The position numbers and the translations under genes were made by a program. A DNA stretch of 64,000 nt, from assembly GCA_947500415.1 (NCBI GenBank), contig CANMRT010000004.1:62001-126000 (forward strand), written 5' to 3'. This document shows positions 1-64,000 of this stretch, in pieces. The first letter of the stretch is position 1. Each line of letters begins with the position of its first letter. The notes under the pieces were generated by a model. The model had not been told where the DNA came from. It ran no database searches and saw only the letters and a program-made list of their open reading frames with translations. Source of the stretch: an uncultured Roseicyclus sp. (GTDB taxonomy: Bacteria > Pseudomonadota > Alphaproteobacteria > Rhodobacterales > Rhodobacteraceae).

Positions 1-313
1 CGCCCAAGGCCGCAATGATGGAAGTCGTTTGCACGCCGAAAGTATTCAGAACGAACAACAGCGCGAAGGCCATGATCGTATAGCGCGCGATGTTGCCCAA
101 GAAGGTGAACAGCGTGTTGTCGAGGTGTTTGTGCGCTTCGCCAAGCCGCCAAATGCGGCGCTTGACCCAACCGGCGAAAAGGACGGCGACCAGTAGGATC
201 AGGACCGCCGAGACGACGCTGCCCAGAACGCTGGCCATGAATTCAACGGTGAAGATATCGCCGACGGTGGTGCCCGCCACGATCTCGGTATTCAGAATGC
301 TTTGAAGGTCCAT
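1..313 (-). CDS. MscS-family mechanosensitive ion channel (N-terminal part, cut by window edge)
   Basis: Reading the minus strand from the ATG at 313 gives 104 residues open to the window edge. A hydrophobic segment at about residues 28-48 is followed by a basic stretch (VKRRIWRLGE), then a second membrane segment (about 70-90) with NTFGVQTTSIIAALG, the typical lead-in to the pore helix of small-conductance MscS channels. These inner-membrane channels open on hypo-osmotic shock. It is the last gene of a minus-strand run (RidA, GDPD, GNAT, pterin dehydratase), 27 bases after the pterin dehydratase stop. The pore-lining helix and cytoplasmic beta domain lie outside the window, so the subfamily is undecided. 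Confidence 0.85.
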   Translation of the reverse strand, partial: MDLQSILNTEIVAGTTVGDIFTVEFMASVLGSVVSAVLILLVAVLFAGWVKRRIWRLGEAHKHLDNTLFTFLGNIARYTIMAFALLFVLNTFGVQTTSIIAALG

Positions 314-340
314 AATCGTCTCTGGTGCTTGTTTGGTGCC

Positions 341-640
341 TTAGCCCGCGAGGCGGTCCATCTTGGACGCCATCGCGATGTCGAGGTTCGAAAGCCCGCC
401 GACATCATGGGTGGTGAGTGTCACGTTGACCGTTTTGTAAACGTTGGACCATTCAGGGTGATGGTCCATTTTCTCGGCCAGCATGGCCACGCGGGTCATC
501 CAAGAAAACGCTTCGGAGAAGTTCGTGAAGGTGAAGGTTTTGCTGATGGCATCGCGGTCGGTGTCATGGCTCCATTCGCGCGCCAAGGCGTCGCTAAGCG
601 CCGCATCGCGGTCCGCGCCTTCAAGCTTTGCAGCCGTCAT
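341..640 (-). CDS. phhB: 4a-hydroxytetrahydrobiopterin dehydratase (PCD/DCoH family)
   Basis: A 99-residue protein matching the pterin-4a-carbinolamine dehydratase fold in length and motifs: HHPEW at about 60-64 and THDVGGLS at about 77-84, which carry the pterin-binding/catalytic histidines of the family. The enzyme regenerates tetrahydropterin cofactor after aromatic amino-acid hydroxylation by dehydrating the 4a-carbinolamine; it is cytoplasmic. Its ATG overlaps the stop of the upstream GNAT gene by four bases (ATGA), so the two are translationally coupled. No phenylalanine hydroxylase is visible in the window, so the partner hydroxylase, if any, is elsewhere; some bacterial homologues are thought to act in molybdopterin or folate salvage. 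Confidence 0.93.
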
Positions 641-1821
641 TCCTGTTCCTCCACCTCTGCTTTTCTGAACGGGCCGTAACCGGTCAGAACTTCGATCTCT
701 TCGTCAATCGCTTCGCGTTCCGCTTTCAGGTATCTGCCAATCGCCTCGGCAAATCCTGCGTCGCGCACCCAATGAAGGGAATGCGTAGTGACAGGCATAT
801 AACCCCGCGCAAGCTTATGGGTTCCCTGCGCACCGGCCTCAACACGGCTCAGGCCATTTTCAATAGCAAAATCAATGGCCTGATAGTAACACAATTCGAA
901 GTGCAAACAGGGGTGATCCTCGATACAGCCCCAGTAGCGCCCGTAAAGCGTGTCGGCCCCGATAAAGTTCAATGCGCCCGCAACGGGCTGGCCGTCGCGC
1001 ATCGCCAGACACAACAGCATATCATCCGCCATCGTTTCGTGCGCGATGTCGAAGAAGTCCCGCGTCAGGTAGGGCGTGCCCCATTTCCGGGCGCCGGTGT
1101 CTTGGTAGAACCGCCAAAAGGCATCCCAATGCTCCGGCTTCAGGTCCGCGCCGGTGAGTGAGACGATCTCCCCCCCGAAATCCTGCGCCTTAGCCCTTTC
1201 CTTGCGGATGTTCTTGCGCTTGCGGCTGGAGAGCGAGCCTAGGAAATCATCGAAGCTGCCGTAGCCGTCGTTCATCCAGTGGAACTGCTGGCTCCACCGG
1301 CGCATCAGGCCGATCTGTTCACCCGCCAGCGCCTCGTCTTCCGTGCAGAAAGTAACGTGAAGCGACGACAATTCGTTGTCGGCAGCGATCTGAACCGCGC
1401 CTTGGATCAACGCAGAGATGCCGGTGGCTTTCCATCTGGGTCGGGTCAGGAACCGCCGCCCTGTTGCTGGTGTGAAAGGGGCCGCGATCTGCAGCTTCGG
1501 GTAATAGTCCCCGCCCGCATTCTCATAGGCGTGGGCCCAGTTGTGATCGAAGATATACTCGCCTTGGGAATGACCCTTGGCATACATCGGCGCGCAGGCG
1601 ATTGCCTGATCCTCATGTCGGGCCACCAGATAGCGGGGTTGCCAACCGCTCCCCTGTCCAACGCTGCCCGATTGCTCCAAGGCGTTCAGGAACCGGTACG
1701 TGGTGAACGGGTCACGCGGGCGTCCGCCTTCGGGGCAGGCGCAGGCATCCCATTCGGCGGCCTCGATCTGGGATAGGCTGCCAATGACATCGATTGTGAT
1801 GGGGGTGTCGCCGTCCACCAT
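637..1821 (-). CDS. GNAT/FemAB-like protein (peptidogalycan biosynthesis/recognition family, DUF482)
   Basis: A 394-residue cytosolic protein recognised as the DUF482 family, which has a FemAB-like double acyltransferase (GNAT) fold. Visible family segments are [16 protein letters not shown] near residue 90, [13 protein letters not shown] near 200, and GRYWGC with a following [13 protein letters not shown] near 290-310. FemAB-type enzymes transfer amino acids from aminoacyl-tRNA; the natural substrate of DUF482 members is not firmly known and I do not assign one. It lies in the RidA-GDPD-GNAT-phhB-mscS operon, with a 57-base gap after GDPD and ATGA overlap with phhB. ATG at 1821 is the first start in frame after the upstream spacer. 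Confidence 0.85.
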
Positions 1822-1878
1822 AGGGCTCCGTGTCTGACTATCTGGAAAGATGGGCCCAGACGCACTCAGGTCAATGCG

Positions 1879-2643
1879 TCAGGCGGGAAACGGCGCGGTG
1901 TATCCCTCGAACGTGATGTTATCGGCGACCTTGCGGGCCATCACCTCATCCTCCGGTGATTTCACAGTCCAGCACAGGATCGGCACGCCCTTGGCCTTCA
2001 GGTCCAGCACGCGGGGCGCATTCAGGTCGTGGCAATCATGGCTGATGAAACTGGCCCCCACCGCGTCAAACGCCACGATCTCCCGCAGTTGGTGAAGCGT
2101 GTCGGCGGAAAGGTCAGGCCATTCCTTCTCAGAATATCCGTCCGTCGTGATCCCCCGCGTCACTCTCGGCGCGCGCTTGGCAAGGTTGGCGACCATATGC
2201 GGATTGAACGACATCACGGCGACTGGGCCCTGATAGCCTTCCAAAGCCTGCGCCACGGCGCGTTCAAGATCGTCGGGCGCGGACCCCGTGCCGCCCGATT
2301 GATCCTTCAACTCGATCAACAACGGCACCTTGCCCGCCACTTCCTCAAGCACCGCCGGCAAAGTCGGCACGGTCTCATCCGATCCCGTCAGGCGAAGGTT
2401 CGTCAGATCGCGCGACGCCCACCCCCGGATCGGCCCACTTTCTGGCGTCAGCCGCTCCAGACGATCATCGTGGAACACCATCGCCGCCCCGTCGGAGGCG
2501 AGTTGCACATCAATCTCGATCCCATAGCCCGCAGCAAGCGCCGCTTTCACCGCACCCATCGAGTTCTCGACAATGCCGTTGGAAAGATCATGCAACCCGC
2601 GGTGGGCCAGCGGGATCGTCAGAAAGTCAGGCGTGAGGGTCAT
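1879..2643 (-). CDS. Glycerophosphodiester phosphodiesterase
   Basis: A 254-residue GDPD TIM-barrel protein. Catalytic and metal residues are visible: His14-Arg15 (AHRGLHD), the acidic pair in EIDVQLASDG (about E43 and D45) and His58 in FHDDRLERLT, followed by PLLIELKDQ with the metal-binding Glu and Lys. No signal peptide, so it resembles the cytoplasmic UgpQ type that splits glycerophosphodiesters from phospholipid turnover into glycerol-3-phosphate and an alcohol. Its ATG overlaps the RidA stop by four bases, indicating coupling. A companion ABC importer (ugpABCE) is not in the window. Confidence 0.93.
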   Translation of the reverse strand: MTLTPDFLTIPLAHRGLHDLSNGIVENSMGAVKAALAAGYGIEIDVQLASDGAAMVFHDDRLERLTPESGPIRGWASRDLTNLRLTGSDETVPTLPAVLEEVAGKVPLLIELKDQSGGTGSAPDDLERAVAQALEGYQGPVAVMSFNPHMVANLAKRAPRVTRGITTDGYSEKEWPDLSADTLHQLREIVAFDAVGASFISHDCHDLNAPRVLDLKAKGVPILCWTVKSPEDEVMARKVADNITFEGYTAPFPA

Positions 2644-3107
2644 GGCGCGATCTGGAAGATGCCTTCGATCTCAACGGCAACGTTGAACGGCAGCGCACCG
2701 GCACTGACCGCAGAGCGCGCGTGGCGGCCCGCATCGCCCAGAGCCTCGACCAGGAAGTCCGAGCAGCCGTTGATCACGGCAGGCTGCTGCCCGAAATCGG
2801 GTGTGGAGTTCACGAAACCGGTCAGCTTCACAACGCGCACCAGCTTGTCGAGATCGCCGCCACAAGCCGCCTTCACCTGCGCCAGAAGGTTGATTGCGCA
2901 AACCTTTGCGGCGGCGGCCCCCTCTTCTACGCTCAGGTCCGCACCGACCTTGCCGGTAATCATCTCACCATTTTCCATTGAGATCTGGCCGGACACGTAC
3001 AGAGTCTCACCCACCTGCACGAACGGCACGTAGTTGGCGGCAGGCGCAGTCGCCTCACCAAGGGTGACGCCCAATTCAGCAAGACGTGCTTCGAAATTTC
3101 CGCTCAT
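2640..3107 (-). CDS. RidA/YjgF-family protein (long subgroup)
   Basis: The start was set at the ATG at 3107 (protein begins MSGNFEARL, 155 residues), because a GGGAGG purine run sits upstream and the longer in-frame extension has no family similarity. Family segments include the VGETLYVSGQ strand with a nearby downstream acidic region, and NVAVEIEGIFQIAP at the C terminus. RidA proteins deaminate reactive enamine/imine intermediates; this about-155-residue subgroup is the variant often seen beside GDPD genes, and some of its members lack the deaminase arginine, so activity should not be assumed. First gene of the operon running to mscS; divergent from mlaA across 230 bases. Confidence 0.88.
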   Translation of the reverse strand: MSGNFEARLAELGVTLGEATAPAANYVPFVQVGETLYVSGQISMENGEMITGKVGADLSVEEGAAAAKVCAINLLAQVKAACGGDLDKLVRVVKLTGFVNSTPDFGQQPAVINGCSDFLVEALGDAGRHARSAVSAGALPFNVAVEIEGIFQIAP

Positions 3108-3337
3108 GGCGAGCCTCCCACAGGATTTGGATTCGTCCGGACCGTAAGGCTGTCCCAACGCAAGGGGAAGGGGCTGCAAACCTGTTGACCACTTGGAACT
3201 TATCCGCCGATATCACGATATTGCGCACGCCTCTTGCACAATTGAGGTGTCACCCCCCCACCATCTGCCCTATATCTGAAGGACACGCTTCGGCTTACCA
3301 GCTGCCTGCTTGAGCCGCGATATTCTTGGGGGACGAC

Positions 3338-4177
3338 GTGCGCGCATTGCCGACACAACTGAACCGTAATCTGATCCGGGTCACCGGCACCGTCCTCTTG
3401 ACGTTGGTCGTAACCGCTTGCGGGCCTGCCACACTGCCCCCCGGCGACCAGGTCGTGGATGAGCATGAGGCCCGCAATCGCGCGGCCCATGAACTCAACA
3501 TCGCGCTGGATCGTGCCGTGCTTGGCCCTTCGTCTGACGCCTATGGCAACGCGGTGCCAGAACCGATCCGTGATGGCGTGTCCAACTTCGCCTCCAACCT
3601 CAGCCAGCCGGGCTATGTGTTGAACAACCTGCTGCAACTGCGCTTGGGTGAGGCCGCGCAAAACACGGTGCGCTTTGCGATCAACACCACCATCGGCATC
3701 GGCGGGTTGATTGACGTGGCATCGGAAATTGGCCTGCCTGCGGAATCGACAGACTTTGGCGAAACCCTGCACATCTATGGCTTTGGTGAGGGCGACTATA
3801 TCGTCCACCCGGTCCTCGGGCCGTCGACCACACGCGACACCGTCGGCAGGGTTGTCGACTTTGCGCTGAACCCGATCCGCCACATCGTCGATCCACCCGA
3901 AAGCTACTACCTGACCGCAACATCAGTGGCCTCTGGTCTAGACAGCCGGTATCAGTTCGACGGCACCATCGACTCGGTGCTCTATGAAAGTGCAGATAGC
4001 TACGCCCAGCTGCGCTCACTCTACCTGCAACAGCGCCGGTTTGAGCTTGGCGGCGCCGCCGTCAGCTATGAAGATCCCTATGCTGGCGACGATCCTGCTG
4101 CCGCAGCCGAGGCTGTCGCCGCCGATCCCTACTATGACCCTTACTCGGACCCGTATTTTGATCCCTATGCCCAATAA
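3338..4177 (+). CDS. mlaA: MlaA/VacJ-family outer-membrane lipoprotein
   Basis: I place the start at the GTG at 3338, which has GGGGGA directly upstream, rather than the TTG at 3326 inside that motif. The protein has a basic N terminus, a hydrophobic segment and a lipobox (LVVTAC), followed by the VacJ core with NFASNLSQPGYVLNNLLQ, RFAINTTIGIGGLIDVA, FGETLHIYGFGEG and GPSTTRD. MlaA removes misplaced phospholipid from the outer leaflet of the outer membrane and hands it to the Mla retrograde pathway. The C-terminal tail is unusual, rich in Asp, Pro and Tyr (repeats of DPY). It overlaps mlaC by 11 bases, an arrangement that fits co-translation of the donor and the periplasmic shuttle. Confidence 0.93.
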   Translation: MRALPTQLNRNLIRVTGTVLLTLVVTACGPATLPPGDQVVDEHEARNRAAHELNIALDRAVLGPSSDAYGNAVPEPIRDGVSNFASNLSQPGYVLNNLLQLRLGEAAQNTVRFAINTTIGIGGLIDVASEIGLPAESTDFGETLHIYGFGEGDYIVHPVLGPSTTRDTVGRVVDFALNPIRHIVDPPESYYLTATSVASGLDSRYQFDGTIDSVLYESADSYAQLRSLYLQQRRFELGGAAVSYEDPYAGDDPAAAAEAVAADPYYDPYSDPYFDPYAQ

Positions 4178-4781
4178 TCTTCTCAAATTCCGCCGTCGCG
4201 CCTTCCTGTCCACCGCTCTTGCAGGATCGGCCCTGCCGTTCTTGCCACGCCGCGCTGAGGCGCTGACAGTGGGGCAAGCACAGGCACTGGTCGAAGCCGC
4301 CGTGGCGGATGTGAACCGCGTGATCGCTGCTGGCGGGTCCGAGGCACAGGTTCTGCCGCAGATGGAACGGATCTTTCAGACATACGCGGACGTGCCCACA
4401 ATTGCCCGCTCGGTCCTTGGGCCGCCTGCACGCTCTGCCAGCCGCGCCCAGATGCGCGCGTTCACCGATGCGTTTCAGGATTACTTCTCAGCCAAATACG
4501 GACGGCGGTTCCGCGAATTTATTGGTGGTTCGATCGAGGTGAACTCCGCCCGCGCCGTTCGGTCGTTCTTCGAGGTGATCACGACCGTTAACATGCGCGG
4601 CGAGTACCCGTTTGAGCTGCGCTGGCTGGTCTCGGACGGCTCGGGTCGTCCGCTGTTCTTCAACCTGATCATCGCAGGCGTGAACCTGATGATTTCGGAA
4701 CGGACAGAGATTGGTGCAATGCTGGAAGCACGGGGCGGCTCGATCGATGCGCTCACGCAGCATTTGCGAACGCTGGCCTAA
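4167..4781 (+). CDS. mlaC: MlaC/Ttg2D-family periplasmic phospholipid-binding protein
   Basis: The ATG at 4167 was chosen because it gives a clean export signal: FRRRAFLSTALAG followed by an Ala-rich cleavage region ending RRAEA. The arginine-rich n-region looks like a Tat signal. The mature part of the 204-residue protein carries MlaC landmarks: QTYADVPTIARSVLG, YFSAKYGRRF and the YPFELRWLVSDG strand with FFNLIIAGVNLMISER. MlaC ferries phospholipid between MlaA and the inner-membrane MlaFEDB importer, which is not in the window. It overlaps mlaA by 11 bases and is the last gene of this two-gene unit; hspQ converges on it. Confidence 0.9.
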   Translation: MPNNLLKFRRRAFLSTALAGSALPFLPRRAEALTVGQAQALVEAAVADVNRVIAAGGSEAQVLPQMERIFQTYADVPTIARSVLGPPARSASRAQMRAFTDAFQDYFSAKYGRRFREFIGGSIEVNSARAVRSFFEVITTVNMRGEYPFELRWLVSDGSGRPLFFNLIIAGVNLMISERTEIGAMLEARGGSIDALTQHLRTLA

Positions 4782-4799
4782 GGGCCCAATCAGCAGACC

Positions 4800-5126
4800 T
4801 CAGTTCAGCTGATATTCCAGCGGGTAGTGCCCGTCCTGAAAATCACCAAACAGATCCGGCAGATCGGGGTGGCCCACAGGCTCGCCAGTGTCATCGGGCA
4901 CGAGGTTCTGCTCGGACACATAGGCCACGTAGTAGGTCTGATCATTCTCAGCCAGAAGGTGGTAGAACGGCTGTTCCTTGCGCGGGCGCGCCTCTTCGGG
5001 AATCGCCTCATACCACTCATCGGTGTTCGCAAACTCGGCATCGATATCGAAAACGACCCCGCGAAACGGGTGCTTTTTGTGTCGAACCACTTGGCCGATA
5101 TTGTATTTGGCGTGTGTCTCAAACAT
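4800..5126 (-). CDS. hspQ: Heat-shock protein HspQ (hemimethylated-DNA-binding YccV fold)
   Basis: A 108-residue protein beginning MFETHAKYNIGQVVRHKKHP, with FRGVVFDIDAEF and the central QPFYHLLAENDQ plus YVSEQNLVPDD that define the YccV/HspQ family. In enterobacteria HspQ acts as a specificity factor of Lon protease and was earlier reported to bind hemimethylated DNA; it is cytoplasmic. Start at 5126 was preferred over an upstream TTG-type extension because MFE...GQVVRH is the conserved N terminus. A perfect 15-base palindrome lies 16 bases upstream in the divergent region shared with the AEC carrier gene. Confidence 0.92.
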   Translation of the reverse strand: MFETHAKYNIGQVVRHKKHPFRGVVFDIDAEFANTDEWYEAIPEEARPRKEQPFYHLLAENDQTYYVAYVSEQNLVPDDTGEPVGHPDLPDLFGDFQDGHYPLEYQLN

Positions 5127-5141
5127 GGATAGCCCCCGGTA

Positions 5142-5156
5142 TAACAACGGTTGTTA
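5142..5156. promoter_or_regulatory. Perfect 15-bp palindrome in a divergent promoter region
   Basis: TAACAACGGTTGTTA has two perfect 7-base arms around one central base. It lies between the divergent hspQ (start 5126) and AEC carrier (start 5213) genes. Its size and place fit an operator for a dimeric regulator, but no regulator can be named. Confidence 0.45.
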
Positions 5157-5212
5157 GCGAAATCGGGCGGGGTTTGTCTATGCCAACGGGCACAACTTAA
5201 GGGAAACAGTCT

Positions 5213-6097
5213 GTGAACCTCGCTCTGACAGTGTTGGAGATCACGGCGCCGGTCTTTTTGCTCGGGGCCGCCGGATTTGGCTGGGTGCGCCTGGGGTATG
5301 ACTACCCCACGGAATTCGTCACCCGGCTTGCCATGACCCTGGCCGTGCCCTGCCTGATTTTCACCGCATTGGTGCAGGCCGACATCGACGCGGGCGCGGT
5401 TCTGTCACTTGGGGCGGCCACCGCATTGGCCTACGGGATTGCGGCATTGCTTGTGCTTGGGCTGCTCAAATTGACTGGCTTTCACCTACGCGGGTTCTGG
5501 GCCCCGCTGACGTTTGGCAATACGGGAAACCTCGGCCTGCCGCCGGCCCTATTCGCCTTCGGAGATCAGGGGCTTGGATTGGCCGTGGTCGTCTTTGCTA
5601 TCATGGCAATCGCCATGTTCACCTTTGGCCTTTGGATGGTCGCCGGGGCTGCGAACCCTTTTCGTGTGCTGAAAGAGCCAATCCTCTGGGCCTCCGTAAT
5701 CGGTGTCTTGGCCATGACCTTGGATTGGAACCCGCCCGAGATTGCCATGAATGCGCTCGGGTTGATGGGGCAGCTTGGGATCCCGCTGATGCTGCTGACC
5801 CTTGGCGCGGCAGTCGCGCGTCTGAAACCGGCGAACGCCCTGCCTGCCCTTGGCCTGTCATTGGCCAAGCTCGCGATTGGCTTAATGGCTGCATTGGCCG
5901 CCGCATGGGCACTGGGGCTGCGAGACCTCCCACTCGCCATCCTGATCCTGCAGATGGTCACACCCGTCGGTGTCACCTCCTACCTGCTGTCTGAGCGGTA
6001 CAAGTGCGAGCCGGAAGCTGTTGCGGGCCTTGTCGTCATCTCCACCTTGCTGGCGATTGCGACCCTTCCGGTCACATTGTCGTTTCTGCTTGGGTAG
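5213..6097 (+). CDS. AEC (auxin efflux carrier) family transporter
   Basis: A 294-residue hydrophobic protein with about ten membrane segments split by a short central loop. It has the family signatures FVTRLAMTLAVPCLIFTAL near the N terminus and the FGNTGNLGLPPALFAFG segment around residue 100, which corresponds to the NxGxxGLP motif of the AEC/BASS-like fold. Members export or import organic acids, amino acids or malonate; the substrate cannot be read from sequence. The start is GTG at 5213, preceded by AAGGGAAA. It stands alone on the plus strand, divergent from hspQ. Confidence 0.9.
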   Translation: MNLALTVLEITAPVFLLGAAGFGWVRLGYDYPTEFVTRLAMTLAVPCLIFTALVQADIDAGAVLSLGAATALAYGIAALLVLGLLKLTGFHLRGFWAPLTFGNTGNLGLPPALFAFGDQGLGLAVVVFAIMAIAMFTFGLWMVAGAANPFRVLKEPILWASVIGVLAMTLDWNPPEIAMNALGLMGQLGIPLMLLTLGAAVARLKPANALPALGLSLAKLAIGLMAALAAAWALGLRDLPLAILILQMVTPVGVTSYLLSERYKCEPEAVAGLVVISTLLAIATLPVTLSFLLG

Positions 6098-6140
6098 GGC
6101 GGCAATCCACCGTTTTCCTGCGCCCCATTTTCGGCTATAC

Positions 6141-6149
6141 TTATCCACA
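6141..6149 (+). promoter_or_regulatory. Perfect consensus DnaA box
   Basis: TTATCCACA exactly matches the high-affinity DnaA box. It lies 37 bases before the start of the lytic transglycosylase gene and just before a GTCAC-A5-GTGAC inverted repeat. It is a single box, so it is not an origin; it could be a DnaA regulatory or titration site, or chance. Confidence 0.4.
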
Positions 6150-6151
6150 AC

Positions 6152-6166
6152 GTCACAAAAAGTGAC
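6152..6166. repeat. GTCAC-AAAAA-GTGAC inverted repeat
   Basis: Two perfect 5-base arms around an A5 spacer, 20 bases upstream of the transglycosylase start at 6187 and 2 bases after the DnaA box. The layout suits a regulator half-site pair; no binding protein can be named. Confidence 0.35.
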
Positions 6167-6186
6167 ATCAGAGGCAGAGCAGGCCA

Positions 6187-6762
6187 ATGTACAGACGAAC
6201 CTTTACCGTGGGCCTTGTGGCCCTTGTCGGCGCGTGCGGGTCACGCGAATTCACGTCCCCCCGCAACCTTGATGATGCATGTGCATTGCTGCGCGAGCGG
6301 CCCAACTATGGGCGCGCCATGCGGCGAGCTGAACGGCGCTGGAACGTGCCTGTGCACGTCCAAATGGCAATCATTCATCAGGAAAGCCGCTTCGACGGTG
6401 ATATCCGCCCGCCCTTCCGCTACGCCCTTGGTGTGATCCCTGTAGGCCGTCAAAGCTCCGCACTGGGTTACAGCCAGGCGCTCGACGGAACCTGGGAAGA
6501 ATATCAGGAAGAACAGAACCGCCCCCGCGCGCGCCGCACCGACATCGAGGACGCCACGGATTTCATGGGCTGGTACATGAACCTCACGCTAGAGCGGAAC
6601 GAGATCCCCCTCGACGACACGCGCCGGCAATACCTCGCCTACCACGAAGGCCACACCGGCTATGCGCGAGGGTCCTACAACTCCAAGCCATGGCTTCTGG
6701 ATGTCGCCCGTCGCGTTGAAGAACGCGCCGAGCGCTACCGTCAGCAATTGGAGCGGTGCTAA
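6187..6762 (+). CDS. Lytic transglycosylase SLT-domain lipoprotein
   Basis: A 191-residue protein with a short signal and lipobox (LVGACGS), so it is probably anchored in the outer membrane. The SLT fold is clear: MAIIHQESRFDGD contains the catalytic Glu, SALGYSQALDGTWEEY is the ES/GLMQ-equivalent motif, and YLAYHEGHTGYARG is the C-terminal substrate-groove motif (usually AYNAG). The HEGHTGY variant marks the EMTA-like/SLT-2 lipoprotein subgroup found in alphaproteobacteria. Function: cleavage of peptidoglycan glycan strands to 1,6-anhydromuramyl products. Its TAA stop overlaps the convergent lolA stop. The promoter region has a DnaA box and an inverted repeat. Confidence 0.9.
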   Translation: MYRRTFTVGLVALVGACGSREFTSPRNLDDACALLRERPNYGRAMRRAERRWNVPVHVQMAIIHQESRFDGDIRPPFRYALGVIPVGRQSSALGYSQALDGTWEEYQEEQNRPRARRTDIEDATDFMGWYMNLTLERNEIPLDDTRRQYLAYHEGHTGYARGSYNSKPWLLDVARRVEERAERYRQQLERC

Positions 6763-7376
6763 CCGCTACGGGATTGAATTTCCTGAGGGATTGAGAAGTA
6801 GCGCGCGGGGATCGACCCGCCCGTTTGCATCCCACCAAGGATCACCGTCGTCTGCTGGCCACCTTCATCAGTGATGATCCACTGGCGCAGCTCAATCGGG
6901 TTCGGCGTGAAGACCAACGTGATCGAGCCTACATTCGGGCGATCCGGATCACGCGCGACCACGCGGGTCGAAGTGCCGTCAAACGAATGCTCGCTGACCA
7001 TGCCCGACCGGCTCAGGTTCACGTTGCGATCCAGGATGATGCGCAGCGGTGTCTCCGACAGTGGGTATTGCTCTGGCGGACCAGACGCGCGACCGTCGAA
7101 AATCGCCACCTGGCTGCCGCCCGCCATCACCAGAAGGTCTTCACCATCATACTCAAAACGCACCCGTCCAGGCCGGTGAATGAACACGGTGCCAGTGGAA
7201 ACTGACCCGTCTGAATTGATCTGAGTAAACGGGCTTTCCGCCGTGCGAATGCCGTTCAGATAGCCCGACAGATCGCCCAGCGGGATCGCATTGGCATGGG
7301 CCGCACGCACCCCCAGAAGCGAGGCGGATGTGGCGGCAGCGGTGGCACCCAACAGGGTGCGACGTGTGATCGGCAT
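6759..7376 (-). CDS. lolA: Outer-membrane lipoprotein carrier protein LolA
   Basis: With the start at 7376 the protein is 205 residues, beginning MPITRRTLLGATAAATSAS with a Tat-like twin-arginine signal, an uncommon export route for LolA but seen in this order. The mature domain has AESPFTQINSDGSVSTGTVF and HRPGRVRFEYD, the LolA strands that cradle lipoprotein acyl chains, and IELRQWIITDEGGQQTTV near the C terminus. LolA shuttles lipoproteins from LolCDE across the periplasm to the outer membrane. The stop codon overlaps the convergent transglycosylase stop. The upstream extension to 7565 lacks similarity and was left out. Confidence 0.92.
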   Translation of the reverse strand: MPITRRTLLGATAAATSASLLGVRAAHANAIPLGDLSGYLNGIRTAESPFTQINSDGSVSTGTVFIHRPGRVRFEYDGEDLLVMAGGSQVAIFDGRASGPPEQYPLSETPLRIILDRNVNLSRSGMVSEHSFDGTSTRVVARDPDRPNVGSITLVFTPNPIELRQWIITDEGGQQTTVILGGMQTGGSIPARYFSIPQEIQSRSG

Positions 7377-7621
7377 GGGGATTTTTCTCCGATTCGAATT
7401 ACTTACCCAAGATATAGGCATACCCGCACCGCTATACGATAACAGCGGTGGAAAACCTGTAACCAAAGGCCGGTGATCGCCGATGCTACCGCTGCGAGGA
7501 GGGGCGATTGAGTGCGCGCTTCTCTCCTTCAACTCCGAGCCGATCAGCCTTTTTTGTGGCCACACGGTCGTTCCAATGCCTAAGCTGATCCGACAAGCCT
7601 ACGATTTCGAAAGCACCCCGG

Positions 7622-8602
7622 ATGAGCGACGCCCCCCTCAAAGGCTGGAACCACACACCTGACTTGCCGCTCAAGGTGTCGCCCTTCTTCACCTGGCCCC
7701 TGCGCCCGCTGGATATGTTCAAATGGGTCTGGAATGCGTGGTTCCTTATCTCCGAGAAACTCATCCTCGTCGGCATCGCCTTCATCTCGTTCTATTGGTT
7801 CCAACCCCCGCTTGAGGAAACGCAGACCCTCGCGTTCGGGTGGATTGCTGAGATGTTCGTCCGCAACCTGATCCTGATGACGGCAGTTGCTGGCGGCCTA
7901 CACCTCTACTTCTATACCTTCACCAAACAGGGCAAAAAACTCCGCTACGATCCGCGCCCACTTATGAAAAACGGGCGGCAATTCACGCTCGGCGGGCAAA
8001 TCCGGGACAATATGTTCTGGACGCTGGCCAGCGGCGTCACGGTCTGGACGGCCTATGAGGTGCTGATGTTCTGGGCCATGGCCAACGGCTACGCGCCCAT
8101 GCTGACCTTCGCGGCTCACCCGATCTGGTTTGTGACGCTCTTCTTGCTGATCCCGGTCTGGGAAAGCTTCTATTTCTACTGGATCCACCGCCTTCTGCAC
8201 GTGCCGTTCCTCTACAAACACGTGCATGCGCTGCATCACCGAAACATCAGTGTCGGCCCTTGGTCGGGCCTGTCGATGCACCCGGTGGAGCATCTGATCT
8301 TTTTGGGTTCAGTCCTGATCCATTTCGTAGCGGCAGCGCATCCCGTCCACATTCTGTTCCACATGCAATACCTCACCCTGACCGCAGCCACGACGCATAC
8401 AGGCTTTGAAGGGCTCGCGGTGAAGGACAAAAACCGCCTGAAGCTGGGGACGTTTCACCACCAGATGCACCACCGGTATTTCGAGTGTAACTACGGCTCG
8501 CTCGAGATCCCGTGGGACAAGTTTTTCGGCTCATTCCACGATGGCACGAAAGCCGCAGATGAGCGGATCAAGGAACGCCGCAAACGTATGATGGGAACCT
8601 GA
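7622..8602 (+). CDS. Sterol desaturase / fatty-acid hydroxylase superfamily membrane oxidase
   Basis: A 326-residue membrane protein with at least four hydrophobic segments and the diiron histidine clusters of the superfamily: HRLLH and HALHH around residues 190-205, then HHQMHHRYFECNYG near 280-293. The cluster spacing fits enzymes that insert oxygen or a double bond into lipid chains using O2 and an electron donor. The substrate is unknown; roseobacters use relatives on sterol-like, carotenoid or ornithine-lipid substrates. It begins at ATG 7622 with only a weak ribosome site and stands alone between divergent lolA and convergent ftsK. 245 bases upstream hold no recognised gene. Confidence 0.88.
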   Translation: MSDAPLKGWNHTPDLPLKVSPFFTWPLRPLDMFKWVWNAWFLISEKLILVGIAFISFYWFQPPLEETQTLAFGWIAEMFVRNLILMTAVAGGLHLYFYTFTKQGKKLRYDPRPLMKNGRQFTLGGQIRDNMFWTLASGVTVWTAYEVLMFWAMANGYAPMLTFAAHPIWFVTLFLLIPVWESFYFYWIHRLLHVPFLYKHVHALHHRNISVGPWSGLSMHPVEHLIFLGSVLIHFVAAAHPVHILFHMQYLTLTAATTHTGFEGLAVKDKNRLKLGTFHHQMHHRYFECNYGSLEIPWDKFFGSFHDGTKAADERIKERRKRMMGT

Positions 8603-8626
8603 CCCGGGGCCGTTGCGGTCCCCGGA

Positions 8627-11497
8627 TCAATCCTGCTCCGGTACCAAAATTTCGCGCTTACCCACATGGTTGGCTGAGGAGACCAGACTGTTCTCCTCCA
8701 TCTGCTCCACAAGGCGCGCGGCCTTGTTGTAGCCGATGCCCAGCTTGCGCTGGATGTAGGAGGTGGAGCATTTGCGGTCCTTCACGACAATCGCCACGGC
8801 CTGATCGTAAAGCGCATCCTCACCGTTCGTATTCCCGCCCGTGTTCAGGCCCAGAACCGCGTCGATGTCGCTCTCGCGGTCATCATCCGGCCCGTCCAAC
8901 ACACTGGAGGCATATTCCGGCGGCCCGAAGCTTTTCAGGTGGCGCACGATCTCTTCGACTTCTTCGTCCGAACAGAACGGCCCATGCACACGCGTGATCT
9001 TCGACCCGCCCGCCATGTAGAGCATATCGCCCATGCCCAGCAGTTGCTCGGCCCCCATCTCACCCAGGATCGTGCGGCTGTCGACTTTTGAGGTTACATG
9101 GAACGAAATCCGCGTCGGGAAGTTCGCCTTGATCGTGCCAGTGATGACGTCCACCGAAGGCCGCTGCGTGGCCATCACAAGGTGGATGCCCGAAGCACGC
9201 GCCATCTGCGCCAGACGCTGGATGCAGGCTTCAATCTCTTTGCCAGCGACCATCATCAGGTCGGCCATCTCGTCCACGACGACGACGATGTAGGGCATTT
9301 TTTCGGGCAGATATTCCTCGGTCTCGAACACCGGCTCGCCCGTTTCGTCGTCAAAGCCCGTCTGGAACGTGCGCGAGAACATCTCACCCTTGTCGAGCGC
9401 GTCTTTCACACGTCCATTGTAGCCATCGATGTTGCGGACGCCCATCTTGGACATCTTGCGGTAACGCTCTTCCATCTCGCCCACGGTCCACTTCAGCGCG
9501 ACGACGGCCTTCTTCGGGTCGGTCACAACCGGGCTGAGCAGATGCGGAATGCCGTCATAGACGCTGAGTTCCAGCATCTTCGGGTCGATCATGATCATCC
9601 GGCAATCTTCGGGCCTCAGTTTGTAAAGCAGCGACAGGATCATCGTGTTGATCGCCACGGATTTACCGGAACCGGTCGTCCCCGCGATCAGAAGGTGGGG
9701 CATCTTCGCGAGGTTCGCGATGATCGGCTCCCCGCCGATGTCCTTACCGAGCGCCAGCGGCAGTTTGTGGTTGCCGTCGCCGAAATCGCGGTGCGACAGC
9801 ATCTCCCGCAGCACCACCATCTCGCGATTCTGGTTCGGCAGTTCGATACCAATCACCGTGCGGCCCGGAACGGTCGAAACACGAGCCGACAGTGCCGACA
9901 TCGAACGTGCAATATCGTCTGCGAGGCCGATTACACGGGAAGCCTTCAGGCCCGGCGCGGGCTCAAGTTCATACATGGTGACGACGGGGCCGGGGCGGAC
10001 CGAGACGATCTCCCCCTTCACGCCGTAGTCATCCAGTACATTCTCCAGCATCCGCGCATTCTCTTCGAGCGCTTCATCGGACAAGTGATGGCGTTCAATC
10101 GTGACCGGGTTGGTCAGCAATGTGAGCGGCGGGAACTCGTAAGGTTCCGGCTCGGACAGCGGCAGCGAAGGCTGGCTATCGGCCTTGGCTTGCCGCGATT
10201 GAGCGGGCGCCTTGCGTGTCGGTTGCTGCACGACTCGTCGCTGGAGTCCAGGCTGCGGTGCTGGAACCACCGGCGCAGGGATCGGCTCAGGAGCGGGCTC
10301 GTACAAATCAACCGGCTCAACCTCGGCCATAGGCGCTTCCTGCGGCACGGCATGGGCGGCGGTCAGGGGCGGCTCAGCGCGGTTCAGACCGGGCACTTTC
10401 GACGGTGTTCCGGGCGTGACGCGGGCACGGGCCGCGATCTCGGCAATTGTGTTGCCCTTGGATTCCGGTGCTGAAGGCCGCACGCGGGCGCGAATGGCGT
10501 CCGAGATGCGGGACCGCACGCGTTCTTCCCCAACGGGTGCGCCATGCAAGTCTTCGGCCAGAACCGGATCAGCCTCGGGCAATGGTGCCTCCAGCGGCGG
10601 CTCGGCATCACGCATCAGGCGCGGCATCCGGGCGAAAAGACCCGTCGGCTGTGCGGCGGGCGCGGGCTGCGCGTAAGGGTCATCAACAACCTCAAAGTCT
10701 TGCTCCACCGGCACCTCGGCACGGTAAACGCGCGGCTCGGCGGCGGCGGCTGCGGCAACCGGCGCATTCGCGCGCGCCTCGGCCCGAGCAGCACGGGCCG
10801 CTTGGATCGCATGGGCCGTCGCACCGGCCCCCTGCCCGACACCGCGCCCAAAGCTACGCATCATAACCATGACGGCAGAGCCCGTGGCGACCATACCGAC
10901 AAGCAGGAATCGCAGGGTCAGTCCGAGCTCACGCTTGGTCACGCCAAGTACGTAAAGCACCAACACAGCCATCGCCACGAACGCCCCGAAAGCCGCAATC
11001 TTGATGCCAACCTGCGGCGCGAACGGCATCGCACTTAGCAGCGCGCCAAGGATCGTGTCGCCGAACAGACCACCGGCCCCAAAGTTATGTGGCCACACCT
11101 GCGGCGGCACATGGCTTGCCGCATAGATCGCAGCCAAAGCAATTGCGATAGGCAAGAACAGGACGCGGCCAAGGGCACGTTCCTGACCACGGTGAAACAG
11201 AAAACGCGCACCCCAAGCCAGCGCAGCAGCAGGCAAAACCCACGCGGCAAAGCCCATGATCATGATGAGAACCGCGGCCACGGACGCCCCGCCACGCCCC
11301 AACAGATTTTCAGGCTGCGCGTCGGTCGCCGCCATCCAGTTGGGATCTTCGGGAACATAGCTCCACAACAAGGCAGCCAGGGCCAGACCCAGGCCGACCA
11401 GCGCCATGCCGATCATCTCTCGTCCGCGACGGACAAGAATGTCGTGCATGTGTCCGTCCAGAAGCGGTTCACGTCCGCTGCGGGTCTGATAGGCCAT
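8627..11497 (-). CDS. ftsK: DNA translocase FtsK
   Basis: A 956-residue septal DNA pump. The N-terminal third has about four membrane segments (residues about 25-200) followed by a long Ala/Pro/Glu-rich linker (about 230-450). The motor then carries Walker [13 protein letters not shown] near 604 and Walker [12 protein letters not shown] near 737, and the last ~65 residues form the gamma winged helix ([20 protein letters not shown]) that reads KOPS sites. FtsK sorts the chromosome terminus at the division septum and activates XerCD at dif. It lies 12 bases after the aminotransferase gene, the conserved order amidase-aminotransferase-ftsK in this family, so it is likely cotranscribed. Confidence 0.97.
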
Positions 11498-11509
11498 TCT
11501 CTCGCCTCC

Positions 11510-12691
11510 TCAATCGTAGAGCGCTTCACGGAGCGTTTTCAGCCCGCGGCGCATTTCTTCTTGTTCAGCCACCATGGCGACGCGGATGCGGTCGTGCCCG
11601 GGTGTCACCCCGTCGACCTCGCGCGCCAGATACGCGCCGGGCAGGACCCGAACGCCAGTTTCGCGCCACAGCTTCAGCGTGGCCTCTTCGCCATTCTTGA
11701 CCGGAAGCCACAGGAAGAACCCGGCCTCAGGGCCGTGGTATCCGGGAACATCCGCGAAAATCTCATCGGCAATTGTGTATTTCGCGCGGTAGAGGTCGCG
11801 ATTTTCCACCACGTGATCCTCATCGGACCACAAACGCTCCGCCACTGCCTGCAACGGCATCGGCAGAGGGGAACCCGCGTAGGAGCGGAGCAGTTTCATC
11901 CGCGTGATGCTTTCCACACCACCGGCGCAGAAACCGGACCGCAGGCCGGGCAGGTTTGAGCGTTTGCTTAGCGAGTGGAACACCAACACCCGGTCCGGGT
12001 CCGCGCCCATCCGTTGCGCCACTTGAAGCGCTCCGGGGGGCGGCGTCTCACGGTAGATCTCGGAATAGCACTCATCCGCGAAGATCTTGAAATCGTGCTT
12101 CTCGGCGAGCTTGATCAATGCTTCCCAATAGGCCTCAGACGCAACCGCGCCCTGCGGATTGGCCGGCGAACAGATGTACGCGATGGCCGTGCGGTCGAGG
12201 ATCGCGGGATCGACCGAATGGAAGTCCGGCAGGTCGCCCGTCTCGGACGTGGCAGGCAGGTAAACGGGCTCTGCACCAACGGAAAGCGCGGCCACGGCAT
12301 AGACCTGATAGAAGGGGTTCGGCGTCAGAACGACCGGCTGCTGACCATTCTTCCGTTCCGGGCAGAGCGCCATGCAAGCGTTGTACAGCCCTTCGCGGGT
12401 ACCGTTCAGCGCCAGAATTTGCGTCGACGGATCAACAGTCGCGCCATAGCGCTGCGCCAGCCAAGCGGCCTGCGCCTCTCGCAACGGCAGAGTGCCATCG
12501 TTTTCAGGGTAGTTGCCGAAGCTATTGAGGTTCTGCGCAATGATCTCCGCGATCCATGGCGGGAACGCGTGGCGCGGCTCGCCAATGGTCATCGCGATAG
12601 GGTCGCCGCCCGGTTCATGGACGTCGAGAAGCTTCCGCAGACGCGGAAACGCATAGTCCGGAAGGTTCGAAAACCGCTCGGGGAACACCAT
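11510..12691 (-). CDS. PLP-dependent class I/II aminotransferase, probably N-succinyldiaminopimelate aminotransferase (DapC type)
   Basis: A 393-residue fold-type I aminotransferase. Visible features are the N-terminal MTIGEPRH, the cofactor-phosphate/ring region LALNGTREGLYNA, SPANPQGAVA, DECYSEIY (the Asp that binds the pyridine nitrogen), the Schiff-base lysine in FHSLSKRSNLPGLRSGF (about K240), and the C-terminal Arg in RIRVAMV. The KRSNLPGLRSG motif is typical of the DapC branch, which makes N-succinyl-LL-diaminopimelate for lysine and peptidoglycan. That substrate assignment is from family resemblance, not proof. Encoded just upstream of ftsK. Confidence 0.85.
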   Translation of the reverse strand: MVFPERFSNLPDYAFPRLRKLLDVHEPGGDPIAMTIGEPRHAFPPWIAEIIAQNLNSFGNYPENDGTLPLREAQAAWLAQRYGATVDPSTQILALNGTREGLYNACMALCPERKNGQQPVVLTPNPFYQVYAVAALSVGAEPVYLPATSETGDLPDFHSVDPAILDRTAIAYICSPANPQGAVASEAYWEALIKLAEKHDFKIFADECYSEIYRETPPPGALQVAQRMGADPDRVLVFHSLSKRSNLPGLRSGFCAGGVESITRMKLLRSYAGSPLPMPLQAVAERLWSDEDHVVENRDLYRAKYTIADEIFADVPGYHGPEAGFFLWLPVKNGEEATLKLWRETGVRVLPGAYLAREVDGVTPGHDRIRVAMVAEQEEMRRGLKTLREALYD

Positions 12692-12820
12692 AACTGCCTC
12701 AATATCAGGGTCATTTTCGCCCTGTTTGGAGGCAGAATAGCGAAGCCGGGCCGCGTGGTCCAGAAAAAGGCGAGGGGAATCAGTCAGGTGTGGCTGTTGG
12801 GCCAGCCCAAATTGAACAGA

Positions 12821-14143
12821 TCAGGCCAGCGCCGCCTCCGCTGCCGCAGCCAGACGCAAAAGCCTTGCGTCACTGCCCGGCGCGCCCATCAGCATGATAC
12901 CCGTAGAAGGCACACCCGTAGGTAGGGTGATCGCACACAGGCCCATCAGGTTTCCAACACGCGTATTGCGCAGGGTCAGCAGGTTCTCCGTCACGAAATA
13001 ATCGTCGTCGCTGTCGAGGCGTTCGACATTCGGCGGTAAATTCGCGGCGGAAGGAATGAGTACGGCATCGTAGGCCGCAGTCGCTTTTGGGTAATCGGCC
13101 CGCAATTCACGCAGGCGTTGCCACAGCGCGACAAAATCAGCGGCTTTCACATCGGCACCTTGCCGGAAGCGATCGCGGATGCGGTGGAACATCTTGTCGG
13201 GGTTGGCCTCAATCACCTTGCCCCATGTCCCGTAAGCCTCTGCCGTATATAAAGAAAGCGTCGTCTCCATCGCCTCGTTCACGGCAGGAATGTCCCCGCT
13301 ATCGATCTGCGCTCCTGCGTTGTTCAGGCGCTCAACTGCGGATTGGAACGCAGCCCCAGGCGCATCGCGGACATCCGAGCTGTAGGGCTGCAAAACAAGG
13401 AAACGCCGCCCTTCCAGCGTGCTGTGGCTCAGGTCCGGCGCGGCGGTGTTGCCCATGATAGCAAACAGCTCCGCACAATCCTCAACCGTGCGGCAGAGCG
13501 GGCCGACAGTGTCGAAGCTTGCCACCAAGGGAACCACGCCGTTCAGCGACAAGGCACCATGGGTGGGTTTGAAGCCGACCAGATCATTCCAAGCCGAAGG
13601 CAGGCGCACCGACCCGCCCGTGTCCGAGCCGATGCCCGCAGCGGCAAGCCCATGGGCGACAGATGCTGCAGCCCCCGACGACGAGCCGCCTGGCGCAAGG
13701 TCAGGGTCATTCACGTTGGGCGGAGTTGCAGTCGATGGGTTCAGCCCAAGCCCCGAAAACGCAAGCTCCGTCATATGCGTCTTACCTAAACAAACAAGGC
13801 CCGCGCGGGTCGCGTTTGCCAAAACTTCAGCATCCTCAGACGGAACGCGACCTTCCAGAAGCTTCGACCCGGCTTCCGTCTTCACACCTGCCGTATCGAA
13901 CAGGTCTTTCCAACTGATCGGCACACCATCCAGCAGTCCGCGCCGCACGCCATGATGTGCGCGGTCGTGGGCGGCAATTGCTTCATTCAACGCACGTTCC
14001 CGCATCCGGCGCGCATAGATGCGCTCGCCATCAGGATGCGCCTTGGCGGCATCGAGGTAGGCCTCGGTCAGTTCAACCGGATCGACCTCACCCGAGCCGA
14101 TCCCGCGCCCGATGTCACAGGCGCTTTTCCGCTGCCAATCCAT
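12821..14143 (-). CDS. Amidase-signature (AS) family amidase
   Basis: A 440-residue AS hydrolase with the full Ser-cis-Ser-Lys triad: Lys in ISWKDLFDTAG (about K77), the GGSSSGAAASVA loop (about 150-160) and cis-Ser in GSDTGGSVRLP (about 175). The C-terminal part has PTGVPSTGIML typical of indole-acetamide/Gat-like amidases. It is short for GatA (about 490) and gatCB are absent, so tRNA amidotransferase function is unlikely; it more likely hydrolyses a small-molecule amide. It is the first gene of the amidase-aminotransferase-ftsK block, with a 129-base gap to the aminotransferase, and is divergent from the UbiH-type gene across 78 bases. Confidence 0.9.
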   Translation of the reverse strand: MDWQRKSACDIGRGIGSGEVDPVELTEAYLDAAKAHPDGERIYARRMRERALNEAIAAHDRAHHGVRRGLLDGVPISWKDLFDTAGVKTEAGSKLLEGRVPSEDAEVLANATRAGLVCLGKTHMTELAFSGLGLNPSTATPPNVNDPDLAPGGSSSGAAASVAHGLAAAGIGSDTGGSVRLPSAWNDLVGFKPTHGALSLNGVVPLVASFDTVGPLCRTVEDCAELFAIMGNTAAPDLSHSTLEGRRFLVLQPYSSDVRDAPGAAFQSAVERLNNAGAQIDSGDIPAVNEAMETTLSLYTAEAYGTWGKVIEANPDKMFHRIRDRFRQGADVKAADFVALWQRLRELRADYPKATAAYDAVLIPSAANLPPNVERLDSDDDYFVTENLLTLRNTRVGNLMGLCAITLPTGVPSTGIMLMGAPGSDARLLRLAAAAEAALA

Positions 14144-14221
14144 ATGCTTGCCCCTTATTGCCGCAGAGCGACGCTAGCGGCGCCGCGCCCCATGGACAAT
14201 CCCTGGAGCGGCCCCATAGTC

Positions 14222-15454
14222 ATGCCCATGGCTGGACCAGATGCAGATATCCTGATCGTCGGCGGCGGGCTGAACGGACCTTGCCTTGCGCTGGCCTGCG
14301 CCCAGACCGGGCTTTCCAGCATCGTGTTGGATGCGCTGCCCGAAGCGACCCGTGCCGAGAATGATTTCGACGGACGCGCCTATGCCTTGGCGCTGGCTTC
14401 CGTGCGGATGCTCGGCGCCTTGGGCATCTGGGACGAAGTCGCCGAAAACGCGCAGCCGATCCTTGAAATCAAAGCCACCGACGGGCGCGCCGGCGAAGGG
14501 GCTGCGCCTTTTTTCCTGCATTTCGACCACGCCGAGATCGAAGAAGGCCCGATGGGCCATATGCTCGAAGACCGTTACCTACGCCGCGCCCTCATGGCCG
14601 CTGTCGAAGCGAACCCGCTGATCACACAGCGCCCCGGCTCGCGTGTTTTGTCGCAAGACACCAGCGGCCCGGCGAGCGTGACGCTGGACGGCGGAGAAGT
14701 CTTGCATGGTCGCCTGCTCATAGGCGCAGACGGACGGCGCTCCGGCGTGGCCGAACGCGCTGGCATCAAGCGGATGGGCTGGGGCTACGACCAAACCGCC
14801 CTAGTCTGTGCCGTGGAACATGAGCTGCCCCACAACGGTGTCGCCCACCAGTTCTTCATGCCGGGCGGACCGCTTGCGATCCTACCGCTTCCCGGCAACC
14901 GCTCTTCCATCGTGTGGTCCGAGACCGAGCCACGCGCGGGTGAACTGGCGGCAGCAGACGACGCAACCTTCCTTAACGCCCTGCGCCCGGCCTTCGGTGA
15001 TTTTCTCGGCGAAATCTCCTTGTCCGGCCAACGCCACAGCTACCCCCTCGGCCTGTCCCTTGCGCAGTCTTTCATTGCCGAGCGGCTAGCCCTCGTCGGC
15101 GATGCAGCCCACGGCATCCACCCGATTGCGGGCCAAGGCCTGAACCTCGGCCTGCGTGATGTGGGCGCTTTGGCAGAAGTGCTGGCCGATGCAAAACGGC
15201 GGGGTGAGGACATCGCCGCCGCAAACGTTCTGGCGCGGTATCAACAATGGCGGCGCTTCGATACGGCCGGGCTGGCGATGGCGACCGATGGCGTCAACCG
15301 GCTGTTCTCCAACGACAATTCCGCCCTGCGCGCAATCCGCGATCTCGGCATGGGCGCAATCAGCGCCCTACCCGGCCTGCGCCGTCGCTTCATCCGAGAG
15401 GCCGCTGGCCTGACGGGGGACCTTCCCCGCCTGATGCAAGGCCGCGCGCTCTAA
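14222..15454 (+). CDS. UbiH/UbiF/VisC/COQ6-family FAD-dependent hydroxylase
   Basis: From the ATG at 14222 (14192 and 14228 are also possible) the product has 410 residues, the usual length of the family. FAD motifs are in order: ADILIVGGGLNGPCLALAC at the N terminus, LLIGADGRRSGVAERAGI near 170 (the DG motif) and ALVGDAAHGIHPIAGQGLNL near 290 (GD motif with the UbiH-type HPIAGQGLNLG). These monooxygenases hydroxylate the ubiquinone ring at C1, C5 or C6; which carbon cannot be decided from sequence. The gene is divergent from the amidase. Confidence 0.92.
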   Translation: MPMAGPDADILIVGGGLNGPCLALACAQTGLSSIVLDALPEATRAENDFDGRAYALALASVRMLGALGIWDEVAENAQPILEIKATDGRAGEGAAPFFLHFDHAEIEEGPMGHMLEDRYLRRALMAAVEANPLITQRPGSRVLSQDTSGPASVTLDGGEVLHGRLLIGADGRRSGVAERAGIKRMGWGYDQTALVCAVEHELPHNGVAHQFFMPGGPLAILPLPGNRSSIVWSETEPRAGELAAADDATFLNALRPAFGDFLGEISLSGQRHSYPLGLSLAQSFIAERLALVGDAAHGIHPIAGQGLNLGLRDVGALAEVLADAKRRGEDIAAANVLARYQQWRRFDTAGLAMATDGVNRLFSNDNSALRAIRDLGMGAISALPGLRRRFIREAAGLTGDLPRLMQGRAL

Positions 15455-15539
15455 GGCCCGGTTTTCCCGACCTATTGCGCGGGCCATTTCTCAGGCTAGA
15501 CTTACCGGACTATAACAAGACCAAAGGACCTCTCGCCCC

Positions 15540-15986
15540 ATGTCCGGCCCCAAACTGACTGCAATGATCCTCTTCGGCGCATTGGCGCTATTGTTCGGCT
15601 TCCTTTTCAGTGTCGGCATTGTCGGCGGCATTGGCGCGTTTCTGACCGGGCTGATCGCAGCGGGCGGCACCTGCGCGCTGATCTGGTTCGCGGACACAGG
15701 CAAGATCGCCTTCGCCCGCGGATTCCTGGCCTTGGGCGCGGTGTTCATCGTCGTTCCCATCGTCGGCCTCGGCGGGTTGGGCGAGCAAGTGGGTGATGCG
15801 GCTGTGCAAGCCATCGGAAACGAGACTTCCCTGTCTGAGGAAGAATTCAGCGCCCTGGCTGTGCAATCCATCTTTGCCTCCGCCGGGTTGGTCTTTGGCC
15901 TGATTGTTGGCCTGATCCTGATCTTGATCGGCGGGCTGATGCATCGTCGTCCCGCGCCGCCCCCGCCCCCCCCTGCCAATGGCTGA
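15540..15986 (+). CDS. Small membrane protein of unknown function (tandem paralogue 1)
   Basis: A 148-residue protein with four likely membrane segments (about 7-27, 30-51, 60-80, 112-135), a short acidic extracytoplasmic stretch (ETSLSEEEFSAL) and a proline-rich tail ([11 protein letters not shown]). It overlaps the next gene by 8 bases. The two share a core: ALIWFADTGKIAFARGFLAL here corresponds to [20 protein letters not shown] there, and both end in a hydrophobic helix followed by (L)MHRRP or LHRSP, so they are diverged tandem duplicates. No function is recognised. Confidence 0.8.
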   Translation: MSGPKLTAMILFGALALLFGFLFSVGIVGGIGAFLTGLIAAGGTCALIWFADTGKIAFARGFLALGAVFIVVPIVGLGGLGEQVGDAAVQAIGNETSLSEEEFSALAVQSIFASAGLVFGLIVGLILILIGGLMHRRPAPPPPPPANG

Positions 15987-16395
15987 CCGTCACCCGGCGA
16001 TCCTGATTGGCACCGTCCTGCTGGTCTTTGCGCTGACCTATGTGATCACAAGCCAGATCACCCACGCGTGGCGTGGCGCGGCAGCTGGTGTTCTCCTGGC
16101 CGGTGCGGGCGGAGCTTTGATCAGGTTCGCAAAAACCCGTCGCCACGCAATGGCCCGCGCGCTTTTCGCTGTTGCCGCAACGTTGATCGCAGCGCCCGGC
16201 GCGGGGCTCATGGCTGCGCAGAACGATTTTCTGTTCGGAATGATCGACGGCTTGGACGGATCGGCAGGCTTTGATGACGCCCTTTTTGATCGCTACGAAT
16301 TCGCCATGGCCCTTGGCTTGCAAATGCTAGGGGTCGGCGCGCTGATTGCTTTGATCTTGGCTATCGTCGGCTGGCGGCTTCACCGAAGCCCCTAG
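15979..16395 (+). CDS. Small membrane protein of unknown function (tandem paralogue 2)
   Basis: A 138-residue protein starting at the ATG inside the end of paralogue 1 and having the same layout: four hydrophobic segments, a basic cytoplasmic loop ([11 protein letters not shown]), an acidic outward loop ([15 protein letters not shown]) and a C-terminal helix closing with LHRSP. It lacks the proline tail of paralogue 1. Its TAG stop overlaps the stop of the convergent Trm112-like gene. Function unknown. Confidence 0.78.
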
Positions 16396-16571
16396 TCCAG
16401 CTTGCGCGCTTCTTCTTCCAGCATGATCGGAATACCACCCCGGATCGGATAGGCCAGATGCGCGGCTTTTGAGATTAGCTCCTGCGCCTCCGCATCATAG
16501 GTCAGCGGCGCTTGCGTCACAGGGCAAACGAGCGCCTCCAACATGCGGCGATCAACGGGCGCGTCACTCAT
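16392..16571 (-). CDS. Trm112/UPF0434 family protein
   Basis: A 59-residue protein. [19 protein letters not shown] and [20 protein letters not shown] are the two conserved blocks of the UPF0434/Trm112 fold. Eukaryotic and archaeal Trm112 activate methyltransferases that modify tRNA and release factors; the role of the bacterial version is less clear. Only one cysteine of the usual zinc set is present, so metal binding is doubtful. Its ATG overlaps the LON-domain gene stop by four bases (ATGA), so the two are translated together. Confidence 0.88.
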
Positions 16572-17215
16572 TGCATCCGCTCTTCGTCGGACCCCGCGCG
16601 CAGGGCGAATTCCAGCAATGTCACTATGGTCTCGCGCCGCGTGCTTAGCGACGGAGCCTCCAGGAGCGCCTGTTTTTCCTCGGGATCGAAGGGGCACAGC
16701 ATCGACAGCGAGTTGATCAGCAACTCATCGTCCGCCTCCTTCAGGCTTTCCCAATCGGTCGACAGGGCCAACGCATCGAAATACCGCGCCAACAGGTCAA
16801 GGAAGCCGTCCCGCTCAAACCCTTTGTCCTCTTCGGCAGGGCCAAGATCCGCACCGAACCCGTCCCAGGATACATCGCAGCGTCGGTAGGGGGTGAACCC
16901 CGTCACCTCCTGCTGGATGCGAAACCGCGACATGCCCGCAAGCGTGATCATGTAGCGCCCATCCTCGGTCTCGGAGAATTGCGTCAGACGCCCCGCGCAC
17001 CCAATGGAATGCAGCATTTTCTCGCCGCTGCCCGGCGCCTCATAGGATTGCACCATGCCGATCAATCGGTGAGAGGTTTTCAGCGTGTCGTCGAGCATCT
17101 GCAGATAGCGCGGCTCGAATATGTGCAACGGAAGGCGTGCACGTGGAAGCATCAGCGCACCCGGCAAGGGGAACACCGGAATGGTTTGGGGAAGGTCGGC
17201 CGCTGACATCATCAT
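16568..17215 (-). CDS. LON N-terminal substrate-binding domain protein (no protease domain)
   Basis: A 215-residue protein consisting only of the Lon N domain: [20 protein letters not shown] and [14 protein letters not shown] at the N terminus, then [17 protein letters not shown] and LAGMSRFRI. No AAA+ or Ser-Lys protease part follows. Stand-alone LON domains in alphaproteobacteria are encoded beside UPF0434 and a thioredoxin gene, as here. They are presumed to bind unfolded or degradable substrates but the role is unproved. Three ATG codons in a row (17215, 17212, 17209) leave the exact start open. Confidence 0.9.
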
Positions 17216-17264
17216 AAATGACCTAGGCTGATCCTTGTCTCGGGCAACTATCGTTCGCCGCCAA

Positions 17265-18197
17265 TTACATGAAAATCATCGAACTCAGACGCCTGCGACC
17301 GTTCAAGGCCACCGGATCCTGCGGTGTGAGCGCATCGAAAATCGTGAACAGCTGCGTCTTTGCGGCGGCGTCGTTCCATTCCCGATCCCGCTTGAACAGG
17401 TCCAGCAACTGTTCGACCGCGTCTTCAATATTCCCATCGGCGTGGAGCGCCAAGGCGTAATCAAACCGCGCCTGATGATCGTCGGGGTTCGCCGCAACCG
17501 CAGCTTCCAACTCCCCCAAAGGCCCAGCACCCGCCGCTTGCCGCGCCAATTCGATCTGCGCGCGCGCGGCTTCGATCTCGGGCGCGTTGAAAATCGCATC
17601 AGGGGCCGTGTTCAACAGCGCCTCCGCCTCATCAATCTGATCCATAGCAAGGTGCGACCGCGCCAGACCGCCCATCGCGGCGGCGTTTTCAGGCTCTTCA
17701 CCCAGGATTGCGGCGAATGTCTGCGCGGCATCGGCAACGGCGCCCTGCGTCAACATCTCTTCCGCCGCCTCAAGCGCTTCACCAAGCCCGCCGTCGTTAC
17801 CGGCCATATCAGTCAGCTTTTTGATGAAATCCTTGATCTGGCTTTCCGGAACCGCGCCTTGGAACATGTCCACCGGGCGGCCTTCCACAAATCCCACAAC
17901 GGTTGGGATCGACTGCAACGGCAGACCCTGCTGCGCCAAGGCACCGGCCAGGCGCTGTTCTGCATCCACGTCAATCTTGACCATTTTGACGCGGCCCTTG
18001 GACTCTAGCACCGCCTTTTCCAGCATCGGCCCAAGCGTCTTGCACGGCCCGCACCACGTTGCCCAGAAATCGACGATCACCGGCACCTCGGCGCTGGCTT
18101 CGATTACATCGGCCATGAAAGAGGCCTCGGTCCCGTCCTTGATCAGGTCGGCGGGGGCGGCGGCATCTGTTCCGAATTCGAGCATCATGGGCTCCAT
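17265..18197 (-). CDS. CnoX/YbbN-type thioredoxin with TPR-like C-terminal domain
   Basis: An about 310-residue protein. The N-terminal thioredoxin domain holds a complete WCGPC redox motif (about residues 48-52) within DFWATWCGPCKTLGPML, plus cis-Pro in SIPTVVGF. The rest is helical and alanine-rich with repeated TPR-like helices (AEEMLTQGAVADAAQTFAAI, ARSHLAMDQIDEAEALL). This is the CnoX/YbbN architecture, a chaperedoxin that protects substrates from oxidation and hands them to GroEL/DnaK; unlike E. coli CnoX (SXXC) this one keeps both cysteines. The GGAG lies close to the second and third Met codons, so translation may start at 18188 or 18185. Confidence 0.9.
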   Translation of the reverse strand: MEPMMLEFGTDAAAPADLIKDGTEASFMADVIEASAEVPVIVDFWATWCGPCKTLGPMLEKAVLESKGRVKMVKIDVDAEQRLAGALAQQGLPLQSIPTVVGFVEGRPVDMFQGAVPESQIKDFIKKLTDMAGNDGGLGEALEAAEEMLTQGAVADAAQTFAAILGEEPENAAAMGGLARSHLAMDQIDEAEALLNTAPDAIFNAPEIEAARAQIELARQAAGAGPLGELEAAVAANPDDHQARFDYALALHADGNIEDAVEQLLDLFKRDREWNDAAAKTQLFTIFDALTPQDPVALNGRRRLSSMIFM

Positions 18198-18248
18198 CTG
18201 TTTGGCGTGTTGCGGCCTATATGCGGACGCCTTGGCCCGGGGGCAAGG

Positions 18249-19037
18249 TCACAGGTCAAATGTCGCAAAAACCGGTGCGTGGTCCGAGGGCTTTTCCCAT
18301 CCCCGCACATGCCGCAACACACGGCTGGAATGCGCCGCGTTGGAGATGTCTGGCGTTGACCAGACGTGGTCCAACCGGCGGCCCTTGTCGGCATTGTCCC
18401 AATCGGGTGAGCGGTAAGACCACCAGCTGTAAAGGTTGCCCTCGGGAATATCCTGCCGGGTGATATCAACCCAGTTCCCGGCATCCTGCACCTGCGCCAT
18501 ATGCTCCACCTCGATTGGTGTATGAGAGACCACTTTCAGCAGCTTCTTGTGGTCCCAAACGTCATCTTCCCGCGGGGCAATGTTCAAATCACCCACAAGG
18601 ATCGACTTCTGCGGAGTATCGCTGTGCGCCCAGTCGCGCATGTCAGTCAGGTAGTCGAGCTTCTGACCGAATTTGATGTTTTTCTCTCGGTCCGGTTCGT
18701 CCCCACCTGCAGGCACATAGAAATTGTGGATCGTGACGCCGTTTTCCAGCCGACCCGCGATGTGGCGTGCATGATCGAGCCCGGCAAATTCGTGGGAGCC
18801 CGCCTCAACCATCGGCAGCTTCGAGAAAATGGCGACACCGTTGTAGCCCTTCTGCCCACGGGCGACCATGTGGGTGTATCCAAGCGCCTCGAACACCTCC
18901 ACGGGGATCTTGTCGACCGGGGATTTGCATTCCTGAAGGCACAAAACGTCCGGCGCTTCTTGCGTCATCAGGTCGGCCACGATGCCCTGCCGCAAACGGA
19001 CGGAGTTGATGTTCCAGGTGGCAAGGGTGAAGGGCAT
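18249..19037 (-). CDS. xthA: Exodeoxyribonuclease III (AP endonuclease)
   Basis: A 262-residue protein starting MPFTLATWNINSVRLRQG. Catalytic residues of the EEP family are visible: Asn in WNINSVR, metal-binding Glu in LQECKS (about E36), the Asp-Asn pair in VGDLNIAPREDD, the DHVW segment and SDHAPVFATF at the C terminus. It cuts 5' of abasic sites and degrades 3' ends of duplex DNA in base-excision repair. It is encoded 51 bases after the CnoX-type thioredoxin start on the same strand. Confidence 0.95.
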   Translation of the reverse strand: MPFTLATWNINSVRLRQGIVADLMTQEAPDVLCLQECKSPVDKIPVEVFEALGYTHMVARGQKGYNGVAIFSKLPMVEAGSHEFAGLDHARHIAGRLENGVTIHNFYVPAGGDEPDREKNIKFGQKLDYLTDMRDWAHSDTPQKSILVGDLNIAPREDDVWDHKKLLKVVSHTPIEVEHMAQVQDAGNWVDITRQDIPEGNLYSWWSYRSPDWDNADKGRRLDHVWSTPDISNAAHSSRVLRHVRGWEKPSDHAPVFATFDL

Positions 19038-19146
19038 ATCGGTGGCTCCGCTATTGGTGAGGGGCGAAGGATAGGGACGTGATCTGGGGTGTCCAGAGGC
19101 AGATGGCACACCTGAGTGGATGACGGATGGCCAGAGTTGCGCGGAG

Positions 19147-20121
19147 CTATCGCGTGGAGAGATCCCCGAGCGCAGCAAGCAAAGCCGCGTCGAACGCTTC
19201 GGGGTCCTCGATCATAGGGATGTGGCCCACATCCGGGATCACGGTGAGCGTTGCCCCCGAGATCAGCGCGGCAAGGTTTTCGCCATCCGACAGCGGTGTG
19301 GTCGTATCTTCCGCCCCCCAGATCAGCGCCGTGGGCACGTCGAGGATCCGGTAAGCCTCCGATTGGGTGGAGGGCAACCCGACAGGCGGGATCAGGAGTG
19401 TAGGCAGCCACCGCGCAAGCGCCTCGGTTGAGCCTTGCTGGGTGGCGGGTTGCGAAAGCGTCTCGAGAACCTCGTCGGTCGCGGCCTCATCTCGGTGCAG
19501 GAAGGCCTGCAACAGCGGGCGAGAGACCAGTGGATTGGTCACTGTAGCCGATACCGCAACCTCGCGCAGCCAGACCGGGCGCAGGTAGGCGGGCAACTCC
19601 TCCGTTCCGGTCGGGTCCAGCGGCAAGGCGCCTGCAATAACTGTCAGGGATTGCACGGCATCGGGGCGCTGCATCACGGCCTCAACAGCTGCCCCCGCGC
19701 CAAAGGAATGGGCCACCAGGTGCGGCTGCATTCCCAGCGCATCCATGAACGCCAAGATGCGTTCGGCATTGGACGACCGCCCAAAATCAGCATCAGGCGG
19801 ACGCCCGGAATACCCCATGGGCGGCACGTCGATAGCGACGGCGAAATACCCCGCGTCGGCCAATTCCTCCAACGTGTGCATCCAAGTGCCAGACCATCCG
19901 ACCGAGCCGTGGATCAGTAACACTTCCTCCCCATCGGGCGGTCCCATGGCGATCGAAAAGGTCTCGCCCTGTGCCGTAGACACGTGCCGCCCGATGTCCG
20001 GCGCGGTATCGGCGTAGTCCGTCTCACGCAGATGCGCGGCAAGGCGCAGACCGGTCAATGCCAGAACGGTCAGCAGAACAATCGCGAGGATCAGGCGCAG
20101 AAGAAATCGCATGATCCGCAT
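19147..20121 (-). CDS. Alpha/beta-fold hydrolase, membrane-anchored
   Basis: I start at ATG 20121 (MRIMRFLLRL) rather than the TTG at 20172; the product has 324 residues. A single N-terminal membrane anchor is followed by the alpha/beta hydrolase core: oxyanion segment LLIHGSVGWSGTW, nucleophile elbow LVAHSFGAGAAVE, acid loop WGAEDTTTPLSDGE and the catalytic His in DVGHIPMIEDPE. The PPMGYSGRP loop resembles haloalkane-dehalogenase/epoxide-hydrolase relatives, but the substrate is not predictable. It is divergent from the MFS gene, the coding starts lying about 50 bases apart. Confidence 0.85.
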   Translation of the reverse strand: MRIMRFLLRLILAIVLLTVLALTGLRLAAHLRETDYADTAPDIGRHVSTAQGETFSIAMGPPDGEEVLLIHGSVGWSGTWMHTLEELADAGYFAVAIDVPPMGYSGRPPDADFGRSSNAERILAFMDALGMQPHLVAHSFGAGAAVEAVMQRPDAVQSLTVIAGALPLDPTGTEELPAYLRPVWLREVAVSATVTNPLVSRPLLQAFLHRDEAATDEVLETLSQPATQQGSTEALARWLPTLLIPPVGLPSTQSEAYRILDVPTALIWGAEDTTTPLSDGENLAALISGATLTVIPDVGHIPMIEDPEAFDAALLAALGDLSTR

Positions 20122-20171
20122 TGTGCCCGCCATCAGCCTCTGTGCAAGCTTTCGGTATAGGAGACCCGTCA

Positions 20172-21419
20172 ATGCCCGCCTTGATCCGAGAAAACCGCAA
20201 CTTCCGCCTGATGATGTCCGGGGCCGGATTGGCGAACCTTTCGGACGGGATCGGCGTACTGGCCTTCCCCTGGCTCGCGACCCTCATCACAACCGATCCA
20301 CGCGCTTTGGCAATTGTCGCATTTGCCACTCGCATTCCGTGGTTTCTTTGGTCGCTGCCGGTTGGCGTTCTGACCGACAGAGCAGACCGCCAAAAGATGA
20401 TGGTGCGCGCAGATCTCGCGCGGATGGCGCTGGCGATGGCTGTAGTGGCCCTGATCCTGACCGGCCCCACGGGGGCAGAAGGCACGCAAGCAGTGTGGAT
20501 GATTGCAGGTCTATCGGCCTTGGCTTTTCTGATGGGCACGGCCGAGGTCTTCCGGGACAACGCGGCGCAAACCGCCCTTCCAAGCGTCGTGGACAAGGAC
20601 CGTCTGGAGGAAGCGAACGGACAAATCTGGTCTGTCGAACAGGTGATGGGCCAATTCGTGGGCCCGCCATTGGCCGGTTTCCTGATCGCCGTGGCCGTCC
20701 CTGCTCCGTTTGTGTTTGAGGCCGTGGGTTTTGCCCTGGCGGCGTGGGCCGTTTGGGCCATCGCCTTTCCGGTGCGTACCATCGTCTCTGAGCGAGAAGG
20801 CTTCTGGCGCGAGATGCGCGCAGGGTGGGATTGGCTGCGCCAGCACAAGGTGATCCTGCAACTGGCGCTCATCCTTGGCGGCTTGAACGCGGCACATATG
20901 GCCGGGTTCACTGTGTTGGTCCTTTATTCGCAGGAGGTGCTTGGCCTGGGGGCCGTCGGCTACGGCCTGCTGCTGACCGCCGGGGCCGCAGGTGGCGTAG
21001 CGGGCGGACTAATTTGCCCCACATTGGCCCGCCGCTTCGGCTCAGAGCGCAGTTTGTGGATTGCGCTCGCGCTCATGCCAATCCCCTTCCTGGGCCTCTA
21101 TCTATTCAGTTCAATCCCGCTTGCCGTGGCCATGCTGTTCCTGGAAACCTTCGTGGCGGTCCTATGGAACGTGGTGACGGTGTCCTACCGGCAACGGGTC
21201 ATCCCCGACGCACTGCTGGGTCGGGTCAATTCCATCTACCGCTTCTTCGGCTGGGGTATGATGCCCATCGGCGCATTGGCGGGCGGTTGGATTATGGCCG
21301 TGGCCGAGCCCTCCATGGGCCGTGAAGATGCCCTGCGCCTTGTGTTCCTGATCGGGGCGGGGGCATTCGTGGCATTGTTCGCCTATGGGGTCGCGCGGCT
21401 GCGACTGCCCCGCGCGTAA
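20172..21419 (+). CDS. MFS exporter of the DHA3 (MFS_3/EntS-like) type
   Basis: A 415-residue protein with about 12 membrane segments. The N-terminal RENRNFRLMMSGAGLANLSD, the loop 2-3 motif GVLTDRADRQKMM, and FRDNAAQTALPSVVDKDRLEEANG between helices 4 and 6 are typical of the MFS_3 family (enterobactin exporter EntS, macrolide efflux MefA). It likely exports a small molecule by proton antiport. No biosynthetic genes adjoin it, so no substrate is suggested. Divergent from the hydrolase and convergent with the VOC gene. Confidence 0.88.
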   Translation: MPALIRENRNFRLMMSGAGLANLSDGIGVLAFPWLATLITTDPRALAIVAFATRIPWFLWSLPVGVLTDRADRQKMMVRADLARMALAMAVVALILTGPTGAEGTQAVWMIAGLSALAFLMGTAEVFRDNAAQTALPSVVDKDRLEEANGQIWSVEQVMGQFVGPPLAGFLIAVAVPAPFVFEAVGFALAAWAVWAIAFPVRTIVSEREGFWREMRAGWDWLRQHKVILQLALILGGLNAAHMAGFTVLVLYSQEVLGLGAVGYGLLLTAGAAGGVAGGLICPTLARRFGSERSLWIALALMPIPFLGLYLFSSIPLAVAMLFLETFVAVLWNVVTVSYRQRVIPDALLGRVNSIYRFFGWGMMPIGALAGGWIMAVAEPSMGREDALRLVFLIGAGAFVALFAYGVARLRLPRA

Positions 21420-21426
21420 CCCGGTC

Positions 21427-21804
21427 TCAGTACTGCACCACTTCGATCTCCAGACCATTATCGTCGTGGAAATAGAACCTGCGGCCTGGCTCGTAATCTG
21501 CGTGGGAGTATGGCGTATATCCAAGCTCCTTCACACGCGTTTCCGTGGCATCAATATCCCCGACCACAACGCCCACATGGTTCAGCCCATTGACGTGCGC
21601 GTAGTTGTCAGTCGCATCGCTCAAAGGCGTCGCCGGCGCGTAGAGCGCCAGGTAGCTGTTCTCACCTCCGACATGCACGGAATAGCCACCGTCTTTGGCC
21701 GCCCCCTGCCAGCGAACGTGCCACCCGAATAACCTGCTCAGCATGTCTGCTGTCGCTTTGGGGTCAGGCACGGTGACGTTGAGATGTTCGAGGTGGGCTT
21801 GCAT
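21427..21804 (-). CDS. VOC (glyoxalase/bleomycin-resistance) superfamily protein
   Basis: A 125-residue single-module pair of beta-alpha-beta-beta-beta units: HLEHLNVTVPDPKATADML at the start and GLNHVGVVVGDIDATETR at the midpoint, then FYFHDDNGLEIEVVQY with the metal-binding Glu near the C terminus. The metal ligands His6/His-like and Glu are present, so a divalent-metal enzyme is plausible, but whether it is a lyase, dioxygenase or binding protein is open. It is monocistronic; the response-regulator terminator lies 72 bases upstream of its start on the same strand. Confidence 0.85.
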   Translation of the reverse strand: MQAHLEHLNVTVPDPKATADMLSRLFGWHVRWQGAAKDGGYSVHVGGENSYLALYAPATPLSDATDNYAHVNGLNHVGVVVGDIDATETRVKELGYTPYSHADYEPGRRFYFHDDNGLEIEVVQY

Positions 21805-21876
21805 GTGTCGGCTCCTGTTTCTTAGGTCGACTCTCTTGATAATTCCTCAAGTCCACCTGAGGTAAAGCGCTTTCTC

Positions 21877-21905
21877 AAAAAAAAGCCCGGACGCGAGGTC
21901 CGGGC
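21877..21905 (-). terminator. Rho-independent terminator of the response-regulator gene
   Basis: On the minus strand an 8-bp GC-rich stem (GCCCGGAC / GTCCGGGC) with a 5-base loop is followed by eight T residues. It lies 58 bases after the response-regulator stop. Confidence 0.9.
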
Positions 21906-21963
21906 CAGTCAACAGGGAGAGATGATGCCGTAACCCGGGCATCGACGGGTACTGAATTACTGT

Positions 21964-22650
21964 TCACGCAACCAGACGATAGCCGCCCGATTCGGTCACA
22001 AGAAGGCGGGCATTGGACGGATCTGGTTCAATTTTCTGACGCAGACGGTAGATGTGCGTCTCCAACGTGTGGGTCGTGACGCCAGCATTGTAGCCCCAGA
22101 CCTCATGCAGAAGGATATCGCGGGCCACGACGCCATCCTGCGCGCGGTATAGGAACTTGAGGATGTTAGTCTCTTTCTCGGTCAGGCGGATCTTCCGCTC
22201 ATCCTCGGTGATCAGCATCTTCATGGCGGGCTTAAACGTATACGGCCCAAGCTGGAAAACGGCGTCTTCACTCTGCTCATGCTGGCGCAACTGCGCGCGA
22301 ATGCGAGCCAGAAGGACCGGAAAGCGGAACGGCTTGGTGACGTAATCATTGGCGCCCGCGTCGAGGCCAAGGATTGTGTCAGCGTCGCTGTCATGGCCCG
22401 TCAGCATCAAGACCGGGCATTTCACACCCTGTTTGCGCATCAGGCGGCACAATTCGCGGCCGTCGGTGTCGGGCAGACCCACGTCAAGGATCACAAGATC
22501 GTAGATGCCTTCCTTGGCGCGTTCCATTGCCTGCGACCCGTTGGCAGCCTCAAAGACATCAAAGTCTTCGGTCATCACCAATTGTTCACTCAGCGCTTCG
22601 CGCAGGTCGTCATCATCGTCGACGAGAAGGATTTTCTTGAGGTTTGCCAT
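21964..22650 (-). CDS. OmpR-family response regulator (CenR-like)
   Basis: A 228-residue two-domain regulator. The receiver has the acidic cluster LLVDDDDDLRE, phospho-acceptor Asp56 in VILDVGLPDTDG, and Lys106 in DYVTKPF. The C-terminal winged helix includes RLTEKETNILKFL, HEVWGYNAGVTTHTLETHIY and RLRQKIE, ending TESGGYRLVA. The block AGANDYVTKPFRFPVLLARI with HEQSEDA resembles what I recall of CenR, the response regulator of envelope and division control in Caulobacter and Rhodobacter; that identity is a recollection, not a search result. No kinase is adjacent. It has its own terminator and is divergent from ribA. Confidence 0.9.
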   Translation of the reverse strand: MANLKKILLVDDDDDLREALSEQLVMTEDFDVFEAANGSQAMERAKEGIYDLVILDVGLPDTDGRELCRLMRKQGVKCPVLMLTGHDSDADTILGLDAGANDYVTKPFRFPVLLARIRAQLRQHEQSEDAVFQLGPYTFKPAMKMLITEDERKIRLTEKETNILKFLYRAQDGVVARDILLHEVWGYNAGVTTHTLETHIYRLRQKIEPDPSNARLLVTESGGYRLVA

Positions 22651-22800
22651 CTGATTGCGTCCCCGTGTTCGCTTTTCCGTTGCAAGGACATGACCCCGAG
22701 GGGCCCGGTTTGTCTACGGATGTAACCGTTCCTCACGCCCGTGTGTGAGTTGGTGAGGGAATGTTTCAATTTCTGTCATGGACGTATTATGTGGTCGGTG

Positions 22801-23874
22801 ATGACGCTTTTGCCCTCCCCTTCCGAGTTGGTGGCCCGCGCGCGCAGTGATATGCGGGTGGGATTGCCGGTTGTGTTGCGGGGGGAAGATCGGCTGCTGA
22901 TGGTGCTGGCAGCAGAAACCGCGCGGGCCGACCGGCTTGAAGCGATGCGCGGACTTGGGCCTGTGGTGGCCGCCATCACGGGCTGGCGCGCGGCAACGCT
23001 GAAAGTGCGGGTCTACGACGGGGACATCGCACGGATTGCATTGCCCCGCGACGCTGGCGCGGAATGGCTGTGCGACCTCGCCGATCCAGCCTGCGATCTA
23101 AACGCACCTCTGCGCGGGCCGTTTCGAGAATTGCGTGATGGAGATGCGACCCTGCACCGCTTAGCGCTGGTTTTGGTAAAGTCGGCTCAGCTTTTGCCCG
23201 CCGTGGCCGCGGTTGAAGTGGCGGATGTTCCGGACGGTTTGACAGTTCTGAACGCGCGGTTCGCGGCAGAAGAGCTGGCAGCCGCACCGGCTCTTGCACC
23301 TGTCGCGGCGGCAGGGCTGCCGATGGAAGCCAGCGAGGCCGGGCGCCTGCATATCTTCCGCCCCGGCAATGGCGAGATAGAACACTACGCGATTGAGATC
23401 GGACGTCCGGATCGGTCAAAGCCTGTGCTGGCACGTTTGCATTCCGCCTGCTTCACAGGGGATGTTTTGGGATCGCTCAAGTGCGATTGCGGCCCGCAAC
23501 TGCGCACGGCTTTGGCAGAGATGGGCAGACAAGGCGCTGGCGTTCTGCTTTACCTCAATCAAGAGGGGCGCGGGATCGGCCTGGCCAACAAGATGCGCGC
23601 CTATGCATTGCAGGACCAGGGGTTCGATACCGTCGAAGCTAACCACCGCCTTGGGTTCGATGATGATGAACGCGATTTCCGCCTTGGGGCAGGCTTGCTG
23701 AAACGCATGGGCTTTGGTGCCGTGCGTCTGATGACGAACAATCCCCGCAAGGTTGAAATGATGGGAGCCGAAGGCGTGGATGTGGTCGAACGTGTGCCGC
23801 TGGTGACGCCCACCAACCGGTTCAACGCCCACTATCTTGATGTGAAGCGGACGAAATCAGGGCATTTTCTGTGA
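22801..23874 (+). CDS. ribA: GTP cyclohydrolase II with N-terminal extension
   Basis: I start at ATG 22801 (357 residues); 22789 is an in-frame alternative. The C-terminal ~200 residues are a full GTP cyclohydrolase II: LARLHSACFTGDVLGSLKCD with the three zinc cysteines (C-x10-C-x-C), LNQEGRGIGLANKMRAY, the FDDDERDF segment, and RLMTNNPRKVEMM. The N-terminal ~150 residues are Ala-rich and match no active DHBP synthase motif that I can see; related alphaproteobacterial RibA proteins have the same extension. The enzyme performs the first step of riboflavin synthesis, turning GTP into the diaminopyrimidine intermediate plus formate. A 39-bp hairpin repeat follows. Confidence 0.93.
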   Translation: MTLLPSPSELVARARSDMRVGLPVVLRGEDRLLMVLAAETARADRLEAMRGLGPVVAAITGWRAATLKVRVYDGDIARIALPRDAGAEWLCDLADPACDLNAPLRGPFRELRDGDATLHRLALVLVKSAQLLPAVAAVEVADVPDGLTVLNARFAAEELAAAPALAPVAAAGLPMEASEAGRLHIFRPGNGEIEHYAIEIGRPDRSKPVLARLHSACFTGDVLGSLKCDCGPQLRTALAEMGRQGAGVLLYLNQEGRGIGLANKMRAYALQDQGFDTVEANHRLGFDDDERDFRLGAGLLKRMGFGAVRLMTNNPRKVEMMGAEGVDVVERVPLVTPTNRFNAHYLDVKRTKSGHFL

Positions 23875-23884
23875 CCCCGCTCCG

Positions 23885-23923
23885 CTCAATCGCTCCTCCA
23901 GCCTCCGGCTGTCCTCGCAGCTG
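23885..23923 (+). repeat. 39-bp hairpin repeat, copy A
   Basis: Between ribA and the L,D-transpeptidase gene. It matches the inverted copy at 33744-33782 at 32 of 39 positions. The centre forms a 5-bp stem CAGCC-tcc-GGCTG; in copy B both changed stem pairs are compensated (CGGCT-tgc-AGCCG). The flanks (CAATCGCTCCTCC and GTCCTCGCAGCT) are identical. Confidence 0.6.
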
Positions 23924-23937
23924 TTTTGGCTAAAGGG

Positions 23938-24450
23938 ATGACATCTCCCGAAGATATGGTTCTCTCGCCGTCAGGCTTGCGGTTCTGGGGTGCGCGTTTG
24001 CCGTTCACCGTCGGGCGCGGCGGTGTGGTTGCGGATAAGCGCGAAGGAGATGGCGGAACGCCCGTTGGCGCACATCGGATCGTTGGCTGCCTCTTCAGAC
24101 CGGACCGCATGGCGCGCCCATGCGATTGGGCGGTGCCAGTGGGGCCAAGCGATCTTTGGTCAGACGATGTGCGCTTCCCCGACTACAACACCATGGTGCG
24201 CGCGCCCTACAAGGGATCAGCGGAACGGCTGATGCGCGGGGATCGGCTCTATGACCTCGTGCTCGTCACGGATTGGAATTGGCCCGATGCAGAGCCCGGG
24301 CGCGGGTCAGCAATATTCATCCACCAATGGCGGGGTCCGGGTCGACCGACCGAAGGTTGTGTCGGTCTCAATCCCGCTCATTTGCGCTGGATCGTGCCGC
24401 GGATCAGCTACGCCACACGGCTGATCGTGCCGGAGACCCTTGCGACCTAA
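23938..24450 (+). CDS. L,D-transpeptidase (YkuD-fold) family protein
   Basis: From ATG 23938 (a TTG at 23926 and an ATG at 23956 are also possible) the protein has about 170 residues, one YkuD domain and no signal peptide. The catalytic region reads IFIHQWRGPGRPTEGCVGL: a conserved His, then the nucleophile Cys in TEGCVGL, the form found in the YcbB/ErfK-related subfamily rather than the SHGC form. Earlier it has KREGDGGTPVGAHRIVG, the other family block. L,D-transpeptidases make 3-3 cross-links or tether proteins in peptidoglycan. The absence of an export signal in this subgroup leaves its location unsure. Its stop overlaps the convergent yggS stop by four bases. Confidence 0.85.
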   Translation: MTSPEDMVLSPSGLRFWGARLPFTVGRGGVVADKREGDGGTPVGAHRIVGCLFRPDRMARPCDWAVPVGPSDLWSDDVRFPDYNTMVRAPYKGSAERLMRGDRLYDLVLVTDWNWPDAEPGRGSAIFIHQWRGPGRPTEGCVGLNPAHLRWIVPRISYATRLIVPETLAT

Positions 24451-25100
24451 ACGTAGTCACGCTCCCCAAAGATCGCGGAACCTACACGGATATGCGTGGC
24501 CCCTTGTGCGATCGCGGATTCGAAATCCGACGACATGCCCATAGAAAGCCCAGTGAGCCCGTTTCTGGCGGCAATCTTGGCAAGAAGCGCGAAGTGGAGG
24601 CTCGGTTCCTCTTCCACTGGCGGGATGCACATGAGGCCTTTGATTGGCAGATCCAGCGCGCGAGCATCAGCGATGAAAGCGTCGGCATCGGATGGCAAGC
24701 AGCCGGCTTTCTGAGACTCTTCGCCCGTGTTGACCTGAATGAACAGGTCAGGACTTTTCCCCCGCTCCTGCGCCAGGCGCGCGAGCGTTTGCGCCAGTTT
24801 GGGGCGATCGAGGGTATGAATCGTTGAGAACATCTCAACCGCTTGCCGCGCTTTGTTGGTCTGCAAGGGCCCGATGAGATGCAAATCAATACCGTCGAAC
24901 TGATCCTGAAACGCGGGCCAACGCCCCTGCGCCTCCTGCACCCGGTTTTCACCATAGATGCGGTGACCTTCTTCAAGGACAGCCTGCACCCGTTCCGGCG
25001 GTTGCACCTTGGAGACTGCGATCAGGGTAATATCGGCAGGATCGCGGCCATGGGCCTGTGCTGCAGTTTCGATGCGGGCGGTGATTTCAGTCAGTGACAT
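24447..25100 (-). CDS. yggS: YggS-family pyridoxal 5'-phosphate homeostasis protein
   Basis: A 217-residue TIM-barrel protein. PLP-binding Lys is in LIAVSKVQPPE (about K31); IYGENRVQEAQGRW, LHLIGPLQTNKARQAV, VNTGEESQKAGC, LSMGMSSDFESAIAQGAT and RVGSAIFGERDY are the canonical YggS/PLPBP blocks. The protein binds PLP and buffers free cofactor; it has no known catalytic reaction. It is convergent with the L,D-transpeptidase (4-base stop overlap). Three short inverted repeats occupy the region between it and the porin. Confidence 0.95.
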   Translation of the reverse strand: MSLTEITARIETAAQAHGRDPADITLIAVSKVQPPERVQAVLEEGHRIYGENRVQEAQGRWPAFQDQFDGIDLHLIGPLQTNKARQAVEMFSTIHTLDRPKLAQTLARLAQERGKSPDLFIQVNTGEESQKAGCLPSDADAFIADARALDLPIKGLMCIPPVEEEPSLHFALLAKIAARNGLTGLSMGMSSDFESAIAQGATHIRVGSAIFGERDYV

Positions 25101-25117
25101 GTCACCGGTCCTTAAGG

Positions 25118-25211
25118 CACTTTTCGAAAAGTGGCATCCCCAAACGCTGCCTGAACTCAAAGAGTTCAACGCGTTTCGGTATTGAGTAGACCCCGCATTT
25201 CGAAAAATGCG
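25118..25211. repeat. Cluster of three short inverted repeats
   Basis: Within 94 bases between yggS and the porin terminator lie CACTTTTCGAAAAGTG (25118-25133, perfect), TGAACTC-AAA-GAGTTCA (25152-25168, perfect 7-bp arms) and CGCATTT-CGAA-AAATGCG (25194-25211). The first and third share a TTTCGAAA core and are each followed by a C-run and AAA, suggesting a repeated unit. Confidence 0.5.
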
Positions 25212-25220
25212 CGCCCCCAA

Positions 25221-25249
25221 AAGAAAAGAGCGGGCACAAGGCCCGCTCT
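25221..25249 (-). terminator. Rho-independent terminator of the porin gene
   Basis: On the minus strand, a 9-bp stem AGAGCGGGC / GCCCGCTCT with a CTTGT loop is followed by TTTCTTTT. It begins 27 bases after the porin stop at 25276. Confidence 0.9.
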
Positions 25250-25275
25250 CTCCGTAATCCGATAATCCGTTAGGA

Positions 25276-26418
25276 TTAGAAGGACATTGCCACGCCGAGC
25301 GACCACGTCGAGGACGTGCCGAGCGTTGCGGCCGCGTTGCCGAGGTCGGCAACGTTGTGACCGGTTGCTTCTGCGTTCAGAGCGTCGATCGAGGACGAAC
25401 CATAACCGAGGTGTGCGGAAAGACCGCCGCCCAGGTCATAGGAAGCCGCGAGGCCGTAGCCCGAGGAGTCAACCACAGTTGCGGTCGAATCCCAGTCAAA
25501 CTGACCGTAGTTGGCGTGCACGGTGATGTCGCCGAATGCATAAGATGCACCAACCGCCATGTGCGTACCCGAGAAGTTGTACGTCGCATTGGGGTTGTTG
25601 ACGTTGATAACCGAGTAGTTGATGCCAGCCGACAGACCGCTGTCGAGAGCGACAGTTGCCGAGATACCGGTGATGTCGAAACCCTGTGCACCAGCGGTGG
25701 TTGGGTCCATATCGTTAACGGCCTGGTAGCCAGCGCCGATGGTGTAGGAACCACCGCCGAAGGAACCAGCGTAGCTTGCGCCGATGCCGTAAACTGCGTC
25801 ACCAGTGAGGTTGTCACCTGCGTCGGTGTCGCCAGCGGCGATCGGCAGGTTGAACAGCAGCGGTGCAGCAGTCGGAGCGGCAGTCGGGAAGGTGTCGGCG
25901 CGAGTTGCGTCGTCATCCATCTCGATCGAGCCAGTGATCGTGAAGCCGGACACCGAGTAGGAGTACGACAGGATCTGGCCGTCATACGCGCCGTCGAGGC
26001 CCGCGTTGCCGGAGTAACCAGCGTGGCCGGTTTCTGCGTCGTTGATGGAACCCGGCGAACCGATGTTCACTTCCTGCATGCCAGCATCGAAGCCGCCATC
26101 GGTGTCACCAAGGGTGAGCGTGCCGAAGTCGCCGGAGATGAAGACTGCAGTGCCGAAATCGTTGTTGGTTGCGCCAGTTGCGCCGCCAGCGATTTCGTCC
26201 AGGTCAACGGCTGCGCCGAAGGTGATGCCGCTGTCGGTTTCGCCCGAGAGGGTGAAGGTGACATCGATATCCTGGTGGAATTGAGTGACAGTGTTGCCGG
26301 ACCCGCCGACGACACCCATTTCTGCGGAGCCCGACAGCGCCACACCTGCGTGGCCGTCTGCGGCTGCCATGCCAGCCGACGCAACAAGCGCGGTCGTGGC
26401 AAAGAGAACCTTTTTCAT
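25276..26418 (-). CDS. Rhodobacterial-type outer-membrane porin
   Basis: A 380-residue beta-barrel protein. It starts MKKVLFATTALVASAGMAAA, a signal peptide cut near residue 21, and ends ...LGVAMSF, with the C-terminal aromatic residue needed for BAM insertion. The mature part alternates short polar and hydrophobic strands and has acidic, glycine-rich loops (ETDSGITFGAAVDLDEIAGG), as in the porins of Rhodobacter. It forms an open pore for small solutes in the outer membrane. GAGGGAAAAACC precedes the start. It is strongly expressed in relatives; it has its own terminator and a 512-base upstream gap. Confidence 0.92.
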   Translation of the reverse strand: MKKVLFATTALVASAGMAAADGHAGVALSGSAEMGVVGGSGNTVTQFHQDIDVTFTLSGETDSGITFGAAVDLDEIAGGATGATNNDFGTAVFISGDFGTLTLGDTDGGFDAGMQEVNIGSPGSINDAETGHAGYSGNAGLDGAYDGQILSYSYSVSGFTITGSIEMDDDATRADTFPTAAPTAAPLLFNLPIAAGDTDAGDNLTGDAVYGIGASYAGSFGGGSYTIGAGYQAVNDMDPTTAGAQGFDITGISATVALDSGLSAGINYSVINVNNPNATYNFSGTHMAVGASYAFGDITVHANYGQFDWDSTATVVDSSGYGLAASYDLGGGLSAHLGYGSSSIDALNAEATGHNVADLGNAAATLGTSSTWSLGVAMSF

Positions 26419-26930
26419 GGTTTTTCCCTCGTGTTCACTTAGAAGGTGCACCCCAAAACAGGACATCCGTATTGGGTATGCCCCTATCTCGCCGTTTGAG
26501 GTGGTGATTGCAAGAAAGGGTCCGGACCGCCCAAAAGGTTCACTCTCGCATGGTGCAGACATGCCACAGTGCCAGTCTACGGGAACCCCAGAAAGCGCTT
26601 TTACGTCCTAATATGAAGGCCGCAAAGCACAGAGGCCTGTGAAATGGTTGGGAAATCAGGAATCGCGGATTCTCAGTCTCTACTCCAGATTCGACCCACG
26701 AACGGACCGAATTTCATCCGCATCCGGACCCGATTCCATCTCTCGCACATCCACCTAACGCACGATTCGTCCTCCTAGTGGTGTCCGCTCTGACGATCGG
26801 TGCGACATTGCTCGGTGCGATTCCCCACCCCTGAAGATTACGTTTACGGCAGCGGCCAAATGGCAGGCCTTGCTGCGTCAGGCGAGCTTGGGTAGAACGG
26901 CGCAACAGGTTTGAGCAGGGCTGTCTTATT
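26419..26930. other. 512-bp intergenic region with a GANTC cluster
   Basis: No supported gene, tRNA or repeat was found here between the divergent porin and DUF3576 genes. It carries six GANTC sites (CcrM methylation targets) in 164 bases: 26660, 26668, 26688, 26732, 26764 and 26819. At this base composition about 0.6 would be expected in that length by a hand estimate. No site was seen in the 240 bases nearest the porin. Confidence 0.6.
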
Positions 26931-27425
26931 ATGATGATGCGTTTGGGAAAGATCGTGGCCTTGGTGGCTGTTGCGGGTGTCCTCGCCGGCTGCGGTGGAG
27001 GCGATAGCATTTTCGCAAATGACACTGAGCGGCAAACGCAACGCCTTCAGGAACAAGGTATCGTGCGCGACGCCGATCGCGAAACGATCTTCGACCTGTT
27101 CAACAACGACAACGATCCCTCCGTCACTGTCGAGGTAAACAGCTACCTCTGGCAGGCCTCGCAGGAGATCCTCGATTTCATGCCTCTGGAGGCTGCAGAT
27201 CCCTTCACCGGCATCATGGCCTTCGGCTACGCAACACCTCCCGGCGGAAGCCGCGCTTATCGCGCAACGGTTTACGTGACCGACCCCGCGTTGGAGGCCC
27301 GCTCCCTGCGCGTCGCCCTGCAAGGTCGCAATGGCACCGCAGTTAGCCGCGCCACCGCCCGTCAGGTGGAAGACGCAATCCTGACCCGCGCGCGTCAGCT
27401 ACGGGTTGCGGACGGTCGGCTGTAG
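26931..27425 (+). CDS. DUF3576 lipoprotein
   Basis: A 164-residue protein with a lipoprotein signal (VLAGC, Cys at about 21) and the DUF3576 core: NSYLWQASQEILDFMPLEAA, PFTGIMAFGYATPPG and RAYRATVYVTDP. Members of this family occur immediately upstream of leuS and lptE across alphaproteobacteria. A function is not established; a periplasmic or outer-membrane role in envelope assembly has been inferred from the lptE neighbourhood. A strong terminator separates it from leuS, so it is transcribed on its own. Confidence 0.88.
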   Translation: MMMRLGKIVALVAVAGVLAGCGGGDSIFANDTERQTQRLQEQGIVRDADRETIFDLFNNDNDPSVTVEVNSYLWQASQEILDFMPLEAADPFTGIMAFGYATPPGGSRAYRATVYVTDPALEARSLRVALQGRNGTAVSRATARQVEDAILTRARQLRVADGRL

Positions 27426-27453
27426 ACCAGCCCGACTTGTCCGCTTAAACACA

Positions 27454-27478
27454 CGCCGGGTTCTCAACCCGGCGTTTT
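27454..27478 (+). terminator. Rho-independent terminator between DUF3576 and leuS
   Basis: A 9-bp perfect stem CGCCGGGTT / AACCCGGCG with a 3-base loop is followed by TTTT, 29 bases after the DUF3576 stop. Confidence 0.9.
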
Positions 27479-27508
27479 CATGTCCGCACTACCTCTTAGG
27501 AATATCAG

Positions 27509-30082
27509 ATGTCCCGCTACGACCCCGCAAAGATCGAGCCGAAATGGCAAAAGGCCTGGGATGAGGCCGGGACGTTCCTTGCGAAAATGTCCGCCGATAA
27601 GCCCAAGTATTACGTGCTTGAGATGTTCCCCTATCCCTCGGGTCGCATCCACATCGGCCATGTACGGAACTACACGATGGGCGACGTCATCGCGCGCTAT
27701 AAGATGTCGACCGGTCATAGTGTTCTGCATCCGATGGGCTTCGACGCCTTCGGCATGCCTGCGGAAAATGCCGCCATGGCGCAGGGTGGCCACCCCGCCG
27801 ATTGGACATATGAGAATATCGACACGATGGTCGAACAAATGAAGCCTCTGGGCTTCGGCATCGACTGGTCGCGCATGTTCGCCACATGTGACCCGGAGTA
27901 TTATGGCCAGCAGCAGGCGCTGTTCCTGGACATGCTCGAAGGTGGGTTCATCGATCGCAAGAACGCAGTGGTGAACTGGGACCCGGTCGACATGACCGTT
28001 CTGGCCAATGAACAGGTGATCGACGGCAAGGGCTGGCGCTCGGGTGCAGAGGTTGAGCGTCGCGAGCTGACGCAATGGTTCTTCAAGATCTCCGACATGG
28101 CCGATGAGCTGCTGGAGGCGCTGGACGGGCTGGACGATTGGCCTGCCAAAGTGCGTTTGATGCAGGAGAACTGGATCGGACGCTCACGCGGCCTGCAATT
28201 TGCCTTCGGTCTGGTGGATGCCGTCGGTGGCCATGACCGGGTGGAAGTCTATACGACCCGCCCCGACACGCTTTTGGGCGCGAGCTTCGTGGGCATCTCC
28301 CCCGACCATCCCATCGCAAAAGAGTTGGAAGCCAAGGACGACGCAGTCGCCGCCTTCTGCGCGGAGTGCCGCAAAGGTGGTACAACGGCCGAGGCCATCG
28401 AGAAAGCCGAAAAGCTAGGGTACGCCACTGGCCTGAAAGTCCGCCATCCCTTCGACACCGCCGCCGAACTGCCCGTCTACATCGCCAACTTCATCCTGAT
28501 GGACTACGGCACCGGCGCCATCTTCGGCTGCCCGGCCCACGACGAGCGCGACCTCGAATTCGCGCGCAAATACGACCTACCCGTCATCTCCACCTACGTG
28601 CCCGAAGCTAGCGAGGAGGGTTTCATCCGCCCCGAAGACGGCGGAGAGGCCTATGTCCCGCCCAAAACCGAACCTGTGCACTACGTTGCGGGCTTCGCAG
28701 GCGAAGAGGTTCAAACCGGAAACGACGCCATCGATGCCGCCATCGCTTTTTGCGAGGACAAGGGCGTCGGACAAGGCGTCACCAAATTCCGCCTGCGCGA
28801 TTGGGGCCTTTCCCGACAGCGCTACTGGGGCGCGCCGATCCCGGTGGTGCACTGCAAAGCCTGCGGTGTCGTCCCAGAGAAGAAAGAGAACCTGCCCGTC
28901 GAACTGCCCAAGGACGTCACGTTCGACATCCCCGGCAACCCGCTGGATCGCCACCCCACCTGGCGCGATGTGCCGTGCCCTTCGTGTGGCGCACCCGCCC
29001 TGCGCGAGACCGACACGATGGACACCTTCGTCGACTCCAGCTGGTATTTCGCCCGCTTCACTTCCCCCCACGCTGACACACCTACGGCGCAGGCTGAGGC
29101 CGAGTATTGGATGAACGTCGACCAATATATCGGCGGCATTGAACACGCGATCCTGCACCTGCTCTACTCCCGATTCTTCGCCCGCGCGATGCACAAGACC
29201 GGCCACCTGCCCGCCAAAAGCATCGAGCCGTTCAACGCGCTTTTCACCCAAGGCATGGTCACCCACGCGATCTTCAAGACCGCCGGCGCTGATGGCCGCC
29301 CGGTCTACCACTACCCCGAGGCTGTGGACCTGCGCGACGGCAAGGGCTTCCTGGAGGACGGCACCGAAGTCGAAATCGTCCCCTCAGCCAAGATGTCGAA
29401 GTCGAAGAACAACGTCGTCGATCCCGTAGCGATCATCGAACAATACGGCGCCGACACCGCACGTTGGTTCGTCCTGTCCGACTCGCCTCCTGAACGTGAC
29501 GTGGAATGGACCGCCGCAGGGGCCGAGGCCTCCTACAAGCACCTGAACCGTGTCTGGACCCTGTGCGACCGCATCGGCGAAATGGACCGCGCCACCGGAG
29601 GCACTGGCGACGGCGACCTCCTGCGCGCCATGCACAAGGCAATCCACGACGTCACGATGGGCATCGAATCCTTCGGTTTCAACGCCGCCATCGCCAAGCT
29701 CTACGGCTTCACCAACACGCTGTCGAAATCCAAAGCCTCCTACGCGGCACAGCGCGAGGCCGTGATGACACTCGCCCAGATGATGGCCCCCTTCACGCCG
29801 CACCTGGCGGAAGACATCTGGGCGCACCAAGGCGGCGAAGGCCTGATCGCAAATGCCGATTGGCCCAAGGCCGACGAGGCTATGCTGGTGGAAGACACCG
29901 TCACAATGCCGATCCAGATCAACGGCAAACGCCGGTCCGAGATCAAGGTCGCCAAGGACGCCAGCAAGGAAGAGGTTGAAAAGATCGCGCTGGCGGACGA
30001 CGCTGTGATCAAGGCTTTGGACGGCAACGCGCCCAAGAAGCTGATCGTTGTGCCCGGACGGATCGTGAATGTCGTCGTTTAA
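27509..30082 (+). CDS. leuS: Leucyl-tRNA synthetase
   Basis: An 857-residue class Ia synthetase of full length. The HIGH signature appears as [15 protein letters not shown] near residue 49 and KMSKS as [14 protein letters not shown] near 627. Between them lies the CP1 editing domain, with [20 protein letters not shown] and the conserved [15 protein letters not shown]. The C-terminal part carries the anticodon-binding region. It charges tRNA-Leu and hydrolyses mis-charged products. Its end overlaps lptE by 14 bases. Confidence 0.98.
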
Positions 30083-30551
30083 TCGCCGCCTTGCCCTGAT
30101 GCTCCTGCTGGCCCCTCTGGCGGCCTGCAACTTCCAACCTGTCTACGGACCGGGGGGCTCTGGCGAAGTGATCCGAAACCAGATCCGCGTGAGCGACCCC
30201 ACAACACGGCTGGACTTCGAAGTTCTGTCACGGCTGGAAGACCGGATCGGAACCGGCTCCACCTACGAGCTCGATTTCAACATCGAAACCGGCCAGCGCG
30301 ACCTCGCCATCGACGAATCCGAGAACATCGACCGGATCAACGTCATCGGCTCGATGTCCTATACCGTCCGGGCCGCAGGTACGGGTCAGATCGTCGATCA
30401 GGGCGAAGTCTCCACCTTCACGGCCTACGCCACCACCGCCTCCCCCGTCGCCACAGCCTCCGCCCGCCGAGATGCGGAGAACCGGCTTGCCGTGGCCCTG
30501 GCCGACCAGCTTGTCACCCGCCTGATCGCGAGCGCCCCCGGCTGGCCATGA
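30069..30551 (+). CDS. lptE: LPS-assembly lipoprotein LptE
   Basis: A 160-residue lipoprotein. It begins [20 protein letters not shown] with the lipid-accepting Cys at about 20, then [20 protein letters not shown], the typical LptE N-terminal stretch. LptE plugs the LptD barrel and is needed to assemble LPS at the cell surface. The gene lies in the conserved leuS-lptE-holA order, overlapping leuS by 14 bases and holA by 4, so all three are probably co-translated. Confidence 0.92.
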
Positions 30552-31582
30552 AGCTCAGCACCCGCGACGCAAACACCTACTTCAAACGTCCCGACCAATC
30601 CGCCGCGGGTTGCCTGATCTTCGGCGAAGACGCCATGCGTGTCGCCTTGAAGCGGCAGGACCTGATGGCCGCCCTCCTGGGCGCAAACGCGGAAGAGGAG
30701 ATGCGCCTGACCCGGCTCAGCGGCGCAGACCTGCGCTCCGACGGTGCCGCCCTTCTCGATGCCGTGAAAGCCGTGGGCTTCTTCCCCGGCCCGCGCGCCG
30801 TGCTGGTCGAAGGCGCAACCGATGGCCTTTCCAAAGTCTTCGCCGCCGCAATGGAAGATTGGCTGCAAGGCGACGCCCAGATCATCGCCACAGCCGGACG
30901 GCTGACGCCGAAATCAGCCCTGCGGAAAGTCTTCGAAGGTTCGAAACTGGCCTACGCCGCCGCGATTTACGATGACTCACCCGACCGCGCGCAGATCGAG
31001 GACTGGTTGAAGGAGGCAGGCCTTTCCGCACCCGACCGTGACGCGATGGCCGACCTTGAAGGCCTCGCCCGCTCCGTCCCACCCGGCGACTTCCGGCAGA
31101 TGATCGATAAACTCGGCCTCTACAAACGCGGCGACGCGACGCCCGTCTCCCCCACCGATATCGAAGCCGTCGCCCCCCTGACGCGCGAGGCCGAACTCGA
31201 CGACATCCTCCACGCCACAGCCGAGGCCGAGACCGGCGCCATTGGCCCGATCCTCAACCGTCTCAAACAACAGGGCACCACGCCCGTTTCCCTCTGCATC
31301 GCAGCCCTTCGCCATTTCCGCGCGCTGCATATGGCCGCCAGCCATCCGAACGGCCCCGCCGCGGGCCTCCAAGCCATGCGCCCTCCGGTTTTCGGCCCGC
31401 GCCGCGACCGCATGGTTCGCCAGGCCAGCCGATGGGGTCGCGATGCGCTGGAAACAGCGCTGTCGATGCTGGTGGAAACCGACCTGACCTTGCGCTCGGC
31501 CTCCACCGCGCCGCAAATGGCCGTCATGGAACGCACATTGATCCGGCTCGCTATGCTGCCGGGACGGGGAGGACGCGGATGA
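30548..31582 (+). CDS. holA: DNA polymerase III delta subunit
   Basis: A 344-residue clamp-loader subunit. The N-terminal segment AAGCLIFGEDAMRVALKRQD, the FFPGPRAVLVEGATDGLSKV strand-helix, LTPKSALRKVFEGSKLAYAA and the C-terminal collar domain fit HolA. Delta opens the beta sliding clamp as part of the clamp loader. It overlaps lptE by 4 bases and the GST gene by 4, so it is inside a tight operon. Confidence 0.93.
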   Translation: MKLSTRDANTYFKRPDQSAAGCLIFGEDAMRVALKRQDLMAALLGANAEEEMRLTRLSGADLRSDGAALLDAVKAVGFFPGPRAVLVEGATDGLSKVFAAAMEDWLQGDAQIIATAGRLTPKSALRKVFEGSKLAYAAAIYDDSPDRAQIEDWLKEAGLSAPDRDAMADLEGLARSVPPGDFRQMIDKLGLYKRGDATPVSPTDIEAVAPLTREAELDDILHATAEAETGAIGPILNRLKQQGTTPVSLCIAALRHFRALHMAASHPNGPAAGLQAMRPPVFGPRRDRMVRQASRWGRDALETALSMLVETDLTLRSASTAPQMAVMERTLIRLAMLPGRGGRG

Positions 31583-32178
31583 CATATCAGGTCTATGGAA
31601 GCGTGCGCAGCCGCGCGATGCGGGTGCTCTGGACCCTCGAAGAACTTGGCGTGCCGTATGAATTCATCGAAGCCGCCCCAAGATCACCAGAGGCCAAAGC
31701 TGTGAACCCGTCGGGCAAGGTCCCGTTCATGGTGGCCGACGGCCAGATGATCCCCGACTCGGTCGCGATCATGACGTACCTCGCCGACAAACATGGAGGC
31801 CTGACAGCCCCGGCAGGCACCATCGCCCGCGCCCAACAAGACAGCTTCGTGCAGCTGGTGAACGATGAAATCGACGCCCTCCTTTGGACCGCCGCCCGGC
31901 ACTCCTTCATCCTGCCCGAGGATCAACGCGTCCCTGCAGTGAAAGACTCCCTCAAATGGGAATTCTCTCGCACTCAAAACACTGTCGCGGACCGGATGAG
32001 CGCTGACGGGCTATTCGTCGCCGGCGAAGATCTGTCAATCGCAGACATCCTCCTCAGCCATTGCGTCGGGTGGGCGGCGAACGCGAAATTCGAAGTCACG
32101 AACGAGCGGCTGATTGCCCACAACGAGATGATGCGCGCCCGACCCGCCTTCAAGCGTGCCCTGTCTCAGGGCGGCTGA
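31579..32178 (+). CDS. Glutathione S-transferase family protein
   Basis: A 199-residue GST with a thioredoxin-like N domain: YQVYGSVRSRAMRVLWTLEE with the active-site Ser/Arg region, NPSGKVPFMVADGQMIPDS carrying the cis-Pro (KVPF) and the Glu/Asp-Ser glutathione-binding pair, followed by an all-helical C domain (EDLSIADILLSHCVG). The substrate class is not evident. It begins at an ATG overlapping the holA stop, so it is probably the last gene of the leuS-lptE-holA operon. A palindrome with ACTACA half-sites follows. Confidence 0.9.
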   Translation: MTYQVYGSVRSRAMRVLWTLEELGVPYEFIEAAPRSPEAKAVNPSGKVPFMVADGQMIPDSVAIMTYLADKHGGLTAPAGTIARAQQDSFVQLVNDEIDALLWTAARHSFILPEDQRVPAVKDSLKWEFSRTQNTVADRMSADGLFVAGEDLSIADILLSHCVGWAANAKFEVTNERLIAHNEMMRARPAFKRALSQGG

Positions 32179-32184
32179 GCCTGC

Positions 32185-32229
32185 ACTACAATTGTAGTTA
32201 CAGAAAAACTACAGGTTCACTACAGGTTC
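32185..32229. promoter_or_regulatory. ACTACA palindrome plus tandem half-sites (possible BlaI/CopY-type box)
   Basis: ACTACAATTGTAGT (32185-32198) is a perfect palindrome with the TACA-N2-TGTA form known for BlaI/CopY/MecI repressors. It is followed by a tandem direct repeat of ACTACAGGTTC (32208-32218 and 32219-32229), giving three direct ACTACA half-sites and one inverted. It sits in the 63-base gap between two convergent genes, an odd place for an operator. Confidence 0.4.
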
Positions 32230-32241
32230 ATTATACCGATT

Positions 32242-33441
32242 TCAGCGCCAATATCGGGCCGCATGTTCCCCCGCCCAGCGCCCCGTCGCCAGGCACCCGC
32301 TGATCAGGTAGCCACCCGTTGGCGCCTCCCAATCCAGCATCTCACCCGCCACATGTATACCGGGCAAATCCCGAAGCATAAGGCCAGAGGTTACAGCCGC
32401 CTGCGTGACACCCCCGGCGGTTGAGATCGCCTCATCCATCGGACGCGGTCCGTTGTGCCTTACCGGCAGCGCCTTAATCAGCGCCGCCAATTCTCCGGCG
32501 TCTTCCGGCAGCGGATGCGCGAACTCCCGCAGCAAAGCCCGCTTCGCCTCATCCAACCCCAGTTTCGTCAACGCCTTGGTCAGCGTCTGCTTTTTTGGCC
32601 GCCCTGAAAGCCGCCTAGTAAGCTCCACCACGTCGCGTCCGGGCAGCAAATCAATCGCCAACTCAGCTCCATCGCGCACAGGCGCCGAAACGGTGTAAAT
32701 CCCACCACCCTCAAGCCCACGTTGCGAAAGAACAGCTTCCCCCTTCACGGTTTTTCCGTTCACACTCAAAGCGATGTTCTTCAACGGCGCGCCGAAATGC
32801 GGGATCATGTGGTCTGACCAGGTAACCTCAATCCCCATATTCGCAGGCTTGAACGGGGCAAGCTCTACCCCCTTCTCCGACAGCCAGGACGCCCAGGCAC
32901 CATCACTCCCAAGCCGCGCCCAGGACGCCCCACCAAGGGCGAGAACCGTCACCTCTGAATGCAGAACCCGCTCGCCATCCGGCGTGTCGAACCGCAGGCC
33001 GTCTCCCGCAAATCCCGTCCAATTCCACCGCAAGCGCAACTCGGCCTCAATCCTCTGCAACCACGCGCGCAGCAGGGGAGAGGCTTTCATCGTCTTGGGA
33101 AACACCCGCCCCGTGGAGCCCGTGAACACCGGCTGACCCAGATCCTCCGAAAAGGCCATGATCTCAACTGGATCGAGCTTCGCAATCATCGGGTAAAGCC
33201 AGTCCGCCGCCTCCCCATAAGCGCGGACAAACCGGCTAAGGTCCTCGTCTTTCGTCAGGTTCAGCCCCGACTTCCCCGCCATCAAAAACTTGCGCCCAGC
33301 CGAAGGTTTCCCCTCACATATCAACACATTACGCCCAGATTTCGCCAACGTCTCCGCCGCCATCAGCCCTGCCGGACCCGCACCTACGACTAACGCATCC
33401 ACCTTGTCATCCGCGCGAGTTGCGCCATTCTCATCGGCCAT
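32242..33441 (-). CDS. TIGR03862-family flavoprotein (HI0933-like)
   Basis: A 399-residue FAD protein. The Rossmann motif is in ALVVGAGPAGLMAAETLA near residues 16-33, followed by GRKFLMAGKSGLNLT, the HI0933/YhiN signature, and the C-terminal GIHVAGEMLDWEAPTGGY with LISGCLATGRWAG that closes the FAD site. Members are uncharacterised oxidoreductases; no substrate is assigned. The start ATG at 33441 is in CATG shared with the divergent HNH gene, so the two starts overlap by two bases. Confidence 0.9.
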   Translation of the reverse strand: MADENGATRADDKVDALVVGAGPAGLMAAETLAKSGRNVLICEGKPSAGRKFLMAGKSGLNLTKDEDLSRFVRAYGEAADWLYPMIAKLDPVEIMAFSEDLGQPVFTGSTGRVFPKTMKASPLLRAWLQRIEAELRLRWNWTGFAGDGLRFDTPDGERVLHSEVTVLALGGASWARLGSDGAWASWLSEKGVELAPFKPANMGIEVTWSDHMIPHFGAPLKNIALSVNGKTVKGEAVLSQRGLEGGGIYTVSAPVRDGAELAIDLLPGRDVVELTRRLSGRPKKQTLTKALTKLGLDEAKRALLREFAHPLPEDAGELAALIKALPVRHNGPRPMDEAISTAGGVTQAAVTSGLMLRDLPGIHVAGEMLDWEAPTGGYLISGCLATGRWAGEHAARYWR

Positions 33442-33745
33442 GGAAGACCCTCCGATCTGTCCCCTGTGTCATCGCCCGATCCCGCCCGGTGTCAAGCAAA
33501 GCCTGCACCACCTTGTGCCCAAACTGCGCGGCGGCAAGGGTGGGCCAGTCGTGCTGATGCACCAGATTTGCCACAACGAAGTACATGCCGCGATCTCCGA
33601 GGCTGAATTGGCGCGGGTGTACAACACGCCCGAGGCTTTGCGGGCGCATCCGCAACTTCAAAAGTTCGTCCGCTGGATCGCCAAACGTCCGCCCGAGTTT
33701 CATTCCAAAACCACCGGCGGACGCCGCGCCTGGAAACACAGGTAA
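33440..33745 (+). CDS. HNH-endonuclease-like protein
   Basis: A 101-residue protein. CPLC at 7-10 pairs with SLHHLVPKLRGG (about 22-32) and HQICHNEVH (41-49), giving the His-His...Asn...His core of the HNH fold with a zinc pair. HNH domains cut or nick nucleic acid; this short stand-alone type occurs widely and is often of unknown target. The start ATG is one base into the CATG that also starts the divergent flavoprotein, so no 5' untranslated region can lie between the genes. Its stop is immediately followed by copy B of the 39-bp repeat. Confidence 0.85.
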   Translation: MEDPPICPLCHRPIPPGVKQSLHHLVPKLRGGKGGPVVLMHQICHNEVHAAISEAELARVYNTPEALRAHPQLQKFVRWIAKRPPEFHSKTTGGRRAWKHR

Positions 33746-33782
33746 GCTGCGAGGACGGCTGCAAGCCGGAGGAGCGATTGAT
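33744..33782 (-). repeat. 39-bp hairpin repeat, copy B
   Basis: Inverted copy of the element at 23885-23923, exactly filling the space between the HNH stop and the enoyl-CoA hydratase stop. Central stem CGGCT-tgc-AGCCG (minus strand) has two base pairs changed from copy A, both compensated. Flanks are identical. Confidence 0.6.
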
Positions 33783-34390
33783 CAGGGCACCATCGCTTTG
33801 ATTGCGCGGACGTTGTCGGCATCGCCCGTCAGGGCAGGACCGCAGAGCGCTTCAGCATCAGCCAATAGATCCGACCGCTCCACGACCCTGTCCACCAAGC
33901 CAAACGCCAGCGCCTCTTCCACCGATAGCTTCGCGCCCGCCATCAGCAAAAGCTTCGTGCGCGCAGGACCAATCAATGCCGCCAGCCGCCCCGGATCGGA
34001 GGGTTGTGGCAGAAACCCAAGCTTCGCCACAGGGTAAAAGAACGACGCCCCCGGTACGGCCAAGCGGATGTCACAGGCCAGTGCCATACCAAACGCCCCT
34101 CCTGCCAAGGTGCCATTCAGCGCCGCAATCGTCGGGCAAGGCAGAGCCGCTAACGCGCCAGAGACGCGCTCCCACAAAGGAGACGTCGCAAGCCCGGCCC
34201 GCGCTTCGTCCAAATCTGCGCCTGCTGAGAACACCTTCTCCCCCGCCCCGGTCACGATGACCGCACGCGGGTCCGCCCCTTCAAGAAGAACAGCCAATGA
34301 GTCCAGCATCTCAGCCGTCAGCGAATTCGCCTTGTCTGGCCGGTTCAAGGTGACAGTCAGCAGGCCATCGCGATCCGTGACGTCGATCAA
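33782..34390 (-). CDS. Enoyl-CoA hydratase/isomerase family protein
   Basis: A 202-residue crotonase-fold protein, shorter than the usual about 260. The N-terminal VTLNRPDKANSLTAEMLDSL, oxyanion loop VFSAGADLDEAR and ALPCPTIAALNGTLAGGAFG plus CDIRLA are present. The C-terminal helical region is cut down, which often occurs in the isomerase/hydratase subgroup but could reflect specialised function. The start is TTG at 34390 overlapping the SDR stop by four bases. With the SDR (next gene upstream) it forms a two-gene unit, fitting a beta-oxidation-like or detoxification role that the sequence does not prove. Confidence 0.85.
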   Translation of the reverse strand: MIDVTDRDGLLTVTLNRPDKANSLTAEMLDSLAVLLEGADPRAVIVTGAGEKVFSAGADLDEARAGLATSPLWERVSGALAALPCPTIAALNGTLAGGAFGMALACDIRLAVPGASFFYPVAKLGFLPQPSDPGRLAALIGPARTKLLLMAGAKLSVEEALAFGLVDRVVERSDLLADAEALCGPALTGDADNVRAIKAMVP

Positions 34391-35145
34391 ATCAAACCCA
34401 CCTTCGCCCGAATGCCCTCATCCCGCAGCGAGATATCACCACCCAAATAAGCATCCGCCTCAGCCGTACACATCCACGCCAAGGTCTTGGCGGGCCATTC
34501 GGGGGGAATATGATCCTCCCATTCCAACGCACTCACCGGGTTCACGCCGGACGCCTTGATATCGCGCTGCATTTGGGTAGCCACCGTGCCAGGGCTCAGA
34601 CCAAGAGCGCGGATGCCCTTTTCGCCTTCTTCTTTATGCAGACACCGGGTCAGCATCAGCGCTGCCGCCTTGGAGGAACAATAGTGCGACCATCCCTCCA
34701 ACGCGCTCGTCGCCGCACCCGAGGAGATGCCGATGATCGTGCCGCCGCGTCCTGCCATGTGGGGCAATGCCGCTCGCACGCCGTTGAACGTGCCTTTGAG
34801 GTTGATGTCGATCACCTGCCCCCAGGCTTCTGGATCAGTGTCTTCAATGCGCGCGACAGGCTCGATCACGCCCGCATTGTTGATAACCACATCCAACGCG
34901 CCAAAGGCCTCGACGGCGGCATTGAACGCCGCTTCAACCTCCCAATACCGTGCCACATCGCAGGGCACAGCCAAGGCCGCATCGCCAATCTCGCCCGCTA
35001 ATCCGACAATCGCTTCACGGCCCCGCGCCAGCAGGACCACCTTCGCGCCAAGCGATGCAAATTCGCGTGCGGCGGCTGCACCGATCCCGCGGCTTGCCCC
35101 TGTGATAGCAACAACTTTTCCCGAAACAGCATGAGACATTGGCAT
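34387..35145 (-). CDS. SDR-family NAD(P)-dependent oxidoreductase
   Basis: A 252-residue classical short-chain dehydrogenase. TGASRGIGAAAA is the cofactor-binding motif near residues 15-26, VINNAGVIEP the structural NNAG, then a conserved Ser in GISSGAA and YCSSKAAAL with the catalytic Tyr-x3-Lys. The N terminus has two possible Met starts (35145 and 35139). Substrate unknown. It precedes the enoyl-CoA hydratase-like gene with four-base overlap. Confidence 0.9.
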   Translation of the reverse strand: MPMSHAVSGKVVAITGASRGIGAAAAREFASLGAKVVLLARGREAIVGLAGEIGDAALAVPCDVARYWEVEAAFNAAVEAFGALDVVINNAGVIEPVARIEDTDPEAWGQVIDINLKGTFNGVRAALPHMAGRGGTIIGISSGAATSALEGWSHYCSSKAAALMLTRCLHKEEGEKGIRALGLSPGTVATQMQRDIKASGVNPVSALEWEDHIPPEWPAKTLAWMCTAEADAYLGGDISLRDEGIRAKVGLI

Positions 35146-35299
35146 GACCCTCCTTGGTGCATTGGTCCTGTGATCCAGCGCCTGATCCTAACCATGGCGC
35201 GGGCCATGGGCCAGACCCTAAGGTGATCCGTACTTGACCGAAGCCAAAAGGCGTCCGACCTTGTCGCACACGCTTTCCCGTTGATGGAGCCCCGCTTTG

Positions 35300-36793
35300 A
35301 TGACCCGATTTGCTTTTTCCCTTTCGACACTGGCCATGTTGGCCGCCTCGCCCGCCCTTGCAGATACGCTGGCTGCCGACCTTTGGGCCGAATGGCAGGC
35401 CCAGGCCACAGTGACGGGCCAGACTCTGAACGCCACGGTAACCGAGACTGACACAGGCCTGACCCTGACAAACTTCACCTCCACTTACGCCGATGATGAT
35501 GTCTCGACCCGCGCGGCGATTGACGAAATCCAGATGACCGAGAACCCCGATGGCACAGTCACCATCACCTTCTCGGAACTCTATTCGACCACTTTCACCT
35601 TTGACGTAGATGACGACGGGGACCCTCCCGGCAACATCGAGGTGCAGCTGCGCCATGAAGGTTTGGATGTGCGCGTCTCCGGAGATCCCGGAAACCGGAC
35701 CTACACCTACAGCGCCGATCGCATCATCTTGACCGAAGGCGCGATCTGGGGCGGTGGCAGTGAACCGCCAAGCATCGACCTCGACATGGTCATCACTGAT
35801 CTGGAAAGCACCTATTCCGTCACAGGCGACAGCCCTGAGACGATGCGTTTTGACAGCACGGGTTCCATGGGCGGAATGCAGATGTCGCTGGAAATCCTTC
35901 CACCCCCCGGGGAAACCGGGCGCTTGAAAGCCGGAATGCTCATGGGCCCGGCGGAGGGTGTCAGCGCCGGCACGTTCCTGTCGCTGGCCGCACTAAACCA
36001 AATGACGGACGGGTTGCCTGAAGGTTTGGAGCTAACCGGCACCACAACCTACGACTCCTTCGCGCTGGAGTTCCAGTTTGAGGATGTGGGTGAGTTATTC
36101 GCCGTCGCCTACGCCAATGAGGGTGGCAGCATTGGCTTTGGGTTTAATGACAGCGCCATATCCTACGACATCGCCGCGCAGGGCATGAATACGCAGATCG
36201 CGGCCGCGGATCTTCCGGTCCCGGTTGAGGTCTCAGTAGAATCGTCGGAAATCGCCTTCGCGATCCCCTTGGCCGCTGGCGACACACCCCAAGACGTGTC
36301 TGTGCGCGTTGCCTACCAGGGTCTGACAGCCGGTGACGGCATCTGGGCCATGATGGATCCGACAGGTGCCATCCCACGCGATCCGGCCAGCCTGATCCTT
36401 GATGCAACCGGGCAGGTGCAATTGTTCATGGACCTGATGAACCTCGACCCCGAAGAGTTGACTGGCCCTCCGGGTGAGCTCCGCGCGCTGAATGTCAGTG
36501 AGTTGCGGCTTGGTGTCGGTGGGGCTGAATTGACCGGCACGGCTGACTTCACCTTCGCACCGGGCCAGATCGAACCGATGCCTGTGGGTGCGGCCGAGCT
36601 TCAATTGTCCGGTGGCAACGCGCTCCTGGACGCGCTCATGGCCGGTGGTCTTGTGCCAAACGACCAAGGTGCCTTTGTGCGCGGCATGGCAAATGTCTTT
36701 GCGCGTCCCGGTGCCACGCCCGATACGTTGGAGACGACGGTTCAATTCGGGGCAGACGGCTCGATCACTGCAAACGGTATTCCGCTGCAGTAA
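35300..36793 (+). CDS. DUF2125-domain secreted protein
   Basis: From ATG 35300 the protein has 497 residues, with a signal peptide (FAFSLSTLAMLAASPALA, cut near ADTL). The rest is rich in beta strands and acidic residues, repeats of LxLxxF-like strands, and a C-terminal block of LRALNVSELRLGVGGAELTG and ISDFTF-like strands that I recognise as DUF2125. The family is periplasmic and of unknown function in alphaproteobacteria. It stands alone with its own strong terminator; divergent from the SDR gene. Confidence 0.82.
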   Translation: MTRFAFSLSTLAMLAASPALADTLAADLWAEWQAQATVTGQTLNATVTETDTGLTLTNFTSTYADDDVSTRAAIDEIQMTENPDGTVTITFSELYSTTFTFDVDDDGDPPGNIEVQLRHEGLDVRVSGDPGNRTYTYSADRIILTEGAIWGGGSEPPSIDLDMVITDLESTYSVTGDSPETMRFDSTGSMGGMQMSLEILPPPGETGRLKAGMLMGPAEGVSAGTFLSLAALNQMTDGLPEGLELTGTTTYDSFALEFQFEDVGELFAVAYANEGGSIGFGFNDSAISYDIAAQGMNTQIAAADLPVPVEVSVESSEIAFAIPLAAGDTPQDVSVRVAYQGLTAGDGIWAMMDPTGAIPRDPASLILDATGQVQLFMDLMNLDPEELTGPPGELRALNVSELRLGVGGAELTGTADFTFAPGQIEPMPVGAAELQLSGGNALLDALMAGGLVPNDQGAFVRGMANVFARPGATPDTLETTVQFGADGSITANGIPLQ

Positions 36794-36813
36794 GCGCGAT
36801 ACGCATATTCTTT

Positions 36814-36847
36814 AAACGGCCCGGTCCCGAAAAGGATCGGGCCGTTT
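36814..36847 (+). terminator. Rho-independent terminator of the DUF2125 gene
   Basis: A 14-bp stem, AAACGGCCCGGTCC paired with GGATCGGGCCGTTT around a CGAAAA loop (one G-T pair), closes in TTT. It lies 21 bases after the stop and precedes pmbA. Confidence 0.88.
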
Positions 36848-36908
36848 CGCTTGCAGGCCACAGGAACACGCCCTAGGTCCAAGGCAACACGCGATCCGGG
36901 GGAAATCC

Positions 36909-38258
36909 ATGAACCAGTCCGACCTTGCGCCACTGACCGAAGCGTTGCTGACCGCTGCGAAAACCGCGGGGGCCGATGCTGCCGATGCGCTGGCAGTCGA
37001 TGGCACTGCGATCAGCATCGAGGTTTTGAACAGCGCCTTGGAAAAGGCCGAGCGGTCGGAAGGGATCGAACTGGGTCTGCGCGTCTTGGTCGGTCAACGG
37101 CAAGCCTGCGTATCAGCCTCTGACATCGAACCGAGCACTATTTCAGAGATGGCCGGACGCGCCGTGGCCATGGCGCGCCTTGCCCCCGAAGACCCCCACA
37201 TCGGCCTGGCCGACGCGGACATGTTGTCCGACACACGCAACGGCGATGCGCTGGACTTGTATGATCCAGGGCAAGATCCCGACCCGGCGGGGCTTGAGGC
37301 CCGCTCGCTTGAAGCTGAAGCCGCAGCGATGGCCGTTGATGGTATTTCCCAGGTCTCAACCGCAGGTGCCGGATACTCCCGCCGTCGCATCCATCTGGCC
37401 GCAAGCAACGGTTTCGCGGGCGGCTATGCGCGCACGGATCACAGCGTCTATTGCGTGGCGATCACCGGTGAAGGCACGGGGATGGAGCGGGATTACTTTG
37501 GCGACGGGCGCAACCATCTGGGCGACCTGATGGATGGCGCAGAAGTTGGTCGCATCGCCGCCGAACGCACGGTGGAGCGGGCCGGGGCACGAAAGCCGCC
37601 CACCGGCGCGTTTCCGGTGCTCTATGATGAACGCATCTCCTCCGCCCTGATCGGTCATTTGCTGGCGGCAACCAACGGCACCTCCATCGCGAGGGGCGCG
37701 TCCTGGGCGCGGGATCTACTGGGGGAGCAGGTCTTACCCGCACACCTTTCCCTCATCGAAGAACCACACCGCCCGCGCACATCCGGTAGCCGTCCGTTTG
37801 ATGCCGAAGGCCTGCCGACACGCAACCGCGCGATTGTGGAAAACGGCGTGCTGACCGGCTGGACCCTCGACCTGGCCACGGGCCGCAAATTGGGAATGCC
37901 CTCAACGTCCAGCGCCAGCCGCGGCACCGGCGGACCGCCCGCCCCCAGCGTGGGAAACGCGCGATTGACGGCTGGCGACGAGACGCGCGACGACCTGCTG
38001 GCGCAGATGGGCACGGGCCTGCTGATCACCTCGATGATCGGCTCCTCGATCAATGCGACCACCGGCGATTACTCTCGCGGCGCATCGGGCTTCTGGGTCG
38101 AGAACGGAGAGATCACTTATCCCGTCAACGAATGCACCGTGGCCGGAAACCTCAAGGACATGCTGCGTTCCATCGTGCCCGCAAACGATGCGCGCCCACA
38201 CCTCAGCCGCGTGGTGCCCTCGCTTCTTGTCGAAGGACTGACGATTGCCGGGGCTTGA
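36909..38258 (+). CDS. pmbA: PmbA/TldE-type modulator of DNA gyrase family metallopeptidase partner
   Basis: A 449-residue TldD/PmbA family protein. RSEGIELGLRVLVGQRQAC, the SNGFAGGYARTDHSVYC block, GAFPVLYDERISSALIGHLL and the C-terminal GASGFWVENGEITYPVNECT are characteristic. PmbA (TldE) forms a heterodimer with TldD that cleaves peptides; PmbA itself lacks the zinc HExxH motif, as here. tldD is not in the window. It overlaps the cysQ-like gene by 14 bases and begins the pmbA-cysQ-(...)-waaA-lpxK block. Confidence 0.93.
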   Translation: MNQSDLAPLTEALLTAAKTAGADAADALAVDGTAISIEVLNSALEKAERSEGIELGLRVLVGQRQACVSASDIEPSTISEMAGRAVAMARLAPEDPHIGLADADMLSDTRNGDALDLYDPGQDPDPAGLEARSLEAEAAAMAVDGISQVSTAGAGYSRRRIHLAASNGFAGGYARTDHSVYCVAITGEGTGMERDYFGDGRNHLGDLMDGAEVGRIAAERTVERAGARKPPTGAFPVLYDERISSALIGHLLAATNGTSIARGASWARDLLGEQVLPAHLSLIEEPHRPRTSGSRPFDAEGLPTRNRAIVENGVLTGWTLDLATGRKLGMPSTSSASRGTGGPPAPSVGNARLTAGDETRDDLLAQMGTGLLITSMIGSSINATTGDYSRGASGFWVENGEITYPVNECTVAGNLKDMLRSIVPANDARPHLSRVVPSLLVEGLTIAGA

Positions 38259-39021
38259 AGACGACCTTTCCCTGCTGACCGAAGCCGCTTTGCGCGCAGG
38301 TGACATCGCAAAGCAATTCTTCCAGCAAGACCCGCAGATTTGGGACAAGGGCGCCGAAGGCCCGGTGACGGAGGCTGACCTGGCCATCGACACGATGCTG
38401 CGCGAAACCCTTCTAGGCGCGCGGCCCAACTATGGTTGGCTTTCGGAAGAGACCGAGGATGACCAATCGCGCCTTTCATCCGAGCATGTCTTCATCTGCG
38501 ATCCCATCGACGGCACCCGCGCCTTCATCGAAGGTGGGCGCAGTTTCGCGCATTCCTTGTCGGTCGTCCGAAGCGGGCGAGTCACGGCGGGGGTCGTTTT
38601 CCTGCCGATGCGCGACAAACTCTACGCAGCGGCGATGGGCAAAGGCACCACGTTAAATGGCGCACCTGTGCGAGTGACAGCGGCCATTGATCCGGCAAAT
38701 GCAACCTTCCTGACCACGAAAGCTAACTTCAAACCCGAACATTGGCCCCAAGGCATCCCCAACGTTGGGCGCGCCTATCGCCCCTCGCTCGCCTATCGCA
38801 TGTCATTGGTCGGCGAAGGCCGTTTCGACGGCATGATGACGTTCCGCCCAACATGGGAATGGGACATCGCCGCCGGCGCTTTGATTATTGAGGAAGCGGG
38901 TGGCCGCGCGACCACAGGCCGGGGCGCACCGCTTGTGTTCAATGGTGCAAGTGCTCAGGTCGACGGGGTTCTGGCAGGTGCGCCGGGTGTTCACGGCGCA
39001 CTCGTCTCGCAGCGCGCTTAG
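38245..39021 (+). CDS. Inositol-monophosphatase-fold phosphatase (CysQ-like)
   Basis: A 258-residue metal-dependent phosphatase. DPIDGTRAFIEGG carries the paired metal-binding Asp residues, with upstream SEETEDD supplying the Glu; WEWDIAAGALIIEEAGG is the second family motif. CysQ-type members hydrolyse 3'-phosphoadenosine 5'-phosphate, but inositol-phosphatase activity is equally possible from sequence. The start is TTG at 38245, inside the end of pmbA (14-base overlap). Convergent with a tiny secreted protein gene. Confidence 0.85.
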   Translation: MPGLEDDLSLLTEAALRAGDIAKQFFQQDPQIWDKGAEGPVTEADLAIDTMLRETLLGARPNYGWLSEETEDDQSRLSSEHVFICDPIDGTRAFIEGGRSFAHSLSVVRSGRVTAGVVFLPMRDKLYAAAMGKGTTLNGAPVRVTAAIDPANATFLTTKANFKPEHWPQGIPNVGRAYRPSLAYRMSLVGEGRFDGMMTFRPTWEWDIAAGALIIEEAGGRATTGRGAPLVFNGASAQVDGVLAGAPGVHGALVSQRA

Positions 39022-39200
39022 CGCTCGGACATTTCAAACACGATCACGTTCAACGGACCTGCGGACATCATCCGCGCGGAAGAGGCAGGGCCGTCTTCTT
39101 CAAGGGTCACGCCATAGGCGTTTGCGGGAACGGAGAGGGATGCAAGCACGGTGACGAACAGAAGCGAGGCCAGGAGAACAAGGGATATGCGAAGGGTCAT
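39018..39200 (-). CDS. Tiny secreted/membrane protein of unknown function
   Basis: A 60-residue protein from ATG 39200: an N-terminal hydrophobic segment (LRISLVLLASLLFVTVLASL) with a likely signal cut near PANAYG, then an acidic mature region of about 30 residues. No family recognised. Its stop is next to the cysQ-like stop on the other strand. It is one of three small opposite-strand genes between the cysQ-like gene and DUF4170, but it is not obviously related to the other two. Confidence 0.6.
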   Translation of the reverse strand: MTLRISLVLLASLLFVTVLASLSVPANAYGVTLEEDGPASSARMMSAGPLNVIVFEMSER

Positions 39201-39326
39201 GGCAGCTATCTGATCTTCAAAATGGGGGATGGCGAAATCTTCCGTTCGTCTTCCGTACTTACCCTTCAACACTACCCCTGTGTGCGGGACTGCGCGAGTA
39301 AGGCTCTCCTTACCCCCAACGTCCAA

Positions 39327-39367
39327 AAGGAAAGCCCCCGGCGCGGAGGGGAGGACGCGCCGGGGGC
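39327..39367 (-). terminator. Likely terminator of the tiny secreted protein genes
   Basis: On the minus strand an 11-bp perfect stem GCGCCGGGGGC type (39334-39344 with 39357-39367) and a 12-base loop, followed by TTTCCTTTT. It lies 100 bases after the 39467 stop. The interrupted T-run makes it weaker than the others. Confidence 0.65.
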
Positions 39368-39466
39368 CGGGGGAAGGCAGAAATTTGGTTATTTGGCGGA
39401 ACGGCCCCTCGTCGGAGAGAGGGAGAGAGATCCGAGGGACCGCTCCGCTATATGCCGGTCAGGGGA

Positions 39467-39646
39467 CTACCGACCGGAACCGAGATCCATGGTGGACACG
39501 CCACCGGGGCCACGATCAGAACCCGACGGCAAAGAGATGCTGGGGCCGTCACCGCCCAAGATGAACGCCTGCGCCGGGGCCGAGAATGCCGCCAGCGTGG
39601 CAGTGATCGCGAGGGCCGCCGTCAATGTGGAAAAGGTCTTGGCCAT
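39467..39646 (-). CDS. Tiny secreted protein with C-terminal DLGSGR (paralogue 1)
   Basis: A 59-residue protein read by hand on the minus strand: MAKTFSTLTAALAITATLAA, a signal peptide cut near PAQA, and an approximately 31-residue glycine/serine/aspartate-rich mature part ending STMDLGSGR. Paralogue 2 starts MTKTFSALTAALAIAASLAA and its last lines repeat the DLGSGR motif, so the two are tandem duplicates. No known family. Located between the cysQ-like gene and DUF4170, on the strand opposite the LPS genes. Confidence 0.7.
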   Translation of the reverse strand: MAKTFSTLTAALAITATLAAFSAPAQAFILGGDGPSISLPSGSDRGPGGVSTMDLGSGR

Positions 39647-39674
39647 CTGAATGTCCTTTCAACGCAATCGGCTG

Positions 39675-39878
39675 TTAGCGGCTCGAACCAAGGTCCAGAC
39701 CGGAGACCCGGCCCGACTCCATGTCACCGCTCGAAATACGGCCAGATCCAAGATCGGTGCCAGAAATGGTGGCGTCGATGTCGGTGCTCAACCTATCAGC
39801 GGCGACGGGAACGGAGGTTGCAGCAAGCGACGCGGCAATTGCGAGCGCTGCGGTCAGTGCGGAAAAGGTCTTGGTCAT
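39675..39878 (-). CDS. Tiny secreted protein with repeated DLxSGR motif (paralogue 2)
   Basis: A 67-residue protein from ATG 39878, with a signal peptide (TFSALTAALAIAASLAATS, cut near VPVAA). The mature part repeats a short motif three times: GTDLGSGRIS, SGDMESGRVS and GLDLGSSR, the last at the very C terminus. It is the longer paralogue of the 59-residue protein 28 bases downstream on the same strand; the signal halves are near identical and the end motif shared. Function unknown; an exported binding or matrix peptide is possible. Confidence 0.72.
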   Translation of the reverse strand: MTKTFSALTAALAIAASLAATSVPVAADRLSTDIDATISGTDLGSGRISSGDMESGRVSGLDLGSSR

Positions 39879-40051
39879 TGGAAAGGCCTCCGTTTCGATA
39901 GAATGAATATGGACCTTTCCTGCACCCGCCGCGAGGCAGGGAAACCCCACCCCCACGTTTGCGTTATCCGCTCAAAACAAGGCGCTTGCTTGACGCCCCG
40001 GCTGGCGGGCTTAAGGGTTCACGCAGCATCCAGAACGACCGGAGACCTCCC

Positions 40052-40297
40052 ATGACCCAACGCCTGCACCTTGTTTTCGGCGGCGAACTCGTCGACCCGC
40101 AGAAGACCGAATTCGAAAACGTCGATGACATCCACATCGTCGGCATGTTCTCGGACTACGACAGCGCCTACAACGCCTGGAAATCCGAGGCACAGCGCAC
40201 CGTCGACAACGCTCACATGCGCTATTTCATCGCCCATATTCACCGCCTGCGGGATGAAGAGGCCGAAGCCTCCTCAACCGAGGAACTGGGAAGCTGA
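40052..40297 (+). CDS. DUF4170 protein
   Basis: An 81-residue cytoplasmic protein, from ATG 40052 with GGAGA upstream: MTQRLHLVFGGELVDPQKTE, then VGMFSDYDSAYNAWKSEAQR and MRYFIAHIHRLRDEE. DUF4170 members are almost always encoded immediately upstream of waaA in alphaproteobacteria, as here (10-base gap), so a link to Kdo transfer or its regulation is inferred. No biochemical role is known to me. Confidence 0.9.
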   Translation: MTQRLHLVFGGELVDPQKTEFENVDDIHIVGMFSDYDSAYNAWKSEAQRTVDNAHMRYFIAHIHRLRDEEAEASSTEELGS

Positions 40298-40307
40298 AGC
40301 CTAACCC

Positions 40308-41621
40308 ATGGCGCGTTCCATCCTCCTTGGCCTCTACATGGCTTGGTCCGCCCGAGGCGGACGCGCGTTTGCTGAGCGCAAGCTGCGCGAACGCGTCGCC
40401 AAAGGGAAAGAAGATGCCGCGCGGCTGGATGAACGTCGTGGCATCGCCAGCCAACCGCGCCCCGATGGCCCACTGATCTGGTTTCATGCGGCGTCCGTGG
40501 GCGAGGCCGTGGCGATCCTGGAGTTGGTACGCCGCGTCTTGGAAGAACGTGACGATGCCCATGTGCTTGTTACCACAGGCACAGTGACCTCCGCCGAGGT
40601 GATGGCCGACCGCTTGCCCGACCGCGCGATCCACCATTACGCCCCACTCGACGCGAGGGCCTTCGTAACTGCGTTCCTCGATCATTGGCGCCCCAATCTG
40701 GCGATCTGGACGGAGAGTGAGCTATGGCCCGCCTTGGTCGTCGAAACCGACGCGCGCGGCATTCCGATGCTTCTGCTGAACGCCCGCATGTCCAAGGCCA
40801 GCCACGACAAATGGCGTTTTGCCAAAGGTGTCGTCCGCAATCTGTTGCAACGCTTTCAGGTCGCACTGGTGCAGGATGAGTTAACGCAAAGTTATTTGCG
40901 CCACCTTGGAATGCCCTCTGATCGGATGAAGGTGCTTGGCACGCTCAAGGAAGGGGCCGCTGCCCTGCCCTGTGATGAGGATATGCGATCCGAGCTTGCC
41001 AATGACTTGGCTGGTCGCCCGGTGTGGCTTGCGGCCTCCACCCATGAGGGCGAGGAAAAGCTGATCCTGCGCGCGCATCGGATCGCCATGCGGTCTTCGC
41101 CCCGGTTGCTGCTGATCCTTGTGCCGCGCCACCCGGAACGTGGGGATGAACTGGCAAACTTCCTGCAAAGCGACGGCTGGCGGTTTACGCGCCGTGCGGC
41201 GGACGAGGGGTTCTCCGACGACGCACAGGTCTATCTGGCCGATACGATGGGCGAGATGGGGCTCTGGTATCGCCTGGCCCCGATCAGCTTCGTTGGCGGC
41301 TCGCTTGTGGCCATCGGCGGTCACAATCCGTTTGAACCTGCGGCCCTTGGCTCCGCTATCCTGCACGGGCCCTACGTCACCAATTTCGTCGACATCTATC
41401 AGCGCCTCAGCGAGGCCGGGGCCGCGCGGCTGGTGCCTTCCCCTGAGAAGTTGGCCGATCACGTCGTGACCCTGCTCAGCCCTGAGGAAGCCGCCGGTAT
41501 GGCAGCGGCGGCGTGGAGCGTGATTTCAGACGGGGCGGATGTGACCGACCGGGCGCTTTCCCTCATCACGGACACGCTCGACGAGGCCGAGATACGCGCA
41601 CTACGCGAAGGCGCTGCCTGA
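40308..41621 (+). CDS. waaA: 3-deoxy-D-manno-octulosonic acid (Kdo) transferase
   Basis: A 437-residue GT30 glycosyltransferase. WFHAASVGEAVAILELV and the two-domain GT-B layout fit; GGSLVAIGGHNPFEPAALGS near residue 325-345 is the CMP-Kdo site signature, and ESELWPALV is the family's conserved acceptor loop with the catalytic Glu. The enzyme adds Kdo to the lipid A precursor at the inner membrane; the number of residues added cannot be read from sequence. It is followed by lpxK with TGATG overlap. The N terminus lacks the long membrane anchor of E. coli WaaA, but begins with a short hydrophobic segment. Confidence 0.95.
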   Translation: MARSILLGLYMAWSARGGRAFAERKLRERVAKGKEDAARLDERRGIASQPRPDGPLIWFHAASVGEAVAILELVRRVLEERDDAHVLVTTGTVTSAEVMADRLPDRAIHHYAPLDARAFVTAFLDHWRPNLAIWTESELWPALVVETDARGIPMLLLNARMSKASHDKWRFAKGVVRNLLQRFQVALVQDELTQSYLRHLGMPSDRMKVLGTLKEGAAALPCDEDMRSELANDLAGRPVWLAASTHEGEEKLILRAHRIAMRSSPRLLLILVPRHPERGDELANFLQSDGWRFTRRAADEGFSDDAQVYLADTMGEMGLWYRLAPISFVGGSLVAIGGHNPFEPAALGSAILHGPYVTNFVDIYQRLSEAGAARLVPSPEKLADHVVTLLSPEEAAGMAAAAWSVISDGADVTDRALSLITDTLDEAEIRALREGAA

Positions 41622-42613
41622 TGCGCGCGCCGGGATTCTGGCACCAACCGGCGGGTCTTGCCTCTACGCTGTTGTCGCCCCTCGGCGCGCTCTATGCGGC
41701 AGGCACCAAGCGCCGTCTAGCCAATGGTCCGCGTGCCGCGGTCGGCGTGCCGGTCATCTGCGTTGGCAACATCAACGCAGGCGGCACCGGCAAGACGCCC
41801 ACCGTGATCGCATTGGCCGAAAACCTCCGCGACCGAGGCCTTACCGCCCATGTGGTGAGCCGTGGCTATGGCGGCACCGTTACCGAACCCACCCGTGTCG
41901 TTGAGCGTGACCAAACCGCCGAGGATGTGGGCGATGAGCCGCTATTGCTGGCCGCCTTCCTGCCCACTTGGGTCGCGCAAGATCGCGCTGCAGGGGCACG
42001 TGCAGCCGTGAAGGCCGGGGCGCAGGTTATCGTGCTCGATGACGGCTTTCAGAACCCATCACTGGCCCATGATCTGTCAATCGTCGTGGTGGACGCATGG
42101 CGCGGCTTCGGCAATGGCCGGGTGATCCCCGCAGGCCCGCTGCGTGAGCCGGTCGAAACTGGCATGGCCCGCGCTGACCTGCTTTTGTCCATCGGGGCGG
42201 AACCTGCCCAAGCTCGCTTCACCAAGCGTTGGGGGCATGCCGTGACCGTCCCGCATCTGACCGGAGAGCTTGTGCCTCTGCCCACCGGCCTGCCGCTGGA
42301 CGGTATGCCGGTTCTTGCCTTCGCGGGCATCGGCCATCCGGAGAAGTTCTTTCAAACTCTGCGCGGTCTCGGGGCCGATCTGCACGCTGCCCACGCCCTG
42401 CCCGATCATCAACCGCTCAATGATACGCTGATGGCACGGCTCCTGCGCGAGGCCGACATGCGCGGCGCGCAGGTCGTCACCACCGAAAAGGACGCTGTGC
42501 GCCTGAAGCCTGAATTCCGCCAGCGCGTGATGACCTTGCCCGTGCGGTTGCGACTCAATGAAAAAGGGCCGCTGGATGCGGCCCTCGATCGTATTCTGTC
42601 AGCCGGTAGCTAA
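41621..42613 (+). CDS. lpxK: Tetraacyldisaccharide 4'-kinase
   Basis: A 330-residue lipid A kinase. Walker A is NINAGGTGKTPTVIALAENL near residue 48, followed by VSRGYGG and LDDGFQNPSLAHDLSIVV, the LpxK hallmark segments. It phosphorylates the 4' position of the lipid A precursor at the inner membrane. It shares one base with the waaA stop (TGATG), so translation is coupled. The convergent dsbA-like gene starts 3 bases after its stop. Confidence 0.96.
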   Translation: MRAPGFWHQPAGLASTLLSPLGALYAAGTKRRLANGPRAAVGVPVICVGNINAGGTGKTPTVIALAENLRDRGLTAHVVSRGYGGTVTEPTRVVERDQTAEDVGDEPLLLAAFLPTWVAQDRAAGARAAVKAGAQVIVLDDGFQNPSLAHDLSIVVVDAWRGFGNGRVIPAGPLREPVETGMARADLLLSIGAEPAQARFTKRWGHAVTVPHLTGELVPLPTGLPLDGMPVLAFAGIGHPEKFFQTLRGLGADLHAAHALPDHQPLNDTLMARLLREADMRGAQVVTTEKDAVRLKPEFRQRVMTLPVRLRLNEKGPLDAALDRILSAGS

Positions 42614-42616
42614 CGC

Positions 42617-43303
42617 TTAGCCCGCGGCCTCAAGCTCTGCATCGATCAAGCCGCTCAGCGCCTGGAAGTTCATGTTGCCATGCATCTCGTCGTTCAGAAC
42701 GAACGCGGGTGTCCCGGGAATGTCATGCACTTCGATGTTCGCCTCATAGTTGGCGATCATCGCCTCTGCCATCGCGGCGTCGGTCATGCAGGCATCAAGC
42801 TCTTCGTTCGAAAGACCCGCTGTGCGCCCGATGCGGCGCAGGTTTTCAGCCACTTCGGCAGGCGTGCCAGAAGCCCACTCCGACTGCTGTTCATAGAGCA
42901 GATCAACAATGCCGAAATACCGCAGCGGTCCGCCGCAGCGCGCCATCATCCCGGCCCAAAGACCGTAGCGGTCAAAATAAACCTCACGGTAGATGAAGTT
43001 GATCAGGCCGGGCTCGATATAGTTGGCCTCAAGATCCGGATAGACGTTCAGGTGGAAGTTCCGGCAATGCGGGCAGGTAAAGCTGGCATATTCGATCAGC
43101 GTGACTGCCGCATCGGGGTTGCCTTTGCTCATCTCGATGACTTCGGGCAAATCGCCAGTCACTTCCTGCGCATTGGCGGGCTGGAACGGCAGCAAGTCAG
43201 CAGCACTGTCCGGGGCCTGGCCACCATTGTTCTGCCAGTACAGATAGCCGCCTGCGCCCAAAAGGCCGGTTGCGCCGCCCAACAACATGGCTCTGCGATG
43301 CAT
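42617..43303 (-). CDS. DsbA-family thiol:disulfide interchange protein
   Basis: A 228-residue exported oxidoreductase. The N terminus (MHRRAMLLGGATGLLGAGG) is an Arg-Arg-containing hydrophobic signal or anchor. The thioredoxin core has CPHC (ASFTCPHCRNF), the DsbA active-site motif, and IPGTPAFVLND with the cis-Pro. It likely forms or shuffles disulfides in periplasmic proteins. It is the downstream partner of the dciA gene, 10 bases away, a pairing also common in relatives. Confidence 0.92.
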   Translation of the reverse strand: MHRRAMLLGGATGLLGAGGYLYWQNNGGQAPDSAADLLPFQPANAQEVTGDLPEVIEMSKGNPDAAVTLIEYASFTCPHCRNFHLNVYPDLEANYIEPGLINFIYREVYFDRYGLWAGMMARCGGPLRYFGIVDLLYEQQSEWASGTPAEVAENLRRIGRTAGLSNEELDACMTDAAMAEAMIANYEANIEVHDIPGTPAFVLNDEMHGNMNFQALSGLIDAELEAAG

Positions 43304-43313
43304 CGTGATCTCC

Positions 43314-43850
43314 TTAGGTGTTCGAATTCGTTGTGTTGGTAACTATGTTCCCCGCCAGCTTGCGCAAGGCATCGCGCAGGGTCGGGTCGGTGATGGTGTT
43401 GATATCCTGTGTCGCACGCGACAGCCGCGCGGGGTCCGGCGCAGGTTTGGTGCCGGCTTTGGGGCCATCAAAGGCGACCTTCCCTTCGGCAAATCCCGTG
43501 GGCGCCGTCTGAGTGATCTGCACATCCTTGATCGCGGAATAGCCGTAGCAGGCATTCACTCGGGTGATGATTATCTCTTTCTGCATCGCAAGCATCGGCG
43601 CGTTCGCCCCGGTGGTCAGGACTTGCAACGTCCCACCAAATCCACGTCCGAACTTGATCTTCAGGGGCAGAGCGATTTCGGCAATGTCCGGCCCCACAAT
43701 CTCAGCCCAATGGGTCAGCAGCTTCGTTTCGGCAAATCCACGCTTCTCAGCCGTACTGCGCAACTCAGGCCCCACAAGCGAGACAGCCTTCTCGAACCCG
43801 CGCATCCGGCGGGGCGGTGTGTTCGTCTGTTTGGCCGGGCTTTGCGCCAT
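43314..43850 (-). CDS. dciA: DciA-family (DUF721) helicase-loading protein
   Basis: A 178-residue protein with the DUF721 block: KLLTHWAEIVGPDIAEIALP and KIKFGRGFGGTLQVLTTGAN, NACYGYSAIKDVQI. DciA proteins help load the replicative helicase DnaB in bacteria that lack DnaC; the alphaproteobacterial family is slightly extended at the C terminus. Start is at ATG 43850, divergent from mutY over 82 bases. The protein has a charged C terminus of low complexity. Confidence 0.85.
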   Translation of the reverse strand: MAQSPAKQTNTPPRRMRGFEKAVSLVGPELRSTAEKRGFAETKLLTHWAEIVGPDIAEIALPLKIKFGRGFGGTLQVLTTGANAPMLAMQKEIIITRVNACYGYSAIKDVQITQTAPTGFAEGKVAFDGPKAGTKPAPDPARLSRATQDINTITDPTLRDALRKLAGNIVTNTTNSNT

Positions 43851-43932
43851 ATCAGGTTGATCCTTTCGTCACGCGCACTCTATGCGTTCATGAGGTGCTA
43901 ACCAATAACAAGCGTCACAGGTTGGATAACGC

Positions 43933-44997
43933 ATGCGTGAAGAGGCTATCGGAGCAGAACTTTTGGCGTGGTATGACGCCAACGCCCGTGTTTTGCCATG
44001 GCGTGTGCCGCCCGGATCCGACGCTATGGCCGATCCCTACCGCGTGTGGATGTCCGAAATCATGCTGCAACAAACAACCGTTGCCGCCGTAAAAGCCTAT
44101 TTTGAGCGGTTCACGACGCTTTGGCCAACTGTCACAGACCTCGCCGCAGCAGAGGATTCGGCGGTCATGGGCGAATGGGCGGGCCTTGGCTACTACGCCC
44201 GAGCGCGCAATCTTCTCAAATGCGCCCGGGTGGTTGTCGCGGATCACGGGGGCGCATTCCCCGATACCGAAGAAGGCCTGCTGACCCTACCAGGCATCGG
44301 CCCCTACACGGCGGCCGCCATCGCCTCCATCGCGTTCAACCGTCCAGCCCCGGTCATGGACGGCAATATCGAACGCGTCATGTCACGTCTTTTTTGCGTC
44401 GAAGAGCCTTTGCCAACCTCCAAACCGACGCTCAAGGTGCACGCGACGCGCCTGACCCCGACCCATCGCCCCGGGGACCACGCGCAAGCGCTCATGGACC
44501 TCGGCGCGACCATCTGCACGCCGAAATCGCCCGCCTGTGGCATCTGCCCCCTCATGTCCGCCTGCGCTGCCCGCAAAGCTGGGATAGCCGCAGAGCTGCC
44601 GCGCAAATTGCCAAAGAAGACCAAGCCCACGCGCTTCGGCTATGTCTATTTTGCCCGCCGCGCCGACGGTGCGCTTTTGCTGGAAACCCGGCCCGATAAA
44701 GGTCTTCTGGGCGGGATGCTGGCTTTGCCCACATCCGAATGGAACGACGCCCCGACCGAGGCCCCCCCTCTTGCAACCCACTGGCACGATCCGGGTGCAG
44801 AGGTGCGCCACACCTTCACCCATTTCCACCTGCGCATGGCGCTGCGCGTGGCAGATGTCTCACAAGATGCGACACCGGAACGCGGGGAATTCGTGCCGCG
44901 CGCCCAATTTTCGCCAAGCACTTTGCCTACAGTCTTTCGCAAAGCTTTCGACCTGGGTCGTGGCGTCACTATTGACGCCGACCTGGCCAAAGGTTGA
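43933..44997 (+). CDS. mutY: Adenine DNA glycosylase
   Basis: A 354-residue MutY. MSEIMLQQTTV carries the catalytic Glu, then the helix-hairpin-helix LLTLPGIGPYTAAAIASIAF and PVMDGNIERV with the catalytic Asp. The iron-sulfur loop has the C-x6-C-x2-C-x5-C set in CTPKSPACGICPLMSAC. The C-terminal Nudix-like domain recognises 8-oxo-G. It removes A mispaired with 8-oxo-G. It is divergent from dciA; a 30-base gap separates it from alkB. Confidence 0.97.
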   Translation: MREEAIGAELLAWYDANARVLPWRVPPGSDAMADPYRVWMSEIMLQQTTVAAVKAYFERFTTLWPTVTDLAAAEDSAVMGEWAGLGYYARARNLLKCARVVVADHGGAFPDTEEGLLTLPGIGPYTAAAIASIAFNRPAPVMDGNIERVMSRLFCVEEPLPTSKPTLKVHATRLTPTHRPGDHAQALMDLGATICTPKSPACGICPLMSACAARKAGIAAELPRKLPKKTKPTRFGYVYFARRADGALLLETRPDKGLLGGMLALPTSEWNDAPTEAPPLATHWHDPGAEVRHTFTHFHLRMALRVADVSQDATPERGEFVPRAQFSPSTLPTVFRKAFDLGRGVTIDADLAKG

Positions 44998-45027
44998 ATT
45001 TACCGGCAAACCGCAAGGGCAGACCGA

Positions 45028-46161
45028 ATGATCGCACCGGCCACCATGGCAAAACTACACCGCGCATTGCCATTCTGGCTGTGCCTTTTGCTGATCCCGC
45101 TGATCGTTTTTGTGGCGACGATGGGCGGATGGTGGCTTTTGTTCATGCCGCTCAGCACGTGGTGGCTGTTCTCGGTTATCGACCACTTCGCGGGACTGGA
45201 GCTGGAGAATGCCGACCTTGAGACCTCTGAAGATCAGCTCTTCTGGTATCGTCTCATCACCCTTATCTGGCCACCCCTGCAAATCGCCACGATCTTCGGC
45301 GTGATCGCTTATGCCGTGCGCGCCGATCACCTGAGTGGGGTTGAGCTGTGGGGCCTTAGCTTCGGCCTCGGCATCCTGTGTGGGACCATCGGGATCAACT
45401 ATTCCCATGAGTTGATGCACCAAAAGCCCAAGCATGAACGTTGGTTGGGCGACATCCTTCTGGCCTGCGTTCTCTACTCGCATTTCCGCTCCGAGCACTT
45501 GCTGGTCCATCACCGCTATGTCGGCACCCGCCGCGACCCCGTGACAGCCCACTACAACGAAGGCTTCCATCGCTTTTTCCCGCGCGTGTTACGCGAGTCG
45601 TTCCTGTCAGCCTGGGGCGCAGAGAAGGCGATGCTTGCCCGCAAAGGCCTACCCGTATGGGACGGCTCCAACCCCTTCTGGCGCTACCTCGCACTACAAG
45701 CAGGCTTCCTTGCGTTAGCTTTGGCCATCGGCGGCTGGGTCGGGCTCTTAATGTTCCTCAACCAGGCCTTTGTGGCCATCTGGCAGTTGGAGCTGACGAA
45801 TTACGTTGAACACTACGGCCTGACCCGGAAGCATCTGGGCGGCGGGAAATACGAACACGTCCAACCGCGCCATTCCTGGAACGCCGCGCATAAAGCGTCA
45901 AACTGGCTGCTCATCAACCTGCAGCGCCATTCCGACCACCACTACAAGCCCGACCGGCGCTTTCCTTTGCTGCAGAACTACACCGAGGCCGAGGCCCCGC
46001 AGTTGCCCTACGGCTATCCGGTGATGACGGCCGCGGCGATGGTGCCGCCGCTTTGGAAGCGGATGATGAACCAACGCGTCAAACGGTGGCGGGCGATGTA
46101 TTACCCGGAGATCACGGAATGGCAGGCCTACAACAAAGGCCTGCATCCGCTGCCGCGCTAA
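45028..46161 (+). CDS. alkB: Alkane 1-monooxygenase (AlkB type)
   Basis: A 377-residue membrane diiron hydroxylase. All AlkB histidine motifs are present: NYSHELMHQKPKHERWLG, EHLLVHHRYVGTRRDPVTA, NYVEHYGLTRK and LQRHSDHHYKPDRRF. Six membrane segments are spread through the N-terminal half. It hydroxylates the terminal carbon of medium-chain alkanes using O2 and electrons from a rubredoxin, which is not encoded nearby. Marine roseobacters often carry it alone. The ATG at 45028 lies 30 bases after mutY. Confidence 0.92.
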   Translation: MIAPATMAKLHRALPFWLCLLLIPLIVFVATMGGWWLLFMPLSTWWLFSVIDHFAGLELENADLETSEDQLFWYRLITLIWPPLQIATIFGVIAYAVRADHLSGVELWGLSFGLGILCGTIGINYSHELMHQKPKHERWLGDILLACVLYSHFRSEHLLVHHRYVGTRRDPVTAHYNEGFHRFFPRVLRESFLSAWGAEKAMLARKGLPVWDGSNPFWRYLALQAGFLALALAIGGWVGLLMFLNQAFVAIWQLELTNYVEHYGLTRKHLGGGKYEHVQPRHSWNAAHKASNWLLINLQRHSDHHYKPDRRFPLLQNYTEAEAPQLPYGYPVMTAAAMVPPLWKRMMNQRVKRWRAMYYPEITEWQAYNKGLHPLPR

Positions 46162-46173
46162 AGTTTGATCATT

Positions 46174-46803
46174 TCAACGTTGCAGCGCGGGCGTTTTGCC
46201 GGCCATTTCTGAGCCCTCAGCCGCCGTCACAAGAAAATCAGCCACGTCGGCGCGGGAAATCAGCCCATTGCGCCATTCCGCCTTCTCGGTCAGCACCTTG
46301 TAGGCACCGCTCTTCCGGTTGTCCGACAGGATACCGGGGCGCGCAATGGTCCAGTCCAGATCGCTGTCGCGGATCAACTGTTCCTGAAGGTCTTTGTCAG
46401 CATAGGCGCGTCCAAGGAAAGCCTTTTGTGTCAGGCGTTCAGGGGTCGAGAGTTTCTCAGCCGAGTCACCCGCACCAAAGCCCGTCACCGTCAGCAACCG
46501 CTTGATCCCTGCCTTTTCCATCTGCTCGATCAGCACACGTGTGGCATCCGAGAACAGCGTTGTTTTCTTCAGGACGCGCGCATCGCGGGGCACGCCAAGG
46601 GTCAGGATCACCGCATCACAGCCATCGATGGCGTTGAAGACGTCCACCTCATTGGTGGCATCGCCCTCCATCACCTCAAGACCCTCCGCTTCCAGGTCCA
46701 GTCCATTGCGTGACATGGCGCGGACCTGATGGCCGCGTTCCAGCGCTTCATCCACGGCTTTGCGGCCAATGCCGCGGCTGGCTCCGATAATGGCGAGTTT
46801 CAT
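46174..46803 (-). CDS. NAD(P)H-binding protein (atypical SDR, BVR-B-like)
   Basis: A 209-residue Rossmann-fold protein. The N-terminal LAIIGASRGIGRKAVDEALE, DGCDAVILTLGVPRDAR, RLLTVTGFGAGDS and the later ARPGILSD are the atypical SDR (biliverdin reductase B / NmrA-like) pattern, lacking a Tyr-x3-Lys pair at the usual spot. Function unknown; some relatives sense NADP or reduce flavins. It converges on alkB. Confidence 0.85.
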   Translation of the reverse strand: MKLAIIGASRGIGRKAVDEALERGHQVRAMSRNGLDLEAEGLEVMEGDATNEVDVFNAIDGCDAVILTLGVPRDARVLKKTTLFSDATRVLIEQMEKAGIKRLLTVTGFGAGDSAEKLSTPERLTQKAFLGRAYADKDLQEQLIRDSDLDWTIARPGILSDNRKSGAYKVLTEKAEWRNGLISRADVADFLVTAAEGSEMAGKTPALQR

Positions 46804-46869
46804 GGGCGATACCTCCTACCCCACTAGATAGGCACGCCTCAGGCGGTTCCAACGGGGAAAGCCACAACG

Positions 46870-46897
46870 AAAAAGCCCGCCAGACGAATCCGGCGGG
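46870..46897 (-). terminator. Rho-independent terminator downstream of ccrM
   Basis: On the minus strand a 9-bp stem (CCCGCCGGA with TCTGGCGGG, one G-T pair) and TTCG loop, followed by a C and five T. It lies 84 bases after the ccrM stop. Confidence 0.88.
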
Positions 46898-46980
46898 ATA
46901 AGGTGGCCCGCGCCACACCTGATACAAAGCGCGCGGGCGGCAAGGTTCGTGATCGGAGGTCTTGGGAGCCTCCGAATGCC

Positions 46981-48179
<1,199 letters not shown>

Positions 48180-48193
48180 AGCCTATTACGATT

Positions 48194-48805
48194 TTATCCG
48201 CACAATATCTTGTGGATGGGGGCAAAGCTGCGCCGATGATGTTGGGTTACCCCTAGATCGTGTAGTCCGGCGGTGTGTTTCGCCGTCCCGTAGCCCATGT
48301 TCGTCTCCCAACCGTAACCCGGATGCATCAGGGCAAGCTCCTTCATCAGGGTATCGCGCCGCACTTTCGCCACAATCGAGGCCGCCGCGATGGAAACGGA
48401 CCGCCCGTCGCCCTTCACAACGCAGGTGGCAGGGCAGACAAGGCCGGGTGGAACCGCGTTTCCATCGATCAAGGCGTGGGTCGGGGCTGTCGCCAAACCG
48501 TCCAACGCGCGCCGCATCGCCAGAAACGTCGCCTGCCGAATATTGAGCGTGTCGATCTCCTCCACACTGGCCCATCCAAGCGACACGTCCGCAACGGCCT
48601 CGATCTCGACCGCCAGCACATCGCGCCGCGCTTCGGTCAGTTTCTTGGAATCGTTGAGGCCGTCGGGAATGCGCGCGGCATCCAGCACCACGGCACAGGC
48701 CGTCACCGGACCGGCCCAAGGCCCGCGCCCCACTTCATCTACCCCGGCGACGATGCCGCCGAGCTCTGCTTCCAAGGTGTGATCGGGTCCCATATTCCGG
48801 GTCAT
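48194..48805 (-). CDS. rnhB: Ribonuclease HII
   Basis: A 203-residue protein with the type 2 RNase H acidic core: AGVDEVGRGPWAGPV (the first catalytic Asp-Glu pair), DSKKL in LNDSKKLTEARRD, the Asp in ALIDGNAVPPG and YGWETNMGYGTAKH. It cuts RNA in RNA-DNA hybrids, including single ribonucleotides. Start was set at ATG 48805, with 48793 also possible. An upstream terminator (48815-48847) ends 9 bases before this start. The next gene on the same strand is ccrM. Confidence 0.94.
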   Translation of the reverse strand: MTRNMGPDHTLEAELGGIVAGVDEVGRGPWAGPVTACAVVLDAARIPDGLNDSKKLTEARRDVLAVEIEAVADVSLGWASVEEIDTLNIRQATFLAMRRALDGLATAPTHALIDGNAVPPGLVCPATCVVKGDGRSVSIAAASIVAKVRRDTLMKELALMHPGYGWETNMGYGTAKHTAGLHDLGVTQHHRRSFAPIHKILCG

Positions 48806-48814
48806 GCGCCAAAG

Positions 48815-48847
48815 AAAAAGGCGGCGCAACCGTGAGGTCACGCCGCC
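48815..48847 (-). terminator. Rho-independent terminator between the secreted protein and rnhB
   Basis: On the minus strand a 7-bp GGCGGCG / CGCCGCC stem with a 14-base loop ends in five T. It lies about 80 bases after the 48927 stop, and its T-run stops 9 bases before the rnhB start. Confidence 0.85.
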
Positions 48848-48926
48848 AACTGCTCGGTTGGTTTATGCCGCGCAGTTTAGCCCGGCGGACAGACGTGCCG
48901 CCGGACTGCGCCTTGGGGATCCGGAG

Positions 48927-49370
48927 TTAGCCGTGCGACCAGCCGTGGTTGGCCAGGCAGCGCGCGCCGTAGATCTGGCGCTGACCGCGCTGCGTCTGGA
49001 CCTGACGCAGGCAATTCGAGGGCAACAGATGAGCTTGCTGCGCGTGGTTTTGCATGCAGCGGCGCAAGTAGCCGCTGTAATTGCCATAGTAGCCGTGGCC
49101 TTGGATGTGACAGCGTGCGGGCGCAATGCGGTGATACGTGGGCTGTGGCTGATGAATAACCGGCGGATTGTGGCGATTGCCATTGTTCCGGCCCGCCTGG
49201 CTCAGCCCATAGAGCAGCAACAGCCCGCCAAAGATGGCCGCGGCCTCGGCGCCCTGGTTGTTGCGATGCCCATTCGCGCTGGCGGGTGTTGCGGTTGCGG
49301 TGATGCCGGTTGCGGCCAGAGTGATGGCCAAAACACCGGCGGTCAGGGTCTTGGAGAAGGTGCGAAACAT
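48927..49370 (-). CDS. Secreted His/Asn-rich protein of unknown function
   Basis: A 147-residue protein starting MFRTFSKTLTAGVLAITLAA with a signal peptide (cut near PASANG). The mature region begins with a hydrophobic stretch (AAAIFGGLLLLYGLSQAG), then is unusually rich in His, Asn and Gln (NNGNRHNPPVIHQPQP) and includes a Cys-containing block (RRCMQNHAQQAHLLPSNCLR). No family is recognised; the histidines suggest metal binding. It has its own terminator. Annotated relatives in this group are all hypothetical as far as I recall. Confidence 0.72.
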   Translation of the reverse strand: MFRTFSKTLTAGVLAITLAATGITATATPASANGHRNNQGAEAAAIFGGLLLLYGLSQAGRNNGNRHNPPVIHQPQPTYHRIAPARCHIQGHGYYGNYSGYLRRCMQNHAQQAHLLPSNCLRQVQTQRGQRQIYGARCLANHGWSHG

Positions 49371-49511
49371 GTCTTGGTCCCTTGTTTCGGTTTCGAGGAA
49401 GGGTTCAGGTCTTGGGTTTGGGCGCACTCATTCGGCGCTTGTGGCTCAACCCTCCCCCCTCCTCGCTTCGCCATGCAATTACGGCGCCGCGCTATCGGAT
49501 AACGGAGCGGG

Positions 49512-50009
49512 TTAGCGCAACGAAAACAGGCTGATCAGCATGGGACGCATCTCAAACACGTAGCAATTGCCAAGGGGACGCTCGGGGCTTGTGTAGCTGT
49601 CATCCCATTCAAGGCATCTGTTGGTTACAACCCATCCCTCGGGAATCGGCTGCGGGATCAGGCCCATCTGCGTGGCACCGGAATGCCGGACTTGGTAGGG
49701 CGCGGCTTCAACGCCCCAGGTCTCGGGTCGGGTCGAAGACCACTGCATTATGTCGCGGTAGGCGGGATGTGCATATTCACTGCCAAACAACCAAGCGGGA
49801 ACAGGTGCCGTTTCCAGATACGTCGGGGGAGCCATCACAAACGGATTCATCATCGTAGGCGAGGCAGGCCGCACGAGCGGCAAGTAGTCGGGGGTGCTGT
49901 TCGTACTCGACGACCAGCCAAAAGCGTCATGATCGGATTGCGCCTGTGCGGTCAGCCCAAGGCCAACGGAAAATACCGCCGCCAGCAAGGCGGATAAAGG
50001 TCTGGTCAT
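49512..50009 (-). CDS. Secreted protein of unknown function
   Basis: A 165-residue protein from ATG 50009, with a clear signal peptide (TRPLSALLAAVFSVGLGLT, cut near AQAQS). The mature part is proline-rich with two cysteines near the end (TNRCLEWDD and LGNCYVFEM), probably a disulfide. Conserved domains are not recognised. It is divergent from the 50253 gene over 243 bases, in which I see no gene. Confidence 0.7.
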   Translation of the reverse strand: MTRPLSALLAAVFSVGLGLTAQAQSDHDAFGWSSSTNSTPDYLPLVRPASPTMMNPFVMAPPTYLETAPVPAWLFGSEYAHPAYRDIMQWSSTRPETWGVEAAPYQVRHSGATQMGLIPQPIPEGWVVTNRCLEWDDSYTSPERPLGNCYVFEMRPMLISLFSLR

Positions 50010-50252
50010 GGAAATCTCATTTCGTGGAATCGCCGATGGACCAAAACGGCCCGAGCATTTGAAAGGTGTTATGTGCGGCGCTAATTGCCGTTGCCGAAAC
50101 CTTCGCCAAATCCCTCCCTGCAAGGCAAAAGCGCGCCTCTGCTATCTGATAACAGACCCGTGAGCAGGGCCTCGTAATTGAATGACAGGCCCCACATGCC
50201 CCATGTTGATCCGTGAAGCTGCCCCCTTTCAGCAAACAAACGAGCACTCACA

Positions 50253-50546
50253 ATGAAACGATTCTTTAAGCCCCTCCTCGCCGCCGCCGCACTTGCGGTG
50301 CTGGCCGGCCCACTCCACGCGGCATGTTACGCCGATTATCGCGCAAGGATGGATAACCCCTTGCGTCTGCATTACGGTGTGATCGAAGTGCCCCAAAGCG
50401 CATGTTCGGTCGGTGCCGCCTCTTCTGTCGTCTCCGGTCGTCTTGCCGCTCAAGGCTGGACGTTGGTGAACGTGAGCTCGGTCTTTGATGATTCCGGCCT
50501 CGCGTCGAGGAGGGCAGATGCCGGAGAATACTACCTCCGTTTCTGA
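50253..50546 (+). CDS. Small secreted protein (upstream partner of membrane winged-helix protein)
   Basis: A 97-residue periplasmic protein. A signal peptide (KRFFKPLLAAAALAVLAG, cut near LHAA) is followed by a compact region with two cysteines (AACYADYR and PQSACSVG), likely disulfide-bonded, and a short beta-rich end (AGEYYLRF). It overlaps the next gene by 29 bases (its stop lies within that gene), so the two are one unit. By analogy with ToxS, ToxR's periplasmic partner, it might bind the outer loop of the neighbour; that is inference. Confidence 0.75.
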   Translation: MKRFFKPLLAAAALAVLAGPLHAACYADYRARMDNPLRLHYGVIEVPQSACSVGAASSVVSGRLAAQGWTLVNVSSVFDDSGLASRRADAGEYYLRF

Positions 50547-51240
50547 CACGAAATTAACGGTATCAGACACGCGGATCGCTTCGACCCGCGTGGTTCAACT
50601 GGGCATTCTGGCGGTCGTCGCGGTTCTCGCGGTTTCCGCCGTTTTGCTGTTTTTGAACCTGCCTGATGCAGACGCCTTCAACGAGGCGGTCGTGAACGTG
50701 TTCGAGGCCAACGATGTCCGCAACCCGGACGCGATCCGCGTGTTGGAGATCCTCGCCCAATCCGGCACGACTTTCGCCAAGGTTCTGGCCAGCTATCGCG
50801 CCGTGATCTTCGTTTTGCTGATCTTCGCGACGGCACTCCTGGTGGCCTGTCTCGTTTTCCTTGTGACCATCATCACGCTGAACCGCCGCATTGGTGAGAT
50901 TGAGCGTCAGGGCATCCAGGTCTCGTCCCTGATTCTCAGCCGTGAAGAACGTGTGGTCCTCATCAACAACCTCGAATTCAAACTGACCGACGCCGCGATG
51001 GAGACGCTTTCCGTCTTGGCCGAAGCGCGCCTCGACGATGACGTCCTCAGCGGTGCGCAGATTGAGGCGATGGTGTCCGGCAAGCTCGAATCCGACGTAG
51101 ACGAAGCCGCGGGTGCCACCCGCATCAAACGCCTGCGCGACACGCTCGGCAATCAGATGGTGTCAGAGCTTCTGGTCAAGAACATCGCGCGGCGCGGCTA
51201 TATCCTCGCCATCGACAAAGACGTCATCAAGATGGTCTGA
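50518..51240 (+). CDS. Membrane-anchored winged-helix regulator (ToxR-like design)
   Basis: From ATG 50518 (AGGAGGGCAG 5-6 bases upstream) the product has 240 residues. Two membrane segments at about 23-45 and 86-112 flank a periplasmic loop rich in Asp/Glu/Asn. The C-terminal half matches an OmpR/PhoB-type winged helix: KLTDAAMETLSVLAEARL, LSGAQIEAMVSGKLES, RIKRLRDTLGNQMVSELLVK and ARRGYILAIDKD, the last resembling the GYxL wing. The order (membrane part first) differs from ToxR, where the DNA domain is N-terminal, so it may be an independent solution. No receiver domain. Its target is unknown. Confidence 0.7.
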   Translation: MPENTTSVSDTKLTVSDTRIASTRVVQLGILAVVAVLAVSAVLLFLNLPDADAFNEAVVNVFEANDVRNPDAIRVLEILAQSGTTFAKVLASYRAVIFVLLIFATALLVACLVFLVTIITLNRRIGEIERQGIQVSSLILSREERVVLINNLEFKLTDAAMETLSVLAEARLDDDVLSGAQIEAMVSGKLESDVDEAAGATRIKRLRDTLGNQMVSELLVKNIARRGYILAIDKDVIKMV

Positions 51241-51243
51241 CGC

Positions 51244-52170
51244 GTGGATCACGCGCCTTACCCTGGCCTCAACCCGGACCTGTGGGACCTCGTGGCCGAA
51301 CTGGCCCGTGACCCAAACCCGGTGCCAGAACACCTGCGCCCGACCGCACAGCTTCGCGCGGCAATAGAAGAAGTGGAAGCGCTCAGCCCACCACTGCCTG
51401 AAGGCGTTAAGACGCGTGACCAAACCTTTCGCCACGGGCATCGCGATGTCCCGTATCGAACTTACACCACTGCGACCCCGCGCCCCGAAACCATGCTCTA
51501 CTTCCACGGCGGTGGTTGGAGCATGGGCAGCCTCGATGGCCACGACGCTGTCTGCGCCGATATCGCCCTGCAAACCGGCCTTCGCGTCGTCAGCCTCGAC
51601 TTCGCCCTGGCCCCGGAAAATCCCTATCCGGCCGCGCTGAACGAATGCGTCGCCGGCGTCGACCATCTGCGTGGCGCAGGCGCGAACTCCCTTTGGCTCG
51701 GCGGTGATAGCGCGGGCGGCAACCTCGCCCTTTGCACGGCCCTCAAACTCCGCGACCTTGGCCAAGACCCCGCCGCAGGCCTCCTCCTCTTCTATCCCGC
51801 TCTGGATCCAAGTTGCGCTTTCCCGTCCCACAAAACCCACGCCGACGCGCCGTATCTGTCGCATCTGTCAATGCGTCGCTGCTGGTCTGACTACCTGGGT
51901 GCAACCAACCCCACACCTTATGCAGCACCTCTCACCGCTGATCTGCGCGGCCTTCCGCAAACAATCATCCAAACCGCCGAACTTGATCCGCTGGTCGATG
52001 AAGGTGCCTCCCTCGCCCAACGCCTTACCAACGCAGGAACCCCAGTTTGGCACGACGTGGCTCGAGGCATCATCCATGGCTACGTCCGTTTCCGCGACCG
52101 CTCCCCCAGCTCCGCCGCGGCCTTCACTTGCGCGACCGATGCCCTTTCAAAAGCACTCGCCGCACCTTGA
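51244..52170 (+). CDS. Alpha/beta hydrolase of the HSL (hormone-sensitive lipase) family
   Basis: A 308-residue cytoplasmic esterase. The HSL oxyanion motif HGGGW (FHGGGWSMGS), the nucleophile elbow LGGDSAGGNLALC, the catalytic acid near ELDPLVDEG and the His in GIIHGYVRF are all present. It would hydrolyse short-chain esters. The start is GTG at 51244, 3 bases after the preceding stop, so it is probably translated from the same transcript as the membrane winged-helix gene. Confidence 0.88.
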   Translation: MDHAPYPGLNPDLWDLVAELARDPNPVPEHLRPTAQLRAAIEEVEALSPPLPEGVKTRDQTFRHGHRDVPYRTYTTATPRPETMLYFHGGGWSMGSLDGHDAVCADIALQTGLRVVSLDFALAPENPYPAALNECVAGVDHLRGAGANSLWLGGDSAGGNLALCTALKLRDLGQDPAAGLLLFYPALDPSCAFPSHKTHADAPYLSHLSMRRCWSDYLGATNPTPYAAPLTADLRGLPQTIIQTAELDPLVDEGASLAQRLTNAGTPVWHDVARGIIHGYVRFRDRSPSSAAAFTCATDALSKALAAP

Positions 52171-52286
52171 AAGGCGAAACGGGTCAACGCTCTCGCGCCA
52201 ACCCGTCCATCTTTGTTCCGGAATTAGGCTGGGGAAGACGAACCCGAGGGCAGCGCCCCCTCTTCCCTAATCCCCAAAACTTGCGT

Positions 52287-52571
52287 TCAGCAGTAAGGCG
52301 CACCGCGACCTTGACCAGCGGCGTCAGAAATCGCCCCGGTGTCCGCATCCGTCGCACCGGTCGAAACACCGCCCGAGCCACGCGGGCAACTGGCTGAGTC
52401 CGTCCAGGCGCCATTGTCGGCATCAGCGGCAACTGCAGCCGTCGGGATCGTCGCAACCGCGCCAGCAGCACCACCAGCGGCCATCAGGCCCATAAAGCGG
52501 CGTCGGCTTTTTGTACGATCTGTCGCGATCTCAGCGTCGATCAGCGTCTTTTGTTTCTTGCCATCGGACAT
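52287..52571 (-). CDS. Tat-exported Cys-terminal small protein, paralogue 1
   Basis: A 94-residue protein. After a hydrophilic Lys-rich start comes a twin-arginine signal (KSRRRFMGLMAAGGAAGAVA), cut near AVAAD. The ~45-residue mature part is acidic, glycine-rich and ends QGRGAPYC. It shares DNGAWTD, GRGSGGV-like RGSGGVSTG and the final GRGAPYC with the two neighbours at 52727 and 53197. Its GGAGCTTCGGCC leader lies just before the start. Role unknown; the repeated Asp/Asn/Gly motifs suggest calcium binding or a modification target. A conserved promoter precedes it. Confidence 0.75.
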   Translation of the reverse strand: MSDGKKQKTLIDAEIATDRTKSRRRFMGLMAAGGAAGAVATIPTAAVAADADNGAWTDSASCPRGSGGVSTGATDADTGAISDAAGQGRGAPYC

Positions 52572-52615
52572 TGGCCGAAGCTCCTGTATTGTCTGAGACT
52601 ACCAAATTGGCCTTG

Positions 52616-52644
52616 AATCTGCCTGATCTGGCCTTTTCGGTCAA
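52616..52644 (-). promoter_or_regulatory. Putative promoter of paralogue 1
   Basis: TTGACC and CAGATT are 17 bases apart on the minus strand, ending about 45 bases before the ATG. TTGACC lies 68 bases from the start codon, matching 69 and 66 in the other two copies. The -10 overlaps a GATTC site. Confidence 0.5.
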
Positions 52645-52726
52645 TGCGGGCAAACCGCCAGATGACCTACGAACCAAACCCCCGCCCAGATAGAGCGGTG
52701 GCTTTCCTCTGTCTGTGAGGAACGAC

Positions 52727-53026
52727 CTAGCAGAATGGCGCGCCGCGACCGTGACCACCTAGATCTGTGCCGGTCGAACCATCATCCGCATCAGAAATGC
52801 CGGTATAGACGCCGCCGCTGCCGCGACCGCAGCCGCCAGTGTCGGTCCACGTGCCATTGTCGCTATCAGTCAGCGCCTGCGCTTGGGTCTCGCTTGGGGC
52901 AAGCGACCCAACCGCACCGGCCACGCCAGCGGCGGCCATCAGGCCCATGAACCCACGGCGTCCCTCAGGGCGATCCGTCACAATCTGTTCGTCCGTCAGG
53001 GTCTTTTGTCTATTGTCGCTGGACAT
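52727..53026 (-). CDS. Tat-exported Cys-terminal small protein, paralogue 2
   Basis: A 99-residue paralogue: twin-arginine region EGRRGFMGLMAAAGVAGAVG, cut near TQAQA, then an acidic mature part with TDSDNGTWTD, GCGRGSGGVYTGISDADDG and GTDLGGHGRGAPFC at the end. Three cysteines are confined to the mature region. It has the same SRRxFMGL-type signal core as the other two, and a GGAGCTTCGGCCC leader. Unrecognised function. Confidence 0.78.
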   Translation of the reverse strand: MSSDNRQKTLTDEQIVTDRPEGRRGFMGLMAAAGVAGAVGSLAPSETQAQALTDSDNGTWTDTGGCGRGSGGVYTGISDADDGSTGTDLGGHGRGAPFC

Positions 53027-53071
53027 GGGCCGAAGCTCCTCTGCTCGTCTGGCTTTACTCAATGGCCTTGG

Positions 53072-53100
53072 CATTAGCCGCAACACTCCTTTGCGGTCAA
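53072..53100 (-). promoter_or_regulatory. Putative promoter of paralogue 2
   Basis: TTGACC and CTAATG on the minus strand, 17 bases apart. TTGACC lies 69 bases from the start codon. Confidence 0.5.
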
Positions 53101-53138
53101 TGCAGGCGATCCTGCAGTTCATGCCAAAGTCGCCCACG

Positions 53139-53170
53139 AAAAAGGGGCCGACACATCCCGTGACGACCCC
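53139..53170 (-). terminator. Likely terminator of paralogue 3
   Basis: On the minus strand, a 7-bp stem GGGGTCG / CGGCCCC (one G-T pair) with a 13-base loop is followed by five T. It lies 26 bases after the paralogue 3 stop, so paralogues 2 and 3 are transcribed separately. Confidence 0.7.
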
Positions 53171-53196
53171 TTCCAATCATGTGATGGAAACTGCGT

Positions 53197-53499
53197 TTAG
53201 CAGCCGCCGCGGCCCTGGCCGCCCAGATCAGTACCGGCAGAGCCGTTGTCGGCGTCGGTGATGCCGGTGTTGTAACCACCCGAGCCACGGCCATAGCCAA
53301 CAGCGTCGGTGCACGAGCCGTTGTCGCTATCGGTGTAGCCAGTTTGTGCCACAGCCGATCCGGCAGTCACACCCACAACGCCTGCGCCTGCAGCAACACC
53401 GCCTGCGGCCACAAGGCCCATAAAGCGGCGGCGGCCCTCAGGGCGCTCTGTGCCAATTTCCGCGTCGGAAAGGGTCTTCTTTTTCTTATCGCTGGACAT
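53197..53499 (-). CDS. Tat-exported Cys-terminal small protein, paralogue 3
   Basis: A 100-residue protein with the strongest twin-arginine signal of the three (PEGRRRFMGLVAAGGVAAGA), cut near AVAQT. The mature part reads as repeats of a DxDNG/GxGRGSGG theme: TDSDNGSCTD, GRGSGGYNTG, DADNGSAGTD and GGQGRGGC at the end. It is closest to the divergent JmjC/cupin gene, 163 bases from its start. The GGAGCCTTGGCTC leader differs slightly. Its role is unknown. Confidence 0.78.
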   Translation of the reverse strand: MSSDKKKKTLSDAEIGTERPEGRRRFMGLVAAGGVAAGAGVVGVTAGSAVAQTGYTDSDNGSCTDAVGYGRGSGGYNTGITDADNGSAGTDLGGQGRGGC

Positions 53500-53541
53500 G
53501 AGCCAAGGCTCCTTTCTTGATGTCTTGCTGTATCGACGCGG

Positions 53542-53570
53542 ACCCTGTCCGATGTTTTTCGCTCGGTCAA
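53542..53570 (-). promoter_or_regulatory. Putative promoter of paralogue 3
   Basis: TTGACC and a poor -10 (CAGGGT) on the minus strand, 17 bases apart. TTGACC lies 66 bases from the start codon. The -35 and spacing match paralogues 1 and 2. Confidence 0.4.
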
Positions 53571-53662
53571 TCCCGGGACTCATGTATGCAGCAATCCGAT
53601 TGAACATAGCGCCTCACCGTGGTCTGAGTGTCACGATTGAACGCCATAACGAACGAGCCAGC

Positions 53663-54844
53663 ATGATGAGCCAGCCTTTCAGCTTTGACTGGGCAATTGC
53701 GCCCGAGACGCCCGAGACTTTCTTTGCTGAGTATTTTGAGAAAAAGCCCATGCTCATCAAGCGGGGCCAGCCAGATTATTTCGCCGATCTGCTGAGTTAT
53801 GCTGAGATTGACCGCGTCGTCTCGACGATGGGTCTCAACCACCCTGAGATTAACGTCACCAAATCCGACGGCAATATCACCCCCGCCGACTTCGCCTATG
53901 AGACCGGGCAGATTGACCCCGTTCGCGTGAACCAGCTCTTCGCCGACGGGGCCACTGTGATCTTGTCGGGCCTGCATGAGCGTCTGCCCCAGCTCGCCCG
54001 CTACTGCCGCGGCATCGAGGCCGCGATGTCGGCCCGTGCCCAGACCAACATCTACATGACCCCTCCCGGAAATCAGGGGTTCAACCCGCACTACGACGGC
54101 CACGATGTGCTGGTCCTGCAAATCTCGGGCTCCAAGGAATGGCGCATCTACGGCACGCCCGTTGAACTGCCCCTCAGTGATCAGGCTTTTGAGCGTGGCA
54201 TGGATGTCGGCGAAGAGGTGGACCGCTTCGTTTTGGAACCTGGCGACACGCTTTATGTGCCGCGCGGCGTGGCCCACGACGCGGTCGCCACCGACGACAC
54301 CTCGCTGCACATCACTACCGGCCTGATGTTCCGCACCTGGGCCGATGTGCTTGCCGAAGCAGTCATCGCCAAGGCGCATAGGGAGCCAGAGATGCGCCGC
54401 GCGCTGCCCCCCGGTTTTGCCAATCACGGTGCCGACCTGACCGCCCATGAAGACACCTACAAACACCTCATGGAGCTTCTGGCCGAGGCTCCGGCCGCCA
54501 AGCTGCTAGCCGGTTTCCGTGAAGATTTCCTGACCGGTCGTCTGCCTCGTGTCGAAGGGCAAATGGCGCAGCTCGCCGCCTTGGATAGCCTGACCACAGA
54601 CAGCCGCGTGGGCGCACGCTCGCACCTTATCTACGGGCTTCACATGGAAGAGGAAGACGAACAGGTCCGCCTGTCCTGTCAGGGTGCTGAGATTGTCATG
54701 CCGGACTTCGCCGCTTCAGCGATGGAGTTCTGCCTGACCAATCCAGAATTCCGCCTCGGCGACATGGGTGGCGACTTGGATGATGCAGGCAAGCTTGTGC
54801 TCGCCAAGCGCCTTGTCCGCGAAGGCCTGATGCAAGTGCTCTAA
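53663..54844 (+). CDS. JmjC/cupin_4-domain Fe(II)/2-oxoglutarate oxygenase
   Basis: A 393-residue protein from ATG 53663 or 53666. The jelly-roll has the iron-binding HxD in FNPHYDGHDVLVLQIS, GSKEWRIY and the distal His in LEPGDTLYVPRGVAHDAVAT; DTSLHITTG closes the core. A helical C-terminal region with a winged-helix-like part resembles the ribosomal oxygenase (RoxA/MINA) family, which hydroxylates ribosomal protein side chains. Thus a ribosomal substrate is a real alternative. The gene is divergent from the paralogous Tat-exported small proteins, 163 bases from the nearest start, which could be substrates. Which of the two is correct is undecided. Confidence 0.85.
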   Translation: MMSQPFSFDWAIAPETPETFFAEYFEKKPMLIKRGQPDYFADLLSYAEIDRVVSTMGLNHPEINVTKSDGNITPADFAYETGQIDPVRVNQLFADGATVILSGLHERLPQLARYCRGIEAAMSARAQTNIYMTPPGNQGFNPHYDGHDVLVLQISGSKEWRIYGTPVELPLSDQAFERGMDVGEEVDRFVLEPGDTLYVPRGVAHDAVATDDTSLHITTGLMFRTWADVLAEAVIAKAHREPEMRRALPPGFANHGADLTAHEDTYKHLMELLAEAPAAKLLAGFREDFLTGRLPRVEGQMAQLAALDSLTTDSRVGARSHLIYGLHMEEEDEQVRLSCQGAEIVMPDFAASAMEFCLTNPEFRLGDMGGDLDDAGKLVLAKRLVREGLMQVL

Positions 54845-54868
54845 ACCGATCTGCGGCTCGGGGCTGGT

Positions 54869-55360
54869 TTACCAGTTCCCCGGGCAGCTTCCGGAGTGGC
54901 ACCGGATAACCTCTTCCAACATGCCCGGATGGGTGTCGTGAAAGACATTCCCCGGGCACGCGCCTGAATCCAAAACATATGCACCGTTCACCACACGGAA
55001 GAAGAACAATCCGTAGTCCACATTTGACGCGCCACCGCACCAAGACGCGGTGCAAGTGACATCTACGGTCACCGGAACGGTGCTTTGGTTGTTGAAATTG
55101 CTGCCATTGAACAGCCCGCCCGCAAACTGCGCCGGTTGTGTGAAACCCACCATTACCTGCGGTGCGCCTGCCAAAGGCGCGGCTCCACCGGGCGGATCGC
55201 TGGGGCCCGTCAACACAAGCGAGCCCGCACCAATCACGTAGTCCGCCGGGCTTTCCGCCGCGTTGGTGTAAGTGCCGGCAACGGTCGGCTGCAAACAGCT
55301 GAGCGCTGAGGCCGGGCCAGCGGCCGCAATGGCAATTGCAAAGGCAAAATATCGGATCAT
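54869..55360 (-). CDS. Secreted Cys-rich protein of unknown function (paralogue 1)
   Basis: A 163-residue protein from ATG 55360 with AAAGGAG upstream. It has a signal peptide (IRYFAFAIAIAAAGPASA) and eight or so cysteines. Features shared with the next gene are AxYxx-type ADYVIGAGSLVLTGP, CxxxxCGG near the middle, YGLFFFRVVNGAYVLDSGAC and a C-terminal block MLEEVIRCHSGSCPG. The two are tandem paralogues and co-oriented with rppH. Their roles are unknown; an extracellular disulfide-rich domain is expected. Confidence 0.75.
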   Translation of the reverse strand: MIRYFAFAIAIAAAGPASALSCLQPTVAGTYTNAAESPADYVIGAGSLVLTGPSDPPGGAAPLAGAPQVMVGFTQPAQFAGGLFNGSNFNNQSTVPVTVDVTCTASWCGGASNVDYGLFFFRVVNGAYVLDSGACPGNVFHDTHPGMLEEVIRCHSGSCPGNW

Positions 55361-55393
55361 CTCAAACTCTCCTTTACTCAGCATTGACCTGCT

Positions 55394-55849
55394 TCAGCGA
55401 CACTGTCCTGCATGACACTGCACCGCGGTCTCCATGTCCTCGACCGTTGGGTCGTAGTGGATCAAGCCACCGCATCCGCCGATAAACAGCGAGAGACCCT
55501 GGGTGTCGCGCTCAAAGAAAAACAAACCATCACGTTCCGCAAAATGCGCGCTACACCCGCCGCCCTGGCACTGGCTATTTACTTCGATGGCCTCACTCCA
55601 GCCCGGGGCAAATCCACCTGTCGTCAGGATCGCACCATGAAAGCGCGTCATCTGGCGATAACTTCCCTGGTCATCCGTCGCTTCACGCGGGCCCGTGTTC
55701 TCCAGATACCCCACAGCAACGACATAGTCGGCCTCGGACGCTGCGGCGAATTCATAGTTGGCCGAAACGCTCGGCGACCCTGAGCAACGCAAAGCCAAGG
55801 CAGGCGTCGCTGAAAATACGGCCAAGACAATAATCGCTGCTCGGATCAC
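55394..55849 (-). CDS. Secreted Cys-rich protein of unknown function (paralogue 2)
   Basis: A 151-residue protein. Its start is GTG at 55849 overlapping the rppH stop by four bases (GTGA), so the two are translationally coupled. Signal peptide IRAAIIVLAVFSATPALA; the mature part has EADYVVAVGYLENTGP, QCQGGGCSAHF, DGLFFFERDTQGLSLFIGGC and METAVQCHAGQC in the same order as paralogue 1. Six or so cysteines are conserved between them. Position after rppH is shared within this locus only as far as can be seen here. Confidence 0.78.
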   Translation of the reverse strand: MIRAAIIVLAVFSATPALALRCSGSPSVSANYEFAAASEADYVVAVGYLENTGPREATDDQGSYRQMTRFHGAILTTGGFAPGWSEAIEVNSQCQGGGCSAHFAERDGLFFFERDTQGLSLFIGGCGGLIHYDPTVEDMETAVQCHAGQCR

Positions 55850-56331
55850 AGGCCAAACTCCTTGAACACTGCCTCGTATGTATCACGTTTGAATGGCACG
55901 ATCTCAGCCATAAGCTGATCCCTGCTCATCCATTTCCACGTGCTGAACTCCACATCCTTGTACGTCAGGTCGATCACGTCGTCAGACGCTTCCAGCCGGA
56001 ACTGCGCCCACATCTGCTTCTGGCCCCGGAAACGCCCGTTCCAGCGGTTCGGGATCACGTCCAGCGGCAGATCATAGCGCAGCCAATCAGCCGTCTCGCG
56101 AACGAACGAAACATGCCCGCGCCCGACGCCAGTTTCCTCCTCCAACTCGCGGTAAGCAGCATCCAGCGGCGTCTCGCCTTCATCCACCCCGCCTTGCGGC
56201 ATTTGCCACGCAGGCGTCTCCATGTCCGCGCGCTGACCCGCAAAGATAAGCCCCTGCGCATTGGTCAGAACGACCCCCACGCAAGGGCGATAGGGAAGCT
56301 TTTCGGCCTCCTCAGGTGTCAAGGCAGCCAA
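55846..56331 (-). CDS. rppH: RNA pyrophosphohydrolase (Nudix)
   Basis: A 161-residue Nudix hydrolase. The Nudix box is complete: GGVDEGETPLDAAYRELEEE followed by TG(V). The N-terminal YRPCVGVVLTNAQGLIFAGQ and QKQMWAQFRL are the RppH-type features; it removes pyrophosphate from 5' ends of mRNA and starts decay. Start at ATG 56331, 3 bases after ctpA's stop; the next gene overlaps its stop. Confidence 0.94.
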   Translation of the reverse strand: MAALTPEEAEKLPYRPCVGVVLTNAQGLIFAGQRADMETPAWQMPQGGVDEGETPLDAAYRELEEETGVGRGHVSFVRETADWLRYDLPLDVIPNRWNGRFRGQKQMWAQFRLEASDDVIDLTYKDVEFSTWKWMSRDQLMAEIVPFKRDTYEAVFKEFGL

Positions 56332-56334
56332 GGC

Positions 56335-57657
56335 TCAGTTGGGGCCAAGCGCGTTCAGGCCAGTCAGGATGTCGATGGCATAGGCCAGCTGATAATCCTC
56401 GTTCCGAAGGGCGGCGGTGGCCTCGGCCTCGGCCCGCTCTTCTTCAAGAAGGTTCAGCTCATCCTCGGTCAGTGACGAGTTCTCGATCGCACCCCGCAGA
56501 CCCGCTTCCGTGCGGCTTGGGCGATCTTCGTCCTCTTCGACCTCAATCGGATCACGCTGCTCCACGATGATATCGGGGGCCACACCAAGCGCCTGAATGG
56601 AACGGCCCGACGGCGTGTAATAAAGCGACGTGGTCAACCGCATCGCGCCATCGCCTGCCAGCGGCATCACCGACTGGACCGAGCCTTTGCCAAAGCTCTG
56701 CGTGCCAACAATCACCGCGCGGCGGTGGTCCTGCAACGCACCCGCCACGATTTCGGAGGCCGAGGCAGAGCCGCCATTGATCAGCACCACCATCGGTAGA
56801 CCATTGATCATGTCGCCGGGTGTCGCGTTGTAACGTTCGCCATCCTGCGGCTCGCGCCCACGGGTGGAAACGATCTCCCCTTGCTCGAGGAAGGCATCCG
56901 ACACGCGGATCGCCTGGCTCAGCAAACCGCCCGGATTGTTGCGCAGATCCAGCACAACGCCGTTCATGTTCTCAAGCCCGCCAACCTCTTCGATCAGGCC
57001 TTCCAGACCGTCACGCAGGTTGGGGAATGTCTGGTCGCTGAAGGTCGACACACGCAGGATCGCGGTGTTGCCCTCCAGGCGCGCGCGCACAGCGGTCAGC
57101 TGAATACGGTCGCGTGTAATCGTGATGTCGAACGGCTCATCCGCCCCTTCACGCACCACGGTGATGATGATGTCGCTGCCCACCGGGCCGCGCATCAGAT
57201 CAACCGCCTCTTCCAGCGTCAGGCCAAGCAGCGCTTCACTGTCAACATGAGTGATGAAATCACCCGCTTCGACACCGGCTTCCATTGCAGGCGTGCCGTC
57301 CATCGGCGTGATAACGCGCACAAAGCCGTCTTCCTGCGTCACTTCGATGCCGAGACCTCCGAATTCGCCGCGCGTCTGCACCTGCATGTCTTCAAAGTCG
57401 CTGGCCGAGATGTAGCTGGAATGTGGATCAAGCGAGATCAGCATCCCGTTGATCGCAGCCTCAATCAGCTCCGCCTCATCCACATCTTCCACGTAGTTCT
57501 CGCGGATCCGCTCGAAGATATCGCCAAACAGGTCGAGCTGCTCGTACACCGAAGCGTTGCTTGCCGCTTCCTGCGCCAGCAGTGGCCCGGCCACCTGTGT
57601 GCTCATCAACACACCGCCTGCAATGCCACCCACGGCGGCCATCATCAGCTTTCTCAT
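56335..57657 (-). CDS. ctpA: Carboxy-terminal processing protease CtpA (S41 family)
   Basis: A 440-residue periplasmic protease. ATG 57657 has AAGGA upstream and gives a signal (RKLMMAAVGGIAGGVLMS). A PDZ domain (RGEFGGLGIEVTQEDG, GDFITHVDSE) precedes the catalytic serine in INGGSASASEIVAGAL and Lys in GTQSFGKGSVQSV. It trims C termini of envelope proteins, including peptidoglycan hydrolases. It is next to the EnvC-like gene, a common pairing that fits coupled control of septal hydrolases. Confidence 0.95.
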   Translation of the reverse strand: MRKLMMAAVGGIAGGVLMSTQVAGPLLAQEAASNASVYEQLDLFGDIFERIRENYVEDVDEAELIEAAINGMLISLDPHSSYISASDFEDMQVQTRGEFGGLGIEVTQEDGFVRVITPMDGTPAMEAGVEAGDFITHVDSEALLGLTLEEAVDLMRGPVGSDIIITVVREGADEPFDITITRDRIQLTAVRARLEGNTAILRVSTFSDQTFPNLRDGLEGLIEEVGGLENMNGVVLDLRNNPGGLLSQAIRVSDAFLEQGEIVSTRGREPQDGERYNATPGDMINGLPMVVLINGGSASASEIVAGALQDHRRAVIVGTQSFGKGSVQSVMPLAGDGAMRLTTSLYYTPSGRSIQALGVAPDIIVEQRDPIEVEEDEDRPSRTEAGLRGAIENSSLTEDELNLLEEERAEAEATAALRNEDYQLAYAIDILTGLNALGPN

Positions 57658-57692
57658 CGCGCGTCGTCCTTCTTCATCTGCCATCACGGGGC

Positions 57693-58826
57693 CTAGTTTG
57701 CGGCGAACCAATCCAGCGGGTTCACCGGGCTCCCGCCCTGTCTCAGTTCCATATAAAGCGTTTCCGTCAGCCCGGCGCCACCGCCTTGCGCATCGGAAAC
57801 GATCAAATCCGTCTCATTCTGCCCGCTTTCACCCGGCATCAGCCCCAACGGGGCGCCTCCGGGGACGAGTTCACCTGCGGTTACGAACAGATCACCTGCG
57901 CCCGCCACGATTAATAGATAATCCGCTGCGGGCTCCAGAATAATGACATTTCCGTAATCCAGCAGCGGCCCGGCATAGCGGATCGACGCAGGCCAAGGGG
58001 AAGTCAGCAAGGCACGCGGCTCTACGGCATACAAAACACCGGGCCGTGCGATGCCCGCCGCATCGGCTTCATCAAAGCGTCGCAGCAGGGCGCCAAGCAC
58101 CGGCAACTCCAGCGTCCCGCGCGCGCTTTCAAAGTCTGGCAGGTCCGCCGTTGTCCCGGCTGAGGTCTCCCCCAGCAGTTCGGCGAAACTGCTTAAACTG
58201 TCGATGCTGCCCGCCAATTGCGCCATCGCCGCGCCGTCCAGATCGAACCGTTCCGGCAGATCGACCCGATCCGCAATTGCCTGGCTCAACGCTGTCCGCG
58301 CCTCCTGCACGCCCTGAACAGCGCCTTCCAATTCAGCAATCGCACCATCCTGCAATGCACGCAGTACGGCCAGCTCTTCCAACTGCGCCCGCAGGGTCAC
58401 GGCCTCTCGGGCAACCGCAGGCGTCACATCGGCCACGATCATCCCTAGGCGCGCCGTCCCAAGCGGCCCTTCCGGGTGCAGCAATGTGGCGGGCGCCGGC
58501 GCATTCTCAATCCGCTGCAACACACCCAAAAGCTGCGCCAGCCGTTCGCGCTCTGCCTCAAACACCAGAAGGATCGTCCGTTCCCGCAACGCTGCATCCC
58601 TGATCCCGGCGCGCAGCGCATCCAGCCCATGCTCATACGCTCGGACCGTCTCGGTCAGTGCCTCGACCCGGTCCCTTGCGCCATCTGCGTCCCGCAAAGC
58701 AGTCGCCGCATCCTCCAACATCCGCGTCGCTTCCCGCGCGGTCATCGCAGGATCAGTCTGCGCCGAAACACTCAGCGCCGCTGCGAGAAGGACCGCGGGT
58801 CCGAGGAGCGCGCGAAGCCACATCAT
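57693..58826 (-). CDS. EnvC-like murein hydrolase activator with degenerate LytM domain
   Basis: A 377-residue exported protein (signal LRALLGPAVLLAAALSVSAQ). The N-terminal half is coiled-coil-like, rich in Ala, Leu, Glu, Arg (DRVEALTETVRAYEHGLDAL, LQRIENAP). The C-terminal LytM-like part keeps DYGNVIILEPAADYLLIVAG and LVPGGAPLGLMPG but has none of the zinc His/Asp residues of active LytM enzymes, exactly as for EnvC, which activates amidases allosterically. It overlaps gpmI by four bases and is followed 35 bases later by ctpA. Confidence 0.9.
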   Translation of the reverse strand: MMWLRALLGPAVLLAAALSVSAQTDPAMTAREATRMLEDAATALRDADGARDRVEALTETVRAYEHGLDALRAGIRDAALRERTILLVFEAERERLAQLLGVLQRIENAPAPATLLHPEGPLGTARLGMIVADVTPAVAREAVTLRAQLEELAVLRALQDGAIAELEGAVQGVQEARTALSQAIADRVDLPERFDLDGAAMAQLAGSIDSLSSFAELLGETSAGTTADLPDFESARGTLELPVLGALLRRFDEADAAGIARPGVLYAVEPRALLTSPWPASIRYAGPLLDYGNVIILEPAADYLLIVAGAGDLFVTAGELVPGGAPLGLMPGESGQNETDLIVSDAQGGGAGLTETLYMELRQGGSPVNPLDWFAAN

Positions 58827-60352
58827 GCGATCAAGCTCTCCCCGGTCATCTCCGCCGGTTGGTCCAGCCCCATCAGCTGCAGCAGGCTCGGTGCCAAATC
58901 GGCCAGCCGCCCATCACGCAGCGATAGGCCCTCCGGCCCACCAATCATCACCACCGGCACCAGGTTGGTCGTATGTGCCGTGTGCGGCCCGCCCGTTTCC
59001 GGGTCCACCATCGTCTCGCAATTCCCGTGGTCCGCGCAGACGATCATCGCGCCGCCCACCTCTTCCAGCGCCACAACCGCCTGGCCCAGACCAGCATCCA
59101 CCGCCTCGCATGCCGCAATCGCGGCAGCCAGATCACCAGTATGCCCCACCATGTCCGGGTTCGCGTAGTTCACTACGATCAGGTCATAGCCCTCACGGAT
59201 CGCACCGACGAATTGCTCCGTCACCTGCGCAGCACTCATCTCCGGTTGCATATCGTAAGTGGCCACGTCAGGCGATTTCGGCATCGAGCGATCTTCACCC
59301 TCTTCGGGCACCTCGACGCCGCCATTGAGGAAGAAGGTCACATGCGGATACTTTTCCGTCTCCGCCAGTCGGAACTGCCGCAGCCCCGCCTTCGCCACCC
59401 ACTCGCCCAGAGTGTTCACGATTTCCTGCTTCGGAAACACCGTGGTCATATATTCGTCGTGGGCCTTGGAGTAATCCACCATCCCCAGCTTCGCCGCCAG
59501 CTCCGGCCGCCCGAACACATCAAAAGCATCGAAATCCGGGTCGCCAATCACCGCGAGAATTTCGCGCGCCCGGTCCGCCCGGTAATTCAGCATGTAGATG
59601 CCGTCGCCGTCCTGCATCCCTGGATAATCCCCGATGACACTCGGCGGGATGAACTCATCCGTCTTGTCGGCAGCATAGGCCGCGCGCACCGCCTCAAGCG
59701 GGGCGCCGTAGGTATCTCCGCCCCCCAAAACCATCGCGCTGTACGCCTTCTGCACCCGGTCCCAGCGGTTGTCGCGATCCATCGCAAAGTAGCGCCCGAG
59801 CACCGTCCCGATCCGCGCACCCTCAGGCAGCCGCGCCATCAAGCCCTCAACGAAGACCTCCGCCGATTTCGGTGCCACATCGCGCCCATCCGTGATCGCG
59901 TGGATCACCACCGGCACGCCTGCGCCCGCGATGACCTCCACCGCCGCTTCCAGATGCGTTAGCTGGGAATGCACCCCGCCGTCACTCACCAGACCCATCA
60001 GATGCGCCGTGCCACCCGTGCCCTTCAATGTCTCGGTAAACTCCACCAAAGCCGGACGCTCCGCAAAAGACCCTTCCGCAATCGCATCGTTGATCTCTAC
60101 AAGGTCCATCTTCACGACCCGGCCCGCGCCGATATTCGTGTGGCCCACTTCGGAATTGCCCATCTGCCCCTCGGGCAGGCCCACATCGCGGCCATGGGTC
60201 AGCAGCGTGGCATGGGGACATTCTGCCATCAGACGATCCATCACCGGCGTCTTGGCCAAAAGCGGCGCATTGTCGGCCTCCGTCTGGCCGATCCCCCAGC
60301 CATCCAGAATGCACAATACCACCGGTTTTGGAGTGTCTGCCATCACGCCCAT
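58823..60352 (-). CDS. gpmI: 2,3-bisphosphoglycerate-independent phosphoglycerate mutase
   Basis: A 509-residue alkaline-phosphatase-superfamily enzyme. The N-terminal VVLCILDGWGIGQTEADNAP supplies metal-binding Asp, GNSEVGHTNIGAGR the catalytic Ser, and CADHGNCETMVDP with GPHTAHTTNLVP the metal ligands. It interconverts 3- and 2-phosphoglycerate in glycolysis and gluconeogenesis. ATG 60352 has AGGA about 9 bases upstream; MADTPKP at 60343 is also possible. It is the first gene of the gpmI-envC-ctpA-rppH operon. Confidence 0.97.
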   Translation of the reverse strand: MGVMADTPKPVVLCILDGWGIGQTEADNAPLLAKTPVMDRLMAECPHATLLTHGRDVGLPEGQMGNSEVGHTNIGAGRVVKMDLVEINDAIAEGSFAERPALVEFTETLKGTGGTAHLMGLVSDGGVHSQLTHLEAAVEVIAGAGVPVVIHAITDGRDVAPKSAEVFVEGLMARLPEGARIGTVLGRYFAMDRDNRWDRVQKAYSAMVLGGGDTYGAPLEAVRAAYAADKTDEFIPPSVIGDYPGMQDGDGIYMLNYRADRAREILAVIGDPDFDAFDVFGRPELAAKLGMVDYSKAHDEYMTTVFPKQEIVNTLGEWVAKAGLRQFRLAETEKYPHVTFFLNGGVEVPEEGEDRSMPKSPDVATYDMQPEMSAAQVTEQFVGAIREGYDLIVVNYANPDMVGHTGDLAAAIAACEAVDAGLGQAVVALEEVGGAMIVCADHGNCETMVDPETGGPHTAHTTNLVPVVMIGGPEGLSLRDGRLADLAPSLLQLMGLDQPAEMTGESLIA

Positions 60353-60498
60353 GCCTTTTCCTAACGCCTCGTTTCGATGGCTAACAGCCTTTGAGACAAG
60401 AGACAAAGTGTTGCCCCAATTTTCGCCGGTATTCCGACGCGTGAGGCCGCTTGAAGGGCCCGAAGAAATTCCTTCGACCCGCAAAAGGTGGCAACCCC

Positions 60499-63400
60499 AT
60501 GTGTACGATCTGCGCTGCATTCCGTCCCCAGGACAAAGACTGCACCTATGAGCGGCTGATGGCCGACGAGATCGCGCTGGGGGTGGAGCCGATGCCTTTC
60601 ACCGCCGTGCCAACCGGGTACACCGGTCTCACGACCTTTTCGCAAAGTGACGGCTCGGGGATCGAAAAGGCCAATATCGACGCCGCCAACGGGGCCGCGA
60701 CTGCCTATTTCATGGGCGTCAACGACACCTTTGACGGGGCCATCTCGTTTGCCGGTGATCGCGATTGGGTCGCTATCGATCTGACCGCTGGCCAAATGTA
60801 CTCCTTCTCGGTCACGGGCCGCACCGGCGACGCGCTGGACGACAGCTTCCTGCGCCTGCGCGACAGTGACGGCACCGTGATCGCCATCAATGACGACGGC
60901 GGCACCGATTATGACGCCATGCTGAATTTCCAGGCGGTTGAGACCGGGACTTACTTCATCGACGTGGGTGCCTTCATCAGCTCCTCCAGCAACAGCGAGT
61001 GGATGACTGGCGCCTATCGCCTGACGACCGACGTACTGAACCCAACCAAACAGCTTGTCAGCCACGATACCCTCGCCGACTATCTGACCGACGGGTTCTG
61101 GCAGGATTTCGGTGGCACCCGCCACGCCTTCGACACCAGCTCCAGCAACGTGATCACCGTCGACATCGACGCCCTGAACGCTTCCGGCCAGAAGCTCGCA
61201 CTTTGGGCGTTGCAGAGCTTCGAGATGGTCATTGACGTCAAGTTCGACGTTGTGACTTCCGGCGCGGACATCACCTTCGACGATGAACAAAACGGCGCTT
61301 ACGCCACCTACAATTCGGCCTGGAACGACCCAACCACAACCACTTCAGCCTTCATCAACATCCACAAAAGCTGGATCAGCAACGGCCAGGACGACATCAA
61401 CGACTACGGCTTCCAGACCTATATCCACGAAATCGGCCATGCCCTCGGCCTTGGCCATCAGGGCAACTACAATGGCGCGGCCAGCTACGGGCTTTCCAAC
61501 ACCGGCGCGACCAATACCAACACGTTTCTCAACGACAGCTGGCTGGCCTCGGTCATGTCTTACTTCGACCAGAACGAGAACCCTTTCACCGGCTCCACCA
61601 ATGCTGCTGTTGTCACGCCAATGCTTGTCGACCTGATTGCATTGGAAGACCTCTATGGCGCGGCCGATACCAGCAACAGCCCCACCGCCGGCAACACCGT
61701 CTTCGGCGCGGGCCACACCCTCGACAACGCCTTCGCGGGCTCTGATCTCAACACCAACGGCAGCTACCTCGCCGCCATGTTCACCTATCTTGAGACCGGA
61801 TCCGACCCATCCGGCATGTTCGACAACACTGCCATCGCCTTCACCATCAACGATGTCGGCGGCACTGACCTGATCGACTTTTCCTTCGATCCGTCCAACC
61901 AATTCATCTCGCTGGAGGCTGAGACGCTCTCAACCGTCCTCAACCCCTACGGCGCGGGCCACAACGACAACATGTGGATCGCCCGCGGCACGGTAATCGA
62001 GAACTATACCGCAGGCTCCGGCAACGACTCCGTCGATGGCAATTCCGTCGCCAACCAGATCATCGGCAACGATGGCGCGGACACGCTGAATGGGAGCGCG
62101 GGAAATGACACGCTTCTGGGCGGAGAAGGCAGCGACCATCTCGACGGCGGCACTGACAACGACCTCCTCAACGGCAACGCAGGCAACGACACACTGACAG
62201 GCGGGGCCGGGGCCGACACGCTGGTTGGCGGCACAGGCCATGACGTTCTATTTGGCGGTCTCAGCACCGACATCCTGATCGGCGAGGGTGGCAACGACAG
62301 CATGGATGGCGGCGAGGAAGATGACATCTACTATGTCGAAACCGGCGACATCGTTTCCGACAGCGGCAGCAACGGCTACGACAAGGCCCAGATTGTCGTG
62401 ACCTCCGGCCAGAACCTCCAGATGGGCGATTGGTCCGGGGTGGAGCGGGTCGAAGGCTTCACTGGCAACGATACAATCAACGCCACCGGGCAGAGCAACC
62501 AGATCTTCATCTGGGGCCATGACGGCAACGACTTTATCACCGGCGGAAACGGAAATGACATCCTGCTTGGGGGCAACGGAAACGACGTGATCGCAGGCGG
62601 CGCTGGCAACGACACGCTGCTTGGCGAAGGTGGCAACGATACGCTCAGCGGCGGGGCCGGGTTCGACGTGTTCTACATCGACAGCAACGGCGACAGTATC
62701 TCGGACGGCGGCGCCGACTATGACGTGGCCACGATCAACAACGCCTCTGGTCTGAACCTCTCCGTCGGCGGCTGGACCTCCGTTGAACGGATCGAAGGCT
62801 TCACCGGAAACGACACCATCGACGCATCTGGCGCGACCGAGACCCGGCTGATCTGGGGCAATGCAGGCAACGACCAGATCACGGGTGGCGCGGGCGACGA
62901 CATCCTGCTGGGTGGGGAAGGCAACGACCTGCTGAACGGCGGCAACGGGGCCGACACGATGCAGGGTGGCACTGGTAACGACACTTTCAACGGCGGTGCA
63001 GGCCACGACATGTTCTACATCGGCAAAAGCGGCGATGTGGTGGCAGATGGCGGCGATGGCTACGACACCGCGATCATCAACAACGCCTCAGGCCTTTCAA
63101 TCTCCGTAGGCACTTGGGCAGGCGTCGAACGGATCGAGGGCTTCACCGGCAACGACACCATCAACGCCAGCGGTTATTCCGAAGACCTGGTCATAACCGG
63201 CGGCGCGGGCCGCGACTCTATCACCGGTGGCGAAGGCAATGACACGGTCTACGCCGATGGCGGCAATGACATCGTGTTTGGCGGTGCCGGGGCCGACGCT
63301 CTGATCGGTGCCGCTGGAAATGACACGCTCGAAGGTGGCCTTGGCAAAGATTTCCTCTTGGGCGGCGCAGGTTCGGACGTCTTCGTTTTTGACGATGGCT

Positions 63401-63606
63401 GGGGCGAAGATGTGATCGCCGACTTCACCCAAGGGGCCGACGTGATGGACTTATCGCGCGTTGATGGCACAGGCTCCATCACCGACCTCTCGATCACGTC
63501 CGATGGCACCCACACCTACATCGATCTGCTGGCCGGCGGTGGAGACCTGATAACTTTGGCCAACTTTAACGGAGTTTTGACCGAATCCGATTTTAACTTC
63601 CTCTGA
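60499..63606 (+). CDS. Serralysin-like M10 metallopeptidase with RTX repeats (type I secreted)
   Basis: A 1035-residue protein starting MCTICAAFRPQDKDCTYERL with no classical signal; a ribosome site (AAAGGTGG) precedes ATG 60499. An N-terminal pre-peptidase beta domain (FDGAISFAGDRDWVAIDL and onward, about 75-170) is followed by the M10 catalytic core: HEIGHALGLGH near residue 310 gives the three zinc His, and SVMSYFD near 350 is the Met-turn. From about 500 to the end come RTX nonapeptide repeats (GGxGxDxLx) that bind calcium, ending in an unstructured T1SS signal. Within the RTX part, VERIEGFTGNDTI segments recur about every 120 residues. It is a large extracellular protease; the exporter is not in the window. 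Confidence 0.94.
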   Translation: MCTICAAFRPQDKDCTYERLMADEIALGVEPMPFTAVPTGYTGLTTFSQSDGSGIEKANIDAANGAATAYFMGVNDTFDGAISFAGDRDWVAIDLTAGQMYSFSVTGRTGDALDDSFLRLRDSDGTVIAINDDGGTDYDAMLNFQAVETGTYFIDVGAFISSSSNSEWMTGAYRLTTDVLNPTKQLVSHDTLADYLTDGFWQDFGGTRHAFDTSSSNVITVDIDALNASGQKLALWALQSFEMVIDVKFDVVTSGADITFDDEQNGAYATYNSAWNDPTTTTSAFINIHKSWISNGQDDINDYGFQTYIHEIGHALGLGHQGNYNGAASYGLSNTGATNTNTFLNDSWLASVMSYFDQNENPFTGSTNAAVVTPMLVDLIALEDLYGAADTSNSPTAGNTVFGAGHTLDNAFAGSDLNTNGSYLAAMFTYLETGSDPSGMFDNTAIAFTINDVGGTDLIDFSFDPSNQFISLEAETLSTVLNPYGAGHNDNMWIARGTVIENYTAGSGNDSVDGNSVANQIIGNDGADTLNGSAGNDTLLGGEGSDHLDGGTDNDLLNGNAGNDTLTGGAGADTLVGGTGHDVLFGGLSTDILIGEGGNDSMDGGEEDDIYYVETGDIVSDSGSNGYDKAQIVVTSGQNLQMGDWSGVERVEGFTGNDTINATGQSNQIFIWGHDGNDFITGGNGNDILLGGNGNDVIAGGAGNDTLLGEGGNDTLSGGAGFDVFYIDSNGDSISDGGADYDVATINNASGLNLSVGGWTSVERIEGFTGNDTIDASGATETRLIWGNAGNDQITGGAGDDILLGGEGNDLLNGGNGADTMQGGTGNDTFNGGAGHDMFYIGKSGDVVADGGDGYDTAIINNASGLSISVGTWAGVERIEGFTGNDTINASGYSEDLVITGGAGRDSITGGEGNDTVYADGGNDIVFGGAGADALIGAAGNDTLEGGLGKDFLLGGAGSDVFVFDDGWGEDVIADFTQGADVMDLSRVDGTGSITDLSITSDGTHTYIDLLAGGGDLITLANFNGVLTESDFNFL

Positions 63607-63689
63607 AGGTTGAGGGATTAACCCTCGCAGCACGCAAGGGTGCCGTGGGCCGAACGGCCGCGACCCCATCAGACGAAGGACAATCGAGC

Positions 63690-64000
63690 ATGCAGACGTT
63701 GGTCGCCCTTGGCCGCGGTATCCTAAGCCGTGTCATCCACAGATCCGCCAGTAACAGTCGCGATCTGGATCTCGTGCGCCCGGATTTCGACCCCGACTTC
63801 TATCTTGCTCAATTCCCCAAAGACGTGCTCCTGTCCGACCCTCTGACACATTACATGCGCACCGGCTGGAAAGACGGCCTCGATCCGCACCCCGATTTCT
63901 CGACCACTGGCTACCTCGACATGCACCTCGACGTGGCCGACGCCGGGCTCAATCCCTTCCTGCATTACGCAAGCTTCGGTCGCGACGAAGGGCGGGAGGT
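63690..64000 (+). CDS. N-terminal fragment of a surface-glycan protein (repeats of the FDxxFYLxx...NPxxHY type)
   Basis: From ATG 63690, 103 residues stay open to the window edge. Two copies of a motif are visible: FDPDFYLAQFPKDVLLSD with PLTHYMRTGWKDGLDPHPD, then FSTTGYLDMHLDVADAG with NPFLHYASFGRDEGRE. This repeat occurs at the N termini of bacterial glycosyltransferases and sulfotransferase-like surface-polysaccharide enzymes, so the full gene is probably one of these. AAGGA lies 11 bases before the start. The catalytic part is outside the window, so the enzyme class is not decided. Confidence 0.7.
   Translation, partial: MQTLVALGRGILSRVIHRSASNSRDLDLVRPDFDPDFYLAQFPKDVLLSDPLTHYMRTGWKDGLDPHPDFSTTGYLDMHLDVADAGLNPFLHYASFGRDEGRE

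What the first reader, a model, noticed from the sequence alone, without database searches (positions are those of the whole stretch)
52287..54844. Three Tat-exported Cys-terminal peptides beside a JmjC/cupin oxygenase: possible modification-export system
Seen: three tandem paralogues (94, 99, 100 residues) with nearly the same twin-arginine region, acidic glycine-rich mature parts containing DxDNG and GRGSGG themes, and a terminal cysteine (GAPYC, GAPFC, RGGC). Right beside them, divergent, is an Fe(II)/2-oxoglutarate oxygenase of cupin_4 type. Known: cupin_4/JmjC enzymes hydroxylate Asp, Asn, His or Arg side chains in proteins; peptide hydroxylases of this class exist in RiPP pathways. Inference: the small proteins may be substrates, folded and modified in the cytoplasm and then exported through Tat. 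The alternative is that the oxygenase hydroxylates a ribosomal protein as RoxA does.
Basis: partly seen in the sequence, partly recalled or inferred. Interest (0 to 1): 0.75.

Follow-up and report, generated by a model that had tools for sequence, protein, structure and literature searches.

The report
Oxygenase-paired, Tat-exported aspartate repeat peptides
A small oxygen-using enzyme sits beside genes for secreted, aspartate-rich repeat peptides in bacteria of several phyla, which strongly suggests that the enzyme chemically modifies these peptides before they leave the cell.

Summary
Three tandem Tat peptides (94, 99, 100 aa) lie divergent to a JmjC_2 (PF08007) oxygenase with an intact HxD...H triad. 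In 295 genomes of the family, 9 carry a close oxygenase and the same 9 carry strong peptide matches, always adjacent. In 385 genomes of the class, 11 of 12 with a close oxygenase have the peptides, against 0 of 32 with only a distant JmjC_2 and 0 of 341 others. Of 80 named loci, 77 have a neighbouring peptide.

The terminal cysteine is incidental (45 of 129 peptides). Conserved are a leader, T-L-x-D-x-D-I-x-T, in many lineages, and a core unit near TDxDxGxxxDPxGxGRG in tandem copies. Some leaders occur without a Tat signal. Streptomyces clavuligerus has a 48-aa peptide with a similar leader and two DxDPxDP cores beside a 35%-identical oxygenase.

Best reading: a RiPP-like pathway whose oxygenase modifies the repeats, most likely hydroxylating Asp, before export; a metal-binding envelope role is speculative. 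JmjC_2 enzymes in RiPP-like contexts are already noted in print; I found no report of this exported repeat family. No chemistry is shown.

The parts
53663..54844 (+). JmjC_2/cupin_4 Fe(II)/2-oxoglutarate oxygenase, 393 aa (P0004)
   Evidence: PF08007 E 3.3e-29; H143, D145, H205 and K158 invariant in the 61 aligned sequences; closest solved structures NO66 and MINA53.
54089..54097 (+). H143-x-D145, first two iron ligands (by family pattern)
   Evidence: Invariant; role as ligands recalled from the 2OG-oxygenase family.
54275..54277 (+). H205, third iron ligand (by family pattern)
   Evidence: Invariant; role recalled.
54776..54826 (+). C-terminal motif LDDAGKLVLAKRLVREG at the end of the presumed winged-helix domain; candidate leader-binding element
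   Evidence: Recognisable where leaders are present, degenerate in the leader-less clade; strict pattern in 0 of 21 control oxygenases, 18 of them ordinary. Binding is inference.
53197..53499 (-). Tat peptide 1, 100 aa (P0003)
53449..53475 (-). Leader motif TLSDAEIGT of peptide 1, upstream of the twin arginines
   Evidence: Profile of 55 distinct leaders: T-L-x-D-x-D-I-x-T.
53416..53436 (-). Twin-arginine motif GRRRFMG of peptide 1
   Evidence: Read; TIGR01409 just under cut-off.
53284..53334 (-). Core repeat 1 of peptide 1, TDSDNGSCTDAVGYGRG
   Evidence: Invariant columns; unit profile.
53206..53259 (-). Core repeat 2 of peptide 1, TDADNGSAGTDLGGQGRG
52727..53026 (-). Tat peptide 2, 99 aa (P0002), two core repeats
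52287..52571 (-). Tat peptide 3, 94 aa (P0001), two core repeats

Best explanation
The locus is a minimal two-part RiPP-like system. Shown by sequence: a JmjC_2 oxygenase of a distinct subfamily is linked, across several phyla, to small precursor proteins made of a leader (T-L-x-D-x-D-I-x-T, in many but not all lineages), usually a Tat or Tat-lipoprotein signal, and tandem Asp-rich core units. Inferred: the oxygenase's C-terminal winged-helix (RRE-like) domain holds the leader while the JmjC domain modifies each repeat in the cytoplasm, most likely by hydroxylating Asp in the TDxD...D part. The finished protein is then exported by Tat, released or lipid-anchored, and displayed in the periplasm or on the envelope. 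Tat may be favoured because it moves finished, folded proteins (recalled), leaving time for the modification. The most likely use is binding of metal ions (Fe3+ or Ca2+) by rows of Asp/hydroxy-Asp; this last step is weakly supported.
For: (1) Co-occurrence and linkage: 9 of 295 family genomes have both, none has a strong peptide match alone; in the class sample 11 of 12 genomes with a close oxygenase have the peptides, adjacent in all 11, against 0 of 32 with only a distant JmjC_2 and 0 of 341 others (Fisher p 2e-20, which ignores relatedness). (2) 70 of 80 named loci have a peptide by profile at E<=0.01 within 1.5 kb of the oxygenase; 0 of 58 far regions of the same loci and 0 of 20 control loci; 7 more of the 80 were read by eye. 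(3) One genome (Nioella 4-12; L085, L116) has two diverged oxygenases, each beside its own peptide type. (4) Repeat units are kept at protein level while synonymous codons drift: L104, 11 units, 5% amino-acid differences but 40% of same-residue codon pairs differ; L123, 8 units, 6% against 46%. (5) The leader is kept irrespective of export route: 58 of 63 leader proteins carry RR; five do not, among them two Bacteroidetes lipoprotein-like peptides and a signal-less Chloroflexi peptide. (6) S. clavuligerus: leader SLEPDEI, two DxDPxDP cores, then oxygenase, S9 peptidase on the other strand, ABC transporter (two such cores in 4 of 200,000 shuffles). (7) Other enzymes on the same side of the tree (L060, L061, L140) lie beside LanM and a Nif11 precursor, YcaO/TfuA and radical SAM, or lantibiotic dehydratase. 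(8) Print: PF08007 JmjC proteins with RRE-like folds whose closest bacterial homologues appeared in RiPP-like contexts (PMC12710340, passage); BipG, a JmjC-domain enzyme, hydroxylates ornithine in a RiPP precursor (PMC12707348, passages). (9) Asp rather than Arg: GRG is lost from the repeats in several branches (L105, L108, L116, L147; L099; L119, L121, L135, L143; L122; S. clavuligerus) while Asp stays. (10) Metal: FTR1 iron permease and TonB receptor upstream in L109, TonB receptor in L115, PepSY_TM gene overlapping the oxygenase end in L119.
Against: No modification has been observed. Six of the nine family loci share one chromosomal context, and the named loci contain near-copies, so these are not independent. 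G494 has a close oxygenase and no peptide match in its genome (contig ends 28 bases past the gene); L093 and L140 have none nearby, and L126 starts inside the gene. In most lineages Arg of GRG is about as conserved as the third Asp (69% against 71%), so Arg is not excluded as a target; L119, L121, L135 and L143 keep one terminal GRG, and L122 one. Peptides of L109 and L115 are filed here on leader, Asp content and position, not on the repeat unit. The leader/C-terminal motif pairing was lost in one clade only, so it is one event. The C-terminal domain gave no convincing sequence match in Pfam or PDB, and its fold could not be modelled. Iron-related neighbours were seen only in two related Bacteroidetes loci and, more loosely, Pseudomonadales; unlinked peptide copies lie by varied genes.
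Confidence: 0.62

Rival explanations
1. The same pairing, but the target is Arg in the GxGRG loop, hydroxylated as ycfD does to Arg81 of L16.
For: Arg stands at 69% of the aligned position and GRG is frequent; ycfD hydroxylates the beta carbon of an Arg (PMC4295552 passages). That the L16 site is also glycine-rich is recalled, not tested.
Against: GRG is absent from the repeats in several lineages that keep the oxygenase. The closest solved relatives are NO66 and MINA53, not ycfD.
Confidence: 0.15
2. The same pairing, but the oxygenase does other 2OG chemistry on the peptides, such as cyclisation or desaturation.
For: 2OG-dependent macrocyclisation in RiPPs is named in a title in the reference list of PMC12710340 (that paper is not held).
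Against: Cores have few nucleophiles: Lys 0.3%, Cys 1.0%. Hydroxylation is the reaction described for NO66, MINA53 and ycfD (passages).
Confidence: 0.13
3. The enzyme is a ribosomal oxygenase and the peptides are neighbours by chance or shared descent.
For: Nearest solved structures are ribosomal oxygenases; some loci share synteny.
Against: Patchy presence (11 of 295 genomes at E<=1e-10) tied to the peptides; the association holds in differing contexts, orientations and phyla; a long, fully supported branch separates it from 18 ordinary JmjC_2.
Confidence: 0.05
4. The peptides are not substrates but partners, for example regulators or scaffolds, of the oxygenase, which acts on something else.
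For: No modification is shown; peptide genes also occur far from the oxygenase gene.
Against: Up to 13 similar units per protein (L102) and RiPP-type neighbours of sister enzymes look like multi-core substrates.
Confidence: 0.05

Closest known systems
JmjC_2 (PF08007) proteins with RRE-like domain in RiPP-like contexts (PMC12710340)
   Same: Same Pfam domain; closest bacterial homologues reported in RiPP-like genomic contexts (passage).
   Different: The passages and section 7 that I read name no such precursor, leader motif, repeat core or Tat export.
BipG of biphenomycin biosynthesis (PMC12707348)
   Same: JmjC-domain hydroxylase acting on a ribosomal precursor peptide (passages).
   Different: Targets Orn in a multi-enzyme antibiotic pathway.
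Bufferins, oxazolins and DAG-RiPPs (MNIO/DUF692)
   Same: Precursors carry export or lipoprotein signals and are modified by an iron enzyme; bufferins chelate copper (PMC12452194 abstract start and passages; PMC12636315 section 12).
   Different: MNIO not JmjC, Cys-containing precursors, Sec signals; the words Tat, twin-arginine, JmjC and cupin gave 0 hits in PMC12452194.
Ribosomal oxygenases NO66, MINA53, ycfD
   Same: Same fold family; P0004 matches NO66 at E 8.2e-32.
   Different: They act on ribosomal proteins (passages); this subfamily is tied to exported repeat peptides and is a separate branch from ordinary JmjC_2 of the same class.

Membership tests
PF08007 JmjC_2 2OG oxygenase | Profile match above cut-off | tested here: met
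   101.5 bits against 22.
PF08007 JmjC_2 2OG oxygenase | HxD...H iron triad | tested here: met
   H143, D145, H205 invariant in 61 sequences.
PF08007 JmjC_2 2OG oxygenase | 2OG/Fe(II)-dependent turnover | not testable with these tools
   Needs an enzyme assay.
Ribosomal oxygenase (ROX) | Ribosomal protein substrate | not testable with these tools
   No proteomics; indirect evidence is against.
Ribosomal oxygenase (ROX) | Groups with known ROX enzymes on a tree | tested here: inconclusive
   Separate side of a branch of length 2.4, support 100, from 18 ordinary JmjC_2 of the class; NO66, MINA53 and ycfD themselves were not in this tree.
RiPP pathway | Short precursor with leader and core next to a modifying enzyme | tested here: met
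RiPP pathway | Recognition of leader by RRE or equivalent | tested here: inconclusive
   Leader/C-terminal motif pairing, but one event, and no convincing sequence match; structure jobs never started.
RiPP pathway | Post-translational modification of core | not testable with these tools
   Needs mass spectrometry.
RiPP pathway | Leader removal by protease | tested here: inconclusive
   S9 peptidase beside the S. clavuligerus case; in the window only signal cleavage is expected.
Tat substrate | Twin-arginine signal | tested here: met
   TIGR01409 over cut-off for P0002, just under for P0001 and P0003; RRxF motif in all three. Export itself is untested.
Bufferin/MNIO RiPPs | DUF692 enzyme beside Cys-containing Sec precursor | tested here: not met
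   Enzyme is PF08007; precursors are Tat-type and Cys is not conserved. The resemblance is one of working principle.

The most novel reading that the evidence does not exclude
A widespread class of exported bacterial repeat proteins whose Asp units are hydroxylated in the cytoplasm by a dedicated, leader-guided JmjC enzyme and then carried out by Tat, forming metal-binding envelope proteins: a bacterial counterpart, in principle, of the hydroxylated secreted proteins of animals.
Probability: 0.35. Interest if true: 0.85.

Novelty: new variant of a known kind. Interest (0 to 1): 0.74.

Why it matters
It gives a clear, testable substrate to a branch of JmjC_2 oxygenases whose plasmid members are annotated mostly as 'cupin domain-containing protein'. 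It links them to exported, mostly multi-core precursors in Alphaproteobacteria, Gammaproteobacteria, Myxococcota and, in variant form, Bacteroidota, Acidobacteriota, Chloroflexota and Actinomycetota (by record titles, several of them metagenome bins), and suggests Tat as an export route for modified ribosomal peptides. A two-gene system with up to 13 repeats is easy to reconstitute in a laboratory strain.

Tried and rejected
Terminal cysteine as the functional site: rejected (45 of 129 peptides; absent from the two C2 paralogues). Known family for the peptides: in Pfam and NCBIfam only Tat-signal or signal-region matches were found for the window peptides and for the 21 peptides of A4, apart from chance-level hits; the L115 peptide matches a chryseobasin-related RiPP model weakly and below cut-off (17.9 against 40 bits, residues 36-58, its signal region). 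One weak PDB hit for A4, E 0.0096, Ancylostoma secreted protein, was not pursued. A third conserved gene: none recognised in the neighbourhood clustering, where other shared sets looked confined to clades or generic; gene calling there was crude. RRE match by sequence: none. Weak A1 hits at E 1e-4 to 1e-3 in 8 further genomes were not counted as peptides; most cover only the signal region, two (G131, G040) reach further in long ORFs, and I did not read any of them. A strict regular-expression count gave 53 of 80 loci, 0 of 18 controls and 0 of 58 far regions; I use the profile count because the expression misses two-repeat peptides. The sorting of leader against C-terminal motif left 14 of 61 rows unclassified and put L100, whose leader differs by one residue, in the leader-less group; several of the 14 have leaders by eye in other calls.

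Structure prediction was asked eleven times and always met a full queue; fold searches were therefore not run.
Full report
What is there. The minus strand of 52287-53499 carries three tandem genes for small Tat proteins of 94, 99 and 100 residues, and the plus strand from 53663 to 54844 carries a 393-residue JmjC_2 oxygenase. The three are paralogues. Two more lie elsewhere in the genome (contig C2); these have a lipobox-like GVSGC and no terminal Cys. Beside them is a 72-residue ORF with the same leader and TDxD repeats but no Tat motif; G084 has a similar 74-residue ORF. The oxygenase is the only PF08007 match in the genome.

Does the pairing hold? In 295 genomes of the family, P0004 matched 11 at E<=1e-10. 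Nine are close (E below 1e-77). The peptide profile A1 found strong matches (E<=1e-12) in exactly those nine genomes, each with a peptide next to the oxygenase; eight are divergent, and in G011 one peptide is co-directional and one lies on the other strand. The other two genomes, G250 and G286, hold distant JmjC_2 genes, which lie in evident RiPP clusters: LanM with a Nif11-type precursor, and YcaO/TfuA with radical SAM and two JmjC_2. Six of the nine close loci share chromosomal context, so shared descent explains part of the family signal.

Wider test. In 385 genomes of the class, an oxygenase profile (A3) matched 44 genomes at E<=1e-40, with a clear gap: 12 genomes better than 1e-100, 32 at 1e-57 or weaker. 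The peptide profile A4 (E<=1e-8) matched 11 genomes, all among the 12, with a peptide beside the oxygenase in every one by the coordinates of both calls. The twelfth, G494, has no peptide match; its contig ends 28 bases after the gene. Fisher's test gives 2e-20, which ignores relatedness. The family, class and named-locus samples overlap in part (G000 is in both genome samples). Several genomes have further unlinked peptide genes, for example on five more contigs in G523.

Named loci. A scan of one genome per species gave 187 relatives of the oxygenase, of which the best 80 were kept; the other 107 were not seen, and some of the 80 are near-copies. A profile from 17 peptides finds a peptide in 70 of 80 at E<=0.01, all 70 still when only 1.5 kb on either side is searched; 58 far regions of the same loci give 0. 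Control loci give 0 of 20: 18 distant JmjC_2 of the class with 1.5 kb flanks, which are the best-scoring part of the 32 genomes, plus L060 and L061. Seven of the 80 are the contigs that supplied profile seeds, judging by equal contig length, so 63 of 73 is the cleaner figure. Of the ten misses, L099, L115, L119, L121, L122, L135 and L143 have a peptide on reading. L093 and L140 have none, and L126 starts inside the gene. That makes 77 of 80. Arrangement varies: divergent in many Rhodobacteraceae loci, co-directional upstream in Maricaulis, downstream in L092 and L128.

Anatomy. Among 129 distinct peptides, 501 distinct stretches anchored only on TD show D at position 4 in 87%, G6 71%, D10 71%, G13 71%, G15 78%, R16 69%. 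Cores are 24% Gly, 13% Asp and 10% Arg, with almost no Lys or Glu. The set was itself picked by Asp, Gly and RR criteria, so these figures describe it and do not prove its make-up. Units within one protein differ little in amino acids but much in synonymous codons, which points to selection on the unit and not recent copying. One peptide is fused to a peptidoglycan-binding domain (L210), and one sits between ftsZ and lpxC (L213).

Leader. In one search, 63 Asp-rich ORFs carry the leader pattern, 58 with twin arginines after it and five without: two own-family ORFs with no export signal, two Bacteroidetes lipoprotein-like peptides and one Chloroflexi peptide with no signal. So the leader does not depend on Tat and is better read as an enzyme-recognition element. 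The Maricaulis and Pseudomonadales peptides lack it. The oxygenase's C-terminal motif LDDxGKxVLxRRLxREG goes with it: it is recognisable in the leader-bearing rows and degenerate in the Maricaulis/Pseudomonadales clade. A strict pattern for it matches 37 of 61 subfamily members, some misses being small departures, and 0 of 21 controls, of which 18 are ordinary (one truncated) and three are from L060 and L061. On the tree this loss is one event, so it is a lead only.

Tree. With 82 rows, the peptide-associated oxygenases and the RiPP-cluster ones (L060, L061, L140) lie on one side of a branch of length 2.4 and support 100, the 18 ordinary JmjC_2 on the other (quick method, some long branches, NO66/MINA53/ycfD not included). 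Peptides without GRG in their repeats occur in several separate branches.

Outside Proteobacteria. A plasmid search gave 20 records, 16 of them Streptomyces clavuligerus. In the one that I opened, a 48-residue protein, annotated hypothetical, with leader SLEPDEI and two DxDPxDP cores lies directly before the oxygenase, followed by an S9 peptidase on the other strand and an ABC transporter. Two such cores arise in 4 of 200,000 shuffles of that peptide. The same DxDPxDP string occurs in 24 of 129 Tat peptides. The S. clavuligerus enzyme ends in GKLVLVRRLMQEGLLTLA. Other plasmid relatives lie near LanM and NHLP secretion genes (Pseudanabaena) or radical SAM/SPASM (Rhizobium etli); the Dolichospermum and Streptomyces NBC_00435 cases show no clear repeat peptide.

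Which residue, what for. Repeats that lost GRG keep Asp, so Asp is the better guess; Arg is not excluded, and some of these proteins keep a single GRG outside the repeats. Function is open. In two related Bacteroidetes loci the pair follows a TonB receptor, in one also an FTR1 iron permease, and a PepSY_TM gene overlaps the oxygenase in Pseudomonadales; the other loci that I looked at showed no such pattern. I rate metal binding as the most likely use, at roughly one in three.

Print. In open-licence PubMed Central only. PMC12710340 (passages, abstract and section 7 seen) notes PF08007 JmjC proteins with RRE-like folds and bacterial homologues in RiPP-like contexts, so the enzyme class as a RiPP enzyme is not new. 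PMC12707348 (passages) shows a JmjC Orn hydroxylase in a RiPP. PMC12636315 (abstract and section 12) and PMC12452194 (passages) describe signal-bearing MNIO RiPPs. PMC13060819 (passages) reports Asp hydroxylation in a RiPP by PesHI. PMC6006756 and PMC4295552 (passages) cover ribosomal oxygenases, and PMC10783134 (passages) mentions a Nif11/cupin cluster. I found no description of Tat-exported Asp-repeat precursors of JmjC enzymes in the listings; subscription papers are mostly not covered.

Verdict. I file it as a new variant of a known kind: a RiPP-like, JmjC-modified, Tat-exported multi-core family.

Noticed in passing
L007:9539-9757 (own genome, contig C2) and L063:10835-11059: 72- and 74-residue ORFs with the leader and TDxD repeats but no Tat motif, next to Tat-lipoprotein peptides: possible cytosolic substrates.
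   Followed up: partly
window 54869-55384 and 55394-55849, minus strand: Two similar small secreted-looking, Cys-containing proteins directly after the oxygenase (endings CHSGSCPGNW and CHAGQCR); no family searched.
   Followed up: no
L061:6869-15264: RiPP cluster with precursor-like ORF, two JmjC_2, two further dioxygenase-like ORFs by eye, radical SAM and a TfuA-YcaO fusion.
   Followed up: partly
L060:3309-8013: LanM-type synthetase, JmjC_2 and a Nif11-type precursor: a possible hydroxylated lanthipeptide.
   Followed up: partly
L210:6355-7164: Repeat peptide fused to a PG_binding_1 domain, pointing to the cell envelope.
   Followed up: partly
L213:6071-7096: Repeat peptide gene between ftsZ and lpxC.
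   Followed up: partly
L214:5404-5985: Curlin-like repeat ORF close to an unlinked peptide gene, by eye.
   Followed up: no
L224:3672-6197 (Streptomyces sp. NBC_00435): Two tandem cupin/JmjC-like genes followed by MFS, M13 and S9 peptidase genes; a 31-aa ORF at 3489-3584 is a possible precursor.
   Followed up: no
L108:6001-8366: Two tandem oxygenases of this subfamily beside one short Asp-rich Tat peptide.
   Followed up: no
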